Origin: Mycobacterium sp. BK086
GTDB taxonomy: Bacteria > Actinomycetota > Actinomycetes > Mycobacteriales > Mycobacteriaceae
NCBI GenBank assembly: GCA_004362315.1
Contig: SNWL01000004.1
Coordinates: forward strand, 744,001 to 808,000
Direction: 5' to 3'
DNA: 64,000 nt
Shown: piece by piece, positions 1 through 64,000 of the stretch
Layout of the letters: each line of letters begins with the position of its first letter
How positions within the stretch are numbered: the first letter of the stretch is position 1
The notes under the pieces: generated by a model
The model's input: the letters and a program-made list of their open reading frames with translations, nothing else
Told to the model about the DNA's origin: nothing
The model's database searches: none
Translations under genes and position numbers: made by a program

Positions 1-187
1 GCGGCGCTTCGGCATGGCCAGCGCGCCGAGCGCCGACACCGCCATCCAGCCCTGGGCGTGCTCACCGAAGTGCGACATCGACCGGGCCACCTCGATGACC
101 GGGGGCTTGCCCAGCGCAGACTGGACGGCGACCAGGACCGCGACTTCTCCGCTCGCGGGCGGCGCAACCGGCTCCGGCAGGCTGCTG

Positions 188-195
<8 letters not shown>
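1..195 (-). CDS. PAP2-family phosphatase, N-terminal part (runs off the window)
   Basis: The ATG at 195 overlaps the end of glfT2 by 8 bases (ATGCCTGA), and the frame stays open to the window edge, giving about 65 residues. This is the position of Rv3807c, the PAP2-type membrane phosphatase proposed to act in decaprenyl-phosphoryl-ribose synthesis, next to ubiA and glfT2. The visible part is a soluble N-terminus; the residues SMSHFGEHAQGWMAVSALGA near its end fit the start of the PAP2 region. No catalytic motif is in the window, so the call rests on gene order and the SxxxEH-like segment. Confidence 0.72.
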
Positions 196-3348
<3,153 letters not shown>

Positions 3349-3588
3349 CTAGGTTATCCGACGGCCAGGGTGTGACCCGCATCGCAAGCCCACGCGCCAA
3401 CCGGAAATCAAGAGGGCCCGTAACGAATCCAGGTCGCAATTGGCTCACGATTCAGCATCGTCACTTTAGTCACAACAGTCTCACTCGTACCATCGATCAC
3501 GTTGGCTTCGGATCCGGCGCACGGCCGTTTCCCGGACCTTACGAAGTAGTTCAGACACGAACGTTGTCTAGATATTGAGGAGACTTCC

Positions 3589-4539
3589 GTGCCTAACAGC
3601 CGTCGACGCAAGCTCTCGACAGCCATGAGCGCAGTCGCCGCATTGGCCGTCGCAAGTCCTATTGCCGCTATTGGCGTGGTCGAATTGACCGCCACCCCGC
3701 AGAAGGCACCCGAGCAGCGCGAGTTCGTCCGCGCCGCGGTGGTGACCGACCTGCCGAACGAGATCATGTCCGCGCTGCAGCAGGGTCTGTCGCAGTTCGG
3801 GATCAACCTGCCGCCGCTGCCGACGGGCCTGAGCCCGGCCGGTGCCCAGCCGGCGCAGGCCGGGCCGACGCTGACGACGCCGAGCCTGAGCACGCCCGGT
3901 CTCACCACGCCGAGCCTGACCGCACCGGGATTGACCACGCCTGGTCTGACCACCCCAGGGCTCACCACGCCGAGCCTGAGCACGCCGGGCTTGACCACGC
4001 CGAGCCTGAGCACCCCGGGCCTGACGACTCCTGGCCTGACCACGCCCGGGCTCACTACACCCAGCCTGAGCACGCCCGGTCTGACGACACCTGGTCTGAC
4101 CACCCCCGGTCTGACCACGCCGAGCGTCTCCACGCCTGGATTGACGGTGCCGCCGGCGTCGGCGTCGCTGACCGATCCCGGGCTGACCAACCCCGCGCTG
4201 ACCACTCCCCAGCTCGGTGCCGCGACCCCGTCGTTGTCGACCCCCGGGCTGACCAGCCCGTCGGCAACCGGTCTCGGGCTGCCCAATGAGATGCCGATCA
4301 CGGCGCCCGCGGCGGGTACCTACCCGATCCTCGGGGATCCCTCGCTGGCCATGCCGGCCGCGCCGGCCGCCTCCGGCGGGATCATCAGCGACCTGAGCAG
4401 CGCCGCCAACCAGCTCGGCGTCGGACAAGCGATCGATTTGCTCAAGGGTGTGGTCATGCCGTCGATCACCCAGGCAATGCAAGGTGCCTCGGCGGCCGCC
4501 GCCGCTGCTCCGGCAGCAGCACCGGCCCCGGCGGGTTAA
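3589..4539 (+). CDS. erp: Exported repetitive protein Erp (PirG)
   Basis: This is a surface-exposed mycobacterial protein needed for envelope integrity and, in pathogens, for growth in the host (Rv3810 family). The 316-residue product starts at a GTG with a GAGGAG ribosome-binding site 6 bases upstream. It has a short basic start and a hydrophobic signal segment (about 8-35), then a conserved N-domain. A central array of 19 pentapeptides of the PGLTT/PSLST type follows (residues 94-188). After a degenerate stretch comes a C-domain that ends in an alanine/proline-rich tail. It diverges from glf. Repeat number is the main variable between species of this family. Confidence 0.95.
   Translation: MPNSRRRKLSTAMSAVAALAVASPIAAIGVVELTATPQKAPEQREFVRAAVVTDLPNEIMSALQQGLSQFGINLPPLPTGLSPAGAQPAQAGPTLTTPSLSTPGLTTPSLTAPGLTTPGLTTPGLTTPSLSTPGLTTPSLSTPGLTTPGLTTPGLTTPSLSTPGLTTPGLTTPGLTTPSVSTPGLTVPPASASLTDPGLTNPALTTPQLGAATPSLSTPGLTSPSATGLGLPNEMPITAPAAGTYPILGDPSLAMPAAPAASGGIISDLSSAANQLGVGQAIDLLKGVVMPSITQAMQGASAAAAAAPAAAPAPAG
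3868..4152 (+). repeat. 19-unit pentapeptide repeat inside erp
   Basis: Nineteen consecutive 15-base units encode [G/S]L[T/S]TP pentapeptides. The order is not random: three GLTTP units followed by one SLSTP (or SVSTP) unit recurs three times, which suggests expansion by duplication of a four-unit, 60-base block. Further degenerate units continue to about 4260. Confidence 0.9.
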
Positions 4540-4555
4540 CGAAGACCTGCGTCGG

Positions 4556-4621
4556 AACGGCACCGCAGGGTGGGTCAGGCCGCTAGGTCAGTGAACCCGG
4601 AGAGGCCCCTGCGGTGCCGTT
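4556..4621 (+). terminator. Long hairpin after erp, candidate terminator
   Basis: AACGGCACCGCAGGG at 4556-4570 is matched perfectly by its reverse complement at 4607-4621: a 15-bp stem with a 36-base loop. It lies 17 bases after the erp stop and 80 bases before the next start. There is no T tract, as is usual for mycobacterial terminators of this shape. An attenuator or a protein-binding site is also possible. Confidence 0.55.
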
Positions 4622-4701
4622 GCAGGTCACAAGTATCACTTTCTTCACACTGGCCCGTGTCGAAACAGTGGTATCAGAAGGCACATACGTAACATCGCCT
4701 T

Positions 4702-6345
4702 GTGCTGTCCCGTCGACCCGCGCCGTCGATCGTGTTCACCGCAATCGCGGCGACCGTCGTCATCCTGCCGTGGGCTGTCACCGGTGTGCCCGGCTCGGAG
4801 CACAAGGACGGACCGAACGCCGCTGAGACGGTGCTGTCCCAGCAGCCGCTGACCGGCCTGGGCGGTGGGCAGACCATCCGCGAAATCAGCCAGTCGACAC
4901 CGTTCTCCCTGGTGGCGTTGACGGGTACCGACCTCACCGGGACATCGGCCCGGGTGCGCGCCAAGAAGGTGGATGGAAGCTGGGGTCCGTGGTACGACGC
5001 GGAGACCCTCGAGTCGAACGCCGACGACACGCAGCACGGCGGACCGCGCGGTACCGATCCGGTGTTCGTCGGGACCACGACCTCGGTGCAGATCGCGGTC
5101 ACGCGCCCGGCGAACGCCCCGATCACCAGCGCACCGCCCGAGACCGGACTCGACGCCGGCAAGGAGCTGGGCTATGTGCCGGCGACCGCCGAACAGCCGT
5201 TCGCGCAGAACATCTCCGCGGTGCTGATCACCCCGCCGAAGGCGCCCGTCGACTCGCAGTGGCAGCCACCGACCGCTGCCCTGGGACCGGGCCAGCCGCC
5301 GAACATCATCAGCCGCGCCCAGTGGGGTGCCGACGAGCACATCCGTTGCGGAAATGCCCAGTACGGCCCCGGGATTCGCGCGGCGGTGGTCCACCACACA
5401 GCTGGCAGCAACGACTACGCGCCGGAAGACTCCGCAGAGATCGTCCGCTCCATTTACGCCTACCACACCCGCACGTTGGGCTGGTGCGACATCGCCTACA
5501 ACGCCTTGGTCGACAGATACGGTCAGGTCTTCGAAGGCCGGGCCGGTGGCATCACCAAAGACGTACTCGGTTCTCACACAGGCGGATTCAACAGCGATGT
5601 GTGGGGCGTAGCGATGATCGGCGACTTCGAGGACGTTCCGCCCACCGACGTCCAGATCCGCACGGTAGGCAGGCTGCTCGGCTGGCGGATGGGTCTGGAC
5701 CACGTCAACCCGTTGGGCACCACGATGTTGCGGTCCGCCGGAGGCGAATACACCTTCTTCTCCGCCGGCGCCACCCCCACGCTGCCGACGATCTTCGCCC
5801 ACCGCGACGTCGGCAACACCGAATGCCCGGGCAACGCGGGTTACGCCGCCCTCGGCCAGATCCGGGACATCGCAGCACGATTCAACCGGCCGCCTGACCT
5901 GATGGAGTCGCTGCGCGGAGGCGCCATCTTCGCCAAATGGGAAGCCATGGGCGGCAAGGACGGACCGCTCGGCGAGCCGACCTCTCCGGAGGCCTCGGCC
6001 GATGGTGCCGCGCGGTACGTGACGTTCGAGCGCGGTGCCATCTACTGGTCGCCGAGCACCGAGGCTCAGCCGCTGACCGGAGCGATCTACGAAGCCTGGG
6101 CCTCACTGGGTTACGAGCGCGGTGCGCTGGGCCTGCCCACCAGCGGGGAGATCCAGGAACCCGAGTGGATCGTGCAGAACTTCCAGCACGGCACACTGAA
6201 CTTCGACCGGCAGACCCACAACGTCCTGCGGGTGGTGGACGCGTTGACACTGGTCATGCCGCCGCCGTCGGCTGAGGGACCGCCGGTGCAGCTGGAGCGG
6301 TTCAGCCGCGCCGCGAACCCGGTGCTGGAAGCGCCTGCCAACTAA
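4702..6345 (+). CDS. Secreted PGRP-type N-acetylmuramoyl-L-alanine amidase with LGFP repeats
   Basis: This is the homologue of Rv3811. The 547-residue product starts at GTG 4702 with a short signal sequence. A beta-rich N-domain fills about 30-190. The amidase_2/PGRP domain begins at RAQWGADEHIRCG (about 211) and has the zinc-ligand pattern VVHHTAGSN and, about 130 residues later, FAHRDVGNTECPGN. The C-terminal part carries two LGFP-type repeats (GPLGEPTS and GALGLPTS), modules that bind arabinogalactan-peptidoglycan in actinobacteria. It is therefore probably a wall-anchored or secreted peptidoglycan hydrolase. It stands alone between the erp hairpin and the convergent HAD gene, whose stop is only 5 bases away. 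Confidence 0.9.
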   Translation: MLSRRPAPSIVFTAIAATVVILPWAVTGVPGSEHKDGPNAAETVLSQQPLTGLGGGQTIREISQSTPFSLVALTGTDLTGTSARVRAKKVDGSWGPWYDAETLESNADDTQHGGPRGTDPVFVGTTTSVQIAVTRPANAPITSAPPETGLDAGKELGYVPATAEQPFAQNISAVLITPPKAPVDSQWQPPTAALGPGQPPNIISRAQWGADEHIRCGNAQYGPGIRAAVVHHTAGSNDYAPEDSAEIVRSIYAYHTRTLGWCDIAYNALVDRYGQVFEGRAGGITKDVLGSHTGGFNSDVWGVAMIGDFEDVPPTDVQIRTVGRLLGWRMGLDHVNPLGTTMLRSAGGEYTFFSAGATPTLPTIFAHRDVGNTECPGNAGYAALGQIRDIAARFNRPPDLMESLRGGAIFAKWEAMGGKDGPLGEPTSPEASADGAARYVTFERGAIYWSPSTEAQPLTGAIYEAWASLGYERGALGLPTSGEIQEPEWIVQNFQHGTLNFDRQTHNVLRVVDALTLVMPPPSAEGPPVQLERFSRAANPVLEAPAN

Positions 6346-6349
6346 GGCT

Positions 6350-7162
6350 TTACAGCCACCAACGTTCGAGAACCCTGGCCAGTCCGTCCTCCGCGTTCGA
6401 TGCGGTCACCTCGTTGGCGGCCGCAACCGCCTCGGGGTGTGCATTGCCCATCGCCACGCCGTGGCCGGCCCAACGCAGCATCGGTATGTCGTTGGGCATG
6501 TCGCCGAACGCCACCACGTCTTCTGCGGTGATGCCAAGTGGGTGCGCCACCTCGTCCACGCCGGTCGCCTTGCTGGTGCCGAGCGGATTGATCTCGATCA
6601 GGCCGTTGTTGGTGGAATAGGTGATATCCCCTTGTATCCCAATGTGTTTGACGAGTTCAGCGGCCATGTCCGAACTGCGAGCACCGGCCTTGCGGATCAG
6701 CAGCTTCACCGCGGGCGCGCTCAACAGATCCTCCATCGACACCTCGGTGTTGTCCGGGTTCAGCCAGGCGTGCTCGTAACCGGGTGAGCTGACGAACTGC
6801 GGTGTCGCCGAATCGTGCGCACTGCGGCCGACACGTTCGACAGCCAGGCCGGCCCCGGGAATCACCCGGGTGGCGATCTCGGCGAGCTCGGTGAGCACGT
6901 CGACAGCCAAGGTGCGCGCGGAGATGATGCGGTCGTGCTCGGCGTCGTAGATCACCGCGCCGTTGGCGCACACCGCCATCGGGGCGAAACCCAGCTCCTC
7001 GACCACCGGCGGCACCCACCGGGGCGGACGGCCTGTCGCCAACACGAATTGGGCACCCGCCGCCACCGCGGCACGCACCGCCTGCCGGGTGCGCGGCGTG
7101 ACGCGCTCGTCCTCGTCGAGCAGGGTGCCGTCCACGTCGGTGGCGATCAGAGCGGGCAGCAT
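6350..7162 (-). CDS. HAD-superfamily (Cof-type) phosphatase
   Basis: The 270-residue product starts at ATG 7162, whose A is shared with the TGA of the upstream acyltransferase (TGATG). All four HAD motifs are visible: DVDGTLLD at the N-terminus (nucleophile D9), the ATGRPP segment of motif II, the motif III lysine in the GTSKATGVDEV segment, and AFGDMPNDIPML as motif IV. The type IIB cap lies between motifs II and III. It matches Rv3813c in order. Cof-type members dephosphorylate sugar phosphates or flavin precursors; the substrate here cannot be told. It is the last gene of a three-gene minus-strand operon with two acyltransferases. Confidence 0.9.
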   Translation of the reverse strand: MLPALIATDVDGTLLDEDERVTPRTRQAVRAAVAAGAQFVLATGRPPRWVPPVVEELGFAPMAVCANGAVIYDAEHDRIISARTLAVDVLTELAEIATRVIPGAGLAVERVGRSAHDSATPQFVSSPGYEHAWLNPDNTEVSMEDLLSAPAVKLLIRKAGARSSDMAAELVKHIGIQGDITYSTNNGLIEINPLGTSKATGVDEVAHPLGITAEDVVAFGDMPNDIPMLRWAGHGVAMGNAHPEAVAAANEVTASNAEDGLARVLERWWL

Positions 7163-7908
7163 CAGTGATGCTCCCGGGCGCGTCGTGCGCGTTCGGCCAA
7201 CTCGGCCTCGTCGAGTTTCTTGGCCTCGTCCAGGCTCGGAGCTCCGCCGCCGAGGCCCTCGGGCACCCAGTACTCGCCGGCCGGATGCGGATATGCCACC
7301 TGGACCTCGCGCAGGATCGTGCTCATCTGATGTTTGAGCGCGGCATCCAGCTCGGCGGCGGTCCCCACCGGCAATATCGGCCTGCCGAACCGGACGGTGA
7401 ACGGAATCTTTTTGCGGCGCAACTGCTTCGGATGGTCCTTCGTCCACACTCGATGGGCGCCCCACACGATGCACGGGATGATCGGGACCCGCGCCTCCAG
7501 CGCCATCCGCGAGGCGCCGCTCTTGAAGTCCTTGAGGACGAACGCCCGGCTGATGGTCGCCTCCGGGTAGACCCCGACCAGCTCCCCGGATCGCAATTGG
7601 TGGACGGCTTCGGCGTAGGCACGCGCTCCGGCCTGCCGATTCACCGGGATGGTCCCGGTGTGCCTGATCAGAAAGTTCACGATCCGGACGTCCTGCATTT
7701 CGGCCTTGATCATGAACCGGATGCGGCGCTTGCGCGCGCGGGTGCCCAACGCGGCGGGCAGGAAATCGACGTAGCTGGTGTGGTTGATCGCGATCACGGC
7801 GCCACCGCGCGCGGGAACGTTCTCGAGACCCTCGAAGGTGATCGTCGTCCCCGCGGCCCTGACCACCATCGAGGCGACGATCTCCAGGGTGCGGAAAACC
7901 GGCTCCAT
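7162..7908 (-). CDS. PlsC-type 1-acylglycerol-3-phosphate acyltransferase (second of pair)
   Basis: The 248-residue product starts at ATG 7908, two bases after the upstream stop. The acyltransferase signature H-x4-D is in INHTSYVDF (about 38-46); the donor-site stretch GTIPVNR and the YPEATIS motif follow. An N-terminal hydrophobic helix could anchor it to the membrane. M. tuberculosis has three such genes in tandem here (Rv3814c-Rv3816c); this genome has two. They probably acylate lysophosphatidic acid or a related lipid acceptor. The two copies are clearly paralogous along their whole length. Confidence 0.9.
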   Translation of the reverse strand: MEPVFRTLEIVASMVVRAAGTTITFEGLENVPARGGAVIAINHTSYVDFLPAALGTRARKRRIRFMIKAEMQDVRIVNFLIRHTGTIPVNRQAGARAYAEAVHQLRSGELVGVYPEATISRAFVLKDFKSGASRMALEARVPIIPCIVWGAHRVWTKDHPKQLRRKKIPFTVRFGRPILPVGTAAELDAALKHQMSTILREVQVAYPHPAGEYWVPEGLGGGAPSLDEAKKLDEAELAERARRAREHH

Positions 7909-7910
7909 GC

Positions 7911-8687
7911 CTACCCCGGTGACCCGGGCGGATCGGCCCGCTGGGCCCGTTTGGCCGCTTTCTCCGCGGCTTCGGCCTGCTCCATCACGGCCGCTTCGGC
8001 CAAGGTCGGCGCGCCGCCGCCCAGCCGGTGCGGGACCCAGAACTCTCCGGCAGGGTGCTGGCCGTAGCTGTCCTGAACACGTTCGAGCAGGTGCTGCATT
8101 CTCGAGTGCAGCAGCGCGGTGAGCTCGTTGGCCGGCAAGGTCGGCGGGATGGGCTCGCCAACCGCGATCGAGATCGGCACCTTGGGCCGCCACATCTTCC
8201 GGGGATGGCCCTTGGTCCAGATGCGTTGAGCGCCCCACACGATGTGCGGGACGATCGGCACGTCCGCGGCGATCGCCATGCGTGCCGCTCCGGACTTGAA
8301 TTCCTTGAGCTCGAAGCTGCGGCTGATCGTCGCTTCCGGGTACACGCCCACGAGCTCGCCGGCCTTCAGCGCCAGGCACGCCGCGTCGAAGGAGGCGGCG
8401 CCGGCATCCCGGTCCACCGGGATGTGCCGCAGGCTGCGCATGATCGGCCCGGTGGCCTTGGAGTCGAAGACCTCGCGCTTGGCCATGAACCGCACCTTGC
8501 GGCCGCGGTGTTGCAGGTAGGCGGGCAACCCGGCGAAGGTGAAGTCGAAGTAGCTGGTGTGGTTGATGGCCACGACCGCCCCGCCGGTGACGGGCAGGTT
8601 CTCGACACCGGTCACGTTGAACTTGATTCCTTGCACACGCCAGGTCAGGCGGGCGAGCTGGATGACAGTCCCGTATACCGGTTCCAC
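7911..8687 (-). CDS. PlsC-type acyltransferase (first of pair)
   Basis: The 258-residue product starts at GTG 8687 (MEPVYGTVIQLARL). It carries INHTSYFDF (the H-x4-D catalytic motif), IPVDRDAGAAS, YPEATISRSFELKEFKSG and the phosphate-binding FKSGAARMA stretch. It resembles the downstream copy closely, including the C-terminal GEFWVPHRLGGGAPTL stretch, so the pair came from a duplication. It is the promoter-proximal gene of the operon. The 61 bases between it and the divergent 8748 region must hold promoters for both directions. Confidence 0.9.
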   Translation of the reverse strand: MEPVYGTVIQLARLTWRVQGIKFNVTGVENLPVTGGAVVAINHTSYFDFTFAGLPAYLQHRGRKVRFMAKREVFDSKATGPIMRSLRHIPVDRDAGAASFDAACLALKAGELVGVYPEATISRSFELKEFKSGAARMAIAADVPIVPHIVWGAQRIWTKGHPRKMWRPKVPISIAVGEPIPPTLPANELTALLHSRMQHLLERVQDSYGQHPAGEFWVPHRLGGGAPTLAEAAVMEQAEAAEKAAKRAQRADPPGSPG

Positions 8688-8774
8688 AGCGGTTAGCCTA
8701 GCTCGCTGGCATTCCGCCCCGCCCGGGGACCGCTAAGCTCAGTTGGGGTGCAGCGACCAGGGGAAAGGGTATTC

Positions 8775-10325
8775 GTGCAGGTCACCAGCATCGGCCACGC
8801 CGGTTTTCGAATCGACACCCAGGCGGGAAGCATCCTCTGCGACCCGTGGCTGAACCCAGCGTATTTCGCATCGTGGTTCGTCTTCCCGGACAACAGCGGC
8901 CTGGACTGGGCCGCTCTGGGCGACTGCGACTACCTGTACGTCTCGCACCTGCACAAGGATCACTTCGACCCGCAGCTGCTCGCCGAGTACGTCAACAAGG
9001 ACGCCGTCGTTTTGCTGCCGGACTTTCCGGTCCCCGACCTCAGACGCGAACTGGAGAAGGTGGGCTTCCACCGGTTCTACGAAACGACCGACTCCGTCAA
9101 GCATCGGCTCAGCGGCCCCAAGGGCGAGCTGGACGTGATGATCGTCGCGCTGCGCGCGCCTGCCGACGGGCCCATCGGCGACTCGGGACTGATCGTCTCC
9201 GACGGCACCACCACCGTGTTCAACATGAACGACTCGCGGCCGCTGGCGCTCGACGTGCTGGCCGATGCGTTCGGCCACATCGACGTGCACATGCTGCAGT
9301 ACTCGGGGGCGATCTGGTACCCGATGGTCTACGACATGCCCGCGCGCGCCAAGGAGTCGTTCGGCACCCAGAAACGTCAGCGCGGGATGGACCGGTGCAG
9401 GCAGTTCATCTCCGATGTCGATGCGACATGGGTGATTCCGTCGGCCGGGCCGCCGTGCTTCCTGGATCCCGCGCTGCGCGATCTCAACGACGACCACGAC
9501 GATCCCGCGAACATCTTCCCGGACCAGATGGTGTTCCTGGAGCAGATGCGACGCAACGGCAATGACGGCGGGCTGTTGATGATCCCCGGCTCGGTCGCTG
9601 AATTCACTGGTAAACAACTGGATTCACTTACCCACCCGATTCCGGTCGCCGACGTGGAGGCGATCTTCACCACCGGTAAGGCCGACTACATCGCCGACTA
9701 CGCCGAGCGGATGGCACCTGTGCTGGCCGCCGAGAAGGCCTCGTGGGCGCCGGCGGCCGGCGAGTCGCTGCTGGAGCCGTTGCGGGCGAAGTTCGAGCCG
9801 ATCATGTTGCAGAGCGATCAGATCTGCGACGGTATCGGCTACGCGGTGGAGCTGCGAGTGGGTCCGGAGACAATCGTGGTGGACTTCCCGAAACGTGCTG
9901 TGCGCGAACCGATTGCCGATGAGAGATTCCGCTACGGCTTCGAGATCGCGCCGGAACTGGTGCGCACGGTGCTCCGCGATGACGAACCGGACTGGGTCAA
10001 TACGATCTTCCTGTCCACCCGCTTCCGGGCGTGGCGGGTCGGCGGGTACAACGAGTATCTGTACACCTTCTTCAAGTGCCTGACCGACGAGCGGATCGCC
10101 TACGCCGACGGCTGGTTTGCCGAGACACACGACGACACCGCGGACGTGGTTTTGGGTGGGTACACGATGCAGCGCCGCTGCCCGCACCTGAAGGCGGATC
10201 TGTCGAAATTCGGTGTGGTGGAAGGTTCGACGCTGACCTGCAACCTGCACGGCTGGCAATGGAACCTGGAGAACGGGCGCTGCCTGACCACCAAGGGCCA
10301 TGAATTGCGGTGCTCTCGGACATGA
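8775..10325 (+). CDS. Metallo-beta-lactamase-fold protein with C-terminal Rieske domain
   Basis: This is the homologue of Rv3818, 516 residues. The GTG at 8775 is preferred because GGGAAAGGG ends 6 bases before it; a GTG at 8748 is in frame as an alternative. The N-terminal half has the UlaG-like metal site HLHKDH (H58, H60, D62, H63). The C-terminus has a Rieske [2Fe-2S] pattern: C469-P-H471 and C489-x2-H492 in CNLHGW. This combination resembles the CMP-sialic acid hydroxylase architecture, but in the opposite domain order. The substrate is unknown. The stop overlaps the next start (ATGA), so the small partner gene is co-translated. Confidence 0.88.
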   Translation: MQVTSIGHAGFRIDTQAGSILCDPWLNPAYFASWFVFPDNSGLDWAALGDCDYLYVSHLHKDHFDPQLLAEYVNKDAVVLLPDFPVPDLRRELEKVGFHRFYETTDSVKHRLSGPKGELDVMIVALRAPADGPIGDSGLIVSDGTTTVFNMNDSRPLALDVLADAFGHIDVHMLQYSGAIWYPMVYDMPARAKESFGTQKRQRGMDRCRQFISDVDATWVIPSAGPPCFLDPALRDLNDDHDDPANIFPDQMVFLEQMRRNGNDGGLLMIPGSVAEFTGKQLDSLTHPIPVADVEAIFTTGKADYIADYAERMAPVLAAEKASWAPAAGESLLEPLRAKFEPIMLQSDQICDGIGYAVELRVGPETIVVDFPKRAVREPIADERFRYGFEIAPELVRTVLRDDEPDWVNTIFLSTRFRAWRVGGYNEYLYTFFKCLTDERIAYADGWFAETHDDTADVVLGGYTMQRRCPHLKADLSKFGVVEGSTLTCNLHGWQWNLENGRCLTTKGHELRCSRT

Positions 10326-10663
10326 GCGCGCCTCCGCAGCAGTACTACGACGACGGTCTGGTTCAACTGGACCGCTTCGCACTGACGTTGCGGCGCTACC
10401 ACTTTCCGTCGGGGACTGCGAAAGTGATTCCCCTGCAGGCGATCAAGGGGTACAAGGCCGAGCCACTGGGACTCTGGATGCAGCGCTTCCAGCTCTGGGG
10501 CAGTTCGGATCCCCGACGCTGGCTGCCGCTGGACATCTACCGGCCGATCAAGTCCACGCTCGTCACCCTCGACGTGCCGGGCACAACTCCGAGTCCCGCG
10601 TTCACCCCGGTCAAACCGCGGGAGTTCTTGAAGGTGCTCGAGGAGTTGCTCGCGGCCACCTAA
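10322..10663 (+). CDS. Conserved small protein (Rv3819-like)
   Basis: 113 residues from ATG 10322, coupled by ATGA to the MBL/Rieske gene. No signal peptide or membrane segment. The protein is rich in aromatic and basic residues (RYHFPSG, LWMQRFQLWG). The same pairing occurs at Rv3818/Rv3819, so it is probably a partner of the Rieske protein. No catalytic motif is recognised; function unknown. Confidence 0.78.
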   Translation: MSAPPQQYYDDGLVQLDRFALTLRRYHFPSGTAKVIPLQAIKGYKAEPLGLWMQRFQLWGSSDPRRWLPLDIYRPIKSTLVTLDVPGTTPSPAFTPVKPREFLKVLEELLAAT

Positions 10664-10672
10664 GCTCAGCGG

Positions 10673-11455
10673 ATGCTAGAGCTGCTCACCAAAGGCACCA
10701 GCACACCGGCACACCCGACGCCGCTGCTCTTCGTCCATGGCGGCTGGCACGGCGCGTGGTGCTGGGCTGACAATTTCCTGGATTACTTTGCCGGGCAGGG
10801 CTTCCTCGCCGCCGCGGTGAGCCTGCGCGGTCACGCCGGCAGCGCGTCGGCCAAACCGCTGAAGTCGTGTACGGTCGCCGACTACGTCGACGATGTCGCG
10901 GCCGCGGCAACCGAGCTCGGTGCCAGCCCGGTGGTGGTCGGGCACTCGATGGGCGGCTTCGTCGTGCAGAAGTACCTCGAAAAGTACCGCGCCCCAGCGG
11001 GAGTGCTGATGGCCTCGATGCCGTCGCGCTCGGCGCATCGGCTCGCGGTGGCGTTACGCATCATGCGCCGTCATCCGGCGGTGTCTTTTCGCGCCTACAG
11101 CGTCGGGACCGTCGCCGATCTGGTCAACACCCCGCAACGGGCGCGCGAACACTTCTTCTGTGACAGCACACCGGAATCCGTGGTAGCCGATTGTGCACAA
11201 CGTCTGCAAGCCGAGAGTCATCACGGCGGAGGTTTGCGGATGCGGTTCACGCCGGGTCTCGTGACATCGCCGCTGCTGGTGCTCGGCGCCGAGCATGACC
11301 GGGCTGTGAGCGTCCGCGCGGTGCGCGCGACGGCCCGAGACTACGGAACCACGGCCGAGATCTTCACCGGTATGGGGCACAACATGATGCTGGAGCCGGG
11401 CTGGCCGCTGGTGGCCGAGCGGATCCAGACCTGGCTGGCGGGCTTGAGTATCTAG
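10673..11455 (+). CDS. Alpha/beta hydrolase
   Basis: A 260-residue single-domain alpha/beta hydrolase. The oxyanion stretch FVHGGWHGAWCW is at about 22-33. The nucleophile elbow GHSMGG has Ser at about 91. The acid is in VLGAEHDRAVS, and the catalytic histidine is in GMGHNMMLEPGW near the C-terminus. No signal peptide. It starts at ATG 10673, 9 bases after the small upstream gene, so it closes the same operon. The relatives include esterases and lipases of the AB_hydrolase_1 type; the substrate is unknown. Confidence 0.88.
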   Translation: MLELLTKGTSTPAHPTPLLFVHGGWHGAWCWADNFLDYFAGQGFLAAAVSLRGHAGSASAKPLKSCTVADYVDDVAAAATELGASPVVVGHSMGGFVVQKYLEKYRAPAGVLMASMPSRSAHRLAVALRIMRRHPAVSFRAYSVGTVADLVNTPQRAREHFFCDSTPESVVADCAQRLQAESHHGGGLRMRFTPGLVTSPLLVLGAEHDRAVSVRAVRATARDYGTTAEIFTGMGHNMMLEPGWPLVAERIQTWLAGLSI

Positions 11456-11598
11456 CGGTCGTGTTCGACGCCGTCATCGTGGGCCCATTTCGCCCACCAA
11501 GAGGCGGAGCTTTCGGCGGGCTCGTTGGGTTGCGACAATCGGCGGATGGCACCACGAACGCACGCCGAGACCGACGAAATGCGGCGATCTACTCGCAC
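11452..11598 (-). CDS. Possible 48-residue protein, convergent with the hydrolase
   Basis: A GTG at 11598 opens a 48-residue frame ending in WWAKWAHDDGVEHDR, with the stop overlapping the hydrolase stop tail to tail. Third codon positions are mostly G or C, and the tryptophan-rich acidic end looks like a real protein. There is no good ribosome-binding site and the N-terminal half is unconvincing, so the true start may be further in. Not recognised; function unknown. Confidence 0.38.
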   Translation of the reverse strand: MRVDRRISSVSACVRGAIRRLSQPNEPAESSASWWAKWAHDDGVEHDR

Positions 11599-11637
11599 TT
11601 TCGCTGCGAATCGTCGGTTTGGCGAGAGAAAGAAGGG

Positions 11638-12453
11638 TTAGGGCTGCCAGACCAGTTGGCGCAGTTCGGATGCCGCGTCGCTGTCGGTGTCGTACACCCG
11701 CACGATCGCCTCGTCACCCGGCTGCAGGTACGTGGACTCCCCCAGCTCCGTGTAGCGCGTCGCACCGATACCGATCAGCACCTTCTGCGGCCGGCCGGAG
11801 GCCACCATCAACGCGCCGACATCCTCCAAAGGTGTATCGGGCGAACCCTTTTGGTTGGCCAGCCGCTCGACGATCCAGTCCAGCAGCACTTCGCCGTAGT
11901 ACGAGTAACCGAGCAGCGGGCTGTCCACTCCGTACTCGTGGTGCACGCCGTCGGCGGTGCGCAGATGACACAACAGCCGCAACGTCGCGGTCGGTCCGTC
12001 CGGGGTCAGGTCACTGATATCGAAGAACTGGTGCGCAACACCTTTGGACGACGGGCCCCAGTTCTTCTTGTAACTGATCTTGGGCGCGTTGGGGCGGCGA
12101 ATCGAGCAGTCGTTGAACGCGCCGAGCGCAAAGGGCCGCAGCGTGACGACCGTGTCGCCCTCCCACACCACCTCGCACGCCAACCCGACCTCGGGCTCGA
12201 TCTGCAGGTTGAGCGGACCGTCGGCCTCGCTCGCCTCGGGCACCATCAGCGCGTCGTGCGAGAGCGGGAACTCCCCCAGGAAGCTGTCGTGACCAGGCGC
12301 GTACCACGGGAAGATGCCCTTGGGTGCGACGCCTTCACTGGCGACATTGACGAAATCGACTGCTTCACCGGCTTGTTCGAGGTGGCCGGCGAAGTTGCCG
12401 GCGACGCCGAAGCCGAACCAGCTCTTGACCTCGTCGAGGTCGAGTTCGATCAC
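11638..12453 (-). CDS. DUF5718-like protein
   Basis: 271 residues from GTG 12453, which overlaps the serS stop (GTGA), so it is translated behind seryl-tRNA synthetase. The N-terminus [19 protein letters not shown] and the segment [13 protein letters not shown] recall the DUF5718 family, which has a fold reminiscent of fumarylacetoacetate-hydrolase-type proteins; glutamates in [11 protein letters not shown] could bind metal. No signal peptide or membrane helix. The family assignment is from memory of sequence patterns, and the reaction is unknown. Confidence 0.72.
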
Positions 12454-13703
12454 GGTTGCAGGACCTCCGTCCCAACGTAAGGCACCAGGGCGGCGGGAAC
12501 CCGCACGCTGCCGTCCGGCTGCTGATGGTTTTCCAGGATCGCGACCAGCCACCTCGTGGTGGCCAGCGTGCCGTTGAGCGTCGCCGCGATCTGCGGCTTG
12601 CCGTTCTCGTCGCGGTAGCGGGTGGCCAGCCGGCGGGCTTGGAACGTCGTGCAATTCGACGTCGAGGTCAGCTCGCGATAGGCCTGCTGGGTGGGAACCC
12701 ATGCCTCGCAGTCGAATTTGCGCGCTGCCGAGGAACCCAGATCGCCGGCGGCCACGTCGATCACTCGGTAAGGCACGTCGATGAGCTCGAGCATCTGACG
12801 CTGCCAGCCCAGCAGCCGCTGGTGTTCGGCCTCGGCATCCCCGGGACGGCAGTAGACGAAGCCCTCCACCTTGTCGAACTGGTGCACCCGAATGATGCCG
12901 CGGGTGTCCTTGCCGTAACTACCCGCCTCGCGCCGGAAGCACGACGACCACCCGGCATACCGCAGCGGGCCGCCCGACAGATCCAGGATCTCGCCGGAGT
13001 GATAGCCCGCCAGCGGGACCTCCGAGGTGCCGACCAGATAGAGGTCGTCCTCCTCGAGGTGATAGATCTCGTCGGCGTGGGCTCCGAGGAATCCGGTGCC
13101 GGCCATCACTTCCGGACGCACCAGCACCGGCGGGATCATCAGGGTGAAGCCGTTCTCGGTGGCCACCCGCACCGCCAGCTGCAGCAGGCCGAGCTGGAGC
13201 AGCGCCCCGCGGCCGGTCAGGAAGTAGAACCGAGAGCCCGACACCTTGGCGCCGCGCTCCATGTCGATGAGCCCCAGCGCCTCGCCGAGTTCGAGGTGGT
13301 CCTTCGGGTTCTCGATCTCCCGGGGCCGGCCCACGACGTCGAGCACGACGAAATCGTCCTCACCGCCGGCAGGGACACCGTCGATGATGACGTTCTGAAT
13401 GCCCATGTGCGCGCTCGTGAAGGCCGATTCGGCCTCGCTCTGCGCGGCTTCGGCGGACTTGACCGCGGCGGCCAGTTCCTTGGCCTGCTCGAGCAGCGCG
13501 GGCCGCTCGTCCGGGGACGCCGAACCGACCTTCTTACTGGCGGCCTTCTGCTCGGCCCGCAGTGAATCGGCGGTCGATATCGCCGCCCGGCGCGCGGTGT
13601 CGGCGTCCAGAAGAGCGTCGACGAGGCCCGGGTCCTCACCACGGCTGAGCTGGGACCGCCGTACCGCATCGGGGTCGTCGCGCAGCAGTTTCAGGTCGAT
13701 CAC
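12450..13703 (-). CDS. serS: Seryl-tRNA synthetase SerS
   Basis: Charges tRNA-Ser and tRNA-Sec with serine. 417 residues from GTG 13703 ([17 protein letters not shown]), matching the usual 419-residue length; longer upstream extensions are not part of the family. The N-terminal coiled-coil arm spans about 30-105. The class II catalytic core has motif 2 in [20 protein letters not shown] and motif 3 in [15 protein letters not shown] near the C-terminus. It is followed by an overlapping DUF5718-like gene. The upstream neighbour on the other strand is the septum-formation-like gene, as at Rv3834c/Rv3835. Confidence 0.97.
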
Positions 13704-13822
13704 GCCCGCAACCCTAGCTATTGCCGTCGGCCGCCGCGTCGGCCCCTCCGGCCGAACACACAGCACAACCCCATAACAGTACAACTGCATCACTTGTCAC
13801 ACGGCTGCGCGCGGCTGCCACA

Positions 13823-15211
13823 ATGGAGGCGATGTTGCAGTTATCCGAGCGTGAGGACGCGTCGCCCGAGCTGCCCGAACCGGGCGCGCCGCGGCGCTCC
13901 TTCCTGGGCACATTTGCGGCCACCTCGACCCGCCGTGCGCTGCTGCTGACCGCGCTCGGCGGCCTGCTGATCGCCGGTGTCGTCACCGCCCTGCCCATCG
14001 GATTCAACAACCGCCTCGCCGGATACGCCGGCTCCGACCCCCTGTCTGGTGTCAAAGGCACAAAGGCGTTCGCCAACGCCAAGGCGGGCAGCTGCCTGAA
14101 CTGGCCCGGCAAGGATCCCGACTCGGCCACGATCGTCGATTGCAAGAACGATCACCGCTTCGAGGTCGCCGAATCGGTCGATATGCGGACCTACCCCGGC
14201 ACCGAATACGGGCCCGATGCCGCGCCGCCCACGGCCGCGCGGATCCAGCAGATCAGTCTCGAGCAGTGCCAGCCCGCCGTCGAGCGCTACCTCGGCGACA
14301 AGTTCGATCCCAACAGCAAGTTCACGATCAGCATGCTGTGGTCCGGCGACAAGCGCTGGAAGGAGGACGGCGAGCGGCGCATGCTGTGCGGCCTGCAGCT
14401 GCCGGGTGCCGACGGGCAGCAGCTCCAATTCAAGGGCCGGGTGGCCGAAGTCGACCAGTCCAAGGTCTGGCCGGCCGGTACCTGCCTCGGCATCGACCCG
14501 CCCACCAACCAGCCGACCGACGTTCCCGTGGACTGCGGCGCACCGCACGCCATGGAGGTCACCGGTGCGGTGAACCTGGCGGAGAAGTTCTCCGGCGGCC
14601 TGCCCTCGGATGCCGACCAGGACGCGTTCATCAAGGACGCCTGCACCCGGATGACCGACGCCTACCTGGCACCGCTGCAGTTGCGCTCCACCACCCTGAC
14701 GCTCATCTACAGCACGATCTCGCTGCCGAGCTGGACCGCGGGCAGCCATCAGGTGGCCTGCAGCATCGGCGCCACCCTGGGCAACGGCGGCTGGGCGACG
14801 CTGATCAACCCGGCCAAGGGCGCGCTGCTGATCAACGGGATGCCCCCGATTCCGCCGCCCGACATCCCTCAGGAGCGCCTGAGCCTCCCGTCGATCCCGT
14901 TGCTGCCCAGCGTCCCGACGACGCAATACTCACCGTCGACCAGCGACAGCAGTCAGTCCAGCCAGTCGACGCAATCCACCCAGACACAGCATCTGCCGCA
15001 GCAGTCCACCCAGCAGACGCAGGCCCCCACCTCGACGGCGGCTCCCACGACCGACGGCGCCCCGCCACCGCAGGACGGCAACGTGCTCAACGGCCAGTTC
15101 GTGCCCGCACAGCCGGCGCCGCCGCCTGTCGACGCGCCTCCGATGGACGGCCCGCCGCCGCCCGCGGGCCCGCCGCCCGGTCCGGCGGACGTACCTCCTC
15201 CGCCCGCTTAG
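13823..15211 (+). CDS. Membrane-anchored septum-formation-domain protein (Rv3835-like)
   Basis: 462 residues if started at ATG 13823 (MEAMLQLSERED); ATG 13832 is nearly as good. A single membrane helix lies at about 34-56 (RALLLTALGGLLIAGVVTAL), so the bulk is extracytoplasmic. Two septum-formation-type repeats follow, each with paired cysteines: GSCLNWP...VDCKNDHRFEV and GTCLGID...VDCGAPHAMEV. The last third is low-complexity Ser/Gln then Pro/Ala, probably spanning the wall. The corresponding tuberculosis protein Rv3835 is also a conserved membrane protein next to serS. The stop shares a base with the next start (TAGTG). Confidence 0.85.
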   Translation: MEAMLQLSEREDASPELPEPGAPRRSFLGTFAATSTRRALLLTALGGLLIAGVVTALPIGFNNRLAGYAGSDPLSGVKGTKAFANAKAGSCLNWPGKDPDSATIVDCKNDHRFEVAESVDMRTYPGTEYGPDAAPPTAARIQQISLEQCQPAVERYLGDKFDPNSKFTISMLWSGDKRWKEDGERRMLCGLQLPGADGQQLQFKGRVAEVDQSKVWPAGTCLGIDPPTNQPTDVPVDCGAPHAMEVTGAVNLAEKFSGGLPSDADQDAFIKDACTRMTDAYLAPLQLRSTTLTLIYSTISLPSWTAGSHQVACSIGATLGNGGWATLINPAKGALLINGMPPIPPPDIPQERLSLPSIPLLPSVPTTQYSPSTSDSSQSSQSTQSTQTQHLPQQSTQQTQAPTSTAAPTTDGAPPPQDGNVLNGQFVPAQPAPPPVDAPPMDGPPPPAGPPPGPADVPPPPA

Positions 15212-15561
15212 TGTCCGTCCGGATGGACCCGCAGCGGTTCGAGGAATTGGTCGGCGACGCACTGGATCTCATTCCACCCGGACTTGCCAAGGCGATCGAC
15301 AACGTCGTGATCCTGGTCGAGCCCGCGAACCCCGAGGATCCCGACCTGCTCGGCCTCTACGAGGGCGTGGCGCTCACCGAACGCGATTCCAGTTACGCCG
15401 GATCACTTCCTGACACCGTCACGATCTATCGGGAACCGTTGCTGGACATGTGCGATACCGAGGCCGACGTGGTCGAGGAGGTCGCGATCACCGTAATCCA
15501 CGAGATCGCACACCATTTCGGGATCGACGACGATCGACTTCACGAATTAGGCTGGGGCTGA
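15211..15561 (+). CDS. Zincin-like metallopeptidase (Rv3836-like)
   Basis: 116 residues from GTG 15211 (TAGTG overlap with the upstream stop) or 112 from ATG 15223. The minimal metallopeptidase motif HEIAHHFGIDDDRLHELG sits at the C-terminus: HExxH with a downstream aspartate, as in the zincin_1 (MMP-like) family. No secretion signal, so it is cytosolic. It forms an operon with the septum-formation-like protein, a pairing kept at Rv3835/Rv3836. Its substrate is not known. Confidence 0.85.
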   Translation: MSVRMDPQRFEELVGDALDLIPPGLAKAIDNVVILVEPANPEDPDLLGLYEGVALTERDSSYAGSLPDTVTIYREPLLDMCDTEADVVEEVAITVIHEIAHHFGIDDDRLHELGWG

Positions 15562-15568
15562 ACTACTT

Positions 15569-16315
15569 TCAGCGTGCCGGATCGCCGTTCCAGCTGAAGC
15601 TGTTGACATACTTGCCCATGTCCTGAGCGATCTGCACATTCGCCGCCGACGGCAGCCCGGGACCGAAATCCGGACCGAACGCGTGATAGGGACCCACCGC
15701 GCCGGCCACCAGCGCCAGGTCGTTCTTGACCGAGACCAGCAGCACTGTGCGAATGCGGATGTAGCTGTTGCTCGTTCCTTGTGGCCACGAGTCGGCCACC
15801 TCCCCGTAGCCGGGCTGATAGCCGACCATCGCATTGGGGATCTCGTAGGCGATCTTGGCATCGGGGAACTTCTGCTTCAACAGATCCCTGGCGATCGTCT
15901 GAGCGTTGCGCCCTCTGGCCGGCTCCGAGAACAATTGCAGGACACCGGTATCGCCGCCGGTGAACTTCGCGGTCACCCCGTTGCCCTTGGTCTCGATCTC
16001 GTACGCCGAGCCCGGCGCGGGGTAGGACACCGAGAACGACCCGTCAGCCGCGGTGAAGCGGGGCAGCCCGGTCACGGGTGTGCCCATCGGTGGGGCGCCA
16101 CATTCCGGCGGGCACATGTAGCGCGGCACCTTCTTGGTCACCGTGAGCGACACCCCGACCAATACCAGAGCGACGACGACGATTCCGGCGGCCCACAGCC
16201 CGAGGGTGCGGCGGAACCGGACCCGACGACCAGTTTCGGGGACGAGGTAGTTTCCGCGGGGCAGCGCATAGCCCGGGAACTCTTCCTCCTCGGAAGCGCC
16301 CGAGGGTTTTGTCAC
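15569..16315 (-). CDS. Membrane-anchored extracytoplasmic protein, last gene of the S53 operon
   Basis: 248 residues from GTG 16315, overlapping the upstream stop (GTGA). A cytosolic N-tail of about 35 residues is followed by one membrane helix (LGLWAAGIVVVALVLVGVSL, about 38-57) and an extracytoplasmic domain. The domain starts with a CPPECG pair of cysteines and a sequence FSVSYPAPGSAYEI that looks like a PsbP/MOG1-type or lipid-binding fold. No enzyme motif is seen. Being co-translated with a membrane protein and an exported protease suggests an accessory or substrate role; this is inference. Confidence 0.78.
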   Translation of the reverse strand: MTKPSGASEEEEFPGYALPRGNYLVPETGRRVRFRRTLGLWAAGIVVVALVLVGVSLTVTKKVPRYMCPPECGAPPMGTPVTGLPRFTAADGSFSVSYPAPGSAYEIETKGNGVTAKFTGGDTGVLQLFSEPARGRNAQTIARDLLKQKFPDAKIAYEIPNAMVGYQPGYGEVADSWPQGTSNSYIRIRTVLLVSVKNDLALVAGAVGPYHAFGPDFGPGLPSAANVQIAQDMGKYVNSFSWNGDPAR

Positions 16316-17523
16316 GACCCCTCCGCGGCGACCCGCACCGGCCGCGCCTCACGACGCTCGTTCCGCGACGCGCGTGACGACGCGCGCGTCGCCACCCCGC
16401 AGGCCGGGCAGAACGCCATATCCGGCACGACATGCTGGCAGTGGATGCACAGGAGCGGCTCGTCCTGGTCGATCGGATCGTGCGCCTCGTGCATCAGCGC
16501 GAGCTGAACCGCAATGCGCAGCAACACCAGCACGACCAGAGTCAGGACGACGTGGACGGTAAGCATCTGCAGTTGCGGCATGCCCATGATGTCGGTGACC
16601 GCGGCGCCGGTGTGAATCAACACGACCACGATCGCCAGGAAGAACAGCATCGCGCGGATCCGGCCGGGGTGCTCGTGCGGGTTGGAGTCCTGCCCCTTGA
16701 ACCACAGGGCGATGCCGATCATGCCGCCGGCCACCGCCGCGGTCAGCGGGATCGTCACACCGCACAGGATCGCCTCGACGAGCAGGCTCAGGAAGGGACG
16801 GCTGTGAACGAGCAGTCCGGTGGCGAACTGCGGAGCCAGTCGGGTCAGCGTCGCCCCCGCGGCGAACATCAGTGCCGCCAGCGCGCCGATCACGAAGCCG
16901 TCCAACGACTCTCGCGAGGTGGGCCGTAACAGGCGCACCAAGACGGTCGGCACGAGCATGAGGATCATCCCGCCGGCGGGGATCATGATTCCTTCACGCA
17001 TGAGGTGATGGATGGCCAGGCCGGCGGCCATCGGGACACCGTAGGCTTTCGCAACCATCTGGCCTGTCAACAGCACCCAGCCCACCCCGAGTGCCGCACC
17101 CAGGGTGCCGGCCAGCACCATCGACCACACCGACATGTCGCGGTAGACGGCCGACTCGCTGAGGTAGAGCAGGAACAGCAGCGGCAGTCCGAGAGCGGCG
17201 ACGGTGATCAGCGCCGCCGGCATCTTGACCACCGCGAACAGCACCAGGCCGACGAGGATCAGCGCGACACCCACCCGGAACGGGGTCCGGGATCGCTGGG
17301 GCAGATGGGGGAACAGTGAGCTGGTGATCGCGGGCCGGAGCACGCTTTCGCCCGGCGATGCGCCGAAGACGTCGCCCCGCAACGCGCGCAGCCAGCGCGG
17401 TCCGCGCGTGGCCTCGGAGGCGAGATGGCCGCCGCAGTAGCCGCAGAACGCCCCTGCCGGGACGTCCATCTGGCAGACGCCGCACTCCATCACTGGGACG
17501 TCGTCGTCGTCCGGGGCGGTCAT
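16312..17523 (-). CDS. Polytopic membrane protein with zinc ribbons at both ends
   Basis: 403 residues from ATG 17523, overlapping the S53 protease stop by 4 bases. The N-terminus has a zinc ribbon CGVCQMDVPAGAFCGYCG and the C-terminus a second, CIHCQHVVPDMAFCPACG. Between them are about nine hydrophobic segments (residues about 80-355). A histidine pair followed by MREG occurs in the fourth loop. I looked for PrsW or rhomboid protease motifs and found none that convince. Zinc ribbons at both ends of a membrane protein suggest cytosolic adaptor domains. It lies between an exported protease and an anchored protein in one operon. Confidence 0.8.
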   Translation of the reverse strand: MTAPDDDDVPVMECGVCQMDVPAGAFCGYCGGHLASEATRGPRWLRALRGDVFGASPGESVLRPAITSSLFPHLPQRSRTPFRVGVALILVGLVLFAVVKMPAALITVAALGLPLLFLLYLSESAVYRDMSVWSMVLAGTLGAALGVGWVLLTGQMVAKAYGVPMAAGLAIHHLMREGIMIPAGGMILMLVPTVLVRLLRPTSRESLDGFVIGALAALMFAAGATLTRLAPQFATGLLVHSRPFLSLLVEAILCGVTIPLTAAVAGGMIGIALWFKGQDSNPHEHPGRIRAMLFFLAIVVVLIHTGAAVTDIMGMPQLQMLTVHVVLTLVVLVLLRIAVQLALMHEAHDPIDQDEPLLCIHCQHVVPDMAFCPACGVATRASSRASRNERREARPVRVAAEGS

Positions 17524-19127
17524 CCGACCACTTTCTGGGTCACGAGAATATTCTGCGCCAGATTTTCGACATTGGGCGTGCCCAGGCCGGTCACCAGGTC
17601 ATAGCCCGGTCCGGCATTGGCCACCGCGTTGCCGCCGAGGACGACATCGCGGAACGCGGGCAACGGGGTGCCTTCGGCGATGGTGTAGAGGATCGGGTTG
17701 ATATTGCCGATCAGCGAGCCTCCCTTGTCGACCACGTATTGATTCATCAATGCCGTCAGCCCGGCCCAGATGGGCGCGGCCAGCGACGTGCCGCCGCCGA
17801 TGATCAGATTCTGGTTGAAGACGATCTGCACACCGGTGAACGGGTCGGCGACCGCGGCGATGTCCGGGGTGAGGCGCTTACCCTCACCGCCCGGGACATT
17901 CAGGGCCCGTTGCCAATCCGGCCGCTCGTAGAGATTGGACACCCCACCACCGGTGCCCTGGGACAGCGGCGGGTCGAACCAGGATTGCTCGGCCAGCCAG
18001 TCGCCCTTGTCATCGGTGGACACCGTGGTGCCACCCACGTCGGTCATCTCCGGCAGCGAGGCCACCGCATCGAGCCCGACGTCGTTGTTGCTCGGCGGCG
18101 ACGACCATTCGTCGCCGCCCTTGCAGTCGAGCCCGGCCAGGTCGCCGCTGGCGTCGAAGGCCGTCGTGCCCGAGCGGTGCGCGGCCGACAGCGCCGCCCG
18201 CACGGGCACCAGATCGGCGGCGGTGATGAGCTTGTCGCAACCCCAGCCGATGGAAAAGCTCCACACCGCACCGGGATAGCTCTTTTCGGTGTCCTCCATC
18301 AGCTTGGCGATCTTCTCGTACGATCCGTCGCCCTCCACGGTGGGCCGGGCGTTCACCAACACCTTCTTGGCGTCCGGGGCGATCGCGTGGATCGCCTCGA
18401 GATCCATGGTCGCCTCGCCGCGGCGTGCCTCGGGCATGCCGCCGACGACCTCAGGGGTGAACTTCGGCAAGTTGAAACTGGTCGCGAAGGTGTCGAGGTC
18501 GGCTTGGTCGACGCCGTCGAAGGCGAAGACGACGACGGTCGTGCCCTTGCCGGTGTAGCCCTTCTCGTGCAACGGCATCGCGTTGTAGGTGCGCAGCAGG
18601 GCGCTGGGGTTCAGGCCTTGATCGGGAACCTCCAGCGGCAGCATCCACACCTTCGATTCACGGTGCGGCGTGTAGCCGAGGATGCGGCCGAGTCCGGACA
18701 CTTCGATGCTGAGCGACTGCGGCACGGAGGGCTGCTGGGGCGAGGCGTAGAAGACCTGGCCGCGCTTGCCGCGGTAGTCGTGGACGTCGACATCGAAGGC
18801 ACCGGACACCGCGTCGGGTGCGCCTTCGAGGATCGCCCAGCTGTCTCCGGGGCGCCAACGCACAGAGAGGTTTTGGCGGTCAGCCCATCCCATCAGAAGG
18901 TCAGGGCGAGAATCGTCGCGCAGTGCGGCGGTCAACTGAATGTGGTCGGTACGGGCCGGACCAAGGTCGACGGAGCTGGCGAGGAGAGACGCGTACGGGC
19001 CGCTGATCATCCCGGAATCGGCGGGTGCCGAAGACCGATGGAGATCAGCGACCAGTACAGCGGCTGCGGTCAGCATCCCCACCAACCCCACCGCTGACAA
19101 CGTGCGAAGGCGCTGTGCCCCGATCAT
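17520..19127 (-). CDS. Exported S53 (sedolisin-type) serine-carboxyl protease
   Basis: 535 residues from ATG 19127. A signal or anchor helix lies at about 9-28. A pro-domain (about 50-165) has the Pro-kumamolisin pattern of S53 zymogens. The catalytic set is present: E238 and D242 in GEATMD, the oxyanion aspartate D329 in FDASGDLAG, and the nucleophile S448 in GGGTSLAAP. The C-terminal calcium-site segment GPGYDLVTGLGTP is also kept, so the enzyme should be active after self-cleavage, probably at acidic pH as for known sedolisins. It follows a small lipoprotein gene by 42 bases and leads into two overlapping membrane genes. Confidence 0.9.
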   Translation of the reverse strand: MIGAQRLRTLSAVGLVGMLTAAAVLVADLHRSSAPADSGMISGPYASLLASSVDLGPARTDHIQLTAALRDDSRPDLLMGWADRQNLSVRWRPGDSWAILEGAPDAVSGAFDVDVHDYRGKRGQVFYASPQQPSVPQSLSIEVSGLGRILGYTPHRESKVWMLPLEVPDQGLNPSALLRTYNAMPLHEKGYTGKGTTVVVFAFDGVDQADLDTFATSFNLPKFTPEVVGGMPEARRGEATMDLEAIHAIAPDAKKVLVNARPTVEGDGSYEKIAKLMEDTEKSYPGAVWSFSIGWGCDKLITAADLVPVRAALSAAHRSGTTAFDASGDLAGLDCKGGDEWSSPPSNNDVGLDAVASLPEMTDVGGTTVSTDDKGDWLAEQSWFDPPLSQGTGGGVSNLYERPDWQRALNVPGGEGKRLTPDIAAVADPFTGVQIVFNQNLIIGGGTSLAAPIWAGLTALMNQYVVDKGGSLIGNINPILYTIAEGTPLPAFRDVVLGGNAVANAGPGYDLVTGLGTPNVENLAQNILVTQKVVG

Positions 19128-19169
19128 TGTCGGCGGAGGGTGGCTATGGACGGATGCGGACCGTGCGGC

Positions 19170-19433
19170 TTAGTTGCCGCCGGTGATGACGTTGCCGGGC
19201 AGCGCGGTCGGCGCCGGCGGGGCCTTGACAGTGGGCGTGAAGGAGTTGGCGCCACCAGGCGACACAGCCTTCTCCGTGGGCGACGGCGCAGGCGCGCTCG
19301 TCGTCGTGGTCGGCGTGGTGCTCTCCGGCGCCTTGTCCTTGTCCTTACCGCAGGCGGTCAGCGTGCCCATGCCGACGATCGCGAGCCCGCCAGCACAAAG
19401 CGCAATCTGTCGAGTCAAACGACCTGACATCAT
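19170..19433 (-). CDS. Small lipoprotein, Pro/Thr-rich
   Basis: 87 residues (ATG 19433 or the adjacent ATG). A basic start, a hydrophobic stretch and the lipobox LTAC (Cys at about 28) mark a lipoprotein. The mature part has a KDKDK patch and then a Thr/Pro/Ser-rich tail. It lies on the same strand 42 bases before the S53 protease gene and may be the first gene of that operon. Function unknown. Confidence 0.75.
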   Translation of the reverse strand: MMSGRLTRQIALCAGGLAIVGMGTLTACGKDKDKAPESTTPTTTTSAPAPSPTEKAVSPGGANSFTPTVKAPPAPTALPGNVITGGN

Positions 19434-19641
19434 GATCAGTCCTTACTTCTCAAGCCGGGATTAATTAATGCGTCGCTGGCTGGCCCGGCAGTAAACCAGC
19501 CCACCCCCGAAGGGCCGAGGACACTCAAGATAACTCACCGCCCCAGCAATTGCATAGCAACTTTCGCGACGGGCGAAAATGGCTCCCTGAGACCCCGCGT
19601 GGCAACAGCACTTCCGCGGCCCGAAATGCTATGAACGAACC

Positions 19642-19839
19642 ATGGTACAAAGCTGCCGAGAATGCGCCGCTGGCCTGCGACATTGTCACGGTACGCTGAT
19701 CCTTCACGCCGTGCATCGCGGGGAGTGCACCGAGGTTGGTTGCGACGCACCCGAGCTGGTTGTTCACACTTTCGTCATTGATTGCGACACCGTCGGATGT
19801 GACTGCTCTCAGCAAACCGCGAATCGGTTGGCTGGATAA
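19642..19839 (+). CDS. Small cysteine-rich protein, probably metal binding
   Basis: 65 residues from ATG 19642. Eight cysteines fall at about positions 5, 8, 15, 29, 34, 48, 53 and 55, with several histidines, in the order CREC, HCHGT, ECTEVGCD and DCDTVGCDC. This spacing suggests one or two zinc or iron sites. The frame is a real gene rather than a shadow: the motif is dense and ordered, the coding strand has no competing gene, and I recall similar small proteins in other mycobacteria. It ends 6 bases before the convergent stop of the mutase-like gene. Confidence 0.7.
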   Translation: MVQSCRECAAGLRHCHGTLILHAVHRGECTEVGCDAPELVVHTFVIDCDTVGCDCSQQTANRLAG

Positions 19840-19845
19840 TTCCTT

Positions 19846-20532
19846 TCAGCCCATGGGATCGACGGATTCGAGCGCATCCGCGACCGGGTGGAGGTCGGCC
19901 TCCGGGTAGAACGGCGGGCTGAGTGGGCCCCACTGGACGCAGCTCCAGCGGCCGTCGGTGATCGGCGCCAACACCACCGATTCGGTGTTGGCCAAGTGGT
20001 GGTCGAGCACGAAGCTGCTCTCCACCCCCGCCAGTGTCGCCGCGATCAACCGGATCGCCGCGCCATGGCTCACCACCACGATGTCCTCGGTCCAGGCGTG
20101 ATTGTCGAGATAGCGCAGCCGCAGGTCGGTAACCACCGGGAGGTAGCGATCCAGAACGTCACTGGCGCTCTCCCCGCCGGGCATCGGGACCGCCAGCTCC
20201 CCTTCGTGCCAGCGCTGGTAGATCGCATTGAACTCGGCGATCGCGTCGTCGTCGTTGCGGTTCTCCAGCTCGCCGGCCTGCACCTCGTGAATGCCCTCGA
20301 ACTCCTCGGCGGACAGCCGCAGCTGGGTGCCGATCTCGGTTGCGGTCTGGGCCGCCCGTCGGGCGATCGAGTGCACCAGCAGCCCGGGCGGGCGGCTGCG
20401 GGCGAGGGCGAAATCGCGGGCTTGTTCCCGGCCGAGGTCGGTGAGGTCAGCCCCGGGAGGACGGGTGTCGATACGGCGCTCGACGTTGCCGTGCGATTGC
20501 CCGTGACGCAGCAGGATCAGCCGTCCACTCAT
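19846..20532 (-). CDS. Histidine phosphatase (phosphoglycerate-mutase-like)
   Basis: 228 residues from ATG 20532. The catalytic RHG is at 9-11 (LLRHGQSHGN), the second histidine is in VVVSHGAAIRL, and the proton-donor glutamate region is IHEVQAGELENR. It is the homologue of Rv3837c. Members of this branch are usually general phosphatases rather than glycolytic mutases. Its start overlaps the pheA stop by 4 bases, a pairing conserved in mycobacteria. Confidence 0.92.
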   Translation of the reverse strand: MSGRLILLRHGQSHGNVERRIDTRPPGADLTDLGREQARDFALARSRPPGLLVHSIARRAAQTATEIGTQLRLSAEEFEGIHEVQAGELENRNDDDAIAEFNAIYQRWHEGELAVPMPGGESASDVLDRYLPVVTDLRLRYLDNHAWTEDIVVVSHGAAIRLIAATLAGVESSFVLDHHLANTESVVLAPITDGRWSCVQWGPLSPPFYPEADLHPVADALESVDPMG

Positions 20533-21449
20533 GTCGGATCACCCTCCCGAAGTCGGGCCAACCACCGGTCGGCTTCGTCGAGTTGCGGCGGCGTTGCGCC
20601 GGTCGCCGATTCGGTCGGCCAGGAGCCGAGATAGCGAACGTCGGCACATCGTCGATGCAATGCCTTGAGCGCCTCGGCGACCGCAGTGTCGTCGATGTGG
20701 CCTACACAGTCGAGGAAGAAAACATAGGTACCGAGTTCGACGCGCGTGGGCCGGGATTCGATACGGGTCAGATCGATGTCCCGGATGCCGAATTCGGTCA
20801 TCGCCGACACCAGCGCACCGGGAGTGTTGGCGATCCGCAGCACCACCGAGGTGCGGTCGGCGCCGGTGCGCGCCGGCGGGGGGCCAGGGCGGCCGACGAG
20901 CACGAACCGGGTCCGGGCATTGGGTTCGTCGACAACACCGTCGGCCAGGGTGGACAACCCGTAGCGCTGGGCCGCCAGCGCGGTGCTCACCGCGGCGTCC
21001 GCGCGCCCGGCCGCCACCTCTTGGGCGGCCGCGGCATTCGAATTGGCCGGGATCAGCTCGGCATCCGGCAGGTGTTCGGCCAGCCAGCGGCGGACCTGCG
21101 CGGCTGCGATGGGAAACGCCGCAATCGTGCGCACCGCGGCCGGGTCGATCCCGTCGCGCACCACGATGCTGAAGGCGACGTCCAGGGTCAGCTCGGCATA
21201 CACCTGCAGCGGCGACCCGTTGGCCAGGCTGTCCAGGGTGGGCAGCACGGTGCCCTCGATCGAATTCTCGATGGGCACGCAGGCGAAATCCGCCGTGCCG
21301 TCCCGGACAGCGGTCAGCGCCGCCGGGGTGCTGTCAGTGGGCTCGGGTTGCGCACCGCTGCCACCTGGAACCACACCGGCAGCGCACATCTTGAGAAGTG
21401 CCGCTTCGGTGAACGTGCCCTCGGGACCGAGGTAGGCGATGCGGGCCAC
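20529..21449 (-). CDS. pheA: Prephenate dehydratase PheA
   Basis: Converts prephenate to phenylpyruvate in phenylalanine synthesis. 306 residues from ATG 21449 (MARIAYLGPEGTFTEAAL). The prephenate-dehydratase domain has IENSIEGTV and the catalytic TRF in NARTRFVLVG (about 180-190). An ACT domain follows (NTPGALVSAMTEFGIRDIDL) with the regulatory IESRP motif, so feedback control by phenylalanine is expected. No chorismate mutase domain is present, as in other mycobacteria. Confidence 0.97.
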   Translation of the reverse strand: MARIAYLGPEGTFTEAALLKMCAAGVVPGGSGAQPEPTDSTPAALTAVRDGTADFACVPIENSIEGTVLPTLDSLANGSPLQVYAELTLDVAFSIVVRDGIDPAAVRTIAAFPIAAAQVRRWLAEHLPDAELIPANSNAAAAQEVAAGRADAAVSTALAAQRYGLSTLADGVVDEPNARTRFVLVGRPGPPPARTGADRTSVVLRIANTPGALVSAMTEFGIRDIDLTRIESRPTRVELGTYVFFLDCVGHIDDTAVAEALKALHRRCADVRYLGSWPTESATGATPPQLDEADRWLARLREGDPT

Positions 21450-21507
21450 GGTCCAACCCTATCGGGTCGGCCGCGAAGGGAAGCCTTGCGCGACCACGCG
21501 GCCGTAG

Positions 21508-21526
21508 TTAACTTAGGCTTACCTCA
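21508..21526 (+). promoter_or_regulatory. IdeR iron box
   Basis: TTAACTTAGGCTTACCTCA matches the 19-base IdeR consensus TTAGGTTAGGCTAACCTAA at 15 positions and lies 18 bases before the ATG of the next gene. Rv3839 of M. tuberculosis is known to respond to iron through IdeR, which supports a real operator here. Confidence 0.75.
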
Positions 21527-21544
21527 CTAACTGGAAGGTGCGCG

Positions 21545-22315
21545 ATGACCTCAGCGACGCTCACTACGCCGTCCACCGCCGAACGCGTCCGCAGCGCCTG
21601 TGCGCGCGCAGCCGGAGCGATGCTGGTCGCCGACGATGTCGCCCCCGCCACCACACCGATTCACCACCTGCTGCCCGGCGGTTCTTTCGCCGTCAGCCTG
21701 CCGAGTGATTCCCCGCTGGCCGTGCGCGCCTGCGCCGCCGGCACCGACGGCGTCGCGGCGGTACTGGAACTCACCGACTTCGCCCCACTGCCGTTGCGCG
21801 AGCCCGTGCGCTCGCTGGTGTGGATCCGCGGCCGGGTGCAGAGCGTGCCCGAGCACGCGGTCCGCACCATGGTCGACATGATCGCCACCGACCATCCCAA
21901 CCCGGCCCTGCTGGACATCGGGTCGGGTCAGATCCTCTTCCTGCTCGAGGTGGAGTCGGTCGTCGTCGCCGACGCCGCCGGTGCCGAGACCGTCGGACTC
22001 CACGAGCTCATGGCTGCCCAGCCGGACCCGTTCTGCGAATTCGAGTCGGCCTGGCTGTGCCACCTGGATGCCGATCATCCCGAGGTTCTCGCGCGGCTGG
22101 CCGGCAAGCTGCCCGCGCCACTGCGGCGCGGCCGGGTGCGTCCGCTGGGTCTGGATCGCTACGGCGTGCGGCTGCGCGTCGAAGGTGTCGACGGTGACCA
22201 CGATGTGCGTCTGCCGTTCGGCGAACCCGTGAAGGACGTCCCGGGTCTGGGCCGCGCCATCCGGTTGCTGATGGGTTGCCCCTTCGTCAACGGGCTGCGC
22301 GCACGCAAGATGTAG
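21545..22315 (+). CDS. Iron-regulated DUF2470-domain protein (Rv3839-like)
   Basis: 256 residues from ATG 21545, after a GGAAGG ribosome-binding site. The C-terminal part, with CHLDADHPEVLARLAGK and a long basic-to-acidic strand region, fits the DUF2470 fold found in heme-utilisation-like proteins; the N-terminal part resembles a split-barrel flavin/heme-binding domain. No signal peptide. An IdeR box lies directly upstream, so expression should respond to iron. It heads a run of three closely spaced plus-strand genes. Role in heme or iron metabolism is inferred. Confidence 0.82.
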   Translation: MTSATLTTPSTAERVRSACARAAGAMLVADDVAPATTPIHHLLPGGSFAVSLPSDSPLAVRACAAGTDGVAAVLELTDFAPLPLREPVRSLVWIRGRVQSVPEHAVRTMVDMIATDHPNPALLDIGSGQILFLLEVESVVVADAAGAETVGLHELMAAQPDPFCEFESAWLCHLDADHPEVLARLAGKLPAPLRRGRVRPLGLDRYGVRLRVEGVDGDHDVRLPFGEPVKDVPGLGRAIRLLMGCPFVNGLRARKM

Positions 22316-22333
22316 GGCCGATACCGTGACGGG

Positions 22334-23101
22334 GTGAACGCCCCCCGCGACGAGTTCCTCGCCACCGACCGGCGGGGGCTTCGGATCGAAATCGGCGTCA
22401 TGCTCGCCGTCACCTTTGGCGTCAGCGCCGTCATCGCGATGCTGAAGTTGTTCGACGCGGTGCTCTCCGGGCTGGCCGGACAACGAGTTCGGTTGAACCC
22501 CAACCTGTCCCGCTATGACCTGATCAACCTCGGGCTGAATCTGACGTCGGTCGCCCAGCTGGTGGCCTGGGGCATGCTGGGGCTCTATCTGTTGTGGCGC
22601 AGCGGCATCACGCCGACCCAGCTCGGGCTGGGACGGGTGCGCTGGCGCATCGACATGCTCGGCGGCCTCGGCCTGGCCGCACTGATCGGCATCCCCGGCC
22701 TGCTGCTGTATCTGGCAGGCCGCTGGCTGGGAATGAACGCCGAGGTCGAACCGGCGGCGCTGCACGACAGCTGGTGGCGCATCCCGGTGTTGATCCTCTC
22801 GGCATTCGCCAACGGTTTCGCCGAGGAGGTCGTGGTCGTCGGCTACCTGATCACCCGGCTCAAGCAGCTGGGCCTCAGCCAGAACCGGGCGATCCTGATC
22901 TCCAGCGCGCTGCGCGGGACGTATCACCTCTATCAGGGCTTCGGCGCCGGGCTGGGCAATCTGGTGATGGGCATGGTCTTCGGGTACGCGTGGTGCCGGA
23001 CCGGCCGGCTGTGGCCGCTGGTGATCGCGCACGGCGTCATCGACACCGTCGCCTTCGTCGGCTACATCGCACTCGCCGGTCATCTTGGCTGGCTGAAATG
23101 A
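22334..23101 (+). CDS. CPBP-family intramembrane protein (Abi-like)
   Basis: 255 residues from GTG 22334, 18 bases after the DUF2470 gene. Seven or eight membrane segments. The CPBP motifs are modified: motif 1 is EEVVVVGYL where the usual arginine of EExxxR is valine, motif 2 is RGTYH, and the later motif is HGVIDTVAF. The glutamates and histidines needed to bind zinc remain. CPBP proteins include CAAX-type prenyl endopeptidases and bacteriocin-immunity proteins; actinobacterial members of this type are uncharacterised. Confidence 0.85.
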   Translation: MNAPRDEFLATDRRGLRIEIGVMLAVTFGVSAVIAMLKLFDAVLSGLAGQRVRLNPNLSRYDLINLGLNLTSVAQLVAWGMLGLYLLWRSGITPTQLGLGRVRWRIDMLGGLGLAALIGIPGLLLYLAGRWLGMNAEVEPAALHDSWWRIPVLILSAFANGFAEEVVVVGYLITRLKQLGLSQNRAILISSALRGTYHLYQGFGAGLGNLVMGMVFGYAWCRTGRLWPLVIAHGVIDTVAFVGYIALAGHLGWLK

Positions 23102-23123
23102 ACCGGGCACGTAAATTGACCTG

Positions 23124-24368
23124 GTGAGCGAGGACTGGCCGCCGCGACCCGCGCCGGATCCGCCGACCGAGCGGATACCGCGTCCCGCGCCGCCGACCGA
23201 GCGGATCCCGCGAGTCGAGCCCTCCCAGGTGATCCGCCGCGACCCGGGTCGACGACCCTCGCCGCCACCTCCTCCGCCGCCACCGCGGCAGGCACCCCCT
23301 CCGCCGCCACCGCGGCAGGCGCCGCCTCCGAGGCGGCCTCCGCCACCGCCACCGTCGGCGCGCCCGCCCGCTCCCCCACCGACCGCACCTGCCCGGCCGA
23401 AACGCAAACGGCGTTGGGGCCGAAGGATTTTCGTCACGCTGGTCGTCGTGATCCTGCTGGCCGCCGGTGGACTCATCGGCGGCGCCGTCTGGATCGACAC
23501 CAGCCTGAAGCGGGTCGCGGTGTTCGACTACACCGACCGCCCGGCCGCGGGCGCGGGCACCACCTGGCTGCTCGTCGGTTCCGACAGCAGGGCCGGCCTG
23601 ACGCCCGACCAGCAGGCCGACCTGACCACCGGCGGCGACCTCGGCAACGGCCGCACCGACACGATCCTGGTGGTCCACATCCCGGCGCTCGGCTCCAGCA
23701 CCCCCACTACGATGGTCTCGATTCCCCGCGACTCGTATGTGGACATCCCGGGCTACGGCAAGGACAAGATCAACGCCGCGTTCTCCGAAGGCGGCGCGCC
23801 GCTGCTGGCCCAGACCGTCGAGCAGGCGACGGGTCTGCACCTCGACCACTACGCCGAGGTCGGTTTCGACGGCTTCGCGGTCGTGGTCGACGCGCTCGGA
23901 GGGATCCAGGTCTGCCCGGCCGATCCGATCGATGATCCGCTGGCCGGGATCAACCTGCCGGCGGGCTGCCAGACCCTCGACGGGCGCAATGCACTGGGCT
24001 ACGTACGCTCCCGGGCGACCCCGCGCGCCGACCTCGACCGGATGGTCCACCAGCGCGAGTTCATGGCCGCCGTGATGCACAAGGCCAGCAGTCCCGCGGT
24101 GTGGCTCAATCCGTGGCGCTGGTATTCAGTGCCTCACGCCGGAGTCGGGTCGCTGACCGTCGACGAGGGTGACCACGTCTGGGATCTGGCCGTGCTGGGC
24201 TGGGCGCTGCACGGCTCGACCACGGCGATCACGGTACCGATCGGCGAGTTCACCGGAAACGACTCCGGGTCGGTGGTGGTGTGGGACTCCGACGCGGCCG
24301 ATCAGTTGTTCTCGGCGCTGCGCACCGACTCGGCGATCCCCCAGCAGGTCCTCGACGCGCAGCCCTAA
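23124..24368 (+). CDS. LytR-CpsA-Psr (LCP) family ligase with Pro-rich cytosolic tail
   Basis: 414 residues from GTG 23124. The first 90 residues are proline- and arginine-rich, with two copies of PTERIPR. One membrane helix follows (about 103-123), then the extracytoplasmic LCP domain: LVGSDSRAGL, the conserved arginines of RTDTILVVHI and SIPRDSYVDIPGYGKDKINAAF, then RSRATPRADLDRM. LCP proteins transfer undecaprenyl- or decaprenyl-linked glycopolymers onto peptidoglycan; in mycobacteria they join arabinogalactan. It is the third gene of the IdeR-box operon and ends overlapping the glpQ1 stop. Confidence 0.92.
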   Translation: MSEDWPPRPAPDPPTERIPRPAPPTERIPRVEPSQVIRRDPGRRPSPPPPPPPPRQAPPPPPPRQAPPPRRPPPPPPSARPPAPPPTAPARPKRKRRWGRRIFVTLVVVILLAAGGLIGGAVWIDTSLKRVAVFDYTDRPAAGAGTTWLLVGSDSRAGLTPDQQADLTTGGDLGNGRTDTILVVHIPALGSSTPTTMVSIPRDSYVDIPGYGKDKINAAFSEGGAPLLAQTVEQATGLHLDHYAEVGFDGFAVVVDALGGIQVCPADPIDDPLAGINLPAGCQTLDGRNALGYVRSRATPRADLDRMVHQREFMAAVMHKASSPAVWLNPWRWYSVPHAGVGSLTVDEGDHVWDLAVLGWALHGSTTAITVPIGEFTGNDSGSVVVWDSDAADQLFSALRTDSAIPQQVLDAQP

Positions 24369-25186
24369 TCGCCGGGGACGGCCAGCGGATTCTGCAGCCA
24401 GGCTTTGGTCCGCCCCGGATGGTTGGTGGCGATCCAGCCGACTCCCAGATCGCGGCAGTAGCCGACGTCCTCGTAGTGGTCGACGGTCCAGCAGTACATG
24501 GCGCGGCCCTGGGCAGCAGCCCGGTCGACGAGCTCGGGGTGCTCGCGCAGCGTCGTGATCGACGGGCCGACGGCCGTCGCTCCGACTGTGGTGGCGGCGC
24601 TGCCACCGAGGTAGCGAGACGTCTCGCCGAGCAGCACCGTCGGCAGCAGCGGCGCCGCGCGGCGGATCCGCCACACCGCCGCGGCGGAGAACGACATCAC
24701 CACCGCGCGGGACAGATCCGCCGAGGCCGGCGCCGCGATGCCGTAGCGGTGCAGCAGGGCCAACACCTTGCTCTCCACCAGACCGCCATAGCGCACCGGA
24801 TGTTTGGTCTCGATGAACATCTTCACCGGCCGGTTCCAGTCCAGGACCAAACGCACCAGGTCATCGAGGGTGAGCAGACCGGTTCCGGTCGGCGGATCGT
24901 CGGCGTCTGCGCTGGCGTGCCACGCACCCCAATCCAACCGCTTCAGTTCGGCCAACGTCATCTCGCTGACCAGACCGGTGCCCGTCGACGTGCGGTCCAC
25001 CCGCCGGTCGTGCACGCACACCAGGTGGCCGTCGCGGGTCAGCCGGACATCACATTCGACGCCGTCGGCACCTTCTTGCAGCGCCAGCTCATAGGCGGCC
25101 AGCGTGTGCTCGGGGCGCTCGGCCGAAGCGCCCCGGTGGGCAACCACGAAGGGGTGCCCGCCGTGCGGTTCGCCGGCCGAGTGCAT
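24365..25186 (-). CDS. glpQ1: Glycerophosphodiester phosphodiesterase GlpQ1
   Basis: Hydrolyses glycerophosphodiesters to glycerol-3-phosphate and an alcohol. 273 residues from ATG 25186 (MHSAGEPHGGHPF). The TIM-barrel GDPD site is complete: HRGASAERPEHT near the N-terminus, then VECDVRLTRDGHLVCVHD with metal-binding E and D and the second catalytic H. No signal sequence. It is the Rv3842c homologue and starts 4 bases after the stop of the zinc-ribbon membrane protein. Confidence 0.93.
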   Translation of the reverse strand: MHSAGEPHGGHPFVVAHRGASAERPEHTLAAYELALQEGADGVECDVRLTRDGHLVCVHDRRVDRTSTGTGLVSEMTLAELKRLDWGAWHASADADDPPTGTGLLTLDDLVRLVLDWNRPVKMFIETKHPVRYGGLVESKVLALLHRYGIAAPASADLSRAVVMSFSAAAVWRIRRAAPLLPTVLLGETSRYLGGSAATTVGATAVGPSITTLREHPELVDRAAAQGRAMYCWTVDHYEDVGYCRDLGVGWIATNHPGRTKAWLQNPLAVPGD

Positions 25187-25190
25187 ACGC

Positions 25191-26231
25191 CTATGCTGCC
25201 GGTTCCTGCTGGTCCGGCTCAACCGCTGGCGGCGATTCGGGCTCCGCGGGCTGGGCGGGCTGTTCGACGCCCACCATCACCCACCGATGCAGCGGCCGTT
25301 CGACGGGCTTGCGCACGAAGGCGTCAAACACCTGCCACAACAACACCAGCACACCCGCGCCGAGCAGGTAGGCGACGATCACCCACACGGTGTTGTCGGC
25401 GATCCCCTGCGGCTTGGTGGTGAAGCTCGTGGCGATCGAGAAGATCGAGACGGCCGTCGACAGGGTCCAGGCGACCCACCACGCGGTGATCGGGCCGCGC
25501 AGCCGAGCGTGCGTCTGCTCGGCATGGGCGAGCTCGATGAGATAGACCGGCGCCCACACCAGGTTGGCGACTGGCACCAGGCATCCGGCCCACAGGGCCC
25601 AGGCGGGCCGCGGGTCGTCCTGCCCGAGGTGGTGATAGACGGCCGCACGGCGCGCGATCAACCAGGACGTCGTGACGACGGCGGTCAGGATCACCGCCAC
25701 AATCGCGGCCAGGCTGGCCAACACGCCGAGCCAGAGCGCCGCGCCGGCGACCAAGGGCGGCAACAGGGACGTGCGGTTGATCAGTAACAGCACGTAGCGA
25801 ACGATGTGGATGGCCGCGGCGAGCCCGAAGACGGTGATGGCCGAGAGCAGCGCCGCGCGGACCGTGACCGGCGCGGGCCCCTTCTTCTCGGCGGCCGCAT
25901 CGATGGGCGCCACCGGCGCGAGGTGGTCGGCGAGACCCCATCGGGGGATGTAGGAGTAACGGGGTGTCGGCCCGAGGGGACGACGACGGCGGCGCGGCGC
26001 GGGCGGCGGTCCCGGCCGGACCGCGATCCAACGGAAGCCCTGCGGGAGCCGCGGTCCGCCGGTTTGCGGTCCGGGAGCCTTGGTCGGCGGGTGGCTCGTC
26101 GCGCCGGGGCTCCACTGCGGGGCCGGCGGGTTGACCGGTGCCATCAGGGCGCCGTTGCAGCGGGGGCACCAGCTGCGCTGGCGGTCGCGCACGTTCCACC
26201 GCGTCCCGCACTGGGAACACACCTGAATCAC
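25191..26231 (-). CDS. DUF4328 membrane protein with N-terminal zinc ribbon (Rv3843c-like)
   Basis: 346 residues from GTG 26231. It begins with a zinc ribbon, CSQCGTRWN and WCPRC, then a Pro/Arg-rich cytosolic linker (about 30-100), then five or six membrane segments with the DUF4328 pattern (RRAAVYHHLGQDDPRPAWALWAG split over two segments). A Pro/Glu-rich tail ends the protein. It is in an operon with glpQ1. Function unknown. Confidence 0.83.
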   Translation of the reverse strand: MIQVCSQCGTRWNVRDRQRSWCPRCNGALMAPVNPPAPQWSPGATSHPPTKAPGPQTGGPRLPQGFRWIAVRPGPPPAPRRRRRPLGPTPRYSYIPRWGLADHLAPVAPIDAAAEKKGPAPVTVRAALLSAITVFGLAAAIHIVRYVLLLINRTSLLPPLVAGAALWLGVLASLAAIVAVILTAVVTTSWLIARRAAVYHHLGQDDPRPAWALWAGCLVPVANLVWAPVYLIELAHAEQTHARLRGPITAWWVAWTLSTAVSIFSIATSFTTKPQGIADNTVWVIVAYLLGAGVLVLLWQVFDAFVRKPVERPLHRWVMVGVEQPAQPAEPESPPAVEPDQQEPAA

Positions 26232-26348
26232 GCGGACCAGCCTAGCGAGGACACCTGTGGTCCGGAGTGCGGTGGCGGGGCTGATGGGACCGCCGATTGT
26301 GGCACGCAGTGCATCTTCGACGTTCCAGGACGTGCAGCAATGACTGGA

Positions 26349-26448
26349 CTATCCACAGTTTCCACAGGTTTATCCACAGGGGTCTGGGCCGGTGAATGGG
26401 CATTGAGCGCACCATCTCGCCCCAAAGACAGGACGTACCTGTGGATAA
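26349..26448. promoter_or_regulatory. Cluster of DnaA-box-like sequences
   Basis: Three direct copies (CTATCCACA at 26349-26357, GTTTCCACA at 26358-26366, TTATCCACA at 26370-26378) and one inverted copy (TGTGGATAA at 26440-26448). TTATCCACA is the strong DnaA box of E. coli and close to the mycobacterial TTGTCCACA. By gene order, the chromosome origin should lie within roughly 100 kb. Confidence 0.55.
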
Positions 26449-26684
26449 CCCCACGGGCTTAGGGCGCCCTGATCAACAAGTTGGTAACGAACGAGCGAAA
26501 TCGCTTGCATCGCTAACGGTCGAAAACCACGCCGCGACGCGCCGCGCGACACGCCGACGCCCTCGAGCCAACTGTGATCTCTATTACCCAGTTTCAGAAT
26601 CAACAAAACACAAACTTCCAACCGACTTCAGACCCGGTGGTTGAGCCGATTTTCGTCGGGGTACAGAAGGGGTTATGATCGCGC

Positions 26685-26702
26685 TCACAGAAGAGTCTGT
26701 GA
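26685..26702. repeat. Perfect 7-bp inverted repeat in the leader
   Basis: TCACAGA and TCTGTGA are separated by AGAG. The repeat starts about 6 bases after the TATGAT -10 element, so it covers the expected transcription start and could be an operator or a 5' hairpin. Confidence 0.5.
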
Positions 26703-26750
26703 CTGACTTCACTGGGGGCGGTAGTTGAACATGCAGGTCAGGACGGTGTG

Positions 26751-26909
26751 ATGGCATCTCAGTCATTCCGGGCGCAATCCGCGTCTCAGCCGTCGCATTG
26801 GCATGTCTCCTCAGCGACCTGTAACCGCGCCTACATGCTGGCCGCCCTGCGCGCCGGCGTCATCGCCCTGGTCCTTCTCGGCATCCTCGCCGTCATCGTC
26901 CTTTTCTGA
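26751..26909 (+). CDS. Small single-pass membrane protein, 52 residues
   Basis: ATG 26751 opens 52 codons: a polar 28-residue N-tail, then a long hydrophobic helix (AALRAGVIALVLLGILAVIVLF) that runs to the stop. A 6-codon frame (MQVRTV) ends in TGATG, overlapping this start, which suggests coupled translation. An AGGA lies 7 bases upstream. The clean helix and the promoter and repeat in front support a real gene. Not recognised. Confidence 0.55.
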   Translation: MASQSFRAQSASQPSHWHVSSATCNRAYMLAALRAGVIALVLLGILAVIVLF

Positions 26910-27057
26910 GCGCACCGGCGTTTTCCCGGCCGTGCGCCGATCCCGCAGCCCGTTAGCACTCGTGTCGTCTTGCGTGCCATGCGCTACGTACCGCATCCTG
27001 AATTGAACCGACCCGCTGTCGTGTCGCACTGACATCGGAGAGTGTCGCGGAGGCGAG

Positions 27058-27591
27058 ATGGAAACTGGTTCCGGGCGTGCGGTCGAAGTCGCCCCCTTTC
27101 ATTCTCGTGGCGCCCTGAAGGGCTTCGTCGTATCGGGCCGCTGGCCGGATTCGACGAAAGAGTGGGCGCAACTCCTGATCGTCGCGGTGCGCGTCGCATC
27201 GCTGCCCGGATTGCTCTCCACCACAACAATTTTCGGCGTTCGAGAAGAGCTACCCGACAAGCCGCAGCCGGGCACCGTCGGACTGGTCCTCGCCGAAGGG
27301 ACCGTGGTCGGTGAATCCGCTGTTCCGCCAGGTCATTTCGCCGATCGGCAACCACCGGCACTGTTGATGCTGCACCCGCCGTCCGAAACCATGCCCTCGC
27401 TACCGGAATGTTCCGGAGCCGCATCGGGTTGCGTTCTGCTACCAGGTATTCCGCACCTGGGTCTGGAGCACCGTGCCGCGTGGGTGGAAGCGGAATCAGA
27501 CGGCACGATCACCAGCATGGTGAGCCGGGTCGGCGTAGACCCGATCAGCCATCCCGACACCGCAATCCTGGCGATGCTGCTGGCCGCCTAG
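27058..27591 (+). CDS. Conserved hypothetical protein (Rv3847-like)
   Basis: 177 residues from ATG 27058, behind a GGAGGCGAG ribosome-binding site. The length equals that of Rv3847 and the position before the GDT1 gene and espR is the same as Rv3847-Rv3848-Rv3849. No signal peptide or membrane helix. It ends in a hydrophobic LAMLLAA. No domain recognised; function unknown. Confidence 0.82.
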   Translation: METGSGRAVEVAPFHSRGALKGFVVSGRWPDSTKEWAQLLIVAVRVASLPGLLSTTTIFGVREELPDKPQPGTVGLVLAEGTVVGESAVPPGHFADRQPPALLMLHPPSETMPSLPECSGAASGCVLLPGIPHLGLEHRAAWVEAESDGTITSMVSRVGVDPISHPDTAILAMLLAA

Positions 27592-27670
27592 CCGACAGTT
27601 GCGGGTGCCCGAACTTTTCTTACTTGGTCACCAAATTAATTGCTGCGGTTGGCTTTTCGATCGCCACGAG

Positions 27671-27699
27671 TTGCGCGCACCGCGCAAGCGCCCGTAGAG
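27671..27699 (+). promoter_or_regulatory. Promoter of the riboswitch transcript
   Basis: TTGCGC at 27671-27676 and TAGAGT at 27694-27699 are separated by exactly 17 bases. The start would fall at about 27706, just before the conserved 5' strand of the riboswitch. Confidence 0.6.
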
Positions 27700-27709
27700 T
27701 CGGCGTCAT

Positions 27710-27814
27710 CGAAGGGGAGTAGCCCCCAATCGGGCAATCGACACACTGGCCCAGCACGTGCTGTGGGCCCGGTTGTCCGGCCGGTGTAAAGCCGGTGGGC
27801 GAGACCTTCGGCCG
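27710..27814 (+). ncRNA. yybP-ykoY manganese riboswitch
   Basis: The 5' element AAGGGGAGTAGC (27712-27723) and the 3' element GGGCGAGACCTTCGGC (about 27797-27812) are the two most conserved parts of the yybP-ykoY class, in the right order and at the right distance. Between them are two helices, one with TGGCCCAGCACGTGCTGTGGGC-like pairing (27747-27770) and one CCGGCCGGT...GCCGG. This class binds Mn2+ and turns on Mn2+ exporters. The next gene is a GDT1/UPF0016 protein, a typical target. The 75 bases from the aptamer to the start can form the expression platform. Confidence 0.88.
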
Positions 27815-27888
27815 TACACCATCAGTGGTTGTCGGCCGGAGGCATCTGTTCCGCCCCTGGCGACAGCCACCCGAATGAGGAGTTCTGG

Positions 27889-28644
27889 GTGCTCTCCGCA
27901 TTGGTCTTGAGTTTCGCCGTCATCTTCGTCGCCGAACTGGGCGACAAGTCACAGCTGATGGCCATGACGTTCGCGCTACGCCATCGCTGGTGGGTCGTGC
28001 TCAGTGGCATCACCGTCGCAACGACGGCCGTGCACCTGATCTCCGTCGCCGTCGGTCACTATCTCGGCGCCGCGCTGCCCACCCACCTCCTCGGCATCCT
28101 CGCGGGCGTGGCCTTCATCCTGTTCGGGCTGTGGACACTGCGCGGAGACAAGCTCTCCGACGACGAGGCCACCCGGGCCCAACGGACGACGGCACCGGCC
28201 TTCTTCGCCGTGACCTCCGCGTTTCTCCTGGCCGAGCTCGGTGACAAGACGATGCTCGCCACGATCACCCTGGCCGCCGACCACGACTGGGTCGGCGTGT
28301 GGATCGGGTCCACGGTCGGCATGGTCGCCGCCGACGCGCTGGCCATCCTGGTCGGCGCCCTGGCCGGCAAGCATCTGCCGGAACGGTTCATCCAGCTCGC
28401 CGCGGCTGCCCTGTTCCTGCTGTTCGGCGTGTCCATGCTCATCGAGGGCGCCTTCCCCGCGGCACCCGGCCTCGTCATCGCCGGAGCCGCATTGGCCGTT
28501 GTCGCGCTGGCGGCCGGAACGCTTCGCGCCTTGCCGCCACGCCTACGCCCCGCCGCGCTCCGCACCGACGCCGCGCAGTCGCCCGAGGTGTCGTCGACGG
28601 TCGGGACCGAGGCCGGTTCGGCGCAAGCTGACGAGTCGCCATAA
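27889..28644 (+). CDS. GDT1/UPF0016 (TMEM165-type) manganese transporter
   Basis: 251 residues from GTG 27889, with GAGGAG 6 bases upstream; a longer upstream frame would run into the riboswitch platform. The two family signatures ExGD[KR][ST] are both present: AELGDKSQL near residue 15 and AELGDKTML near 116, in two homologous three-helix halves. A Pro/Ala-rich cytosolic tail follows. Family members move Mn2+ or Ca2+ out of the cytosol against H+. The riboswitch upstream argues for Mn2+ export on Mn2+ excess. It corresponds to Rv3848. Confidence 0.9.
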   Translation: MLSALVLSFAVIFVAELGDKSQLMAMTFALRHRWWVVLSGITVATTAVHLISVAVGHYLGAALPTHLLGILAGVAFILFGLWTLRGDKLSDDEATRAQRTTAPAFFAVTSAFLLAELGDKTMLATITLAADHDWVGVWIGSTVGMVAADALAILVGALAGKHLPERFIQLAAAALFLLFGVSMLIEGAFPAAPGLVIAGAALAVVALAAGTLRALPPRLRPAALRTDAAQSPEVSSTVGTEAGSAQADESP

Positions 28645-28968
28645 GCGCACTTACAGCAAAGTAGATTTCCGGTAACGCTCTCCACACCCTCGGTTGCTCA
28701 GGGTACTCTCAGGTTCTTGAGTGAGCGATTATCGGTCAGGTCCTGTGCCAGGATGCGTCTCACCATGCGTTTCTTTGCCTCACCGCAAGCTCTGAGCAGG
28801 TGCTGACCTGAGAAAATACCCGCACGAATGTTTGCCAGTAGTCCGAAAATGTCCGCGTGCGTCAATTATCCGGTAGTTTGCACTTGGTTGTCAGCGGATG
28901 TGTCGCTACGATGATCAGCAAATAAGCCAACGGAAATGACCGCTTTTCTGCATGTGGAGGTCAACAAG
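28645..28968. other. 324-base leader of espR
   Basis: No gene seen. It contains an inverted repeat CAGGT-GCTG-ACCTG at 28797-28810, a promoter at 28884-28912 and the espR ribosome-binding site GGAGG at 28956-28960, 8 bases before the start. Confidence 0.55.
28884..28912 (+). promoter_or_regulatory. Candidate espR promoter
   Basis: TTGGTT at 28884-28889 and TACGAT at 28907-28912 are 17 bases apart, which puts transcription start near 28919 and leaves a leader of about 50 bases. EspR is known to bind its own promoter in M. tuberculosis. Confidence 0.5.
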
Positions 28969-29367
28969 ATGAGCACGACGTTCTCGGCCCGACTGAATCG
29001 CCTGTTCGACACGGTGTATCCCCCCGGCCGGGGTCCTCATACCTCCGCGGAAGTGATCGCCGCGCTGAAGTCTGAAGGCATCACGATGTCCGCCCCGTAC
29101 CTGTCGCAGCTGCGTTCAGGCAACCGGACCAATCCGTCGTCCACCACCATGACGGCGCTTGCCAACTTCTTCCGTATCAAGCCGTCGTACTTCACCGACG
29201 ACGAGTACTACGAGAAGCTCGACAAGGAACTCACCTGGTTGGCGAACATGCGCGACGAGGGCGTGCGCCGCATTGCCGCACGGACCGTCGGGCTGTCCCC
29301 CGAGGCCCAGCAGGACATCGTCTCCAAGGTCGATGAGCTGCGCCGTCGGGAACACCTCGACGATTAG
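28969..29367 (+). CDS. espR: Nucleoid-associated regulator EspR
   Basis: 132 residues from ATG 28969 (MSTTFSARLNRLFDTVYPPG), the exact length of Rv3849. The N-terminal helix-turn-helix of XRE type covers about 25-70 (TSAEVIAALKSEGITMSAPYLSQLRSGNR split over the recognition helices), and the C-terminal dimerisation helices end in DELRRREHLDD. EspR binds many sites and activates espACD, feeding ESX-1 in pathogens. Here the ESX-1 locus is missing from its usual place nearby, so the protein's role must be wider. It converges on a membrane protein gene. Confidence 0.96.
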   Translation: MSTTFSARLNRLFDTVYPPGRGPHTSAEVIAALKSEGITMSAPYLSQLRSGNRTNPSSTTMTALANFFRIKPSYFTDDEYYEKLDKELTWLANMRDEGVRRIAARTVGLSPEAQQDIVSKVDELRRREHLDD

Positions 29368-29412
29368 CCCGTCGCTCCTGTCACGGGAGTTTCGGCAACG
29401 TTAGATTCGGAG

Positions 29413-30552
29413 TCAGCGCGCCGCTGCCGCTGTGTCGAGCGCGCGGTACTGGCGTGCGATCTCGAGGATCCATTCCCGATCCGAGTAGGTTTCCGGCTGC
29501 CCAAGACAGCCCATTCCGGGGAACTCCCCCTGCCCCGCGGGGCGGGCCACCCGCGGCGTCCGCCGGCCCGCATGGATCCATTTGGCGATCGCCATCGCCT
29601 GCTCGTCGGGACTGATCGCTTCGCGATCGACCTCGGCCAGCACCTCGACGCCCGCACCGTCTGCCTTCCCGGGCGCCAGGTGCTCGGCCATGGTGGCCTC
29701 CAGATACAGGGCATCGGAAATCAGCGACAAGCGCTCGGCGACCCGGAAAACCAGTGGGCCACGGGGACGTTCGCCGATCCCGACATCCGGCTGACGCCGC
29801 TCCAGCTCGGTCAGCAGGGGATCGATGAGACGCAATTCACGCCGCCCGCCGAACCAGTCCTCGATGGCCGGCAACAGTGATCCGGCCGCGACGATCGCCA
29901 TCGCCGCACCCAGCAGGGTCGCCGCGGTGCCCACCCCGACCAGATGCGAGGTGCCCACCGCCCGGATCAAGAAGAACGCGGTGGCCGCCACCAGCAGCGC
30001 GATGCCGATGGTGAAGACGAACAGCGCCCGGCCGCGACGGGTCCGGTTGGAGTGCCGCATGCCCGCCCACAGCACCAGCGTGAACGCGAGCATGACGTAG
30101 AGCAACGGCAACAGCCACGGCAGCGACGTGTTGGCCGACCCGAGATTGAGTCGCAGGTATTCCTCGGGTGACATCTCCGGCTGCTGCCCCGACAGGAAGA
30201 ACAACACCAGGGTGGCGACACTGATCACGCCGGCAACGGCGTACTGAGCGGCCGCGATCCGGCGGATGGCCGCAGGGCTCCGGGTGGAGGCGACGCTCGT
30301 GATCATCACGCAGCTGCCGGCCGCACACCAGATCAGCGCCACCTGGCTCAGCCCGATCGAAATGTTCGACCAGTGCAGGGTGCTGTCGATGAGCAGCGTC
30401 AGCGGCGGCCAGTTCAGTGCCGCGACAAAGGCCAGGCTGCCCAGCGCGACGATCATCGCCGAGCTGACCACCGACTGCTTGTTGACCAACGCCCATCCGA
30501 TGCGCAGGCCGGTGGCCATCCCCAGCAGACCGGCGATCACCCAGACGATCAA
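29413..30552 (-). CDS. Polytopic membrane protein of MAB_1171c/DUF6545 type
   Basis: 379 residues if started at TTG 30552, which overlaps the stop of the peptidase gene (TTGA); GTG 30540 is an alternative. Seven or more membrane segments fill the first 260 residues. The cytosolic C-terminal part (about 270-379) has the DUF6545-like pattern LIDPLLTELERRQPDVGIG...RVAERLSLISDALYLE. This family is often paired in actinobacteria with ImmA/IrrE peptidases and XRE regulators. Here all three types are together: espR converges on it and the ImmA gene precedes it. Function unknown. Confidence 0.8.
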   Translation of the reverse strand: MIVWVIAGLLGMATGLRIGWALVNKQSVVSSAMIVALGSLAFVAALNWPPLTLLIDSTLHWSNISIGLSQVALIWCAAGSCVMITSVASTRSPAAIRRIAAAQYAVAGVISVATLVLFFLSGQQPEMSPEEYLRLNLGSANTSLPWLLPLLYVMLAFTLVLWAGMRHSNRTRRGRALFVFTIGIALLVAATAFFLIRAVGTSHLVGVGTAATLLGAAMAIVAAGSLLPAIEDWFGGRRELRLIDPLLTELERRQPDVGIGERPRGPLVFRVAERLSLISDALYLEATMAEHLAPGKADGAGVEVLAEVDREAISPDEQAMAIAKWIHAGRRTPRVARPAGQGEFPGMGCLGQPETYSDREWILEIARQYRALDTAAAAR

Positions 30553-31040
30553 CCAAACGCCTCTCCGAGGCGAACTTGCACGATCGACGACCGATCCGAC
30601 GGCGATCGGCCCAGCCGATACAAGAGCAGCGCCGCGAAATCCTCGGCCTCTTGCTCGACATCCTCGCCGCCGGGGCCCATACACCCGGTGCGCTGATTGA
30701 GCATGTAGCCGATGAGGTCGTCGCTGGCCAGTTCGGCGACATCGCGGGCGGCCTCGGTGACCGGGATGCCGTAGTGCCCGAGGACGAGGTGACCCAATTC
30801 GTGGGCCAGGGTGCGGTCCCAGGTCGGTAGGCCGTGCTGAATCAGGAAGACGTCGTGATCGTTGTACTGACGCCATTGGCCGCACACCCCGGCCGGCAGA
30901 TCGGCCATGGTGACTTCGATGAGTCGATCCCGGTCCTCGCTGACGGCGGCGACCAGTCGGATGAGTGAGATTTCACCCTGGCGGGGAGCGAGATCCAAGA
31001 CTTCGTTGACCGCCGTGGTGACCCGGCGAGAGGCCGACAT
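30549..31040 (-). CDS. ImmA/IrrE-family metallopeptidase
   Basis: 163 residues from ATG 31040. The zinc motif is AHELGHLVLGH (HExxH plus a third histidine), preceded by the strand WDRTL, the usual arrangement of ImmA/IrrE peptidases, and followed by a helical tail with EQEAEDFAALLLYR. These enzymes usually cleave or release an XRE-type repressor. The N-terminal 50 residues are not an HTH. It is the middle gene of a three-gene unit, 48 bases after the exported protein gene and overlapping the membrane protein gene. Confidence 0.88.
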   Translation of the reverse strand: MSASRRVTTAVNEVLDLAPRQGEISLIRLVAAVSEDRDRLIEVTMADLPAGVCGQWRQYNDHDVFLIQHGLPTWDRTLAHELGHLVLGHYGIPVTEAARDVAELASDDLIGYMLNQRTGCMGPGGEDVEQEAEDFAALLLYRLGRSPSDRSSIVQVRLGEAFG

Positions 31041-31088
31041 CTCATCCCCCTTCCCCGTCGGCGACTTGGCGTCGACGCGCGGTCCGCG

Positions 31089-32132
31089 TCACTGCATGAA
31101 CCGGGAGGTCCCCGCAGTCCGCACGACGTGGCCGGCTCGTGCTTGGCGATACCCGACGACGCCTCCGAGCGCGGTGAGGCCGAGGATTCCGGCGAAACCC
31201 GGCAGGGCCAGCGCCGCAACCTCGCCCATCTTGGCCTCTTGGAGGTACCTGGGATAGCCAACCCTAGTCGACGGCGGCATTTCTGTACCCGCTCCTGCAG
31301 ACGTGGCGGGCGGTCGTTCGCGAGCGATCGGTGATTCCCGGCCGGGGCCGGTGCGCGGGCCCGGTTCGGCACCCGGGCCGATCGGGCGCATCGGCGCCGG
31401 GAACGCCGGGGCGGGCAATCCGATCAACGGCGGCATCGTGATGGGGGGCGGCTCCAGGCTCGACGGTCCGACCGTCCCGCTCTCGGCACTGGCGACCGGG
31501 GGCTCGCCAGGCTGTCCCGGCTCGCCCGGCGGCGGAATTGTCTGCGGCCGGTAGTCGATTCCACCGCCGTTACCGCCGCCACCGACCGCCTCGGGAGGCC
31601 GGCCGATACTCAGGCTCGGCGGCCGGGCGACGCCCTCCACCCCGACACCGTCACCGGTCGCAGCCCGCGGCCAGTGCAACGGCGGAAGGGGCGGCAGTGG
31701 CGGCAGCACGATCGGCGGGAAGTGCGGGAACGGCCACCCCGGATTCGGCCAGTCATCGCCGGGCCAACTGTGACCGGGCCAGCCGTGGTGCGGCCAACCG
31801 TGGTCGCCCGGCAACCCGTGATGATGACCCGGCATCCCCGGATGCCAGTGGCCGCCCGGCAGCCCAGCGTGTCGGCGTGGTCCCCCGAAGATGCCGGTGT
31901 CCGGCCGGGTCGTGCCCGGTCTGACGTCGGTGCCGCGCGGCTTTCGGGGTCCGCCGGGGCGGTGGCCGCCGGGCCGCGGATCGTTGCTGTTGGAGCCGCC
32001 GTGGTCGCCCCGACCGCCGTGGCTGTTATCAACCGTGCCGGGCTCGGCGGCGGCCGGCGCCGCCATGAACATGCCGGTACCGCCACAGAGCAAACCGCAC
32101 GCGATTACCCAGCTAATCGCTGTGGCCTTCAT
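31089..32132 (-). CDS. Exported Pro/Gly/Trp/His-rich protein with C-terminal membrane helix
   Basis: 347 residues from ATG 32132 (MKATAISWVIACGLL), chosen because a clean signal peptide with AAPAAAEPG cleavage region starts there; the frame opens earlier at 32204. The mature part is low complexity: a stretch of HGWPGHSWPGDDWPNPGWP-type repeats (about residues 110-155), then Pro/Gly-rich sequence. A C-terminal hydrophobic helix (ALALPGFAGILGLTALGGVV) is followed by basic residues, so it may be anchored at both ends or by the C-terminus. It heads the ImmA unit. No known family; function unknown. Confidence 0.75.
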   Translation of the reverse strand: MKATAISWVIACGLLCGGTGMFMAAPAAAEPGTVDNSHGGRGDHGGSNSNDPRPGGHRPGGPRKPRGTDVRPGTTRPDTGIFGGPRRHAGLPGGHWHPGMPGHHHGLPGDHGWPHHGWPGHSWPGDDWPNPGWPFPHFPPIVLPPLPPLPPLHWPRAATGDGVGVEGVARPPSLSIGRPPEAVGGGGNGGGIDYRPQTIPPPGEPGQPGEPPVASAESGTVGPSSLEPPPITMPPLIGLPAPAFPAPMRPIGPGAEPGPRTGPGRESPIARERPPATSAGAGTEMPPSTRVGYPRYLQEAKMGEVAALALPGFAGILGLTALGGVVGYRQARAGHVVRTAGTSRFMQ

Positions 32133-32318
32133 CGGCGAGCGGTTCACGACGTTCCTCGAGTTAGCGGCACCGAAGGGCGCCGCATCGGACGGTTCGCAGA
32201 TCATTGTGGCATATCCGCAGGTCGTGATAGGACCCCTTGGGCCGGGCGATAGGGTTAGCTGACCCGGTCGCGAGCGTGCCTCGCCGATCGCCGACGACTT
32301 ACTCGGGAGGCATCAGGA

Positions 32319-32975
32319 ATGGGCCTGTTCACCAAGCGCAAAAGCCGTGCGACGCGTCGCGCAGAGGCTCGGGCGATCAAGACCCGCGCCAAGGCTGACG
32401 CCAAGCATTCGGCCCGCAACGAGCGCCGCCGTATCAAGGCCGCCGAGCGCTCCGAGAACAAGGCGATCAGGGCCCAGCTGAAGGTCGCGCGCGACGCCGA
32501 CCGCACCGCGCTCAAGGTTGCCGACGCGCAACTCAAAGCCGCCCGCGAGGGCAAACTTCTGTCCCCCACCCGGATCCGGCGCGCGCTGACGGTGTCCCGG
32601 CTGCTGGCCCCGGTCGTGGTCCCCATCGCCTACCGCGCCGCCATCGCCGCGCGAGGCATGATCGACGAGCGCCGCGCCGATCGCCTCGGCGTGCCGCTGA
32701 GTCAGCTCGGGCAGTTCTCCGGAGTGGGCGGGCAGCTGTCGGCGCGCATCGCGGGAGCAGAGAATTCACTGCGGGTGGTCGCCGAGAAGAAGCCCAAAGA
32801 TGCCGAGACCAAACAATTCGTCGCCGCGATGACCGAGCGGCTGAACGCGCTGTCGGCGGCCGTCACTGCCGCGGAGAACATGCCAGGACCGCGCCGACGC
32901 GATGCCCACGCCACGATCGCCGGACAGCTCGACGGAATCGACGCCGACCTGATGGCGCGCCTCGGCGTGGTGTGA
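32319..32975 (+). CDS. Conserved Ala/Arg-rich protein (Rv3850-like)
   Basis: 218 residues from ATG 32319, the same length as Rv3850. The N-terminal 75 residues are strongly basic and predicted helical (KRKSRATRRAEARAIKTRAK), followed by a hydrophobic hairpin-like segment (RLLAPVVVPIAYRAAIAARG, about 88-107) and an acidic helical C-terminal part. Possibly a peripheral membrane protein. In M. tuberculosis it directly follows espR; here a three-gene unit lies between. Stop and next start overlap as TGATG. Confidence 0.82.
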   Translation: MGLFTKRKSRATRRAEARAIKTRAKADAKHSARNERRRIKAAERSENKAIRAQLKVARDADRTALKVADAQLKAAREGKLLSPTRIRRALTVSRLLAPVVVPIAYRAAIAARGMIDERRADRLGVPLSQLGQFSGVGGQLSARIAGAENSLRVVAEKKPKDAETKQFVAAMTERLNALSAAVTAAENMPGPRRRDAHATIAGQLDGIDADLMARLGVV

Positions 32976-33700
32976 TGACCCGACATCGACCGGCGACGCG
33001 TGCGCTCAAGGGAGCGGCGCTGGGCACCTCCCTCATCCTCGGCTCCTGGTTAACTGCGGCGACCGCCGGCGCCCACGTTCACGTCGACTCCGACCACCCG
33101 GTGCGCGGCACCACCACGCTGGTCACCTTCCAGGTCGCCAATGAGTCCCAAAAGGGCTCTCCCACAACTAAAGTCGTGATCTCCCTGCCCAACGTCGCGT
33201 CGGCGAGCACCGACGTGATGGCGGGCTGGACCGCCGCCCTGGACCAGGACGCGCCCACCGGCACGTACCGATCGGTCACGTTCACCGCGACGCCCGACGC
33301 CGGTATCGGAGCCGGGCAGTTCGAGCTGTTCCCGATCTCGATCACGTTGCCGGACACCGATTCCGCGACGTTCCCGGTAGTACAGACCTACGCCGACGGC
33401 ACCGTCGTGCGCTGGGACCAGCCGCCGCTGCCCAATGGCGAGGAGCCCGAGTTTCCCGCGCCGGTATTGGCGCTGACCTCCGGCCCGCCCGCGGCCAAGG
33501 AACGCCACGCGGCGCCCGGGGCCCCAGCGCCCGCGGCGCCGGCGCCCACCACGGCTCCTGCGGTCAGTGCCGCCCCGACACCAGGTGAGCACGCCGAGCC
33601 CAAGGCCGGCCCCGACAACACCGCCCGCGCCCTGGCCGGCGGTGCTCTGTTGGTGGCCGCGATCGGCGTCGGTGTGGCGGTGGCCCGCCGACGGACTTGA
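32975..33700 (+). CDS. YcnI-type copper-binding exported protein (DUF1775)
   Basis: 241 residues from ATG 32975. A signal peptide ends at about residue 30 with AGAHVHVDSD, so the mature protein begins with histidine, the copper ligand of the YcnI family. The DUF1775 domain (about 31-155) has the conserved tryptophan pattern VMAGWTA and the strand YRSVTFTA. A Pro/Ala linker and a C-terminal membrane helix with basic end (AGGALLVAAIGVGVAVARRRT) anchor it. It is followed by an overlapping CopC gene, as in other copper loci. Confidence 0.9.
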   Translation: MTRHRPATRALKGAALGTSLILGSWLTAATAGAHVHVDSDHPVRGTTTLVTFQVANESQKGSPTTKVVISLPNVASASTDVMAGWTAALDQDAPTGTYRSVTFTATPDAGIGAGQFELFPISITLPDTDSATFPVVQTYADGTVVRWDQPPLPNGEEPEFPAPVLALTSGPPAAKERHAAPGAPAPAAPAPTTAPAVSAAPTPGEHAEPKAGPDNTARALAGGALLVAAIGVGVAVARRRT

Positions 33701-34206
33701 TCGTCATCCGGCGCGTCCTGGCCACCCTCCTGCTGGTCGCCGGTATGGCGATGGCCGGGACAGCAGTGGCCTGGGCGCACGCGGTGCGGGTCGCCGCCGA
33801 CCCGACACCCGATTCGTCGGTGACCACTGCGCCGGCGCGGGTCAGTGCCACGTTCAACGAGCAGCTGCACCCCGACTTCGCCGCGATGACCGTGGTCGGG
33901 CCCGACGGGAATCTCTGGTCCGACGGCACCCCGCAGGTCCAGGGCGCGGTGGTCAGCGTCGGGGTGCGGCCACTCGGTCCTGCCGGGCTCTACACCGTGA
34001 ACTACCGGGTCACCTCGGCCGACGGCCATGTGGTGTCCGGCTCCTGGTCTTTTACGTTGACCGCGGCAGGAACCGGGACACCAGGCCCGTCGGCGTCGGC
34101 GCCGGAACATCCGCCCGAGCGGGGGCTGCCGGTCTGGCCGTTCGTCGTCGGCGCCGTCGCGGTGATCGTCTGCGCCGTCATGTGGTCTCGACTACGGCGC
34201 TCGTGA
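33697..34206 (+). CDS. CopC-domain protein with C-terminal membrane anchor
   Basis: 169 residues from TTG 33697, overlapping the YcnI stop (TTGA). A signal peptide ends at AVAWAHAVRV, giving an N-terminal histidine typical of CopC copper sites. The CopC domain covers about 29-125 with HVVSGSWSF, which holds the second conserved histidine. A C-terminal helix (PFVVGAVAVIVCAVMW) anchors the protein. Unlike YcnJ, the CopD membrane domain is absent. Together the pair should bind or deliver copper outside the membrane. Confidence 0.88.
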   Translation: MIVIRRVLATLLLVAGMAMAGTAVAWAHAVRVAADPTPDSSVTTAPARVSATFNEQLHPDFAAMTVVGPDGNLWSDGTPQVQGAVVSVGVRPLGPAGLYTVNYRVTSADGHVVSGSWSFTLTAAGTGTPGPSASAPEHPPERGLPVWPFVVGAVAVIVCAVMWSRLRRS

Positions 34207-34290
34207 GCTGGGCCGGACGGTAGATCCCCACCTGGCATGATGGGTGCCACTGCTGGCGTTCGCGACTAGATATTGCAAAGGAGCAGCCAG

Positions 34291-34731
34291 ATGGCAGAAG
34301 CGCAGGACCGGCCCGACGAGGGTCAGGACGCCACGCCGCCGCCGGGGCCACCACCCCCTGAGAAGGCGGCTGCCAAAAAGCAGCCGGCCAAGAAGGCGCC
34401 GGTCAAGAAGGCCGTGAAGAAGGCGCCTGCCAAGAAGGCGCCAGCGCCCGCCAAGAAGGCCCCGCCCCGAAAGGCGCCGGCCAAGAAAGCACCGCCACCG
34501 CCTGCCGCACTCGCGGAGAGCAATGGCTCCCCGCCGGTTGCCGAGGGCGCCCGCGCCGCGGCGGCAACGGCCAAGTCGGCCGTCGAGCAGGCCGCCAACC
34601 CGGTGTCACCACCGGCCCCGGTCCCCGCCCCGCAGCCCACACGCTCCCCGCTGCCGTTCGCGGTGGCCTTCGCGGTCACCGTGTTGATCGCGCTGCTGGT
34701 GCGCCGTCTGCGGCACCGGCACGACGAGTGA
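34291..34731 (+). CDS. hns: H-NS-like nucleoid protein with membrane anchor (Rv3852-like)
   Basis: 146 residues from ATG 34291, with AAAGGAG 7 bases upstream. The N-terminal half is a chain of AKKAP-type Lys/Ala/Pro repeats (about 30-75), like histone H1 tails, which bind DNA. The C-terminus has a membrane helix [21 protein letters not shown]. Rv3852 has the same layout and has been reported to be membrane bound. The stop overlaps the next frame. Confidence 0.88.
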
Positions 34732-34733
34732 GC

Positions 34734-35216
34734 ATGGCCGTCACCTTCCGGGCCACCGCCGACCTGGTCGACGACATCGGCCCCGACGTCCGCAGCTGCG
34801 ATGTCCAGTTCCGTCAGTTCGGCGCTCGCACCGAATTCGCCGGGCCGATCAGCACGGTCCGCTGCTTCCAGGACAACGCGCTGCTGAAATCGGTGCTGTC
34901 CGAGCCGGGCGCGGGCCGCGTTCTGGTGATCGACGGCGACGCGTCGGTACACACCGCATTGGTCGGTGACCTGATCGCCGAGCTCGGCCGCTCCAACGGC
35001 TGGTCGGGGATCATCGTGCACGGCGCCGTGCGGGACGCGTCGACCTTGCGCACCATCAGCATCGGCATCAAGGCGCTGGGGACCAATCCCCGCAAGAGCA
35101 CCAAGACTGGTGCCGGCGAGCGCGACGTCACCGTCAGCTTCGGCGGCGTCGACTTCGTCCCCGGCGACGTCGCCTACAGCGACGACGACGGGATCGTCGT
35201 CACCTCAGCGGGCTAA
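34734..35216 (+). CDS. rraA: RraA-family protein (annotated MenG in mycobacteria)
   Basis: 160 residues from ATG 34734; a GTG at 34728 overlaps the hns stop and could also be used. The RraA core is clear: [13 protein letters not shown], the metal and substrate site [13 protein letters not shown]...VHGAVRDAS, and [15 protein letters not shown]. Known members inhibit RNase E or act as hydroxy-oxo-glutarate aldolases; the methyltransferase name MenG is historical and unlikely. Same position as Rv3853. Confidence 0.93.
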
Positions 35217-36682
35217 ACCGTCACCGGGACACGGTGTTTGGCGAAGCTCAGCGCTTCGTCGTCGACCTTGCCGTGCCGGATCAGCCCCAGATCGAGCAGG
35301 TAGTTCTGCTTGAGCCGCCACGGCGCCCGGGAGCCCGCCTTCGGCAGGTGATCCAGCGCGCGCAGGACGTACCCGGGGGTGAAGTCCATGAGTGGACGTT
35401 CCTCGATATCGGCGGCCGGCTGAGTGGGCGCGACGCGGTCGTACCCACGAGCGTCCATGTAATTGAGGACGCGGCAGACGAATTCGGAGACCAGGTCGGC
35501 CTTCAACGTCCACGACGCATTGGTGTATCCGATGGTGAAGGCCATGTTCGGTACACCGGAAAGCATCATGCCCTTGTAGGCCATCGTGGTGGTGAGGTCG
35601 AGCGGCTCACCGTCCTTGCGGATCTCGGCGCCACCGAACAGCTGAAGGTTCAAACCCGTTGCCGTGACGATGATGTCGGCAGGCAGTTCGCGGCCTGACG
35701 TCAGCTTGATCCCTGTCGGGGTGAAGCGCTCGATGGTGTCGGTGACCACCTCGGCCTGGCCCTTGCGGATGGTGCGGAACAGATCTCCGTTGGGCGCCAA
35801 GCACAGTCGTTCGTCCCAGACGCGATAGCTCGGACCGAAGTGCTTGTTCACGTCGTAGCCCTCGGGCAGCCGTCGTTGCGCCATCGTCATCAGCTGTTTG
35901 CGCATGAAATTCGGGAATCGCCGGGCCAGTCGGTACTGCGCGGACTGGAACAGGATGCTCTTCCAGCGGTTGGCGATATAGGCGGGTTTCGCGGGCAGCA
36001 GCTTGTTCATCCGCACCGCGAACGGGTCGACGTCGGGCAGCGACCCGATGTAGGTCGGCGACCGCTGCAGCATCGTGACGTGCTCGGCACCCGAATTGGC
36101 AAGGGCGGGAATGAGAGTGACAGCCGTTGCGCCACTGCCGATGACCACGACCCGCTTGCCGGTGTAGTCCAGATCCTCCGGCCAGTGCTGGGGGTGAACG
36201 ATAGCGCCGGTGAAATCCTCGGCGCCGGGGAACTCCGGCGAATAGCCCTGGTCGTAGTTGTAGTAACCGCTGCAGGCGAACAGGAACGAGCAGGTGATGT
36301 CTCGCTGTTCGCCGCCGGACTCGACGCGCACCGTCCACTGGTTGTCGGCGCTGGACCATTCGGCGGCGACCACGCGCTGCCCGTAGCGGATGTGCTTGTC
36401 GATGCCGTACTCGCGGACCGTCTCCTCGAGATAGGACATGATCGACGGCCCGTCGGCGATCGCCTTCTGCGATGTCCAGGGCTTGAACCGGAAGCCCAGG
36501 GTGAACATGTCGGAATCCGAGCGGATGCCCGGGTACTTGAACAGGTCCCAGGTGCCGCCGAGATTCTCCCGGCGCTCCAGGATCACGAAGTTCTTCGACG
36601 GGCAGCGGTCCTGCAGGTGCCAGGCAGCGCTGATTCCGGAGATCCCGGCCCCCACGATCACGACATCGACGTGTTCAGTCAT
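35213..36682 (-). CDS. ethA: Baeyer-Villiger monooxygenase EthA
   Basis: 489 residues from ATG 36682 ([13 protein letters not shown]). The FAD fingerprint GAGISG is at the N-terminus, the BVMO signature region [13 protein letters not shown] follows at about 160-172, and the NADPH site [13 protein letters not shown] follows. In M. tuberculosis EthA activates ethionamide; its native job is oxidation of ketones, possibly of mycolate type. It is transcribed away from ethR, and the shared intergenic region carries the EthR operator. Confidence 0.95.
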
Positions 36683-36695
36683 GCCGGCCACGCTA

Positions 36696-36730
36696 TCAAC
36701 AGTGTGTTGAATAGGTCAACGCTGTGTTGA
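36696..36730. promoter_or_regulatory. EthR operator, two tandem inverted repeats
   Basis: TCAACAGTGTGTTGA (36696-36710) and TCAACGCTGTGTTGA (36716-36730) are both TCAAC-N5-GTTGA inverted repeats, with centres 20 bases apart, two turns of DNA. They lie between the ethA start (36682) and ethR start (36760). EthR is known to bind this spacer cooperatively as several dimers. Confidence 0.85.
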
Positions 36731-36759
36731 GAAATTCGACACCCTGTAAAGTATTGCCC

Positions 36760-37416
36760 GTGCCAGCTGCCACGCCGACCCGCGTTCGCGGCCGTCGCGC
36801 CACCCGTCCCTCCGGGGACGATCGCGAGGCGGCCATCCTGCGCACCCTGGAGGACATGCTCGAGCGACGGCCGTTCGCCGAGATCTCGGTGGACGACCTC
36901 GCCAAGGGTGCGGGCCTGTCCCGCCCGACCTTCTACTTCTATTTCGCGTCCAAGGATGCGGTCCTGGTGCGCCTGTTCGCCACGGCGATCACCGCCTCCG
37001 GCGCGCAGCAACAGCAACAAACCGACGCCATCCCCGACCAGCCCCAGCAAGCCTGGCGTGACGGCATTTACGCCTTCTTCGATTCGCTGCGCCCGCACCG
37101 CGCGGTGGTACTGGCCGGGCTGTCCGCCATGGCCACCAACTCGGAGCTGCGCGAAATGTGGACAGCCTTCATGACCGGCTGGATCGACTACACGGCCGTG
37201 TTGATCACCCGCGAACGCGAACGCGGCGCGGCACCCGACACGATCCCGGCTCACGATCTCGCGACCGCACTGAACCTGATGAACGAGCGTGTGGTGGTCG
37301 CCGCACAGGGCAGCCAGAAGCCGGCCCTCCCGGAAGCGGCCGCCCTCGAGGCCGTCGCCCATATCTGGATTGCCAGCATCTACGGCGGGGCCAGGGACTC
37401 TGCGGCCTCGGTTTGA
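36760..37416 (+). CDS. ethR: TetR-family repressor EthR
   Basis: 218 residues from GTG 36760; an upstream extension would run into the operator. The HTH is DLAKGAGLSRPTFYFYFASK (about 47-66), nearly the same as in the tuberculosis EthR, as are RPSGDDREAAIL and AHDLATALNLMNER. The ligand-binding pocket helices are less similar. It represses ethA and probably itself through the operator just upstream. Confidence 0.95.
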   Translation: MPAATPTRVRGRRATRPSGDDREAAILRTLEDMLERRPFAEISVDDLAKGAGLSRPTFYFYFASKDAVLVRLFATAITASGAQQQQQTDAIPDQPQQAWRDGIYAFFDSLRPHRAVVLAGLSAMATNSELREMWTAFMTGWIDYTAVLITRERERGAAPDTIPAHDLATALNLMNERVVVAAQGSQKPALPEAAALEAVAHIWIASIYGGARDSAASV

Positions 37417-37471
37417 TTCCGGCTTCGCATATTGGATTCGCGTCCTGACCGGGTGGCCCTAGTCTGGCGGG

Positions 37472-40006
37472 GTGCCGGAGCCACGCCCAACGACGAGCGC
37501 CACCGTTGCCAAGCTCGCCTTGTACTGCGTGCTGGCCGGTGTCCTGGTGGCGGCCATGCTCTTTCCGCTCGCCGGCGGTGCGGGCATCGTCGTCAACCAC
37601 GCCTCGGACGTGGCCGCGCAGGATTCCGAGGACCTGATGACGGGCGAGGTGCCCACGGTCTCCACCATGGTCGACGCCGCGGGCAATCCGATCGCCTGGA
37701 TCTACGCCCAACGCCGATGGCCGGTGCCCAGCGACCGGATCGCCGACACCATGAAGTTGGCGATCGTGTCGATCGAGGACAAACGCTTCGCCGACCACAA
37801 CGGCGTCGACGTTCAGGGCACCCTGACCGGCCTCGTCGGCTATCTCAGGGGTGACCTCGACACCCGCGGCGGGTCGACGATCGAGCAGCAGTACATCAAG
37901 AACTACAACCTGTTGGTCAACGCACAGACCGACGCCGAGCGGCGGGCGGCGATCGAGACGACGCCGGCGCGCAAGCTGCGCGAGATCCGGATGGCGCTGG
38001 CCCTCGACAAGGCCATCTCGAAGCCGGAGATCCTCACCCGCTACCTCAACCTGGTCTACTTCGGCAACGGCGCCTACGGGGTTCAGGACGCCGCCAAGAC
38101 CTACTTCGGCATCAATGCCACCGAGCTCAACTGGCAGCAGGCCGCCCTGCTGGCCGGGATCGTACAGTCGACCAGCGCCCTGAATCCGTACACGAACCCC
38201 GAGGCAGCGCTGGCTCGGCGAAACGTGGTGCTCGACACGATGATCGAGAACCTTCCGGACAAGGCCGAGGCGCTGCGTGCCGCCCGCCAGGAGCCGCTGG
38301 GCATCCTGCCGCAGCCGAACAGCCTTCCGCAGGGCTGTATCGCGGCCGGCGATCGCGGGTTCTTCTGCGATTACGTGCTGCAGTATCTGGCTCGCGCTGG
38401 ACTGTCCAAGGACGACGTGGCGCGCAACGGCTACCTGATCCGGACCACGTTGGACCCGAAGGTCCAGAACAGCGTCAAGAAGGCGATCGACACCGTCGCC
38501 AGCCCGACGCTCGACGGCGTCGCCAGCGTGATGAGTGTCGTCCAGCCCGGCAAGACCAGCCACAAGGTCATCGCGATGGGCGACAACCGCAACTACGGTC
38601 TGCAGCTCGATGCCGGACAGACCGTGCAGCCCCAGCCGTTCTCGCTGGCCGGTGACGGCGCAGGCTCGATCTTCAAGATCTTCACCACGGCTGCCGCCAT
38701 GGATATGGGCATGGGCATCAACGCCCAGCTCGAGGTCCCGGCGCAGTTCCAGGGCAAGGGTCTGGGTTCCAGTTCCAGCCCGGGATGCCCCAAGGAGACC
38801 TGGTGTGTGAAGAACGCCGGCAACTACCGCAGCCCGATGAGCGTGACGGATGCGCTGGCGCAGTCGCCCAACACCGCGTTCGCCCGGTTGATCGGACAGG
38901 TCGGCGTGCAGCGTGCCGTCGACATGGCGGTCAAGTTGGGCCTTCGGTCCTATGCGGAGCCGGGCACTGCGCGGGCGTATGACCCGGACAGCAACGAGAG
39001 CCTGGCCGATTTCGTCAAACGCCAGAACCTCGGCTCGTTCACGCTGGGCCCGTTCGAACTGAATGCCCTCGAATTGTCCAATGTCGCAGCAACATTGGCC
39101 TCCGGCGGCATGTGGTGCCCGCCCAGTCCGGTCGACAAGATCTTCGACCGCAACGGGCGCGAGGTCGCCGTCGAGACGCAGGCCTGCGAGCAGGTGGTTC
39201 CCGAAGGTCTGGCCAACACGTTGGCCAATGCGCTGTCCAAGGACTCCACCGGTGGCACTGCCGCGGGTTCTGCGGGCTCGGCCGGCTGGAGCCTGCCGAT
39301 GTCGGGCAAGACCGGCACCACCGAATCGCACCGCTCTTCGGGGTTCCTCGGCTTCACGAATCAATATGCCGCCGCGAACTACATTTTCGACGACTCCACC
39401 AACCCGGGCGGCCTGTGCTCCTACCCGCTGCGCAAGTGCGGGTACGGCAATCTCTACGGCGGCAACGAGCCGGCCCGGACCTGGTTCCTGGCGATGAAGC
39501 CGGTCGCGACCGACTTCGGCCCGATCTCGCTGCCGCCCACCGACAAGCGTTACGTCGAAGGCGGCCCCGGCAGCTCGGTGCCCAGCATCACCGGCCTGAG
39601 CTTCGATGCGGCGCGAAAACGGTTGAAGGACGCCGGTTTCCAGGTGGCGGATCTGCCCACCCCGATCAACAGCTTCTCGTCGCGGGGGGCGGTCGTCGGT
39701 ACCACCCCGACGGGCAAGACCATTCCGGGCTCGATCATCACGATCAACACCAGCAACGGAATCCCGCCCGCACCGCCGCCGGATGCCGTTCCCCCGCCTC
39801 CTCCCCCGCCGCCGGACGCACCCCCGCCCGACGTCAACGTCATCAACATCCCCGGCCTGCCGCCGATCACCCTGCCGATGTGGCCACCGCCGGCACCGCC
39901 ACCACCGCCGCCGCCACCGGCGCCAGAACCACCGCCGCCCCCGCCGCCGCCGGCTCCTGAGCCGCCGCCACCACCGCCGCCGGACGCACCTCCGCCACCG
40001 GCGTAG
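37472..40006 (+). CDS. Class A penicillin-binding protein with PASTA domain
   Basis: 844 residues from GTG 37472. A membrane anchor (about 14-40) is followed by the GT51 glycosyltransferase with catalytic E102 in SIEDKRFADH, and RGGSTIEQQYIKN. The transpeptidase has SIFK (Ser at about 399), SPN (about 471) and KTGTTES. One PASTA domain (about 704-768) precedes a tail rich in proline. It makes and cross-links peptidoglycan outside the membrane. M. tuberculosis has no PBP at this place; it seems to be an extra class A enzyme (PonA3-like) of rapid growers, next to dinB. Confidence 0.92.
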   Translation: MPEPRPTTSATVAKLALYCVLAGVLVAAMLFPLAGGAGIVVNHASDVAAQDSEDLMTGEVPTVSTMVDAAGNPIAWIYAQRRWPVPSDRIADTMKLAIVSIEDKRFADHNGVDVQGTLTGLVGYLRGDLDTRGGSTIEQQYIKNYNLLVNAQTDAERRAAIETTPARKLREIRMALALDKAISKPEILTRYLNLVYFGNGAYGVQDAAKTYFGINATELNWQQAALLAGIVQSTSALNPYTNPEAALARRNVVLDTMIENLPDKAEALRAARQEPLGILPQPNSLPQGCIAAGDRGFFCDYVLQYLARAGLSKDDVARNGYLIRTTLDPKVQNSVKKAIDTVASPTLDGVASVMSVVQPGKTSHKVIAMGDNRNYGLQLDAGQTVQPQPFSLAGDGAGSIFKIFTTAAAMDMGMGINAQLEVPAQFQGKGLGSSSSPGCPKETWCVKNAGNYRSPMSVTDALAQSPNTAFARLIGQVGVQRAVDMAVKLGLRSYAEPGTARAYDPDSNESLADFVKRQNLGSFTLGPFELNALELSNVAATLASGGMWCPPSPVDKIFDRNGREVAVETQACEQVVPEGLANTLANALSKDSTGGTAAGSAGSAGWSLPMSGKTGTTESHRSSGFLGFTNQYAAANYIFDDSTNPGGLCSYPLRKCGYGNLYGGNEPARTWFLAMKPVATDFGPISLPPTDKRYVEGGPGSSVPSITGLSFDAARKRLKDAGFQVADLPTPINSFSSRGAVVGTTPTGKTIPGSIITINTSNGIPPAPPPDAVPPPPPPPPDAPPPDVNVINIPGLPPITLPMWPPPAPPPPPPPPAPEPPPPPPPPAPEPPPPPPPDAPPPPA

Positions 40007-40022
40007 CTGTCGGTCCGGCATG

Positions 40023-40036
40023 CGAACATATGTTCG
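40023..40036. promoter_or_regulatory. LexA (SOS) box overlapping the dinB start codon
   Basis: CGAACATATGTTCG is a perfect palindrome and matches the core of the mycobacterial SOS box TCGAAC-N4-GTTCGA. The ATG at 40030 is inside the box, so LexA would sit directly on the start of the gene. Confidence 0.85.
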
Positions 40037-41232
40037 TGTCCGGCGGGGCGACCATCCTGCACGCTGATCTCGACTCGTTCTACGCGTCGGTCGAGCAGCG
40101 CGATGACCCCACGCTGCGCGGTCGCCCGGTGATCGTGGGTGGCGGTGTCGTGCTGGCCGCCAGCTACGAGGCCAAGGCCTACGGCGTGCGCACCGCCATG
40201 GGTGGTCACCAGGCGCGCCGGTTGTGCCCCGCGGCGGTCGTCGTGCCGCCCCGGATGTCGGCCTACAGCCGCGCCAGTGACGACGTGTTCGAGGTCTTCC
40301 GCGACACCACTCCGCTGGTCGAGCCGGTGTCGGTGGACGAGGCTTTCCTCGACGTGTCCGGACTGCGGCGGCTGTCGGGCGATCCGGTCGCGATCGGAGC
40401 TCGCCTGCGCCAGCAGGTGCGCGAGCGGGTGGGGCTACCGATCACCGTGGGCATTGCCCGCACCAAATTCCTGGCCAAAGTGGCCAGCCAGGAGGCCAAG
40501 CCGGACGGTCTGCTGCTGGTGCCGCCGGACGCCGAGCTGGCATTTCTGCATCCGCTGCCGGTGCGGCGGCTGTGGGGCGTGGGCCCCAAGACCGCGGACA
40601 AGCTGGGGTTGCACGGTATCCACACGGTCGCCCAGGTCGCCGAGCTCAGCGAATCGATGCTGGGCTCGATGGTCGGTCCGGCGATGGGTCGCCAGCTGTA
40701 TTGCCTGTCGCGCAATATCGACCGGCGCCGGGTCACCACCGCGCACCGCCGCCGCTCGGTGGGCGCCCAGCGGGCGTTGGGCCGTCAGCGCAGGACGCCC
40801 GAGGAACTCGATGCCGTGGTGATCGGCCTCGTCGACCGGATCACCCGCCGAATGCGCACGGCGCAACGAACCGGGCGAACAGTGGTGCTGCGCTTACGTT
40901 TTGAGGACTTCACCCGCGTCACCCGCTCCCACACCATGGCCAGGGCCACCGGGTCGACCGAACCGATCCTGGCCGCCGCACGGGGACTGGTCGCCGCGGC
41001 CCAACCGTTGATCGTCGAGCGGGGCATCACGCTGATCGGGTTCGCGGTGTCCAATATCGACACCGGCGGCGCCCAGCAGTTGGAGCTGCCACTCGACGGC
41101 GGACGGCCCGACACGGTGGACCTCGATGCCGCAGTCGATCAGGTGCGTCGTCGCTACGGCAACGCGATGCTCACCCGTGGGGTACTGGTCGGCCGGGATC
41201 CCGGTCTGGAGATGCCGCACCTGCCGGACTAG
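40030..41232 (+). CDS. dinB: DNA polymerase IV (DinB3-like)
   Basis: 400 residues from ATG 40030; GTG 40036 is in frame. Y-family motifs: ADLDSFYASVE, AASYEAKAYGVRTAMG, PVSVDEAFLDVSG, and helix-hairpin-helix VGPKTADKLG. A clamp-binding peptide QLELPL sits near residue 355. Translesion or mutagenic repair synthesis. M. smegmatis has a third DinB beside ethA/ethR and a PBP, which this matches; M. tuberculosis lacks it. A LexA box covers the start, so it should be damage induced. Confidence 0.93.
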   Translation: MFVSGGATILHADLDSFYASVEQRDDPTLRGRPVIVGGGVVLAASYEAKAYGVRTAMGGHQARRLCPAAVVVPPRMSAYSRASDDVFEVFRDTTPLVEPVSVDEAFLDVSGLRRLSGDPVAIGARLRQQVRERVGLPITVGIARTKFLAKVASQEAKPDGLLLVPPDAELAFLHPLPVRRLWGVGPKTADKLGLHGIHTVAQVAELSESMLGSMVGPAMGRQLYCLSRNIDRRRVTTAHRRRSVGAQRALGRQRRTPEELDAVVIGLVDRITRRMRTAQRTGRTVVLRLRFEDFTRVTRSHTMARATGSTEPILAAARGLVAAAQPLIVERGITLIGFAVSNIDTGGAQQLELPLDGGRPDTVDLDAAVDQVRRRYGNAMLTRGVLVGRDPGLEMPHLPD

Positions 41233-41882
41233 CCGGCGGGGTGCCAGCCGCGCATCGCCGCGTCCATCCGGTCGTCGCACAGCGCCCTGACCGGCAACGG
41301 CTGCCGTCCTTCGTGGTGGCGCATGCCGTCGAGCAGCAGCGCGACGTATCGCCGCCAGAGTTCCGGGTCGACGTGACCGGCCCACTCGCTGACCGTGCCC
41401 GCGAGCATGCCCAGGATCGGCATGTCCGTGGGCTCGGCGTCCGGGCGCAGATAGCCGTCATCGCGGGCGCGCTCGACGAGTTTCGAAATCGGGGGCGTGA
41501 GGCGCAACCGCGCACATTCGACGCCGTACCCGCCATAGGCGGAGCTGTAGACCATCTCTCGCAGGCCGCGGTCCCTGGCGGTCAGTTCGCAGAGCTGTTC
41601 GACGAACCAGACGAATCCATCCCACGAATTCTCTTGCCGCAAAGCTGATTCCGCGAGGCAGACGACCTGGTCGATGCCGTCTTCGAAGATCGCGTCGAGC
41701 AGTTCCTCTTTGGTGGCGAACCGTCGGTATACCGTGCCGACTCCGACATTGGCGTGGTGGGCGACGTCATTGAGCGTCGCCTCCAAGCCGCGCACGGCGA
41801 ACAGCTCCCGCGCGGCTTCGATGATCCGCTGCCGGTTGCGCTCGGCGTCTTTGCGCAGCCCGCGGCACGGTTTGTCAACCAC
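41229..41882 (-). CDS. TetR-family regulator, divergent from mmpS/mmpL
   Basis: 217 residues from GTG 41882. HTH region TLNDVAHHANVGVGTVYRRF (about 37-56) and the usual KEELLDAIF after it. The stop overlaps the dinB stop by 4 bases. It is transcribed away from the mmpS/mmpL pair, 114 bases apart, a common arrangement for MmpL efflux repressors. A palindrome on the mmpS start site is a good candidate for its operator. Confidence 0.9.
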   Translation of the reverse strand: MVDKPCRGLRKDAERNRQRIIEAARELFAVRGLEATLNDVAHHANVGVGTVYRRFATKEELLDAIFEDGIDQVVCLAESALRQENSWDGFVWFVEQLCELTARDRGLREMVYSSAYGGYGVECARLRLTPPISKLVERARDDGYLRPDAEPTDMPILGMLAGTVSEWAGHVDPELWRRYVALLLDGMRHHEGRQPLPVRALCDDRMDAAMRGWHPAG

Positions 41883-41926
41883 ATGGCCGAGTTTAGTGAC
41901 CCTCCTTACGAAAACCAAGAACCGGA

Positions 41927-41966
41927 TTGACTCTATCCACTTATACCCTTAGATTGCCTAGCTAGG
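41927..41966 (+). promoter_or_regulatory. mmpS promoter with palindromic operator
   Basis: TTGACT (41927-41932), 16 bases, then TTAGAT (41949-41954). The palindrome CCTAGCTAGG (41957-41966) covers the expected transcription start. A TetR protein bound there would block initiation. Confidence 0.6.
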
Positions 41967-41996
41967 TCACCCCCGCCAACGTGGAAAGGCCTGAAT

Positions 41997-42422
41997 GTGA
42001 TTGCGGTACTTAAACGCATCTGGCTGCCCACGCTGATGGTGGTGGCCGTCGCCGTCGGTGTGATGAGCGTTTCCCATCTGAGGTCGGTGTTCGGCTCGGA
42101 CGGGGCGGTCGTCACGCCGGTGGGCTCGGACACCGCGGACAAGTTCAACCCGAAGGTCGTGGTTTACGAGGTGTTCGGGTCGTCCGACAGCGCAGTGATC
42201 AACTACACCGATCTCAACGGGTTGCCGCAACGGACCGGCACGGTGCCACTGCCCTGGTCGCTGCGACTCGAGACGACGGTGCCGTCCGTCATGCCAAATC
42301 TGTTGGTACAAGGCGACGGTCAATCGATCGGCTGTCGCGTCCTCGTCGACGACGAGGTCAAAGACGAGAGGACGGCCCACGGAGTGAACGCCGCGACCTA
42401 CTGCCTGGTGAAGGCGGCATGA
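41997..42422 (+). CDS. MmpS-family membrane protein
   Basis: 141 residues from GTG 41997. One N-terminal membrane helix (about 8-27), then the extracytoplasmic MmpS domain: [35 protein letters not shown], and the pair [18 protein letters not shown]...TYC with two conserved cysteines. MmpS proteins are accessory subunits of MmpL transporters. ATGA overlap with the mmpL gene. Confidence 0.93.
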
Positions 42423-45310
42423 GTACCGTCACCGACGTTCCGACCGACACGATCCCGCCGGTCCCACCCGTCAAACGCCCTGCGCTGCCGCGTTTTATCC
42501 GGATCTTCGCCATCCCGATCGTGCTGGCTTGGGTCGCTTTGATCGCAATCCTCACCATGACGGCGCCGTCGCTTGCCGAGGTGGGCAAGCTGCGCGCGGT
42601 GTCGATGAGCCCCTCCGACGCGCCGTCCCTCATCGCCATCAAACGCGTCGGCGAGGTATTTCAGGAGTACAAAACCAGCAGTTCGGTGATGATCGTGCTC
42701 GAGGGTGACAAGCCCTTGGGCCCCGACGCACACACGTTCTACGACAAGATTGTTCGCGACCTGCGCGCCGACACGACGCACGTACAGCACGTCCAGGACT
42801 TCTGGGGTGACACGCTGACGGCCGCCGGCGCCCAAAGTATCGACGGTAAAGCCTCTTACGTTCAGGTCTACATCAGCGGCGACCAAGGCGAAACGCTCGC
42901 CAACGAATCGGTGGAGGCCGTCAGGCACATCGTCGCGACCACTCCGGCACCACCCGGTGTCAAGGCCTACGTGGCGGGCCCGTCGGCGACGACGACCGAT
43001 CAGAGCGCCGTGGGCGACGCGAGCATGGAGACGATCGAAGCGCTGACGTTCGGCGTCATCACGATCATGTTGTTGCTCATCTACCGCTCCCTCATCACGA
43101 CGGTGATCACGCTCGGCATGGTGGTGGTCGGCCTGCTCTCGTCGACAGGGGCCGTCGCTTTTCTCGGCTACCACGACGTGATCGGGTTGACCACGTTCGC
43201 CAGCAATATGGTTGTGACACTGGCTATTGCGGCAGCCACCGACTATGCGATATTCCTGATCGGCCGATATCAAGAGGCGCGCCGTAAGGGCCAGGATCGC
43301 GAGTCGGCCTACTACGACATGTACCACGGCACAGCGCACGTGGTGCTGGCCTCCGGCATGACCATCGCCGGTGCGACGCTGTGCCTGCACTTCACCCGGT
43401 TGCCGTACTTCCAGACCATGGGCATTCCGCTGGCGGTCGGCATGACCGTCGTGGTCGCTGCCGCGCTGACGCTGGGACCCGCGGTCATCTCGATCGTCAC
43501 CCGCTTCGGGCGCGTCCTAGAACCCAAGGGCAACAAGAGAGCTCGCGGCTGGCGCCGAGTCGGCGCTGCGACCGTCCGCTGGCCGGGCGCGGTACTGGTT
43601 TTCGCCGTCGTACTGTGCCTGGTCGGGCTGCTCGCGCTGCCCGGGTACCACACCACGTACAACGACCGCATCTACCTGCCCGACGATATTCCGGCCAACG
43701 TCGGCCAGGCAGCCGCGGATCGGCACTTCTCCGAGGCCAAGATGAACCCCGAGCTGGTGATGATCGAGGCCGACCACGATCTGCGAAATCCCGCTGACTT
43801 CTTGGTGATTGACAAGATCGCCAAGGCGATGTCACGGGTGAACGGTATCGCACAGGTCACCACGATCACCCGGCCCGACGGCAAGCCGATCGAACACGCC
43901 TCCCTCGCATACACGATCAGCCAGAGCGGCACCGGTCAACTGCTGAACAACGACTATCAGCAGACGATCCTGGACAACACGCTCAAACAGGCCAACGACA
44001 TGCAGGTCTCCATCGACTCGATGAGCCAGATGTACAGCATCACACTGGAACTCGCCGATGTCACGCGCCGGATGGCAGACAAGATGAAGGGCACGTCTGC
44101 CGACATCGCCGACGTTCGGGATCACCTCGCCGACTTCGACGACCAGTTCCGCCCGCTACGCAACTACTTCTATTGGGAACCGCACTGTTTCGACATTCCG
44201 ATGTGCTGGGCGCTGCGGTCGGTTTTCGACAGCCTCGACGGTATCGGGAAGATGTCGGACGACTTTCAGGACCTGGTGCCCGATATCGAGCGAATGGCCG
44301 ACCTGACGCCCCAGATGGCCGCGGTGCTGCCGGCGCAGATTCAGACGATGAAGAACCAGAAGCAGATGATGCTGAACCAGTATCAGGCGCAGAAGGCTCA
44401 GCAGGATCAGAACATGGCCCAGCAGGAAAACGCGACCGCGATGGGCAAGGCGTTCGACGCCGCCCACAACGACGACACGTTCTATCTGCCGCCGGAAGCG
44501 TTCGGAACGGCCGACTTCCAGCGCGGGATGAAGCTGTTCATGTCGCCAGACGGTCATGCGGTGCGGTTCACGGTGAATCACCAGGGCGACCCGCTCAGCG
44601 AGACGGGCACCTCGCACATTGAACCGCTGCGCACCGCGGCCGTCGACGCCATCAAGGGGACGCCGTTGGAGGGGTCGACGGTCTACGTCGGCGGTAGTGC
44701 GTCGATGAACAAGGACATGCAGCTGGGCGCCGATTACGACCTGCTCATCGCGGCGGTCGCATCGTTGATCCTGATCTTCCTGATCATGGTGGTACTGACC
44801 CGCGCGGTCGCGGCCGCGGCGGTCATCGTCGGCACGGTGGTGCTGAGTCTTGGTAGTGCCTTCGGCCTTTCGGTTCTGTTGTGGCAACACGTGATCGGGA
44901 TCCCGCTGCACTGGATGGTGCTGCCGATGTCGGTCATAGTGCTGCTCGCGGTCGGCGCGGACTACAACCTGCTGCTGGTGTCCCGGATGAAGGAGGAGTT
45001 CCACGCCGGAATCAAGACCGGCATCATCCGGTCGATGGCGGGCACGGGATCGGTGGTCACATCGGCCGGGCTGGTCTTCGCATTCACCATGATCTCGATG
45101 GCGGTCAGCGACATGATCGTCATCGGCCAGGTGGGTACGACGATCGGCCTGGGCCTGCTGTTCGACACGCTGGTCGTGCGATCGCTGCTAACCCCTTCGC
45201 TGGCAGCACTTCTCGGCCGCTGGTTCTGGTGGCCGCAACTGGTCCGCCCGCGACCGGCACCGCAGCCCTGGCCCAGCCGGGACCGCGTCCTGACACCGGT
45301 AGGCAGCTAG
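42419..45310 (+). CDS. MmpL-family RND transporter
   Basis: 963 residues from ATG 42419. Twelve membrane segments in two halves, each with a large extracytoplasmic domain. The proton-relay Asp-Tyr pairs are present in [12 protein letters not shown]-like (about residue 277) and [12 protein letters not shown] (about 847) positions. The Gln/Met-rich stretch at about 640-680 is the coiled-coil part of the second periplasmic domain. These proteins export lipids, siderophores or drugs. The TetR/MmpS/MmpL arrangement resembles the MmpS5-MmpL5 type; the cargo cannot be told. Confidence 0.94.
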
Positions 45311-46308
45311 CCGGCGTAGCTCAGCAGCTTCTCGGCAGGCCAGGTGGTGATGATCCGCTCGATCGGAACACCGTTGTCGAGAGCCCGCTGCGCCCCGTAG
45401 CCGAGGAAGTCCAGCTGCCCGGGCGCGTGGGCGTCGGTGTCGATCGAGAAGTCGCACCCGATCTCCAGCGCCAGCTTGAGTAACCGGGTCGGCGGGTCAC
45501 GACGCTCGGGGCGCGAGTTGATCTCGACGGCGGTGTTGTTGTCCCGGCATGCGGTGAACACCTTCTCGGCGTCGAACGTCGACTCCGCCCGGATGCCGCG
45601 GTTCCCGGTGACCAGTCGGCCGGTGCAATGGCCGAGGACGGTGACCCGCGCGTCGGACACGGCGCGCACCATCCGCCGGGTCATCGCGGGGGAGTCCATC
45701 GCCAGTTTGGAGTGCACGCTGGCGACCACGATGTCGAGGCGTTCCAGCAGCTCAGGCTCCTGGTCCAGGGTGCCGTCGTCGAGGATGTCGACCTCGATGC
45801 CGGTGAGAATCCGAAACGGCGCCAACTCCTCGCGCAGTTCGTCGATCACGTCGAGCTGCTGGCGCAGCCGGTCAGCGGACAGTCCGTTCGCGATGGTCAG
45901 CCGCGGCGAGTGGTCGGTCAGCGCACAGTACTCATGGCCCAGCGCGGCGGCGGTGGTCAGCATCTCGCGGATCGGAGCTGATCCGTCCGACCAGTTCGAA
46001 TGCAGGTGTAGGTCACCGCGCAACGCCGCACGAACCTCACCCCCACCGAGATCGGCTGCAGCACCGCGTAATTCGACCAGCGTGTCGGGTTCTTGCCCCG
46101 CCCACGCCTGAGCGATGACCTTGGCCGTCTTGGGCCCGACACCGGGCAGGGACTGCCAGCTGTTGGCACGGCCGTGGCGTTCGCGGGCGTCGTCGTCCAG
46201 CGCCTCGACGACATCGGCGGCCTTGCGGTAGGCCATCACCCGCCGCGAATCCTCGCGCGCACGGTCCTTGTAGTACGCGATCTCGCGTAGTGCGACCACC
46301 GGATCCAT
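45307..46308 (-). CDS. PHP-domain phosphoesterase with helix-hairpin-helix (Rv3856c-like)
   Basis: 333 residues from ATG 46308. The N-terminal 90 residues hold a HhH motif [16 protein letters not shown] as in the 8-kDa domain of DNA polymerase X. A PHP domain follows with metal motifs [34 protein letters not shown] and IDTDAHAP. It corresponds to the C-terminal half of bacterial PolX without the polymerase palm, so it may be a DNA-repair phosphoesterase or 3'-5' exonuclease. The stop overlaps that of mmpL. Confidence 0.9.
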
Positions 46309-46366
46309 GGCTCCAGTGTGCCCCGCCGTGCCAGCGCGATTTGGCCGAGCACGCCCATCCGAGCTA

Positions 46367-46390
46367 GATTGATTGCGATTTTCATCAATC
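46367..46390. promoter_or_regulatory. ArsR-type operator
   Basis: GATTGAT (46367-46373), 10 bases, ATCAATC (46384-46390): a perfect 7-bp inverted repeat 27 bases before the ArsR start. A-T-rich 12-2-12-like palindromes of this kind are typical ArsR/SmtB sites. Confidence 0.65.
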
Positions 46391-46417
46391 CATCAATTGC
46401 TCAATCTGAGGATCGCG

Positions 46418-46795
46418 GTGCCCACCAACTTCCCCGGCGGCGACGATCGGCCGCTGTACGAGATCAAAGCGAACCTGTTCAAGGCCCTCGCTCACCCCGC
46501 ACGAATCCGAGTCCTCGAGATCCTGTCCGCTGGCGACGAACCCACCGCGGTGAGCGAGATCTTGGCCGCCACCGATATCGAGCCGACGCTGCTGTCCCAG
46601 CACCTGTCCGTCCTCAAACGCCACAATGTCGTGACGGCGGAGCGCGTCGGCAATGCCGTCTTCTACCGACTCGCCCACCCCTCGATCCGCGAACTGCTCG
46701 TGACCGCGCGCAGCTTTCTGGCCGACACCCTCAAAGCCCGGCGCGAACAGTTGGAGGCGTTCGACGCGCTGCCGCCGGTGGGCAATCCGCGATGA
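46418..46795 (+). CDS. ArsR-family regulator
   Basis: 125 residues from GTG 46418, with GAGG 6 bases upstream. Winged HTH: KALAHPARIRVLEILS, then TAVSEILAATDIEPTLLSQHLSVLKRHNVV and the wing VGNAVFYRLAHP. There is no metal-binding cysteine cluster in the usual helix, so the signal may be redox, anion or other. It overlaps the SulP gene (ATGA) and has its own palindrome upstream, so it probably represses the operon. Confidence 0.92.
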   Translation: MPTNFPGGDDRPLYEIKANLFKALAHPARIRVLEILSAGDEPTAVSEILAATDIEPTLLSQHLSVLKRHNVVTAERVGNAVFYRLAHPSIRELLVTARSFLADTLKARREQLEAFDALPPVGNPR

Positions 46796-48435
46796 TCGCC
46801 TCGGCCGCCGGTCAACTGTCCCGACTGTTGCCCCGCCTCAGCGACTACAAGGACCTCCCCCGGTCGTGGCGCCGCGACGTCCTGGCCGGCGTGACGGTAG
46901 GCGTGGTGGCTCTGCCGCTGGCGCTGGCCTTCGGGATCAGCTCGGGGGTCGGCGCGGCCGCGGGATTGATCACCGCCGTTGTCGCGGGCCTGGTCGCCGC
47001 GGTGTTCGGCGGTTCGCATGTCCAGGTGTCCGGACCGACCGGCGCAATGGCGGTGGTCCTGGCACCGATCGTGGCGCAGCACGGCATCGGCAGCATCGCA
47101 TTGGTCACGGTGTTGGCCGGGCTGATCGTCTTGGGTGCCGGCGTCACCGGTTTGGGCCGCGCGGTGACGTTCATTCCCTGGCCGGTGATCGAGGGCTTCA
47201 CGCTCGGGATCGCGGCCATCATTTTCCTGCAGCAAGTGCCCGCCGCATTCGGTGTCGCCGCTCCCGCCGGGCAGCGCACCCTCACGGCAGCGGGTGCGGT
47301 CATCGCCCACGCCGACTGGACCACAGCCTGGCGGACGCTAGCGGTCGTCGGCTTCGTCGCACTGCTCATGGTCAGTTTGCCCCGACTGCACCGCGGGATT
47401 CCCGAGTCGCTGACCGCGGTCGTCGCGGCCACACTCATCGCGGTCGCGACCCACCTCCCGATAGCCACAATCGGGCAGCTGCCCTCGCACTTACCGGCAC
47501 CAGTCCTACCGCACGCCGACCCCGGCGCATTGCGCACGCTCATCGGAGCCGCGCTGGCCATCGCCGCACTGGCCGCGATCGAATCCCTGCTGTCGGCGCG
47601 AGTAGCGGCCACAATGTCGCCGACGGGTCCCTACGACCCCGACCGCGAACTGGTCGGCCAAGGCCTCGCGTCCATGGCGTCCGGACTCTTCGGCGGCATG
47701 CCGGCCACCGGCGCGATCGCCCGCACTGCGGTCAACGTCCGGTCGGGAGCGCGCACCCGGATATCGGCCATCGTCCACTCGCTGCTGCTGCTCGCCGTCG
47801 TGTACCTGGCTTCCGGCCCGGTCGCGACAATTCCGTTGTCCGCGTTGGCCGGAGTGCTGATGGTGACATCGTTTCGCATGATCGCACCCGCCACGGTCCG
47901 CAAGATCGTGCGCTCGACCCGCTCGGACGCGCTCGCCTTCGTACTCACCGCAGTGGTGACCGTGTGTTTCGACCTGATCGAGGCGGTGGAGATCGGGATC
48001 ATCGTCGCGGCGTTCTTCGCGCTGCGCTCCGTGGCACGGCGCAGCAGCGTCGTCCGTGAGCCCTTACCCGGACCGCACCAGCCTGGTGACGAGCGAATCG
48101 CGCTACTGCGACTGGACGGGGCCATGTTCTTCGGAGCGGCCGAGCGGCTCTCCAACGCAATCACCACACACCCCGACGTATCAGTCGTCATCATTCGCAT
48201 GTCGCAGCTCGGCATGCTCGACGCGACGGGTGCGCACACGCTCGTCCAGATCGCCGAAGATCTGGAATCCCAGGGCGTCACCGTCATCATCAAGGGCGTC
48301 CAGCCCGAACACATGACCCTGCTCGCCAATATCGGCATCGTCGATGCGTTGCGCCATGAAAACCACCTGCTCGATTCGCTCGAGGAAGCGGTCGCGCACG
48401 CGCGCTCACACGTGTCCCGTCCTGTTTATCCCTAG
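46792..48435 (+). CDS. SulP-family anion transporter with STAS domain
   Basis: 547 residues from ATG 46792. The SulP membrane domain (about 25-420) has RRDVLAGVTVGVVALPLALAFGI at the start and the signature VSGPTGAMAVVLAP. The C-terminal STAS domain (about 440-540) has MSQLGMLDATGAHTLVQIAEDL. Substrates in bacteria are sulfate, bicarbonate or dicarboxylates; the absence of a carbonic anhydrase domain leaves this open. Co-transcribed behind an ArsR regulator. Confidence 0.93.
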   Translation: MIASAAGQLSRLLPRLSDYKDLPRSWRRDVLAGVTVGVVALPLALAFGISSGVGAAAGLITAVVAGLVAAVFGGSHVQVSGPTGAMAVVLAPIVAQHGIGSIALVTVLAGLIVLGAGVTGLGRAVTFIPWPVIEGFTLGIAAIIFLQQVPAAFGVAAPAGQRTLTAAGAVIAHADWTTAWRTLAVVGFVALLMVSLPRLHRGIPESLTAVVAATLIAVATHLPIATIGQLPSHLPAPVLPHADPGALRTLIGAALAIAALAAIESLLSARVAATMSPTGPYDPDRELVGQGLASMASGLFGGMPATGAIARTAVNVRSGARTRISAIVHSLLLLAVVYLASGPVATIPLSALAGVLMVTSFRMIAPATVRKIVRSTRSDALAFVLTAVVTVCFDLIEAVEIGIIVAAFFALRSVARRSSVVREPLPGPHQPGDERIALLRLDGAMFFGAAERLSNAITTHPDVSVVIIRMSQLGMLDATGAHTLVQIAEDLESQGVTVIIKGVQPEHMTLLANIGIVDALRHENHLLDSLEEAVAHARSHVSRPVYP

Positions 48436-48459
48436 CCGGGGTCGGGTATCAGAGATCCC

Positions 48460-48735
48460 ATGTCGTCTTTCCAGTGGGTGATCATGTACCTCTGCATCGC
48501 GGCGCTGGTTGCCGGTGCGGCCGTGGCATTCGCCGCCTGGTCACGCGACACCGAGCGGTCGACGCCGCACATCACCGTCGGCCCCGCCTTGCTGGCAGGC
48601 GCGGTATGGCCCCTCCTCGTTCTCGGGCTGATCCAGTGGCTGATCGTGCACGCTGTGGCCACTACATTGCGCAAGCAACCCGACCGCACCAGCGAGGTCA
48701 TCTACTACGGGCCGCCGAAGGTCAACGCAGGCTAG
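48460..48735 (+). CDS. Small two-helix membrane protein
   Basis: 91 residues from ATG 48460, 24 bases after the SulP gene. Two membrane helices (about 8-27 and 42-66) joined by a polar loop, and a basic C-tail. It is probably co-transcribed with SulP. Not recognised. Confidence 0.72.
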   Translation: MSSFQWVIMYLCIAALVAGAAVAFAAWSRDTERSTPHITVGPALLAGAVWPLLVLGLIQWLIVHAVATTLRKQPDRTSEVIYYGPPKVNAG

Positions 48736-48771
48736 AGGAAGCTCACAGCGGACCGGACTACGCTCGGTCCA

Positions 48772-49614
48772 GTGCAATTCGCCTTCAAAACCTCACCGCA
48801 AAACACCACCTGGGCTGACATGCTCGCGGTCTGGCAGGCCGCCGACGAGATCGACGTCTTCCACTCCGGCTGGACGTTCGACCACTTCTATCCGATCTTC
48901 TCCGACTCGACAGGGCCGTGTCTGGAGGGTTGGACCACGCTGACCGCGCTGGCCCAGGCAACCACCCGGCTGCGGCTGGGCAACCTGGTCACCGGGATCC
49001 ATTACCGGCATCCCGCGGTGCTGGCCAATATGGCGGCAGCGGTCGACATCATCTCCGGCGGCCGACTGGAACTGGGGATCGGCGCGGGCTGGAACGAAGA
49101 AGAGTCCGGCGCGTACGGCATCGAACTGGGCAGCATCAAGGAGCGCCTCGACCGCTTCGAAGAGGGCACCCAGGTCCTCATCAGCCTGCTCAGCCAGGAG
49201 ACGACGAACTTCGACGGCACGTTCTACCAGCTGAAAGATGCCCGCAACGAGCCCAAGGGTCCGCAGCGCCCGCACCCGCCGATCTGCATCGGCGGCAGCG
49301 GGGAGAAGCGCACGCTGCGCATCGTCGCCAAGTACGCCCAGCACTGGAACTTCGCCGGCGGTACGCCCCAGGAGTTCGCCCACAAGCGCGACGTCCTGGC
49401 CTCCCATTGCGCCGACATCGGGCGCGACCCGGCCGAGATCATGCTGTCGGCCCACGTCCGGCTCAGCGAGGACCACGACTACGCGAAGGCGATTGACGAA
49501 GCCGCGGCGCTGGCGGCCGAAGGACTGGATCTGGCGATCGTTTACCTGCCGCCGCCGCACACTCCGGCGGTGCTGGAACCGCTCGCGGAAGCCATTCGCG
49601 ATTCGGGGCTGTAG
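48772..49614 (+). CDS. LLM-class F420-dependent oxidoreductase
   Basis: 280 residues from GTG 48772. TIM-barrel luciferase-like family: HSGWTFDHFYPIF, TTRLRLGNLVTGIHYRHPAVLANMAA and the core GRLELGIGAGWNEEE. These features fit the F420-using branch common in mycobacteria. Substrate unknown. It lies 36 bases after the small membrane protein. Confidence 0.9.
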   Translation: MQFAFKTSPQNTTWADMLAVWQAADEIDVFHSGWTFDHFYPIFSDSTGPCLEGWTTLTALAQATTRLRLGNLVTGIHYRHPAVLANMAAAVDIISGGRLELGIGAGWNEEESGAYGIELGSIKERLDRFEEGTQVLISLLSQETTNFDGTFYQLKDARNEPKGPQRPHPPICIGGSGEKRTLRIVAKYAQHWNFAGGTPQEFAHKRDVLASHCADIGRDPAEIMLSAHVRLSEDHDYAKAIDEAAALAAEGLDLAIVYLPPPHTPAVLEPLAEAIRDSGL

Positions 49615-49980
49615 ATAACAGCTTGGTAACGACGGGCAAAGGTGAACCGGCGCCGTGGGCGCCGGGAATCGGTTGCTAGAACCCGTACTGCAGGAGTTCG
49701 GCGGAGGTGACCAGGCGTTCGTGCTTGGCCGGAAACTCGCGGCTCTTCACAGGGTGGCGGAAGAAAGACCAGGCTATACGCCCGACCCGCGAGCGAGATA
49801 TCGGGTTGAGGTACACAAGGATCACTCCTGTGGTCGAATCTCGGTCTTAACGGGTCGCTACTTTACCGCAGTACCCGCTCCAGCAATTAGACACAGATCA
49901 CACCGCAAACTGCAATAGGCGCGCCGGTAAATAATCGGATGATTCGGGTGATGCAGTAGTGACTAGTGGGGTTGGACCTG
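49615..49980. other. 366-base region holding one small gene
   Basis: Apart from the 46-codon frame at 49676-49816 on the minus strand, no gene is seen. The stretch 49840-49970 is relatively A-T-rich and probably holds that gene's promoter. Confidence 0.55.
49676..49816 (-). CDS. Small basic protein, 46 residues (Rv3857c position)
   Basis: GTG 49816 with a strong AGGAGT ribosome-binding site 7 bases upstream opens 46 codons, MYLNPISRSRVGRIAW... to ...SAELLQYGF. It is basic, with WSFFRHPVKSREFPAKHERL in the middle; a short amphipathic helix is likely. M. tuberculosis has a small gene, Rv3857c, at this place before gltD. Whether the two are homologous I cannot say. The Shine-Dalgarno and uninterrupted frame make it a likely gene. 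Confidence 0.6.
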   Translation of the reverse strand: MYLNPISRSRVGRIAWSFFRHPVKSREFPAKHERLVTSAELLQYGF

Positions 49981-51450
49981 CTAGCGCTGGGGAGCGGCCG
50001 TCGGTTTGATCGGCGCCGGCAGCGCGGAGTGGCCCATCAGGTAGCGGTCGACGCCTGCGGCCGCGGCACGGCCTTCGGCGATCGCCCACACGATCAGCGA
50101 CTGACCGCGGCCCATGTCGCCGGCGACGAAGACGCCCTTCACCGACGTGGCGAAGTCCTTGTCACGGGCGACGTTGCCGCGCTCGTTGAGCTCCACACCC
50201 AGGTCGGTGAGCAGCCCTGGCCGTTCCGGTCCGACGAAGCCCATCGCCAGCAGCACCAGGTCAGCCTCGAGCTCGAAGTCGGTGCCTTCCACCTTCTCGA
50301 ACTTGCCGCCCTTCATCACCACTTCGTGGGCCCGCAGCCCGGTGACCTTGCCCTCGTGGCCGACGAACTTCTCGGTGTTGACCGCGAACAGGCGCTCGCC
50401 GCCCTCCTCGTGGGCCGAGGCCACCCGGAACATCAGCGGGTAGGTCGGCCACGGGGTGGAGTCCGCACGAGTCTCCGGCGGGCGCGGCATGATCTCGAAC
50501 TGGTGGACGCTGGCCGCACCCTGCCGGTGCGCGGTGCCCAGGCAGTCGGCGCCGGTGTCACCGCCGCCGATGATGACGACCTTCTTGCCCTTGGCCGTGA
50601 TCGGCGGCTGACCGTCGTCGTCCAGCACCGGGTCACCCTGTTGAACCTTGTTGGCCCAGGGCAGGTACTCCATGGCCTGGTGGATGCCGTCGAGCTCGCG
50701 ACCCGGGACCGGCAGGTCGCGCCAGTCGGTCGCGCCACCGCTGAGCACCACGGCGTCGTAGTTCAGCCGCAGCTGCGCGACGGTGAGGTCGACGCCGACG
50801 TTCACCCCGGTGCGGAATTGCGTGCCCTCAGCCGCCATCTGCTCGAGGCGCCGGTCGATGTGGCGCTTCTCCATCTTGAACTCGGGGATGCCGTAACGCA
50901 GGAGGCCGCCGATGCGGTCGGCGCGCTCGAACACCGTCACCTGGTGCCCGGCCCTGGTGAGCTGCTGCGCGGCGGCCAGGCCCGCGGGGCCCGACCCGAC
51001 GACCGCGACCTTCTTGCCGGTCAGCTTGTCCGGCATCATCGGCACGACCCAGCCCTCGTCGAAGGCGTTGTCGATGATCTCGACCTCGACCTGCTTGATG
51101 GTCACCGGATCCTGGTTGATGCCCAGCACGCAGGACGCCTCACACGGCGCCGGGCAGAGCCGGCCGGTGAACTCCGGGAAGTTGTTGGTGGCGTGCAGTC
51201 GCTCGATCGCGTCGCGCCAGCGGTCCCGGTAGACCAGGTCGTTCCACTCGGGAATCAGATTCCCCAGCGGGCAACCGTTGTGGCAGAACGGGATACCGCA
51301 GTCCATGCATCGCGACGCCTGCGCCTCGAGGGTCTTGTGGGAGAAGTCTTCTTCGTAGACTTCCTTCCAGTCCTTCAGCCGCAGATCGACCGGCCGGCGT
51401 ACCGGCGTCTCACGCTTGGTGTAGTTCAGAAAACCGCGCGGATCAGCCAT
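49981..51450 (-). CDS. gltD: Glutamate synthase small subunit GltD
   Basis: 489 residues from ATG 51450, overlapping the gltB stop by 8 bases. N-terminal iron-sulfur cysteines [17 protein letters not shown] and [12 protein letters not shown] site [22 protein letters not shown] site [17 protein letters not shown]. It passes electrons from NADPH to the large subunit for making glutamate from glutamine and 2-oxoglutarate. Matches Rv3858c. Confidence 0.97.
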
Positions 51451-54400
51451 TGGCCGCCGCCATGATCGCGGCATCGACGTCCTCGCCGTTGCGCTCGGCC
51501 TCGGCGATAGCGGTCAGGACCGCCCGGTAGTCGCGCGGCATCACCTTCACGAAGTGCTTCAGTTGAGACTCCCAGTCCGACAAAATACGTTGTCCCACAG
51601 CCGAATCAGTGGCGTCGACGTGGGCGACGAGCATGCCCTGCAGCCACTCGATATCGTCGGCGTCCAGTCGCTCGAGTTCCACCATCTCGGCGTTGAGATT
51701 GTCGCCGAGATGGCCGTGCTGGTCGTAGACGTAGGCGATGCCACCGGACATGCCTGCGGCGAAGTTGCGGCCGGTGGGTCCGAGGATCGCCACCTTGCCT
51801 CCGGTCATGTACTCGCAACCGTGGTCGCCAACGCCCTCGACCACTGCGTGGGCGCCCGAGTTGCGGACCGCGAACCGCTCGCCGACCTGACCGCGCAGGA
51901 ACGCCTGCCCGCTGGTCGCGCCGAACAGGATCACGTTGCCCGCGATGATGTTGTCCTCGGCGACGAAGTCGCTCGGGGCGGTCTCGGACGGCCGCACCAC
52001 GATGCGCCCGCCGGACAGGCCCTTGCCGACGTAGTCGTTGGCATCTCCGTACACCCGCAGCGTGATGCCCTTGGGGACGAACGCACCGAAGCTGTTACCC
52101 GCCGACCCGTCGAACGTGATGTCGATGGTGCCGTCCGGAAGCCCTTGGCCCCCATGCGCCTTGGTCAGCTCGTGGCCGAGCATGGTGCCGACGGTGCGGT
52201 TGACGTTGGCGATTGCGGTCGAAAAACGAACAGGTGAACCGCTCTCCAGCGCCTCGCGGCTCTGCGCGATCAGCTGCTGGTCGAGTGCCTTGTCCAGACC
52301 GTGGTCCTGACGCGAGCTGCAGTACAGGTCCTGGTTCATGAAGGCCGATTCGGGCTCGTGCAGCACCGGGGACAGGTCCAGCTTGTGAGCCTTCCAGTGC
52401 TCTGCTGCCTGCGCGGTATCGAGCGCCCCGACCTGACCGACCATCTCGTTGACCGTGCGGAAGCCCAACTTCGCCATGAGCTCACGCACCTCTTCGGCGA
52501 TGAACAGGAAGAAGTTCTCGACGAATTCGGGCTTGCCGGTGAATCGCTCGCGCAACAGCGGATTCTGGGTGGCGACGCCGACGGGGCAGGTGTCCAGGTG
52601 GCACACGCGCATCATGATGCAGCCGGCCACCACCAGCGGTGCCGTGGCGAAACCGAACTCCTCACCACCGAGCAGCGCGGCGATGACGACGTCGCGGCCC
52701 GTCTTGAGCTGGCCGTCGACCTGCACGACGATCCGGTCACGAAGTCCGTTGAGCAGCAACGTCTGTTGGGTCTCGGCCAGGCCGAGCTCCCACGGCGCGC
52801 CCGCGTGCTTCTGCGAGGTGAGCGGGGTGGCTCCGGTGCCGCCGTCATGACCGGAGATCAGCACCACGTCCGCGTGCGCCTTCGACACACCGGCCGCGAC
52901 CGTCCCGACGCCGTTCTCACTCACCAGCTTCACGTGAACCCGCGCATTGGGGTTGGCGTTCTTCAGGTCGTGGATCAGCTGAGCCAGATCCTCGATCGAG
53001 TAGATGTCGTGGTGCGGCGGCGGCGAGATCAGGCCGACGCCAGGCGTGGAGTGCCGCACCTCGGCCACCCACGGGTACACCTTCTTACCCGGAAGCTGGC
53101 CGCCCTCACCGGGTTTCGCACCTTGGGCCATCTTGATCTGGATGTCGGTGCAGTTGGTCAGGTAATGACTGGTGACACCGAAACGACCCGACGCCACCTG
53201 CTTGATGGCGCTGCGGCGCCAGTCGCCGTTGGCGTCATGCTCGAAGCGCTCGACGGACTCGCCGCCCTCGCCCGAGTTGGACCGGCCGCCGAGGCGGTTC
53301 ATCGCGATGGCCAGCGTCTCGTGAGCTTCAGCGGAGATCGAGCCGTAACTCATTGCGCCCGTGGAGAATCGCTTCACGATCTCGGTGGCGGGCTCGACCT
53401 CGTCCAAGGGAACAGGTGGCCGGAAGTCGTCCCGGAACTTCAGCAGACCGCGCAGTGAGGCCAACCGCTCGCTCTGGTCGTCGACCAGCTGCGTGTACTC
53501 CTTGAAGATCGAGTACTGCCCGGTGCGGGTGGAGTGCTGCAGCTTGAAGACGGTGTCGGGATTGAAGAGGTGGTATTCGCCTTCCCGGCGCCACTGGTAC
53601 TCGCCACCGACCTCGAGCTCGCGGTGCGCGCGCTCGTCGGGGCGATCCAGGTAGGCCAGCGCGTGACGGGCGGCGACGTCGGCGGCGATGTCATCGAGGT
53701 CGATGCCGCCCACCGGACAGGACAGCCCGGTGAAGTAGTCGTCGAGGACCTGCTGGCTGACGCCGATCGCCTGGAACAACTGGGCGCCGGTGTAGGACGC
53801 CAGCGTCGAGATGCCCATCTTGGACATGACTTTCAGCACGCCCTTGCCCGCGGCCTTGACGTAGTTGGCCTTGGCCTTGTCGCTGCTGATGTCGGCGATC
53901 ACGCCGCGGTCGCACATGTCCTCGATGGACTCGAACGCCATGTACGGGTTGATCGCGGCGGCACCGAAACCGACCAGCGCGGCCATGTGGTGCACCTCGC
54001 GGGCATCGCCCGCCTCGACGACGAGGCCGACCTGAGTCCGGGTGCGGTCACGCACCAGGTGGTGGTGCACCGCAGACACGCTGAGCAGCGATGGGATCGG
54101 CGCCAGCGACTCGTTGGACTCCCGGTCGGACAGCACGATGATGCGCGCGCCGTTGCGGATGGCCTGCGAGACCTTGGCGCGGACGTCGTCGAGCGCTTCC
54201 TTGAGCCCCTGGCCGCCGCGGGCGACCGGGTAGAGGCAGCGGATGACGGCGGCGCGCAGGCCGTGCTTGTGGCCGCGGATCTCGTGGTCGGGGTCGACAC
54301 ACATCAGCTTCGACAGGTCGGCATTGCGCAGGATCGGGTTAGGCAGAATGATCTGCCGGCACGAGTCGGCGGTCGGGTTGAGCAGGTCGCTCTCCGGGCC

Positions 54401-56023
54401 GACGGTCCCCTGCAGGCTGGTGACGACCTCCTCGCGGATGGCGTCCAGCGGCGGGTTGGTCACCTGGGCGAACAACTGCTGGAAGTAGTCGAAGAGCATC
54501 CGCGGACGCGCCGACAGCACGGCGACCGGGGTGTCGGTGCCCATCGAGCCGAGTGCTTCGGCTCCGGTGCGCGCCATCGGCGCGACCAGCATGTTGAGTT
54601 CCTCGTAGGTGAAGCCGAAAGCCTGCTGGCGCAGCACCACGCGGTGGTGCGGCATGCGGACGTAGTCACCGGGCGGCAGGTCGTCGAGGTGGAACTGCCC
54701 CGCGTCGAGCCACTCCTGATATGGCTCGGCGGCGGCGAGCTCGGCCTTGATCTCCTCGTCGGACACGATGCGGCCCTGCGCGGTGTCCACGAGGAACATG
54801 CGGCCGGGCTGCAGGCGCATCTTGCGCACCACGGTCGACGGATCGAGGTTCAGCACGCCTGCCTCGGACGCGAGGACGACGAGGCCGTCTTCGGTGACCC
54901 AGACCCGGGACGGGCGCAGGCCGTTGCGGTCGAGGACGGCGCCGATCACGGTGCCGTCGGTGAAGCACACCGAGGCGGGGCCGTCCCACGGCTCCATGAG
55001 CGACGAGTGGTAGGCGTAGAAGGCGCGGCGCGCCGGATCCATCGACTCGTGACGCTCCCAGGCCTCGGGGATCATCATCAGCATCGAGTGGGCCAGGCTG
55101 CGGCCGCCGAGGTGGAGCAGCTCCAGAACCTCGTCGAAACGCGCGGTGTCCGAGGCGCCCGGCGTACAGATCGGGAAGATCTTGTCGAGGTCCTGGGTCG
55201 AACCGAACACGTCGCTATTGATGAGCGCCTCGCGGGCCCGCATCCAGTTCTCGTTGCCGGTGACGGTGTTGATCTCGCCGTTGTGGGCGACGCGGCGGAA
55301 CGGGTGCGCCAGCGGCCACGACGGGAACGTGTTGGTCGAGAAGCGCGAGTGCACGATGCCCAGCGCGCTGGTGAGCCGCTCATCCTGCAGATCGAGGTAG
55401 AACGCCTTGAGCTGCGGGGTGGTCAGCATGCCCTTGTAGCAGAACGTCTGACCGGAAAGGCTTGGGAAATAAACGGTTTCGCGTCCCGGACCGTCCTGGC
55501 CCGGGCCCTTGGTGCCCAGCTCGTGCTCGGCGCGCTTGCGCACCACGTAGGCACGGCGCTCCAGGTCCATGCCGGACGCGCCGCCGATGAACACCTGACG
55601 GAACGTCGGCATCGCATCGCGGGCCAGCGCACCGAGGGACGAATCGTCGGTGGGCACGTCGCGCCAGCCGAGCAGCGTCAGGCCCTCGGCCTCGACAATC
55701 TTGGCGACCGACTCGCACGCCGTCGCGGCGTCGCGGGACGACTGCGGCAGGAAGGCGATACCGGTGGCGTAGCTGCCCTCCTCGGGCAATTCGAAGTCGA
55801 CGACGGCGCGCAGGAAGGCGTCGGGAACCTGCAGCAGGATGCCCGCGCCGTCGCCGGTGTTCGGCTCGGCGCCCTGAGCACCGCGGTGCTCCATGTTCAG
55901 CAGTGCCGTGATGGCCTTGTCGACGATGTCGCGGCTGCGACGGCCGTACATGTCTGCGACCATGGCGACACCACACGCATCGTGCTCAAATGCGGGGTTG
56001 TACAGCCCGACACTCCTGGGCAT
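51443..56023 (-). CDS. gltB: Glutamate synthase large subunit GltB
   Basis: 1526 residues from ATG 56023 ([18 protein letters not shown]), equal to the tuberculosis length; in-frame starts at 56065 and 56074 would add about 14-17 residues. After removal of the propeptide, C17 is the N-terminal nucleophile of the glutaminase domain. The FMN/synthase domain has [14 protein letters not shown]-like and [18 protein letters not shown] segments, and the 3Fe-4S cluster motif is [15 protein letters not shown]. The GXGXG domain fills the C-terminus. Confidence 0.96.
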
Positions 56024-56173
56024 TCGCACCTGACCCTTCACAAGCTTTTGTGCGCGGTGGTTCATCGACGTCACCGCGCCCCGCCAGGGATTCCTCCGTG
56101 CGTCACTGAACGGGGCTCCACTGTGGTGTCAACAAGTCGTAAAACGATATGTCAAACCCCCGCTGACATGCCA

Positions 56174-56191
56174 ACTTAGTCTAGGCTAAGT
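56174..56191. promoter_or_regulatory. Near-perfect palindrome upstream of gltB
   Basis: ACTTAGTCTAGGCTAAGT matches its own reverse complement at 16 of 18 positions. It matches the IdeR/DtxR 19-base consensus at only 12 positions, mostly the centre. It lies upstream of TTGACA elements of gltB and could be a regulator site. Confidence 0.45.
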
Positions 56192-56222
56192 CGGTTGCCC
56201 TGCCGCCTTACGCGGAGGTGCA

Positions 56223-56276
56223 GCCACCAAAGGGTCTTAGCTGCGGAATCCGTTGTCAGCGCCCCTTTTTGGTGGC
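56223..56276. repeat. Long inverted repeat in the gltB/ParA spacer
   Basis: GCCACCAAA (56223-56231) pairs with TTTGGTGGC (56268-56276), and GGG next to it can pair with CCC across a bulge; the loop is about 30 bases. It could be an RNA structure or a bidirectional terminator. Confidence 0.45.
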
Positions 56277-56526
56277 GCGTTCGCCCGCTTCGGCGGCCCT
56301 GCGCCGACGGGGTGCTCCGCCGGGGCTGTTTTGGGCTGTTTGCTGAGGGCGTACGGCACCGGTGTCTTGGGTGCGGGATACCTCACATCAGCACGTGTCA
56401 GCGCCCCTGCGACCTGGGCCGGAGGCCGGTCCGGGACTTTGCGCAAACTCTGGTCGGATTCTTAGCTTTCCCGCTGCCGACCGGCCTGCGACCAGGGAAT
56501 TCGCGCAAGCAGCGATACTGGTCACG

Positions 56527-57597
56527 ATGACCGACCGTGACCACTATCAGCGCGACCGCGACCGGCGGCCGCCGCCGGACTATTCGGCCGGTCCGCCCAC
56601 GGAGCGGATCCCCCGTATCGAGCTGCCGATACCGCCGCAGCCCGCGCCGGTCCAGCCGCCCTATCCCCCCTTGCCGACCGCCGTGTCCGCACCGCCGCGC
56701 CCGCCGAAGCCAAAGCCGGCCCGCGGGTGGCGCCGCGGTCTTCATACCGCGACGTTCGGCCTGGTGAATCTGGGTCCCTCGCGCCAGGAGCAGCGCCAGA
56801 CGGCGATGGAAGCCATGGTGGCCGCCCCGCTGCGCGGCCACTACAAGATCGGGGTGCTGGGCAAGGGCGGGGTCGGTAAGACGACCGTCGCCGCCAGCGT
56901 CGGATGCGTGCTGGCCGAGCTGCGGCGCGGCGACCGGGTGGTGGCGGTCGACGCCGACACCGCGTTCGGCCGGCTGGGCAGCCGCATCGACCCGCGGGCC
57001 GGCGGTTCCTACTGGGAGCTGGCCAAGAACAAGAATCTGCGGTCGTTCGCCGAGGTCTTGACCCGGATGGGCAGCAACTCATCGGGGTTGTTCGTGCTGG
57101 CCGGGGACAACGGCAGCCGGCGGGGCCTTCTGGACGCGGCGATCTACCGCGAGGCCACCATGCGCCTCGACCGGCACTTCACAATTTCGATCGTCGACTG
57201 CGGATCCACGATGGACGCCCCGGTCACCCAGGAGGCGATGCGCGATATGGACGCGCTGATCGTGGTGTCCTCACCGTGGCCGGATGGCGCCTCGGCGGCC
57301 GCACAGACGATGGAATGGCTTGCCGCCCATGGCAAGACCGGGCTGATGCAGCGAACGGTGATCGTGCTCAACGACTCCGACGGGCACTCCGACAAGAAGA
57401 CCCGCGGCGTGCTCGCCGACCAGTTCCGCTCCCGTCGTCAGGCGGTGGTGGAGGTGCCGTTCGATCCGGGCCTTCGTCCCGGCGGCGTCATCAACAACAC
57501 CGGCGAGATGTCGGGGCCGACCCGGCGCGCCTTTGTCGAAGTGGCAGCCGTCATTTCGCAGTTCTTCGCGACGATCCCGCCCCGTGGACCTCGCTAG
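56527..57597 (+). CDS. ParA/MinD-like ATPase with Pro-rich N-terminus (Rv3860/EspI-like)
   Basis: 356 residues from ATG 56527. The first 75 residues are charged then proline-rich, with PPTERIPR. The ATPase domain has deviant Walker A GKGGVGKTT (about 117-125), DADTAFGRLG and IVDCGST as Walker B. Proteins of this kind flank or lie inside ESX loci (EspI, Rv3860, Rv3888c). The position next to gltB on the opposite strand is that of Rv3860, the gene bordering ESX-1. It overlaps the kinase gene by 14 bases, so the two are co-translated. Confidence 0.86.
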   Translation: MTDRDHYQRDRDRRPPPDYSAGPPTERIPRIELPIPPQPAPVQPPYPPLPTAVSAPPRPPKPKPARGWRRGLHTATFGLVNLGPSRQEQRQTAMEAMVAAPLRGHYKIGVLGKGGVGKTTVAASVGCVLAELRRGDRVVAVDADTAFGRLGSRIDPRAGGSYWELAKNKNLRSFAEVLTRMGSNSSGLFVLAGDNGSRRGLLDAAIYREATMRLDRHFTISIVDCGSTMDAPVTQEAMRDMDALIVVSSPWPDGASAAAQTMEWLAAHGKTGLMQRTVIVLNDSDGHSDKKTRGVLADQFRSRRQAVVEVPFDPGLRPGGVINNTGEMSGPTRRAFVEVAAVISQFFATIPPRGPR

Positions 57598-58312
57598 TAT
57601 CGGCGGATATTCGATCCAATCGGTGCTCGGCACCGGCGGGACGGGCACGGTCTATCTGGCCCATGGCGCTGCGGGGCCGGTGGCGCTCAAGGTGGTGACG
57701 GACGAATGTCCCCCACTGCTGGTTCATCCCCATATCGTCCCGGTGTACGAGCGCGGAACACATTGGCTGGCAATGCAATATGTTCCCGGTGGCGACGCGG
57801 ACAGTGCACTGCGGGCCGGGCAGATGTCGCCGGCGCGCGCGGTGCACATCATCGCCGGCATTGCCGAAGCCTTGGACTTCGCCCACGCTCAGGGCGTGGT
57901 GCACGGCGACGTCAAGCCGTCCAATTTCCTTCTGGGCGAGGGGGATCACGCGTTACTGACCGATTTCGGCGCTCCGCCGTTCGCGCGGAACGGAGAGGTG
58001 TTGGTATCGGCGGCCTATGCATCACCGGAGATGCTGCAGGGCAAGGACATCGACGGACTGGCCGATGTGTATTCGTTGGGCTGCTCGCTGTTTCGGCTGT
58101 TGACGGGCAAGCCGCCGTTCTTCGACGCCGGATCCCAGGCCGAGGTGGTTCAGGCGCAGCTACACCGAGAACCGCCTCCGGTCTCCCGGTTCGCGCCGTG
58201 GCTGCCTGCCGCGATCGACGACGTCATCGCCACGGCCATGGCGAAGGACCCGAGCCAGCGCTATCCGAGTGCGCGGGCGTTCGCCGACGCGGCCGCGTCA
58301 GCACTGGGTTAG
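57584..58312 (+). CDS. Compact serine/threonine protein kinase
   Basis: 242 residues from GTG 57584; no membrane helix or sensor domain. Kinase motifs: glycine loop GTGGTGTV (16-23), ATP lysine K36, HGDVKPSN (107-114, HGD in place of HRD), DFG (127-129) and a SPE in place of APE. Only 11 residues separate K36 from HPHIV, so most of the alpha-C helix, with its salt-bridge glutamate, is missing. The enzyme may be weakly active or a scaffold. Overlap with the ParA-like gene suggests the ATPase may be its partner. M. tuberculosis has no kinase here. Confidence 0.88.
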   Translation: MDLASIGGYSIQSVLGTGGTGTVYLAHGAAGPVALKVVTDECPPLLVHPHIVPVYERGTHWLAMQYVPGGDADSALRAGQMSPARAVHIIAGIAEALDFAHAQGVVHGDVKPSNFLLGEGDHALLTDFGAPPFARNGEVLVSAAYASPEMLQGKDIDGLADVYSLGCSLFRLLTGKPPFFDAGSQAEVVQAQLHREPPPVSRFAPWLPAAIDDVIATAMAKDPSQRYPSARAFADAAASALG

Positions 58313-58316
58313 GAGC

Positions 58317-59069
58317 TCAAAGCTCCAGCGGCACATGCTTTTCTGCGCATGCGACCGACACCGCGCCGAGAAGGTCCTGGGTGCGCAGCGTCTCGAGGTC
58401 CTCGACCGTCACCGACCCGCGGTCGGTGCGGTTCTGGGCGGCCACCCGGGAGTCCCGCAGCCGCTCGGCGCGCTCGACGACATTGCGGGCGAACCGGCCG
58501 TTCTGCATCACGTCTATGCCGTGGCTGCCGTCCGGTGCCAGGTAGGCCCGCAGCTTGCGGCACGCAGCATTCAAGGCTTCCTGCGCGGCCGGATCGATGA
58601 CGGTGGCGCGCGGCCCGCCGTAGCGGATCGCGATCTCGACCAGCTCGTCGGGGCTGTACGACTCGAACCGGAGCTTCCGGTTGAATCGGCCCGCCAAACC
58701 CGGGTTCACCGTGAGGAATTCGTCGACTTCCTTCTCGTACCCCGCCCCGATGAAACAGAAGTCGAACCGGTGCACTTCCAGCGCCACCAGCAGCTGGTTG
58801 ACGGCTTCCATGCCGATCATGTCCGGGCGCCCGTCGTGATGACGCTCGACCAGAGAATAGAACTCGTCCATGAAAAGAATGCGACCGAGCGAACGACTGA
58901 TCAGCTCATTGGTTTTCGGGCCTGACGACCCGATGTGCTCACCGCAGAAGTCAGCGCGTTTGACCTCGATGATCTCCGGATGCCGCACGATCCCCAACCC
59001 GGCATAGATCTTGCCGAGCGCCTCCGCCGTGGTCGTCTTACCGGTACCAGGCGGGCCGACCAGCAGCAT
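58317..59069 (-). pseudogene. eccA2: eccA2, 3' fragment (AAA+ domain only)
   Basis: 250 codons starting at the Walker A motif (MLLVGPPGTGKT) of a CbxX/CfqX-type AAA+ ATPase. Walker B is ILFMDEFYSL, and the later FNRKLRFESYSPDELVEIA and NGRFARNVVERAERLRDSR segments are typical of EccA C-terminal domains. The TPR-like N-terminal half (about 300 residues) is missing. The frame enters the eccC2 fragment out of register, so the two coding parts were joined by a deletion. No ribosome-binding site precedes the first ATG. eccA2 is normally the last gene of ESX-2. Confidence 0.85.
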
Positions 59070-61632
59070 CCATCTCGGCGTCGATCACGTGCACGCGCTG
59101 GGCGTGATCCTCGGGGAAGTCCTCGATCCCGACAGGAAAGACCAGCCCGGGGTTCTGGCCGTAATCCACCCACCACGGCTTGCCCCGCCAGCGTTGCACC
59201 AGGGCATCGGCGGTCTCGCCGACTTCCAGTGGTGGCAGCCAGATCTGGTGCGGTGCCCGGGCCGGATGTGAGACCAGCGATTCCCGGATGACGTCGAGCA
59301 GCTTCTTCTTCTTGAAACCGTCTGCGTGATAGAGGAATTCGTCGGGCTCGTCGGGTGCGTCAGCCGCAGCCAGCGCCGCGTTGTCCTCGACGGACAGCGG
59401 TTGGTACTCCCAGGTCAGCGGGCGCGGCTGTGTGAAGCTGACGTCCACCGTGGTGTCGGTGTTCACCACACGCTTGGGCACGACGAACGGCGCCGAGACG
59501 TAGAAGCAGCGGAACTGTTCGAGCTCGCGGGGGCCGACCTTGAGTAGGCCGTAACCGGCTTCTTTGGAGGGCAGGTGCAGCGCGGCGTCGCTGCCGATGA
59601 CATCGCGGGAGTCCTCGGCGGTCTCCGCACGCAGCGCGACCCGGAAGGCGATGTTGCTCTTGGCCTTGCTCAGCGACGACAGGTCCAGCCGCTGGCCGCC
59701 GAGGGTGAAGAAGACGTTACAGCCACGGCCTTCCTGCCCGATGTGAATGACCAGGTCGATCCACTCCGGGTGGTTGTGGAACAGCTCGAGGTACTCGTCG
59801 ATGATGACCAGCAGGATCGGAACCGGCTCGAGATCACGCCCGGCCAGCCGCATCTCTTCGTACTCGTTCGCGTCACGAGCACCCGCGTCCTTGAAAAGCC
59901 GGTAACGCCTGGCGATCTCGCCATCGATGGCCTTGCGCATCCGCTCGGCGAGGTGCCTGTCGTCCTTGCCGAGGTTCGACAGCGAGCCCGCCACATGGGG
60001 CAACCCCTCGAGATCCTGGGCGGCGGACTCGAACTTCATGTCGACGAAGATCACGTTGAACGTTTCCGGGGAATGGGTCAGCGCGATCCCGTTGCACAGC
60101 GAAAGGAAGTACTCCGACTTGCCCGAACCCGAGGTCCCGATCACCACCGAGTGGAAACCGAAGCCACCGAAGTCCTTGGCGCGCAACACGATGTACTGAA
60201 GCTCTCCGCCGGGCTTGATGCCGACCGGTACCACGGCCCACTTCGGGTCGCCCCGGCCTCGGCTCTCCGCCCACAACCGGTCGACGTCAAGCTGGCGCGG
60301 ATCGTTGATTCCCAACGCCCGCAGCAGCTCTCCGCCCTGGCTGTCGGTCTCGGACAATTCGCCCGCGGTCATCGGCGACCACCGGGCCAGTGCCCGGGCA
60401 TAGCGGTCGGCGGTGCTCTCGGCGAGCATGTCGGCAACAGCGTAGAAGGCCCCGCGGTGCCTGAGCCTGCCCTCCTGCAGCGTGAAACGCTCGTCCTCGT
60501 CGGAGAAACCGACCCCCACACCGGGGCGGGACGCCAAGCGCAGCACAGTGATTCCGGCCATCCCTTTCTGACCGGTGATGCCTTCCCACTGTTCGGGGGT
60601 GCCGACGTTGTCGTCGACGATCACCCAGTGCGGGCCCAGCGCGCTACCGGACGCCGCCTCCATGGGAGAGAGCATGGTGGTGGGGCTGGATCCGCTCGGC
60701 GGGGTCCACGGACCGCGCCCCTTGCGGTGGAGCTCCGAATCCAGCGCGTCCTCGAGTTCGGTCGGCGAGGTGAACACCAGACGCCGAAGCCCGCAGGCAT
60801 CGAACATCTCGTCGTGCTGGTTGTGCGGCAACCACACCAGCCACGACCACAATTCGGGGTGCCGGGTGACCACCATGAGCTTCATGTCGTTAGGGCTGTG
60901 ATAGACGGCCAGCGAGGACAGCACCGCTCGCATGAACGAGTGCAGCTCGTCGGCATCGTCCCCGACGAAGCTGAATCCCGGCCGCGAACGCAGGCTCAGC
61001 ACCTTGCCGATCCCGCGAATCTTGCTCTGCTCCAAGATGAAATCCCGCAGCGCCCGTCCGGTCACCGGTTCCAGCTCTTCACCGACGGGCACTTCCGGCC
61101 ACTGCAAGGACACCGCGGAGTCGGCGGCCGACTGCACACCGATGCCCAGGCGCACATCGAGGAAGTCGGCGTCGGCGGGCCGGCGCTCCCACATCCGGGG
61201 GCCACCGATCACCGTGTCGAGCTCTTGCGGGTCGCCGTGCACGAACAGCTGGCTGTGACGCTGGTCCTGGGCGGCGCGCTGGACCTCGTCGCGGTCGTCG
61301 TCAAGCTGGCGCAAGTAGATTCGGCGTTGCTTCTCCTGCTCACCCCAGCTGATGCGACGACCGCGACCCATGCGCCCGCTGAACATCAGTGCCGCGAAAC
61401 CGACCAGGCCGATCATCGGGAAGAACCCGGACTGCAATGACCGGACGCCGGAGGTGTACATCACCACGAGCGTGCCGATGATCCCCACCAGCAGCGCAGG
61501 CAGCGCGATCATCAGCAGGATGTTGCGCGGCTCCCGTTCAGGCAGTGCCAGCGGCGGTGCGACCGCCACCCGCGCCGGCGGCACGCTCGGCGCAGGCTTG
61601 CGTCCGCCACGAACGAATCCCCTTTTCGACAC
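59038..61632 (-). pseudogene. eccC2: eccC2, 5' part (membrane and first ATPase domain)
   Basis: 864 codons from GTG 61632, against roughly 1,390 in a complete EccC2. Two N-terminal membrane helices (about 33-75), then the first FtsK/SpoIIIE-type ATPase: GTSGSGKSEYF (about 497) and LLVIIDEYLELF (about 610). The text reads as EccC through VGIEDFPEDHAQRVHVIDAEMD and then runs 9 codons in the wrong frame of eccA2 to a stop. ATPase domains 2 and 3, with the substrate-binding pocket for EsxB-type proteins, are lost. It cannot act as a normal ESX motor. Confidence 0.88.
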
Positions 61633-61634
61633 CG

Positions 61635-63131
61635 CTACCCTCCCGCATTCTGTTGGCCGGGGGCGGCCACCTGGGCCACCGCCCCGCCGGGATCGATGGT
61701 GTCGCGCGCCAACAGCGCGGTGGCCCGGTTGATCGCGGGGCCCGCGGCGAAGGTCCGCAAGATGGGCCACGGCGCCTGCACGGCCCGGCGCGGGTCGACA
61801 CCCAATGCCTGCAAGGTGCTCTGGTCCCATTCGACGCCGTACCGAACCCCTTGGGGCGACACCCAGTACAGCGATTCGCGGGTGTCCGAGCTGATCGCCC
61901 CGCTGGTGGATGCGACGAAGTTCGCGGCACCCGGCAACATCAGGGTCTGGTTGGCCTCGACGGAGTCGGGGTCGCGGCTATCGCGGACCAGCTTCACGAT
62001 GTGTGAGTCCATGCTCTCCGGTGTCGGCAGTCCGCGACCGGTGAAGAACGTCACCGCGGCCTGGCGGTCGGTGGTCTGCTTCTGCCAGCCCACGCATGTC
62101 ACCGGATTGGCATCGGTATCAACGAAATCCAGCTTGCCGGTGGGATAGAAGTCGACATTGAGCACCGACACCTCGGGAATGTCGACGAGCTTGTCCGGTG
62201 AGACCAGCTGCGGGGTCGTCGAACCTTGGCTGTTCGCAGTGCGCAGCAGGTCGGCGACGAAGCCGGTGATCTTCTGCACGCCGTTGGGCAGCAACGCGTA
62301 GAAGCCGCTGACCACGCCGTTGGAGTCCTTGGTCTCCAGCACGGTGCCGACCACCGAGCCTGCCAGCAGGCGCGACGGAGTGCCCGCTTCCGGAATGACC
62401 GGTACCACAAGGGGTTCCGTGGCGGGCATGGCGTCGAACAGAGCGTTCGAGACGTCGATGGGCCGGGTCGCGCCCGGGTCGAGGCCGAGGTTGAAGGTGA
62501 CCGAACGATCGGCCGGGTCGATCTGGGTCCGCTGACCGTTCCAGATCAGGTAGGTGCCGGTGCCGTGGGTGGCCAGGACCGCCTGGGTCGGGCGCAACGG
62601 CTGTGCGCGACCGCCGGCGGAAAGCTGGCCGGCGATCGCCGTCACCAACGGCAGCTGTCCGCCGCCCCGGGTCGGGGCGGTGTCGCAGACCGACCACGCC
62701 GAAACGGGATTGGCCGAGACGGTCAGGTCGTCGGGTACGCCGGGGATCCCGATCATCGGCCCGGTCGGGTACTTCGCGATCTCACCGGCATTGACCCAGG
62801 TGGGCGTCGACGCGCTGCCCGTCGCCAGACGCGCCGACGTCAGGTTGAGGGCCGGGTACAGCCGGCCATCGATCTTCGCGTAGAGCGCACCGGTGTCGCG
62901 GTTGCCGATGATGTTCGACTGGCCCACCAGACCGGCGGGCTTCATGAAATGCAGGAGGGCCATCCACCCGCAGCCGATCAGGACGAACACGATCGACAAC
63001 GCGACGGCGGCCTGCTGCTTGCGATCGTCGTGCTTCATCCGCACGGAGAAGCGGGTGATCGCTGCCCGAAGGCGCCGGTTGTAGAAGAGGTGGCCGGAGT
63101 TCTGGTCCCGGTTGGACAGATTCAGCGGCAC
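61635..63131 (-). CDS. eccB2: ESX-2 core component EccB2
   Basis: 498 residues from GTG 63131, the length of EccB2 (Rv3895c, about 495). A cytosolic N-tail, one membrane helix (about 40-61, ALSIVFVLIGCGWMALLHFM) and a large extracytoplasmic domain with the repeated EccB pattern (GTYLIWNGQRTQID, FYALLPNGVQKI, GVRYGVEWDQSTLQALGVD). Cysteine pair at SVCDT and VTCVGW. It appears intact, but no EccD, MycP or EccE remains in the window to form a pore with it. eccC2 starts two bases after its stop. Confidence 0.92.
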   Translation of the reverse strand: MPLNLSNRDQNSGHLFYNRRLRAAITRFSVRMKHDDRKQQAAVALSIVFVLIGCGWMALLHFMKPAGLVGQSNIIGNRDTGALYAKIDGRLYPALNLTSARLATGSASTPTWVNAGEIAKYPTGPMIGIPGVPDDLTVSANPVSAWSVCDTAPTRGGGQLPLVTAIAGQLSAGGRAQPLRPTQAVLATHGTGTYLIWNGQRTQIDPADRSVTFNLGLDPGATRPIDVSNALFDAMPATEPLVVPVIPEAGTPSRLLAGSVVGTVLETKDSNGVVSGFYALLPNGVQKITGFVADLLRTANSQGSTTPQLVSPDKLVDIPEVSVLNVDFYPTGKLDFVDTDANPVTCVGWQKQTTDRQAAVTFFTGRGLPTPESMDSHIVKLVRDSRDPDSVEANQTLMLPGAANFVASTSGAISSDTRESLYWVSPQGVRYGVEWDQSTLQALGVDPRRAVQAPWPILRTFAAGPAINRATALLARDTIDPGGAVAQVAAPGQQNAGG

Positions 63132-63135
63132 CAGG

Positions 63136-63453
63136 TCACCTCAACCCGCCGCCGTAGCGGGCCTGATTGTCGGTCTCGGCCTCCTCGCGCAGCGCCGTGA
63201 ACGCCAGGTTCAGCCGATCGCTCAGCTCCCCATGGCTGTAGTCGGTCACGACCGCGGGGTGCAACGTGAGGTCGATGAGTTTGCCGTCAGAGTTTGCCAC
63301 CGCGGTTATGTCCCCCAGGTCGACGCTGTAGGTGATGGTCTCGGCCTGCGCGACGAGCGCCTCCCAACGCTGCGCAGCTTCGCTCAGTTCGCGTAAGACC
63401 GCATCGACGAGATCCCTGTCGCTAAGCTCGCGATCACTGCCGGATCCCGCCAC
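63136..63453 (-). CDS. YbaB/EspL-like small protein of the ESX locus
   Basis: 105 residues from GTG 63453. Helix, then a three-strand sheet (TITYSVDLGDITAVANSDGKLIDLTLHP), then a helix: the YbaB/EbfC pattern, also found in EspL-type proteins of ESX loci. Stop 4 bases before eccB2. In other ESX clusters such proteins partner the ATPase or EspG; here it is retained with eccB2. Confidence 0.75.
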   Translation of the reverse strand: MAGSGSDRELSDRDLVDAVLRELSEAAQRWEALVAQAETITYSVDLGDITAVANSDGKLIDLTLHPAVVTDYSHGELSDRLNLAFTALREEAETDNQARYGGGLR

Positions 63454-63557
63454 TCGACCAGTATGTCGAGCGTCGCTACCTGCGTCAATTCACCTTTGTA
63501 CGGACCACCGTCATCAGCACCGGAAATTGCCCCAGCAACCTCCGACCATAGGTCGAG

Positions 63558-64000
63558 TTACGGCGCGCTGCCCCACTGGCTCGGCAACGGGGCGTTGAGC
63601 GCCTCGAACCAGGCGAAGTGATAATTGGCGGACAGCTCGTCTCCGACCGCGATCGCCTCGGTGGCAGCCAGTAACAGGCAGTTGCTCAGCAGCGCTGAAT
63701 CGACATCGGGGTACTGGGCCATCAACTGATAGCGCGCGGTGTCGGAATGCACACGCAGGACATCCACTTCGGCGTCGAGCACCCCGGTGCGCGCCGCACC
63801 GGCCTTGGCCAAGGTGTGCACCATCCTCGGCAGTCCGTCGCGCCAGTGGGTGGCCTCGACCAGCTTCCATCCGAGATCGTCGACGCGAGGCAGTTCCCGG
63901 GCGGTCTGCGATGTCCTCGGCGCCTCGTTGCGGCCCCCACCGAACGGGTCGCCCGGGTGGTAGGACGCCGACCGCACGACATCGCCGAGCAGGTCGCTGA
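63558..64000 (-). CDS. Hypothetical protein, C-terminal part (start beyond window)
   Basis: The open frame runs into the window edge (SDLLGDVVRSASYHPGDPFGGG), so this is the C-terminal 146 residues of a longer protein. Helical, no membrane segment, ending in FEALNAPLPSQWGSAP. By order it lies where Rv3896c-Rv3899c flank ESX-2 in M. tuberculosis. No domain recognised. A 104-base gap to the YbaB-like gene holds the palindrome CGACCATAGGTCG at 63543-63555. Confidence 0.6.
   Translation of the reverse strand, partial: SDLLGDVVRSASYHPGDPFGGGRNEAPRTSQTARELPRVDDLGWKLVEATHWRDGLPRMVHTLAKAGAARTGVLDAEVDVLRVHSDTARYQLMAQYPDVDSALLSNCLLLAATEAIAVGDELSANYHFAWFEALNAPLPSQWGSAP

What the first reader, a model, noticed from the sequence alone, without database searches (positions are those of the whole stretch)
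58317..63453. Collapsed ESX-2 locus: eccC2 joined out of frame to eccA2
eccB2 and a YbaB-like gene are intact. eccC2 ends after ATPase 1 and its DNA runs straight into the Walker A motif of eccA2, in a different frame. Known ESX-2 order is eccB2-eccC2-PE-PPE-esxD-esxC-espG2-(MinD-like)-eccD2-mycP2-eccE2-eccA2, so one deletion with ends inside eccC2 and eccA2 explains the join. ESX-1, normally next to it, is absent too. The junction near 59070 (AE-MD / ML-LVGPPGTGKT) gives a datable scar.
Basis: partly seen in the sequence, partly recalled or inferred. Interest (0 to 1): 0.85.

Follow-up and report, generated by a model that had tools for sequence, protein, structure and literature searches.

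The report
Cut-down ESX-2 operon, still conserved
One old deletion cut a mycobacterial secretion-system gene cluster down to four genes, two of them truncated, yet the leftover genes are still guarded by natural selection, so they are probably a smaller working machine and not wreckage.

Summary
eccC2 stops after ATPase 1 and its DNA runs, out of frame, into the AAA+ half of eccA2, joined at base 59069 with one shared base. In five close relatives with both halves on one contig, 11.6-11.7 kb lies between them.

"Collapse" is not supported. All that separates the two arose after the deletion: 13.3% DNA difference over the operon, 14% within 60 bases of the join, no indel, no stop. Post-deletion dN/dS is 0.029 (eccA), 0.023 (eccC), 0.025 (eccB), close to intact relatives; dN/dS = 1 is rejected. 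The remnant evolves more slowly than the complete ESX-3 of the same two genomes. Its own EccD, EccE and MycP are gone, yet EccB2's EccD-docking end is unchanged at 42 of 42 residues. A third species, G004, independently fused eccC2 in frame to eccA2.

Best reading: a retained EccB2-EccC2(NBD1)-EccA2(AAA+) module, probably docking on another ESX system's EccD; the docking is inferred.

The parts
63136..63453 (-). DUF2710 (YbaB-like) gene, first gene of the four-gene unit, intact; ends 4 bp before eccB2
   Evidence: Pfam PF10921 8e-50; present in G172, G004 and intact relatives
61635..63131 (-). eccB2, intact, 498 aa
   Evidence: TIGR03919 9.2e-136; residues 1-42 identical in 11 of 11 genomes compared; post-deletion dN/dS 0.025
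59038..61632 (-). eccC2 truncated after ATPase 1 (NBD1): membrane part, stalk/DUF, NBD1 and the following linker, then about 10 out-of-frame residues; 864 aa from the likely GTG start
   Evidence: TIGR03924 1.5e-202; only positions 1-75 of 564 of EccCb; post-deletion dN/dS 0.023
58317..59069 (-). eccA2 fragment, 250 aa: AAA+ core from the Met before Walker A to the natural stop
   Evidence: TIGR03922 positions 315-553 of 557; PDB 9lur EccA1 aligns to residues 1-238; post-deletion dN/dS 0.029
59068..59070 (-). deletion join; base 59069 (A) is shared by both sides; about 11.6 kb lost
59038..59069 (-). 32-base overlap of the eccC2 and eccA2 frames; the eccA-frame residues are unchanged between this genome and G172 while the eccC-frame tail residues differ

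Best explanation
In the common ancestor of this genome and G172 a single deletion of about 11.6 kb removed the 3' third of eccC2, PE/PPE, the esx pair, espG2, the MinD-like gene, eccD2, mycP2, eccE2 and the 5' half of eccA2. What was left became a compact four-gene unit: DUF2710, eccB2, eccC2 with its membrane part, stalk and ATPase 1 (NBD1) only, and the AAA+ core of eccA2, which now starts at a Met that had been internal. Shown: the deletion, that two species share it, and that the products of the remaining genes have been kept by strong purifying selection since. Inferred: the products still assemble. EccB2 and EccC2 most likely dock through their unchanged EccD-facing parts on an EccD of another ESX system; ESX-3 is the only ESX-type locus with a normally conserved EccD that I found in both genomes. 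There they would act as an accessory or alternative motor subunit, with NBD1 driven by ATP, without the substrate-reading NBD2 and NBD3, and with the small AAA+ protein as a partner ATPase. My odds: about 0.9 that the module is retained and functional, about 0.4 for docking on another ESX system as its mode of action.
For: Identical join in G172, with differences starting 10 bases before and 5 bases after it and 17 differences in the 120 bases around it, so the join was not transferred recently. eccB, eccC and gene sets containing both group the two genomes: UFBoot 100 (eccB), 100 (eccB+eccC), 99 (all three), 67 (eccC). Codon branch model on terminal branches: eccA 0.029 against background 0.021, eccB 0.025 against 0.039, eccC 0.023 against 0.023; dN/dS = 1 costs 2dlnL of 269, 454 and 788. 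No domain shows significant relaxation, including the linker after NBD1. No indel in 5,284 bases and no stop, where a rough neutral estimate expects 18, 48 and 21 stop mutations. Of 222 EccA sites invariant in 7 intact genomes, 0 changed here and 3 in G172. Between the same two genomes at similar dS, ESX-3 eccB3, eccC3 and eccD3 have dN/dS 0.123, 0.083, 0.095 against 0.056 and 0.042 for eccB2 and eccC2. EccB2 residues 1-42 are identical in 11 of 11 genomes; in ESX-5 that end sits in an EccD pocket, and the EccC stalk/DUF binds EccD (PMC8131196, passages).
Against: No protein, transcript or interaction was measured. In ESX-5, loss of EccD makes EccC undetectable and blocks assembly (PMC10597459, passages), and a module without its own EccD might be dead. 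Hardly any change maps to the stem after the deletion (1 shared change at 747 conserved EccC sites, 2 at 382 EccB sites, none at 222 EccA sites), so nothing shows adaptation to a new partner. Raw counts in ATPase 1 are higher than in intact pairs (14 against 1-7 nonsynonymous differences), and the branch model gives 0.0147 against 0.0075, not significant (2dl 2.73). The eccA fragment alone does not group the two genomes, though grouping them is not rejected (AU p 0.295). Only two genomes carry it, so all post-deletion evidence rests on two branches. The EccA fragment lacks about 57 residues that the solved EccA1 AAA+ construct has before this point.
Confidence: 0.55

Rival explanations
1. The remnant is a stand-alone machine: EccB2, EccC2-NBD1 and the AAA+ protein work together in the membrane without any EccD, in a job that the eccB2-eccC2 pair already had before the deletion.
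For: Constraint is the same before and after loss of the rest and there is no sign of adaptation to a new partner. In M. tuberculosis the eccB5-eccC5 operon is essential while transposon insertions in eccA5 or eccD5 were obtained (PMC3524121, passages). In some relatives eccC2 and eccA2 lie about 75 kb apart (e.g. G132, G164; coordinates), and one paper notes transposition of EccB2 and EccC2 in the M. avium complex (PMC4791881, passages), so the pair is separable.
Against: EccD is the scaffold in ESX-5 and EccC5 is undetectable without it (PMC10597459, passages); the EccD-facing end of EccB2 is perfectly kept, which a machine without EccD would not need.
Confidence: 0.3
2. Non-functional wreckage in slow decay.
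For: Most of the machine, its substrates and its chaperone gene are gone from the locus. The genome-wide searches find no ESX-2-type EccD, EccE or MycP in G172.
Against: dN/dS of 0.02-0.03 on the post-deletion branches, dN/dS = 1 rejected; no stop, no indel at 13.3% divergence. A real decaying ESX-2 looks different: G250 has a frame change in eccB2 and 2 stops in eccC2, and eccC4 of G172 has a stop with dN/dS about 0.2.
Confidence: 0.05
3. Borrowed constraint: recombination with intact relatives keeps overwriting the two sides of the join, so the low dN/dS reflects selection in the donors.
For: The eccA fragment of G172 groups with other genomes in its own tree, with weak support (UFBoot 69, 55).
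Against: Differences reach to 10 and 5 bases from the join, so tracts would have to end there on both sides; eccB and eccB+eccC trees group the two genomes with full support; grouping is not rejected for eccA (AU p 0.295); dS of eccB2 and eccC2 (0.56, 0.62) equals that of ESX-3 genes eccB3, eccC3, eccD3 between the same genomes (0.59-0.69).
Confidence: 0.05
4. Interference: the truncated subunits are kept because they poison assembly of incoming plasmid-borne ESX systems, a kind of exclusion.
For: ESX-2-type systems are common on Mycolicibacterium plasmids (PMC8190616, passages); truncated motor subunits are plausible poisons (inference).
Against: This genome itself carries a further complete-looking ESX locus on contig C8. 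No direct evidence.
Confidence: 0.05

Closest known systems
Complete ESX-2 loci (e.g. G136, G009; named relatives Mycobacterium sp. ENV421, Mycolicibacterium sp. P1-5)
   Same: DUF2710-eccB2-eccC2 order and position beside gltB in G136; 94-95% protein identity in eccC2 to the join and in the eccA2 AAA+ part
   Different: eccC2 has all three ATPase domains and about 11.6 kb of further genes precede the AAA+ part of eccA2
EccCa1 of ESX-1, with EccCb1 as a separate protein (recalled)
   Same: A membrane-bound EccC that ends after ATPase 1
   Different: No free-standing EccCb frame belongs to it: in this genome the EccCb matches lie in long EccC frames, and the one free-standing frame in G172 lies in its ESX-4 locus
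ESX-2 deletion of the M. marinum/M. ulcerans clade (PMC9241763, passages)
   Same: One shared deletion of many ESX-2 genes (11 CDS) with a partial eccA2 left
   Different: The passages do not report a retained eccB2-eccC2 pair or selection on the remnant
G004 chimera found here
   Same: Deletion from eccC2 into eccA2, with DUF2710 and eccB2 kept
   Different: Different breakpoints (about 13.3 kb against G136), in-frame fusion of EccC2 about residues 1-350 to EccA2 434-615, no Walker A of either ATPase; another branch of the tree

Membership tests
Type VII secretion system, ESX-2 | EccB of ESX-2 type | tested here: met
   TIGR03919 9.2e-136; groups with ESX-2 eccB of relatives
Type VII secretion system, ESX-2 | EccC with three ATPase domains | tested here: not met
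   EccCa complete, EccCb only 1-75 of 564
Type VII secretion system, ESX-2 | Own EccD, EccE and mycosin | tested here: not met
   None at the locus; genome searches place all hits above cut-off in other ESX loci
Type VII secretion system, ESX-2 | Own Esx pair, PE/PPE and EspG at the locus | tested here: not met
   Absent from the locus; not searched genome-wide
Type VII secretion system, ESX-2 | Secretion activity | not testable with these tools
   No experiment
EccCa/EccCb split type | A separate EccCb protein of the same system | tested here: not met
EccA (AAA+ with N-terminal TPR half) | Full-length protein above the curated cut-off | tested here: not met
   344 bits against cut-off 466.65; positions 315-553 of 557 only
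EccA (AAA+ with N-terminal TPR half) | AAA+ core with Walker A and Walker B | tested here: met
   GPPGTGKT at residue 5, FMDE at residue 66; Pfam AAA 3e-17 and AAA_lid_6 6e-10
Pseudogene remnant | Broken frames or relaxed selection since the event | tested here: not met
   Open frames in both genomes, dN/dS 0.023-0.029, dN/dS = 1 rejected

The most novel reading that the evidence does not exclude
A secretion system has been stripped by deletion to a minimal EccB-EccC(NBD1)-AAA+ membrane motor that works without any EccD, EccE, mycosin, chaperone or substrate of its own, and this role, not secretion, is what selection preserves in ESX-2 here; deletion from eccC2 into eccA2 has happened at least twice in this group.
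Probability: 0.3. Interest if true: 0.8.

Novelty: new variant of a known kind. Interest (0 to 1): 0.6.

Why it matters
The function of ESX-2 is largely open, and current models hold that a type VII system needs five membrane proteins to assemble. Here evolution has done the deletion experiment, and the remaining EccB, half an EccC and half an EccA are still under selection at least as strict as that on the complete ESX-3 of the same cells. That either means subunits of one ESX system can serve in another, or that the EccB-EccC motor has a job besides secretion. Both can be tested in two non-model environmental mycobacteria, and the in-frame chimera of G004 gives a third natural case.

Tried and rejected
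Assembly error: rejected, since the one-contig genome G172 has the same join. Two separate deletions with the same join: rejected, as the breakpoints agree to the base with one shared base and the genomes are sisters in eccB and eccB+eccC trees. Recent transfer of the join: rejected, because divergence reaches to within 10 and 5 bases of it (my notebook entry said 7, which was a miscount). Translational frameshift joining eccC2 and eccA2 into one protein: considered from the sequence only; no obvious slippery site, not tested. ESX on contig C8 as an intact second ESX-2: its EccB lies far outside the ESX-2 group and G172 has no such locus in the mycosin, EccD and EccE searches. The five paper searches listed no title that describes such a remnant; I saw listings and, for seven papers, passages only. 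PMC8593097, which gives ESX-2 a role in phagosome permeabilization in M. tuberculosis, was not used further.

Rows dropped: of 14 genomes gathered for the codon work, the branch models used 9; G167, G182, G168, G084 and M26 were left out as more distant or lacking one gene in the fetched stretch (G168 and G084 eccC, M26 eccA). One search used 7 intact genomes, searches used 8. The lists are capped at their weak end.
Full report
What is there. On the minus strand of 58317-63453 lie DUF2710, eccB2, a truncated eccC2 and the AAA+ half of eccA2. The first three follow each other with gaps of a few bases, and eccC2 and eccA2 overlap by 32 bases in different frames. The eccC2 product keeps Walker A and B of ATPase 1 and ends in about 10 out-of-frame residues; the eccA2 product keeps GPPGTGKT and FMDE. 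Both ends of the deletion lie just before the Walker A strand of an ATPase domain, ATPase 2 of EccC and the AAA+ domain of EccA; this may be chance.

The deletion. Five close relatives with both halves on one contig have 11,602-11,700 bases between them (G024, G093, G136, G098, G009; computed). A 120-base query in 396 genomes found the join itself in two, this genome (G000) and G172; the next best matches cover one side only (list sorted and capped). A draw of 397 relatives, overlapping with the former, gave the same two. A pattern for the join in the named collection of 84,980 species gave 0 hits, though own and near records may be left out. Of 80 named loci with a related eccB, 73 have eccC matching to residue 1429 or beyond of the reference; the other 7 run into a contig end (counted).

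Genes lost, from the gene list of G136 with EccD, MycP and EccE places: the C-terminal third of EccC2, a PE/PPE region, two Esx-sized genes, an EspG-sized gene, the MinD-like gene, EccD2, MycP2, EccE2 and the N-terminal half of EccA2. EspG, PE/PPE and Esx names here rest on order and size, partly recalled.

Age. G172 shares the join to the base. Between the two genomes the operon (58317-63600) differs at 705 of 5,284 positions without an indel; 17 of the 120 bases around the join differ, the nearest 10 bases before and 5 after base 59069. dS is 0.56 (eccB2), 0.62 (eccC2) and 0.89 (eccA2), while ESX-3 eccB3, eccC3 and eccD3 give 0.59-0.69 between the same genomes. So the deletion is older than the split of the two species, and all differences between them postdate it.

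Selection since. Because the deletion is shared, the terminal branches of G000 and G172 are wholly post-deletion. A codon branch model on 9 genomes gives dN/dS on these branches of 0.029 (eccA; background 0.021, 2dl 1.16), 0.025 (eccB; background 0.039, 2dl 3.88, towards tighter constraint) and 0.023 (eccC; background 0.023, 2dl 0.02); forcing 1 on them costs 2dlnL of 269, 454 and 788. By domain nothing is significantly relaxed: EccC 1-400 0.027 against 0.033, ATPase 1 0.0147 against 0.0075 (2dl 2.73), the linker after it 0.028 against 0.036, the EccA halves 0.009 against 0.004 and 0.044 against 0.032. The trend in ATPase 1 and in EccA is upward and should be watched. At sites invariant in 7 intact genomes, G000 and G172 changed 0 and 3 of 222 (EccA), 6 and 8 of 747 (EccC), 4 and 8 of 382 (EccB); single intact genomes left out in turn gave 0-5, 3-28 and 1-23. 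A rough count of expected stop mutations under neutrality is 18, 48 and 21 for eccA, eccC and eccB; none is seen.

Comparison within the same two genomes. By the simple NG86 count the remnant has dN/dS 0.042 (eccC2), 0.056 (eccB2) and 0.049 (eccA2). ESX-3 has 0.083 (eccC3), 0.123 (eccB3), 0.095 (eccD3) and 0.051 (eccA3, 251 of 622 codons); the larger ESX-4 genes have 0.20-0.37, the two small Esx-sized ones 0.10-0.12, with a stop in eccC4 of G172. The remnant is thus at least as constrained as a complete ESX system.

Phylogeny. eccB alone, eccB+eccC and all three together group G000 and G172 (UFBoot 100, 100, 99), eccC alone with 67; eccA alone does not, but grouping is not rejected (AU p 0.295).

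A second deletion. G004 joins EccC2, after about residue 350 from the GTG, in frame to EccA2 residue 434-615, just after Walker B, with GAG shared; 13.3 kb is missing against G136, and DUF2710 and eccB2 are intact. G004 groups with G136 and G093 at 100, not with G000 and G172, so this is a separate event. Since only one genome has it, selection on the chimera cannot be separated from earlier time.

How it may work. In the ESX-5 structure the N-terminal end of EccB lies in an EccD pocket, the EccC DUF binds EccD, NBD1 is the most stably bound ATPase domain, and linker 2 joins NBD1 to NBD2 (PMC8131196, passages). The truncated EccC2 stops after that linker. EccB2 residues 1-42 are identical in all 11 genomes compared, among them the three that lost eccD2 from the locus (the genome-wide EccD search covered G000 and G172, not G004). 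That fits docking on another EccD. Against it, ESX-5 without EccD loses EccC (PMC10597459, passages) and no adaptive change is visible. I hold docking on ESX-3 as the likelier mode and a stand-alone motor as the chief rival; the essential eccB5-eccC5 pair of M. tuberculosis is a precedent for a special weight of this pair (PMC3524121, passages).

Limits.

Noticed in passing
L156:12999-14828 (G004): Independent in-frame EccC2-EccA2 chimera, 609-codon frame (531 aa from the likely start), lacking Walker A of both ATPases.
   Followed up: partly
L159 (G250:C48:234000-245945): Rearranged, decaying ESX-2: eccA2 residues 1-434 run straight into DUF2710 and eccB2 in two frames; eccC2 with 2 stops. 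Residue 434 is also where the retained EccA part of G004 begins; unexplained.
   Followed up: no
G000:C8:173893-191228: A further complete-looking ESX locus (eccB to eccA, ESX-2-like order) whose EccB is far from ESX-2.
   Followed up: partly
G000:C4:597261-600485: EccC-like 1516-codon frame with no eccB hit nearby; a similar one in G176:C87.
   Followed up: no
G000:C1:1917628-1918542 and L150 (G172): ESX-4 evolves fast: shortened EccD4 match in this genome, in-frame stop in eccC4 of G172, dN/dS 0.20-0.37 for the larger genes.
   Followed up: partly
57533-58312: Ser/Thr kinase gene converging on the eccA2 fragment with 4 bases between the stops; G136 and G093 have about 2.4 kb there, in G136 with two genes; G172 lacks the kinase's C-terminal part.
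   Followed up: partly
L062, L066, L067, L070 (records named Mycolicibacterium): ESX-2-type eccB on contigs of Mycolicibacterium, beside gltB in G093 (142,888-base contig, the length of the Mycolicibacterium sp. P1-5 contig), while a survey says ESX-2 is unreported on Mycolicibacterium chromosomes (PMC8190616, passages).
   Followed up: no
G172:C1:3593807-3603175: A second ESX-3-like locus in G172, with similar ones in G176 and G156.
   Followed up: no
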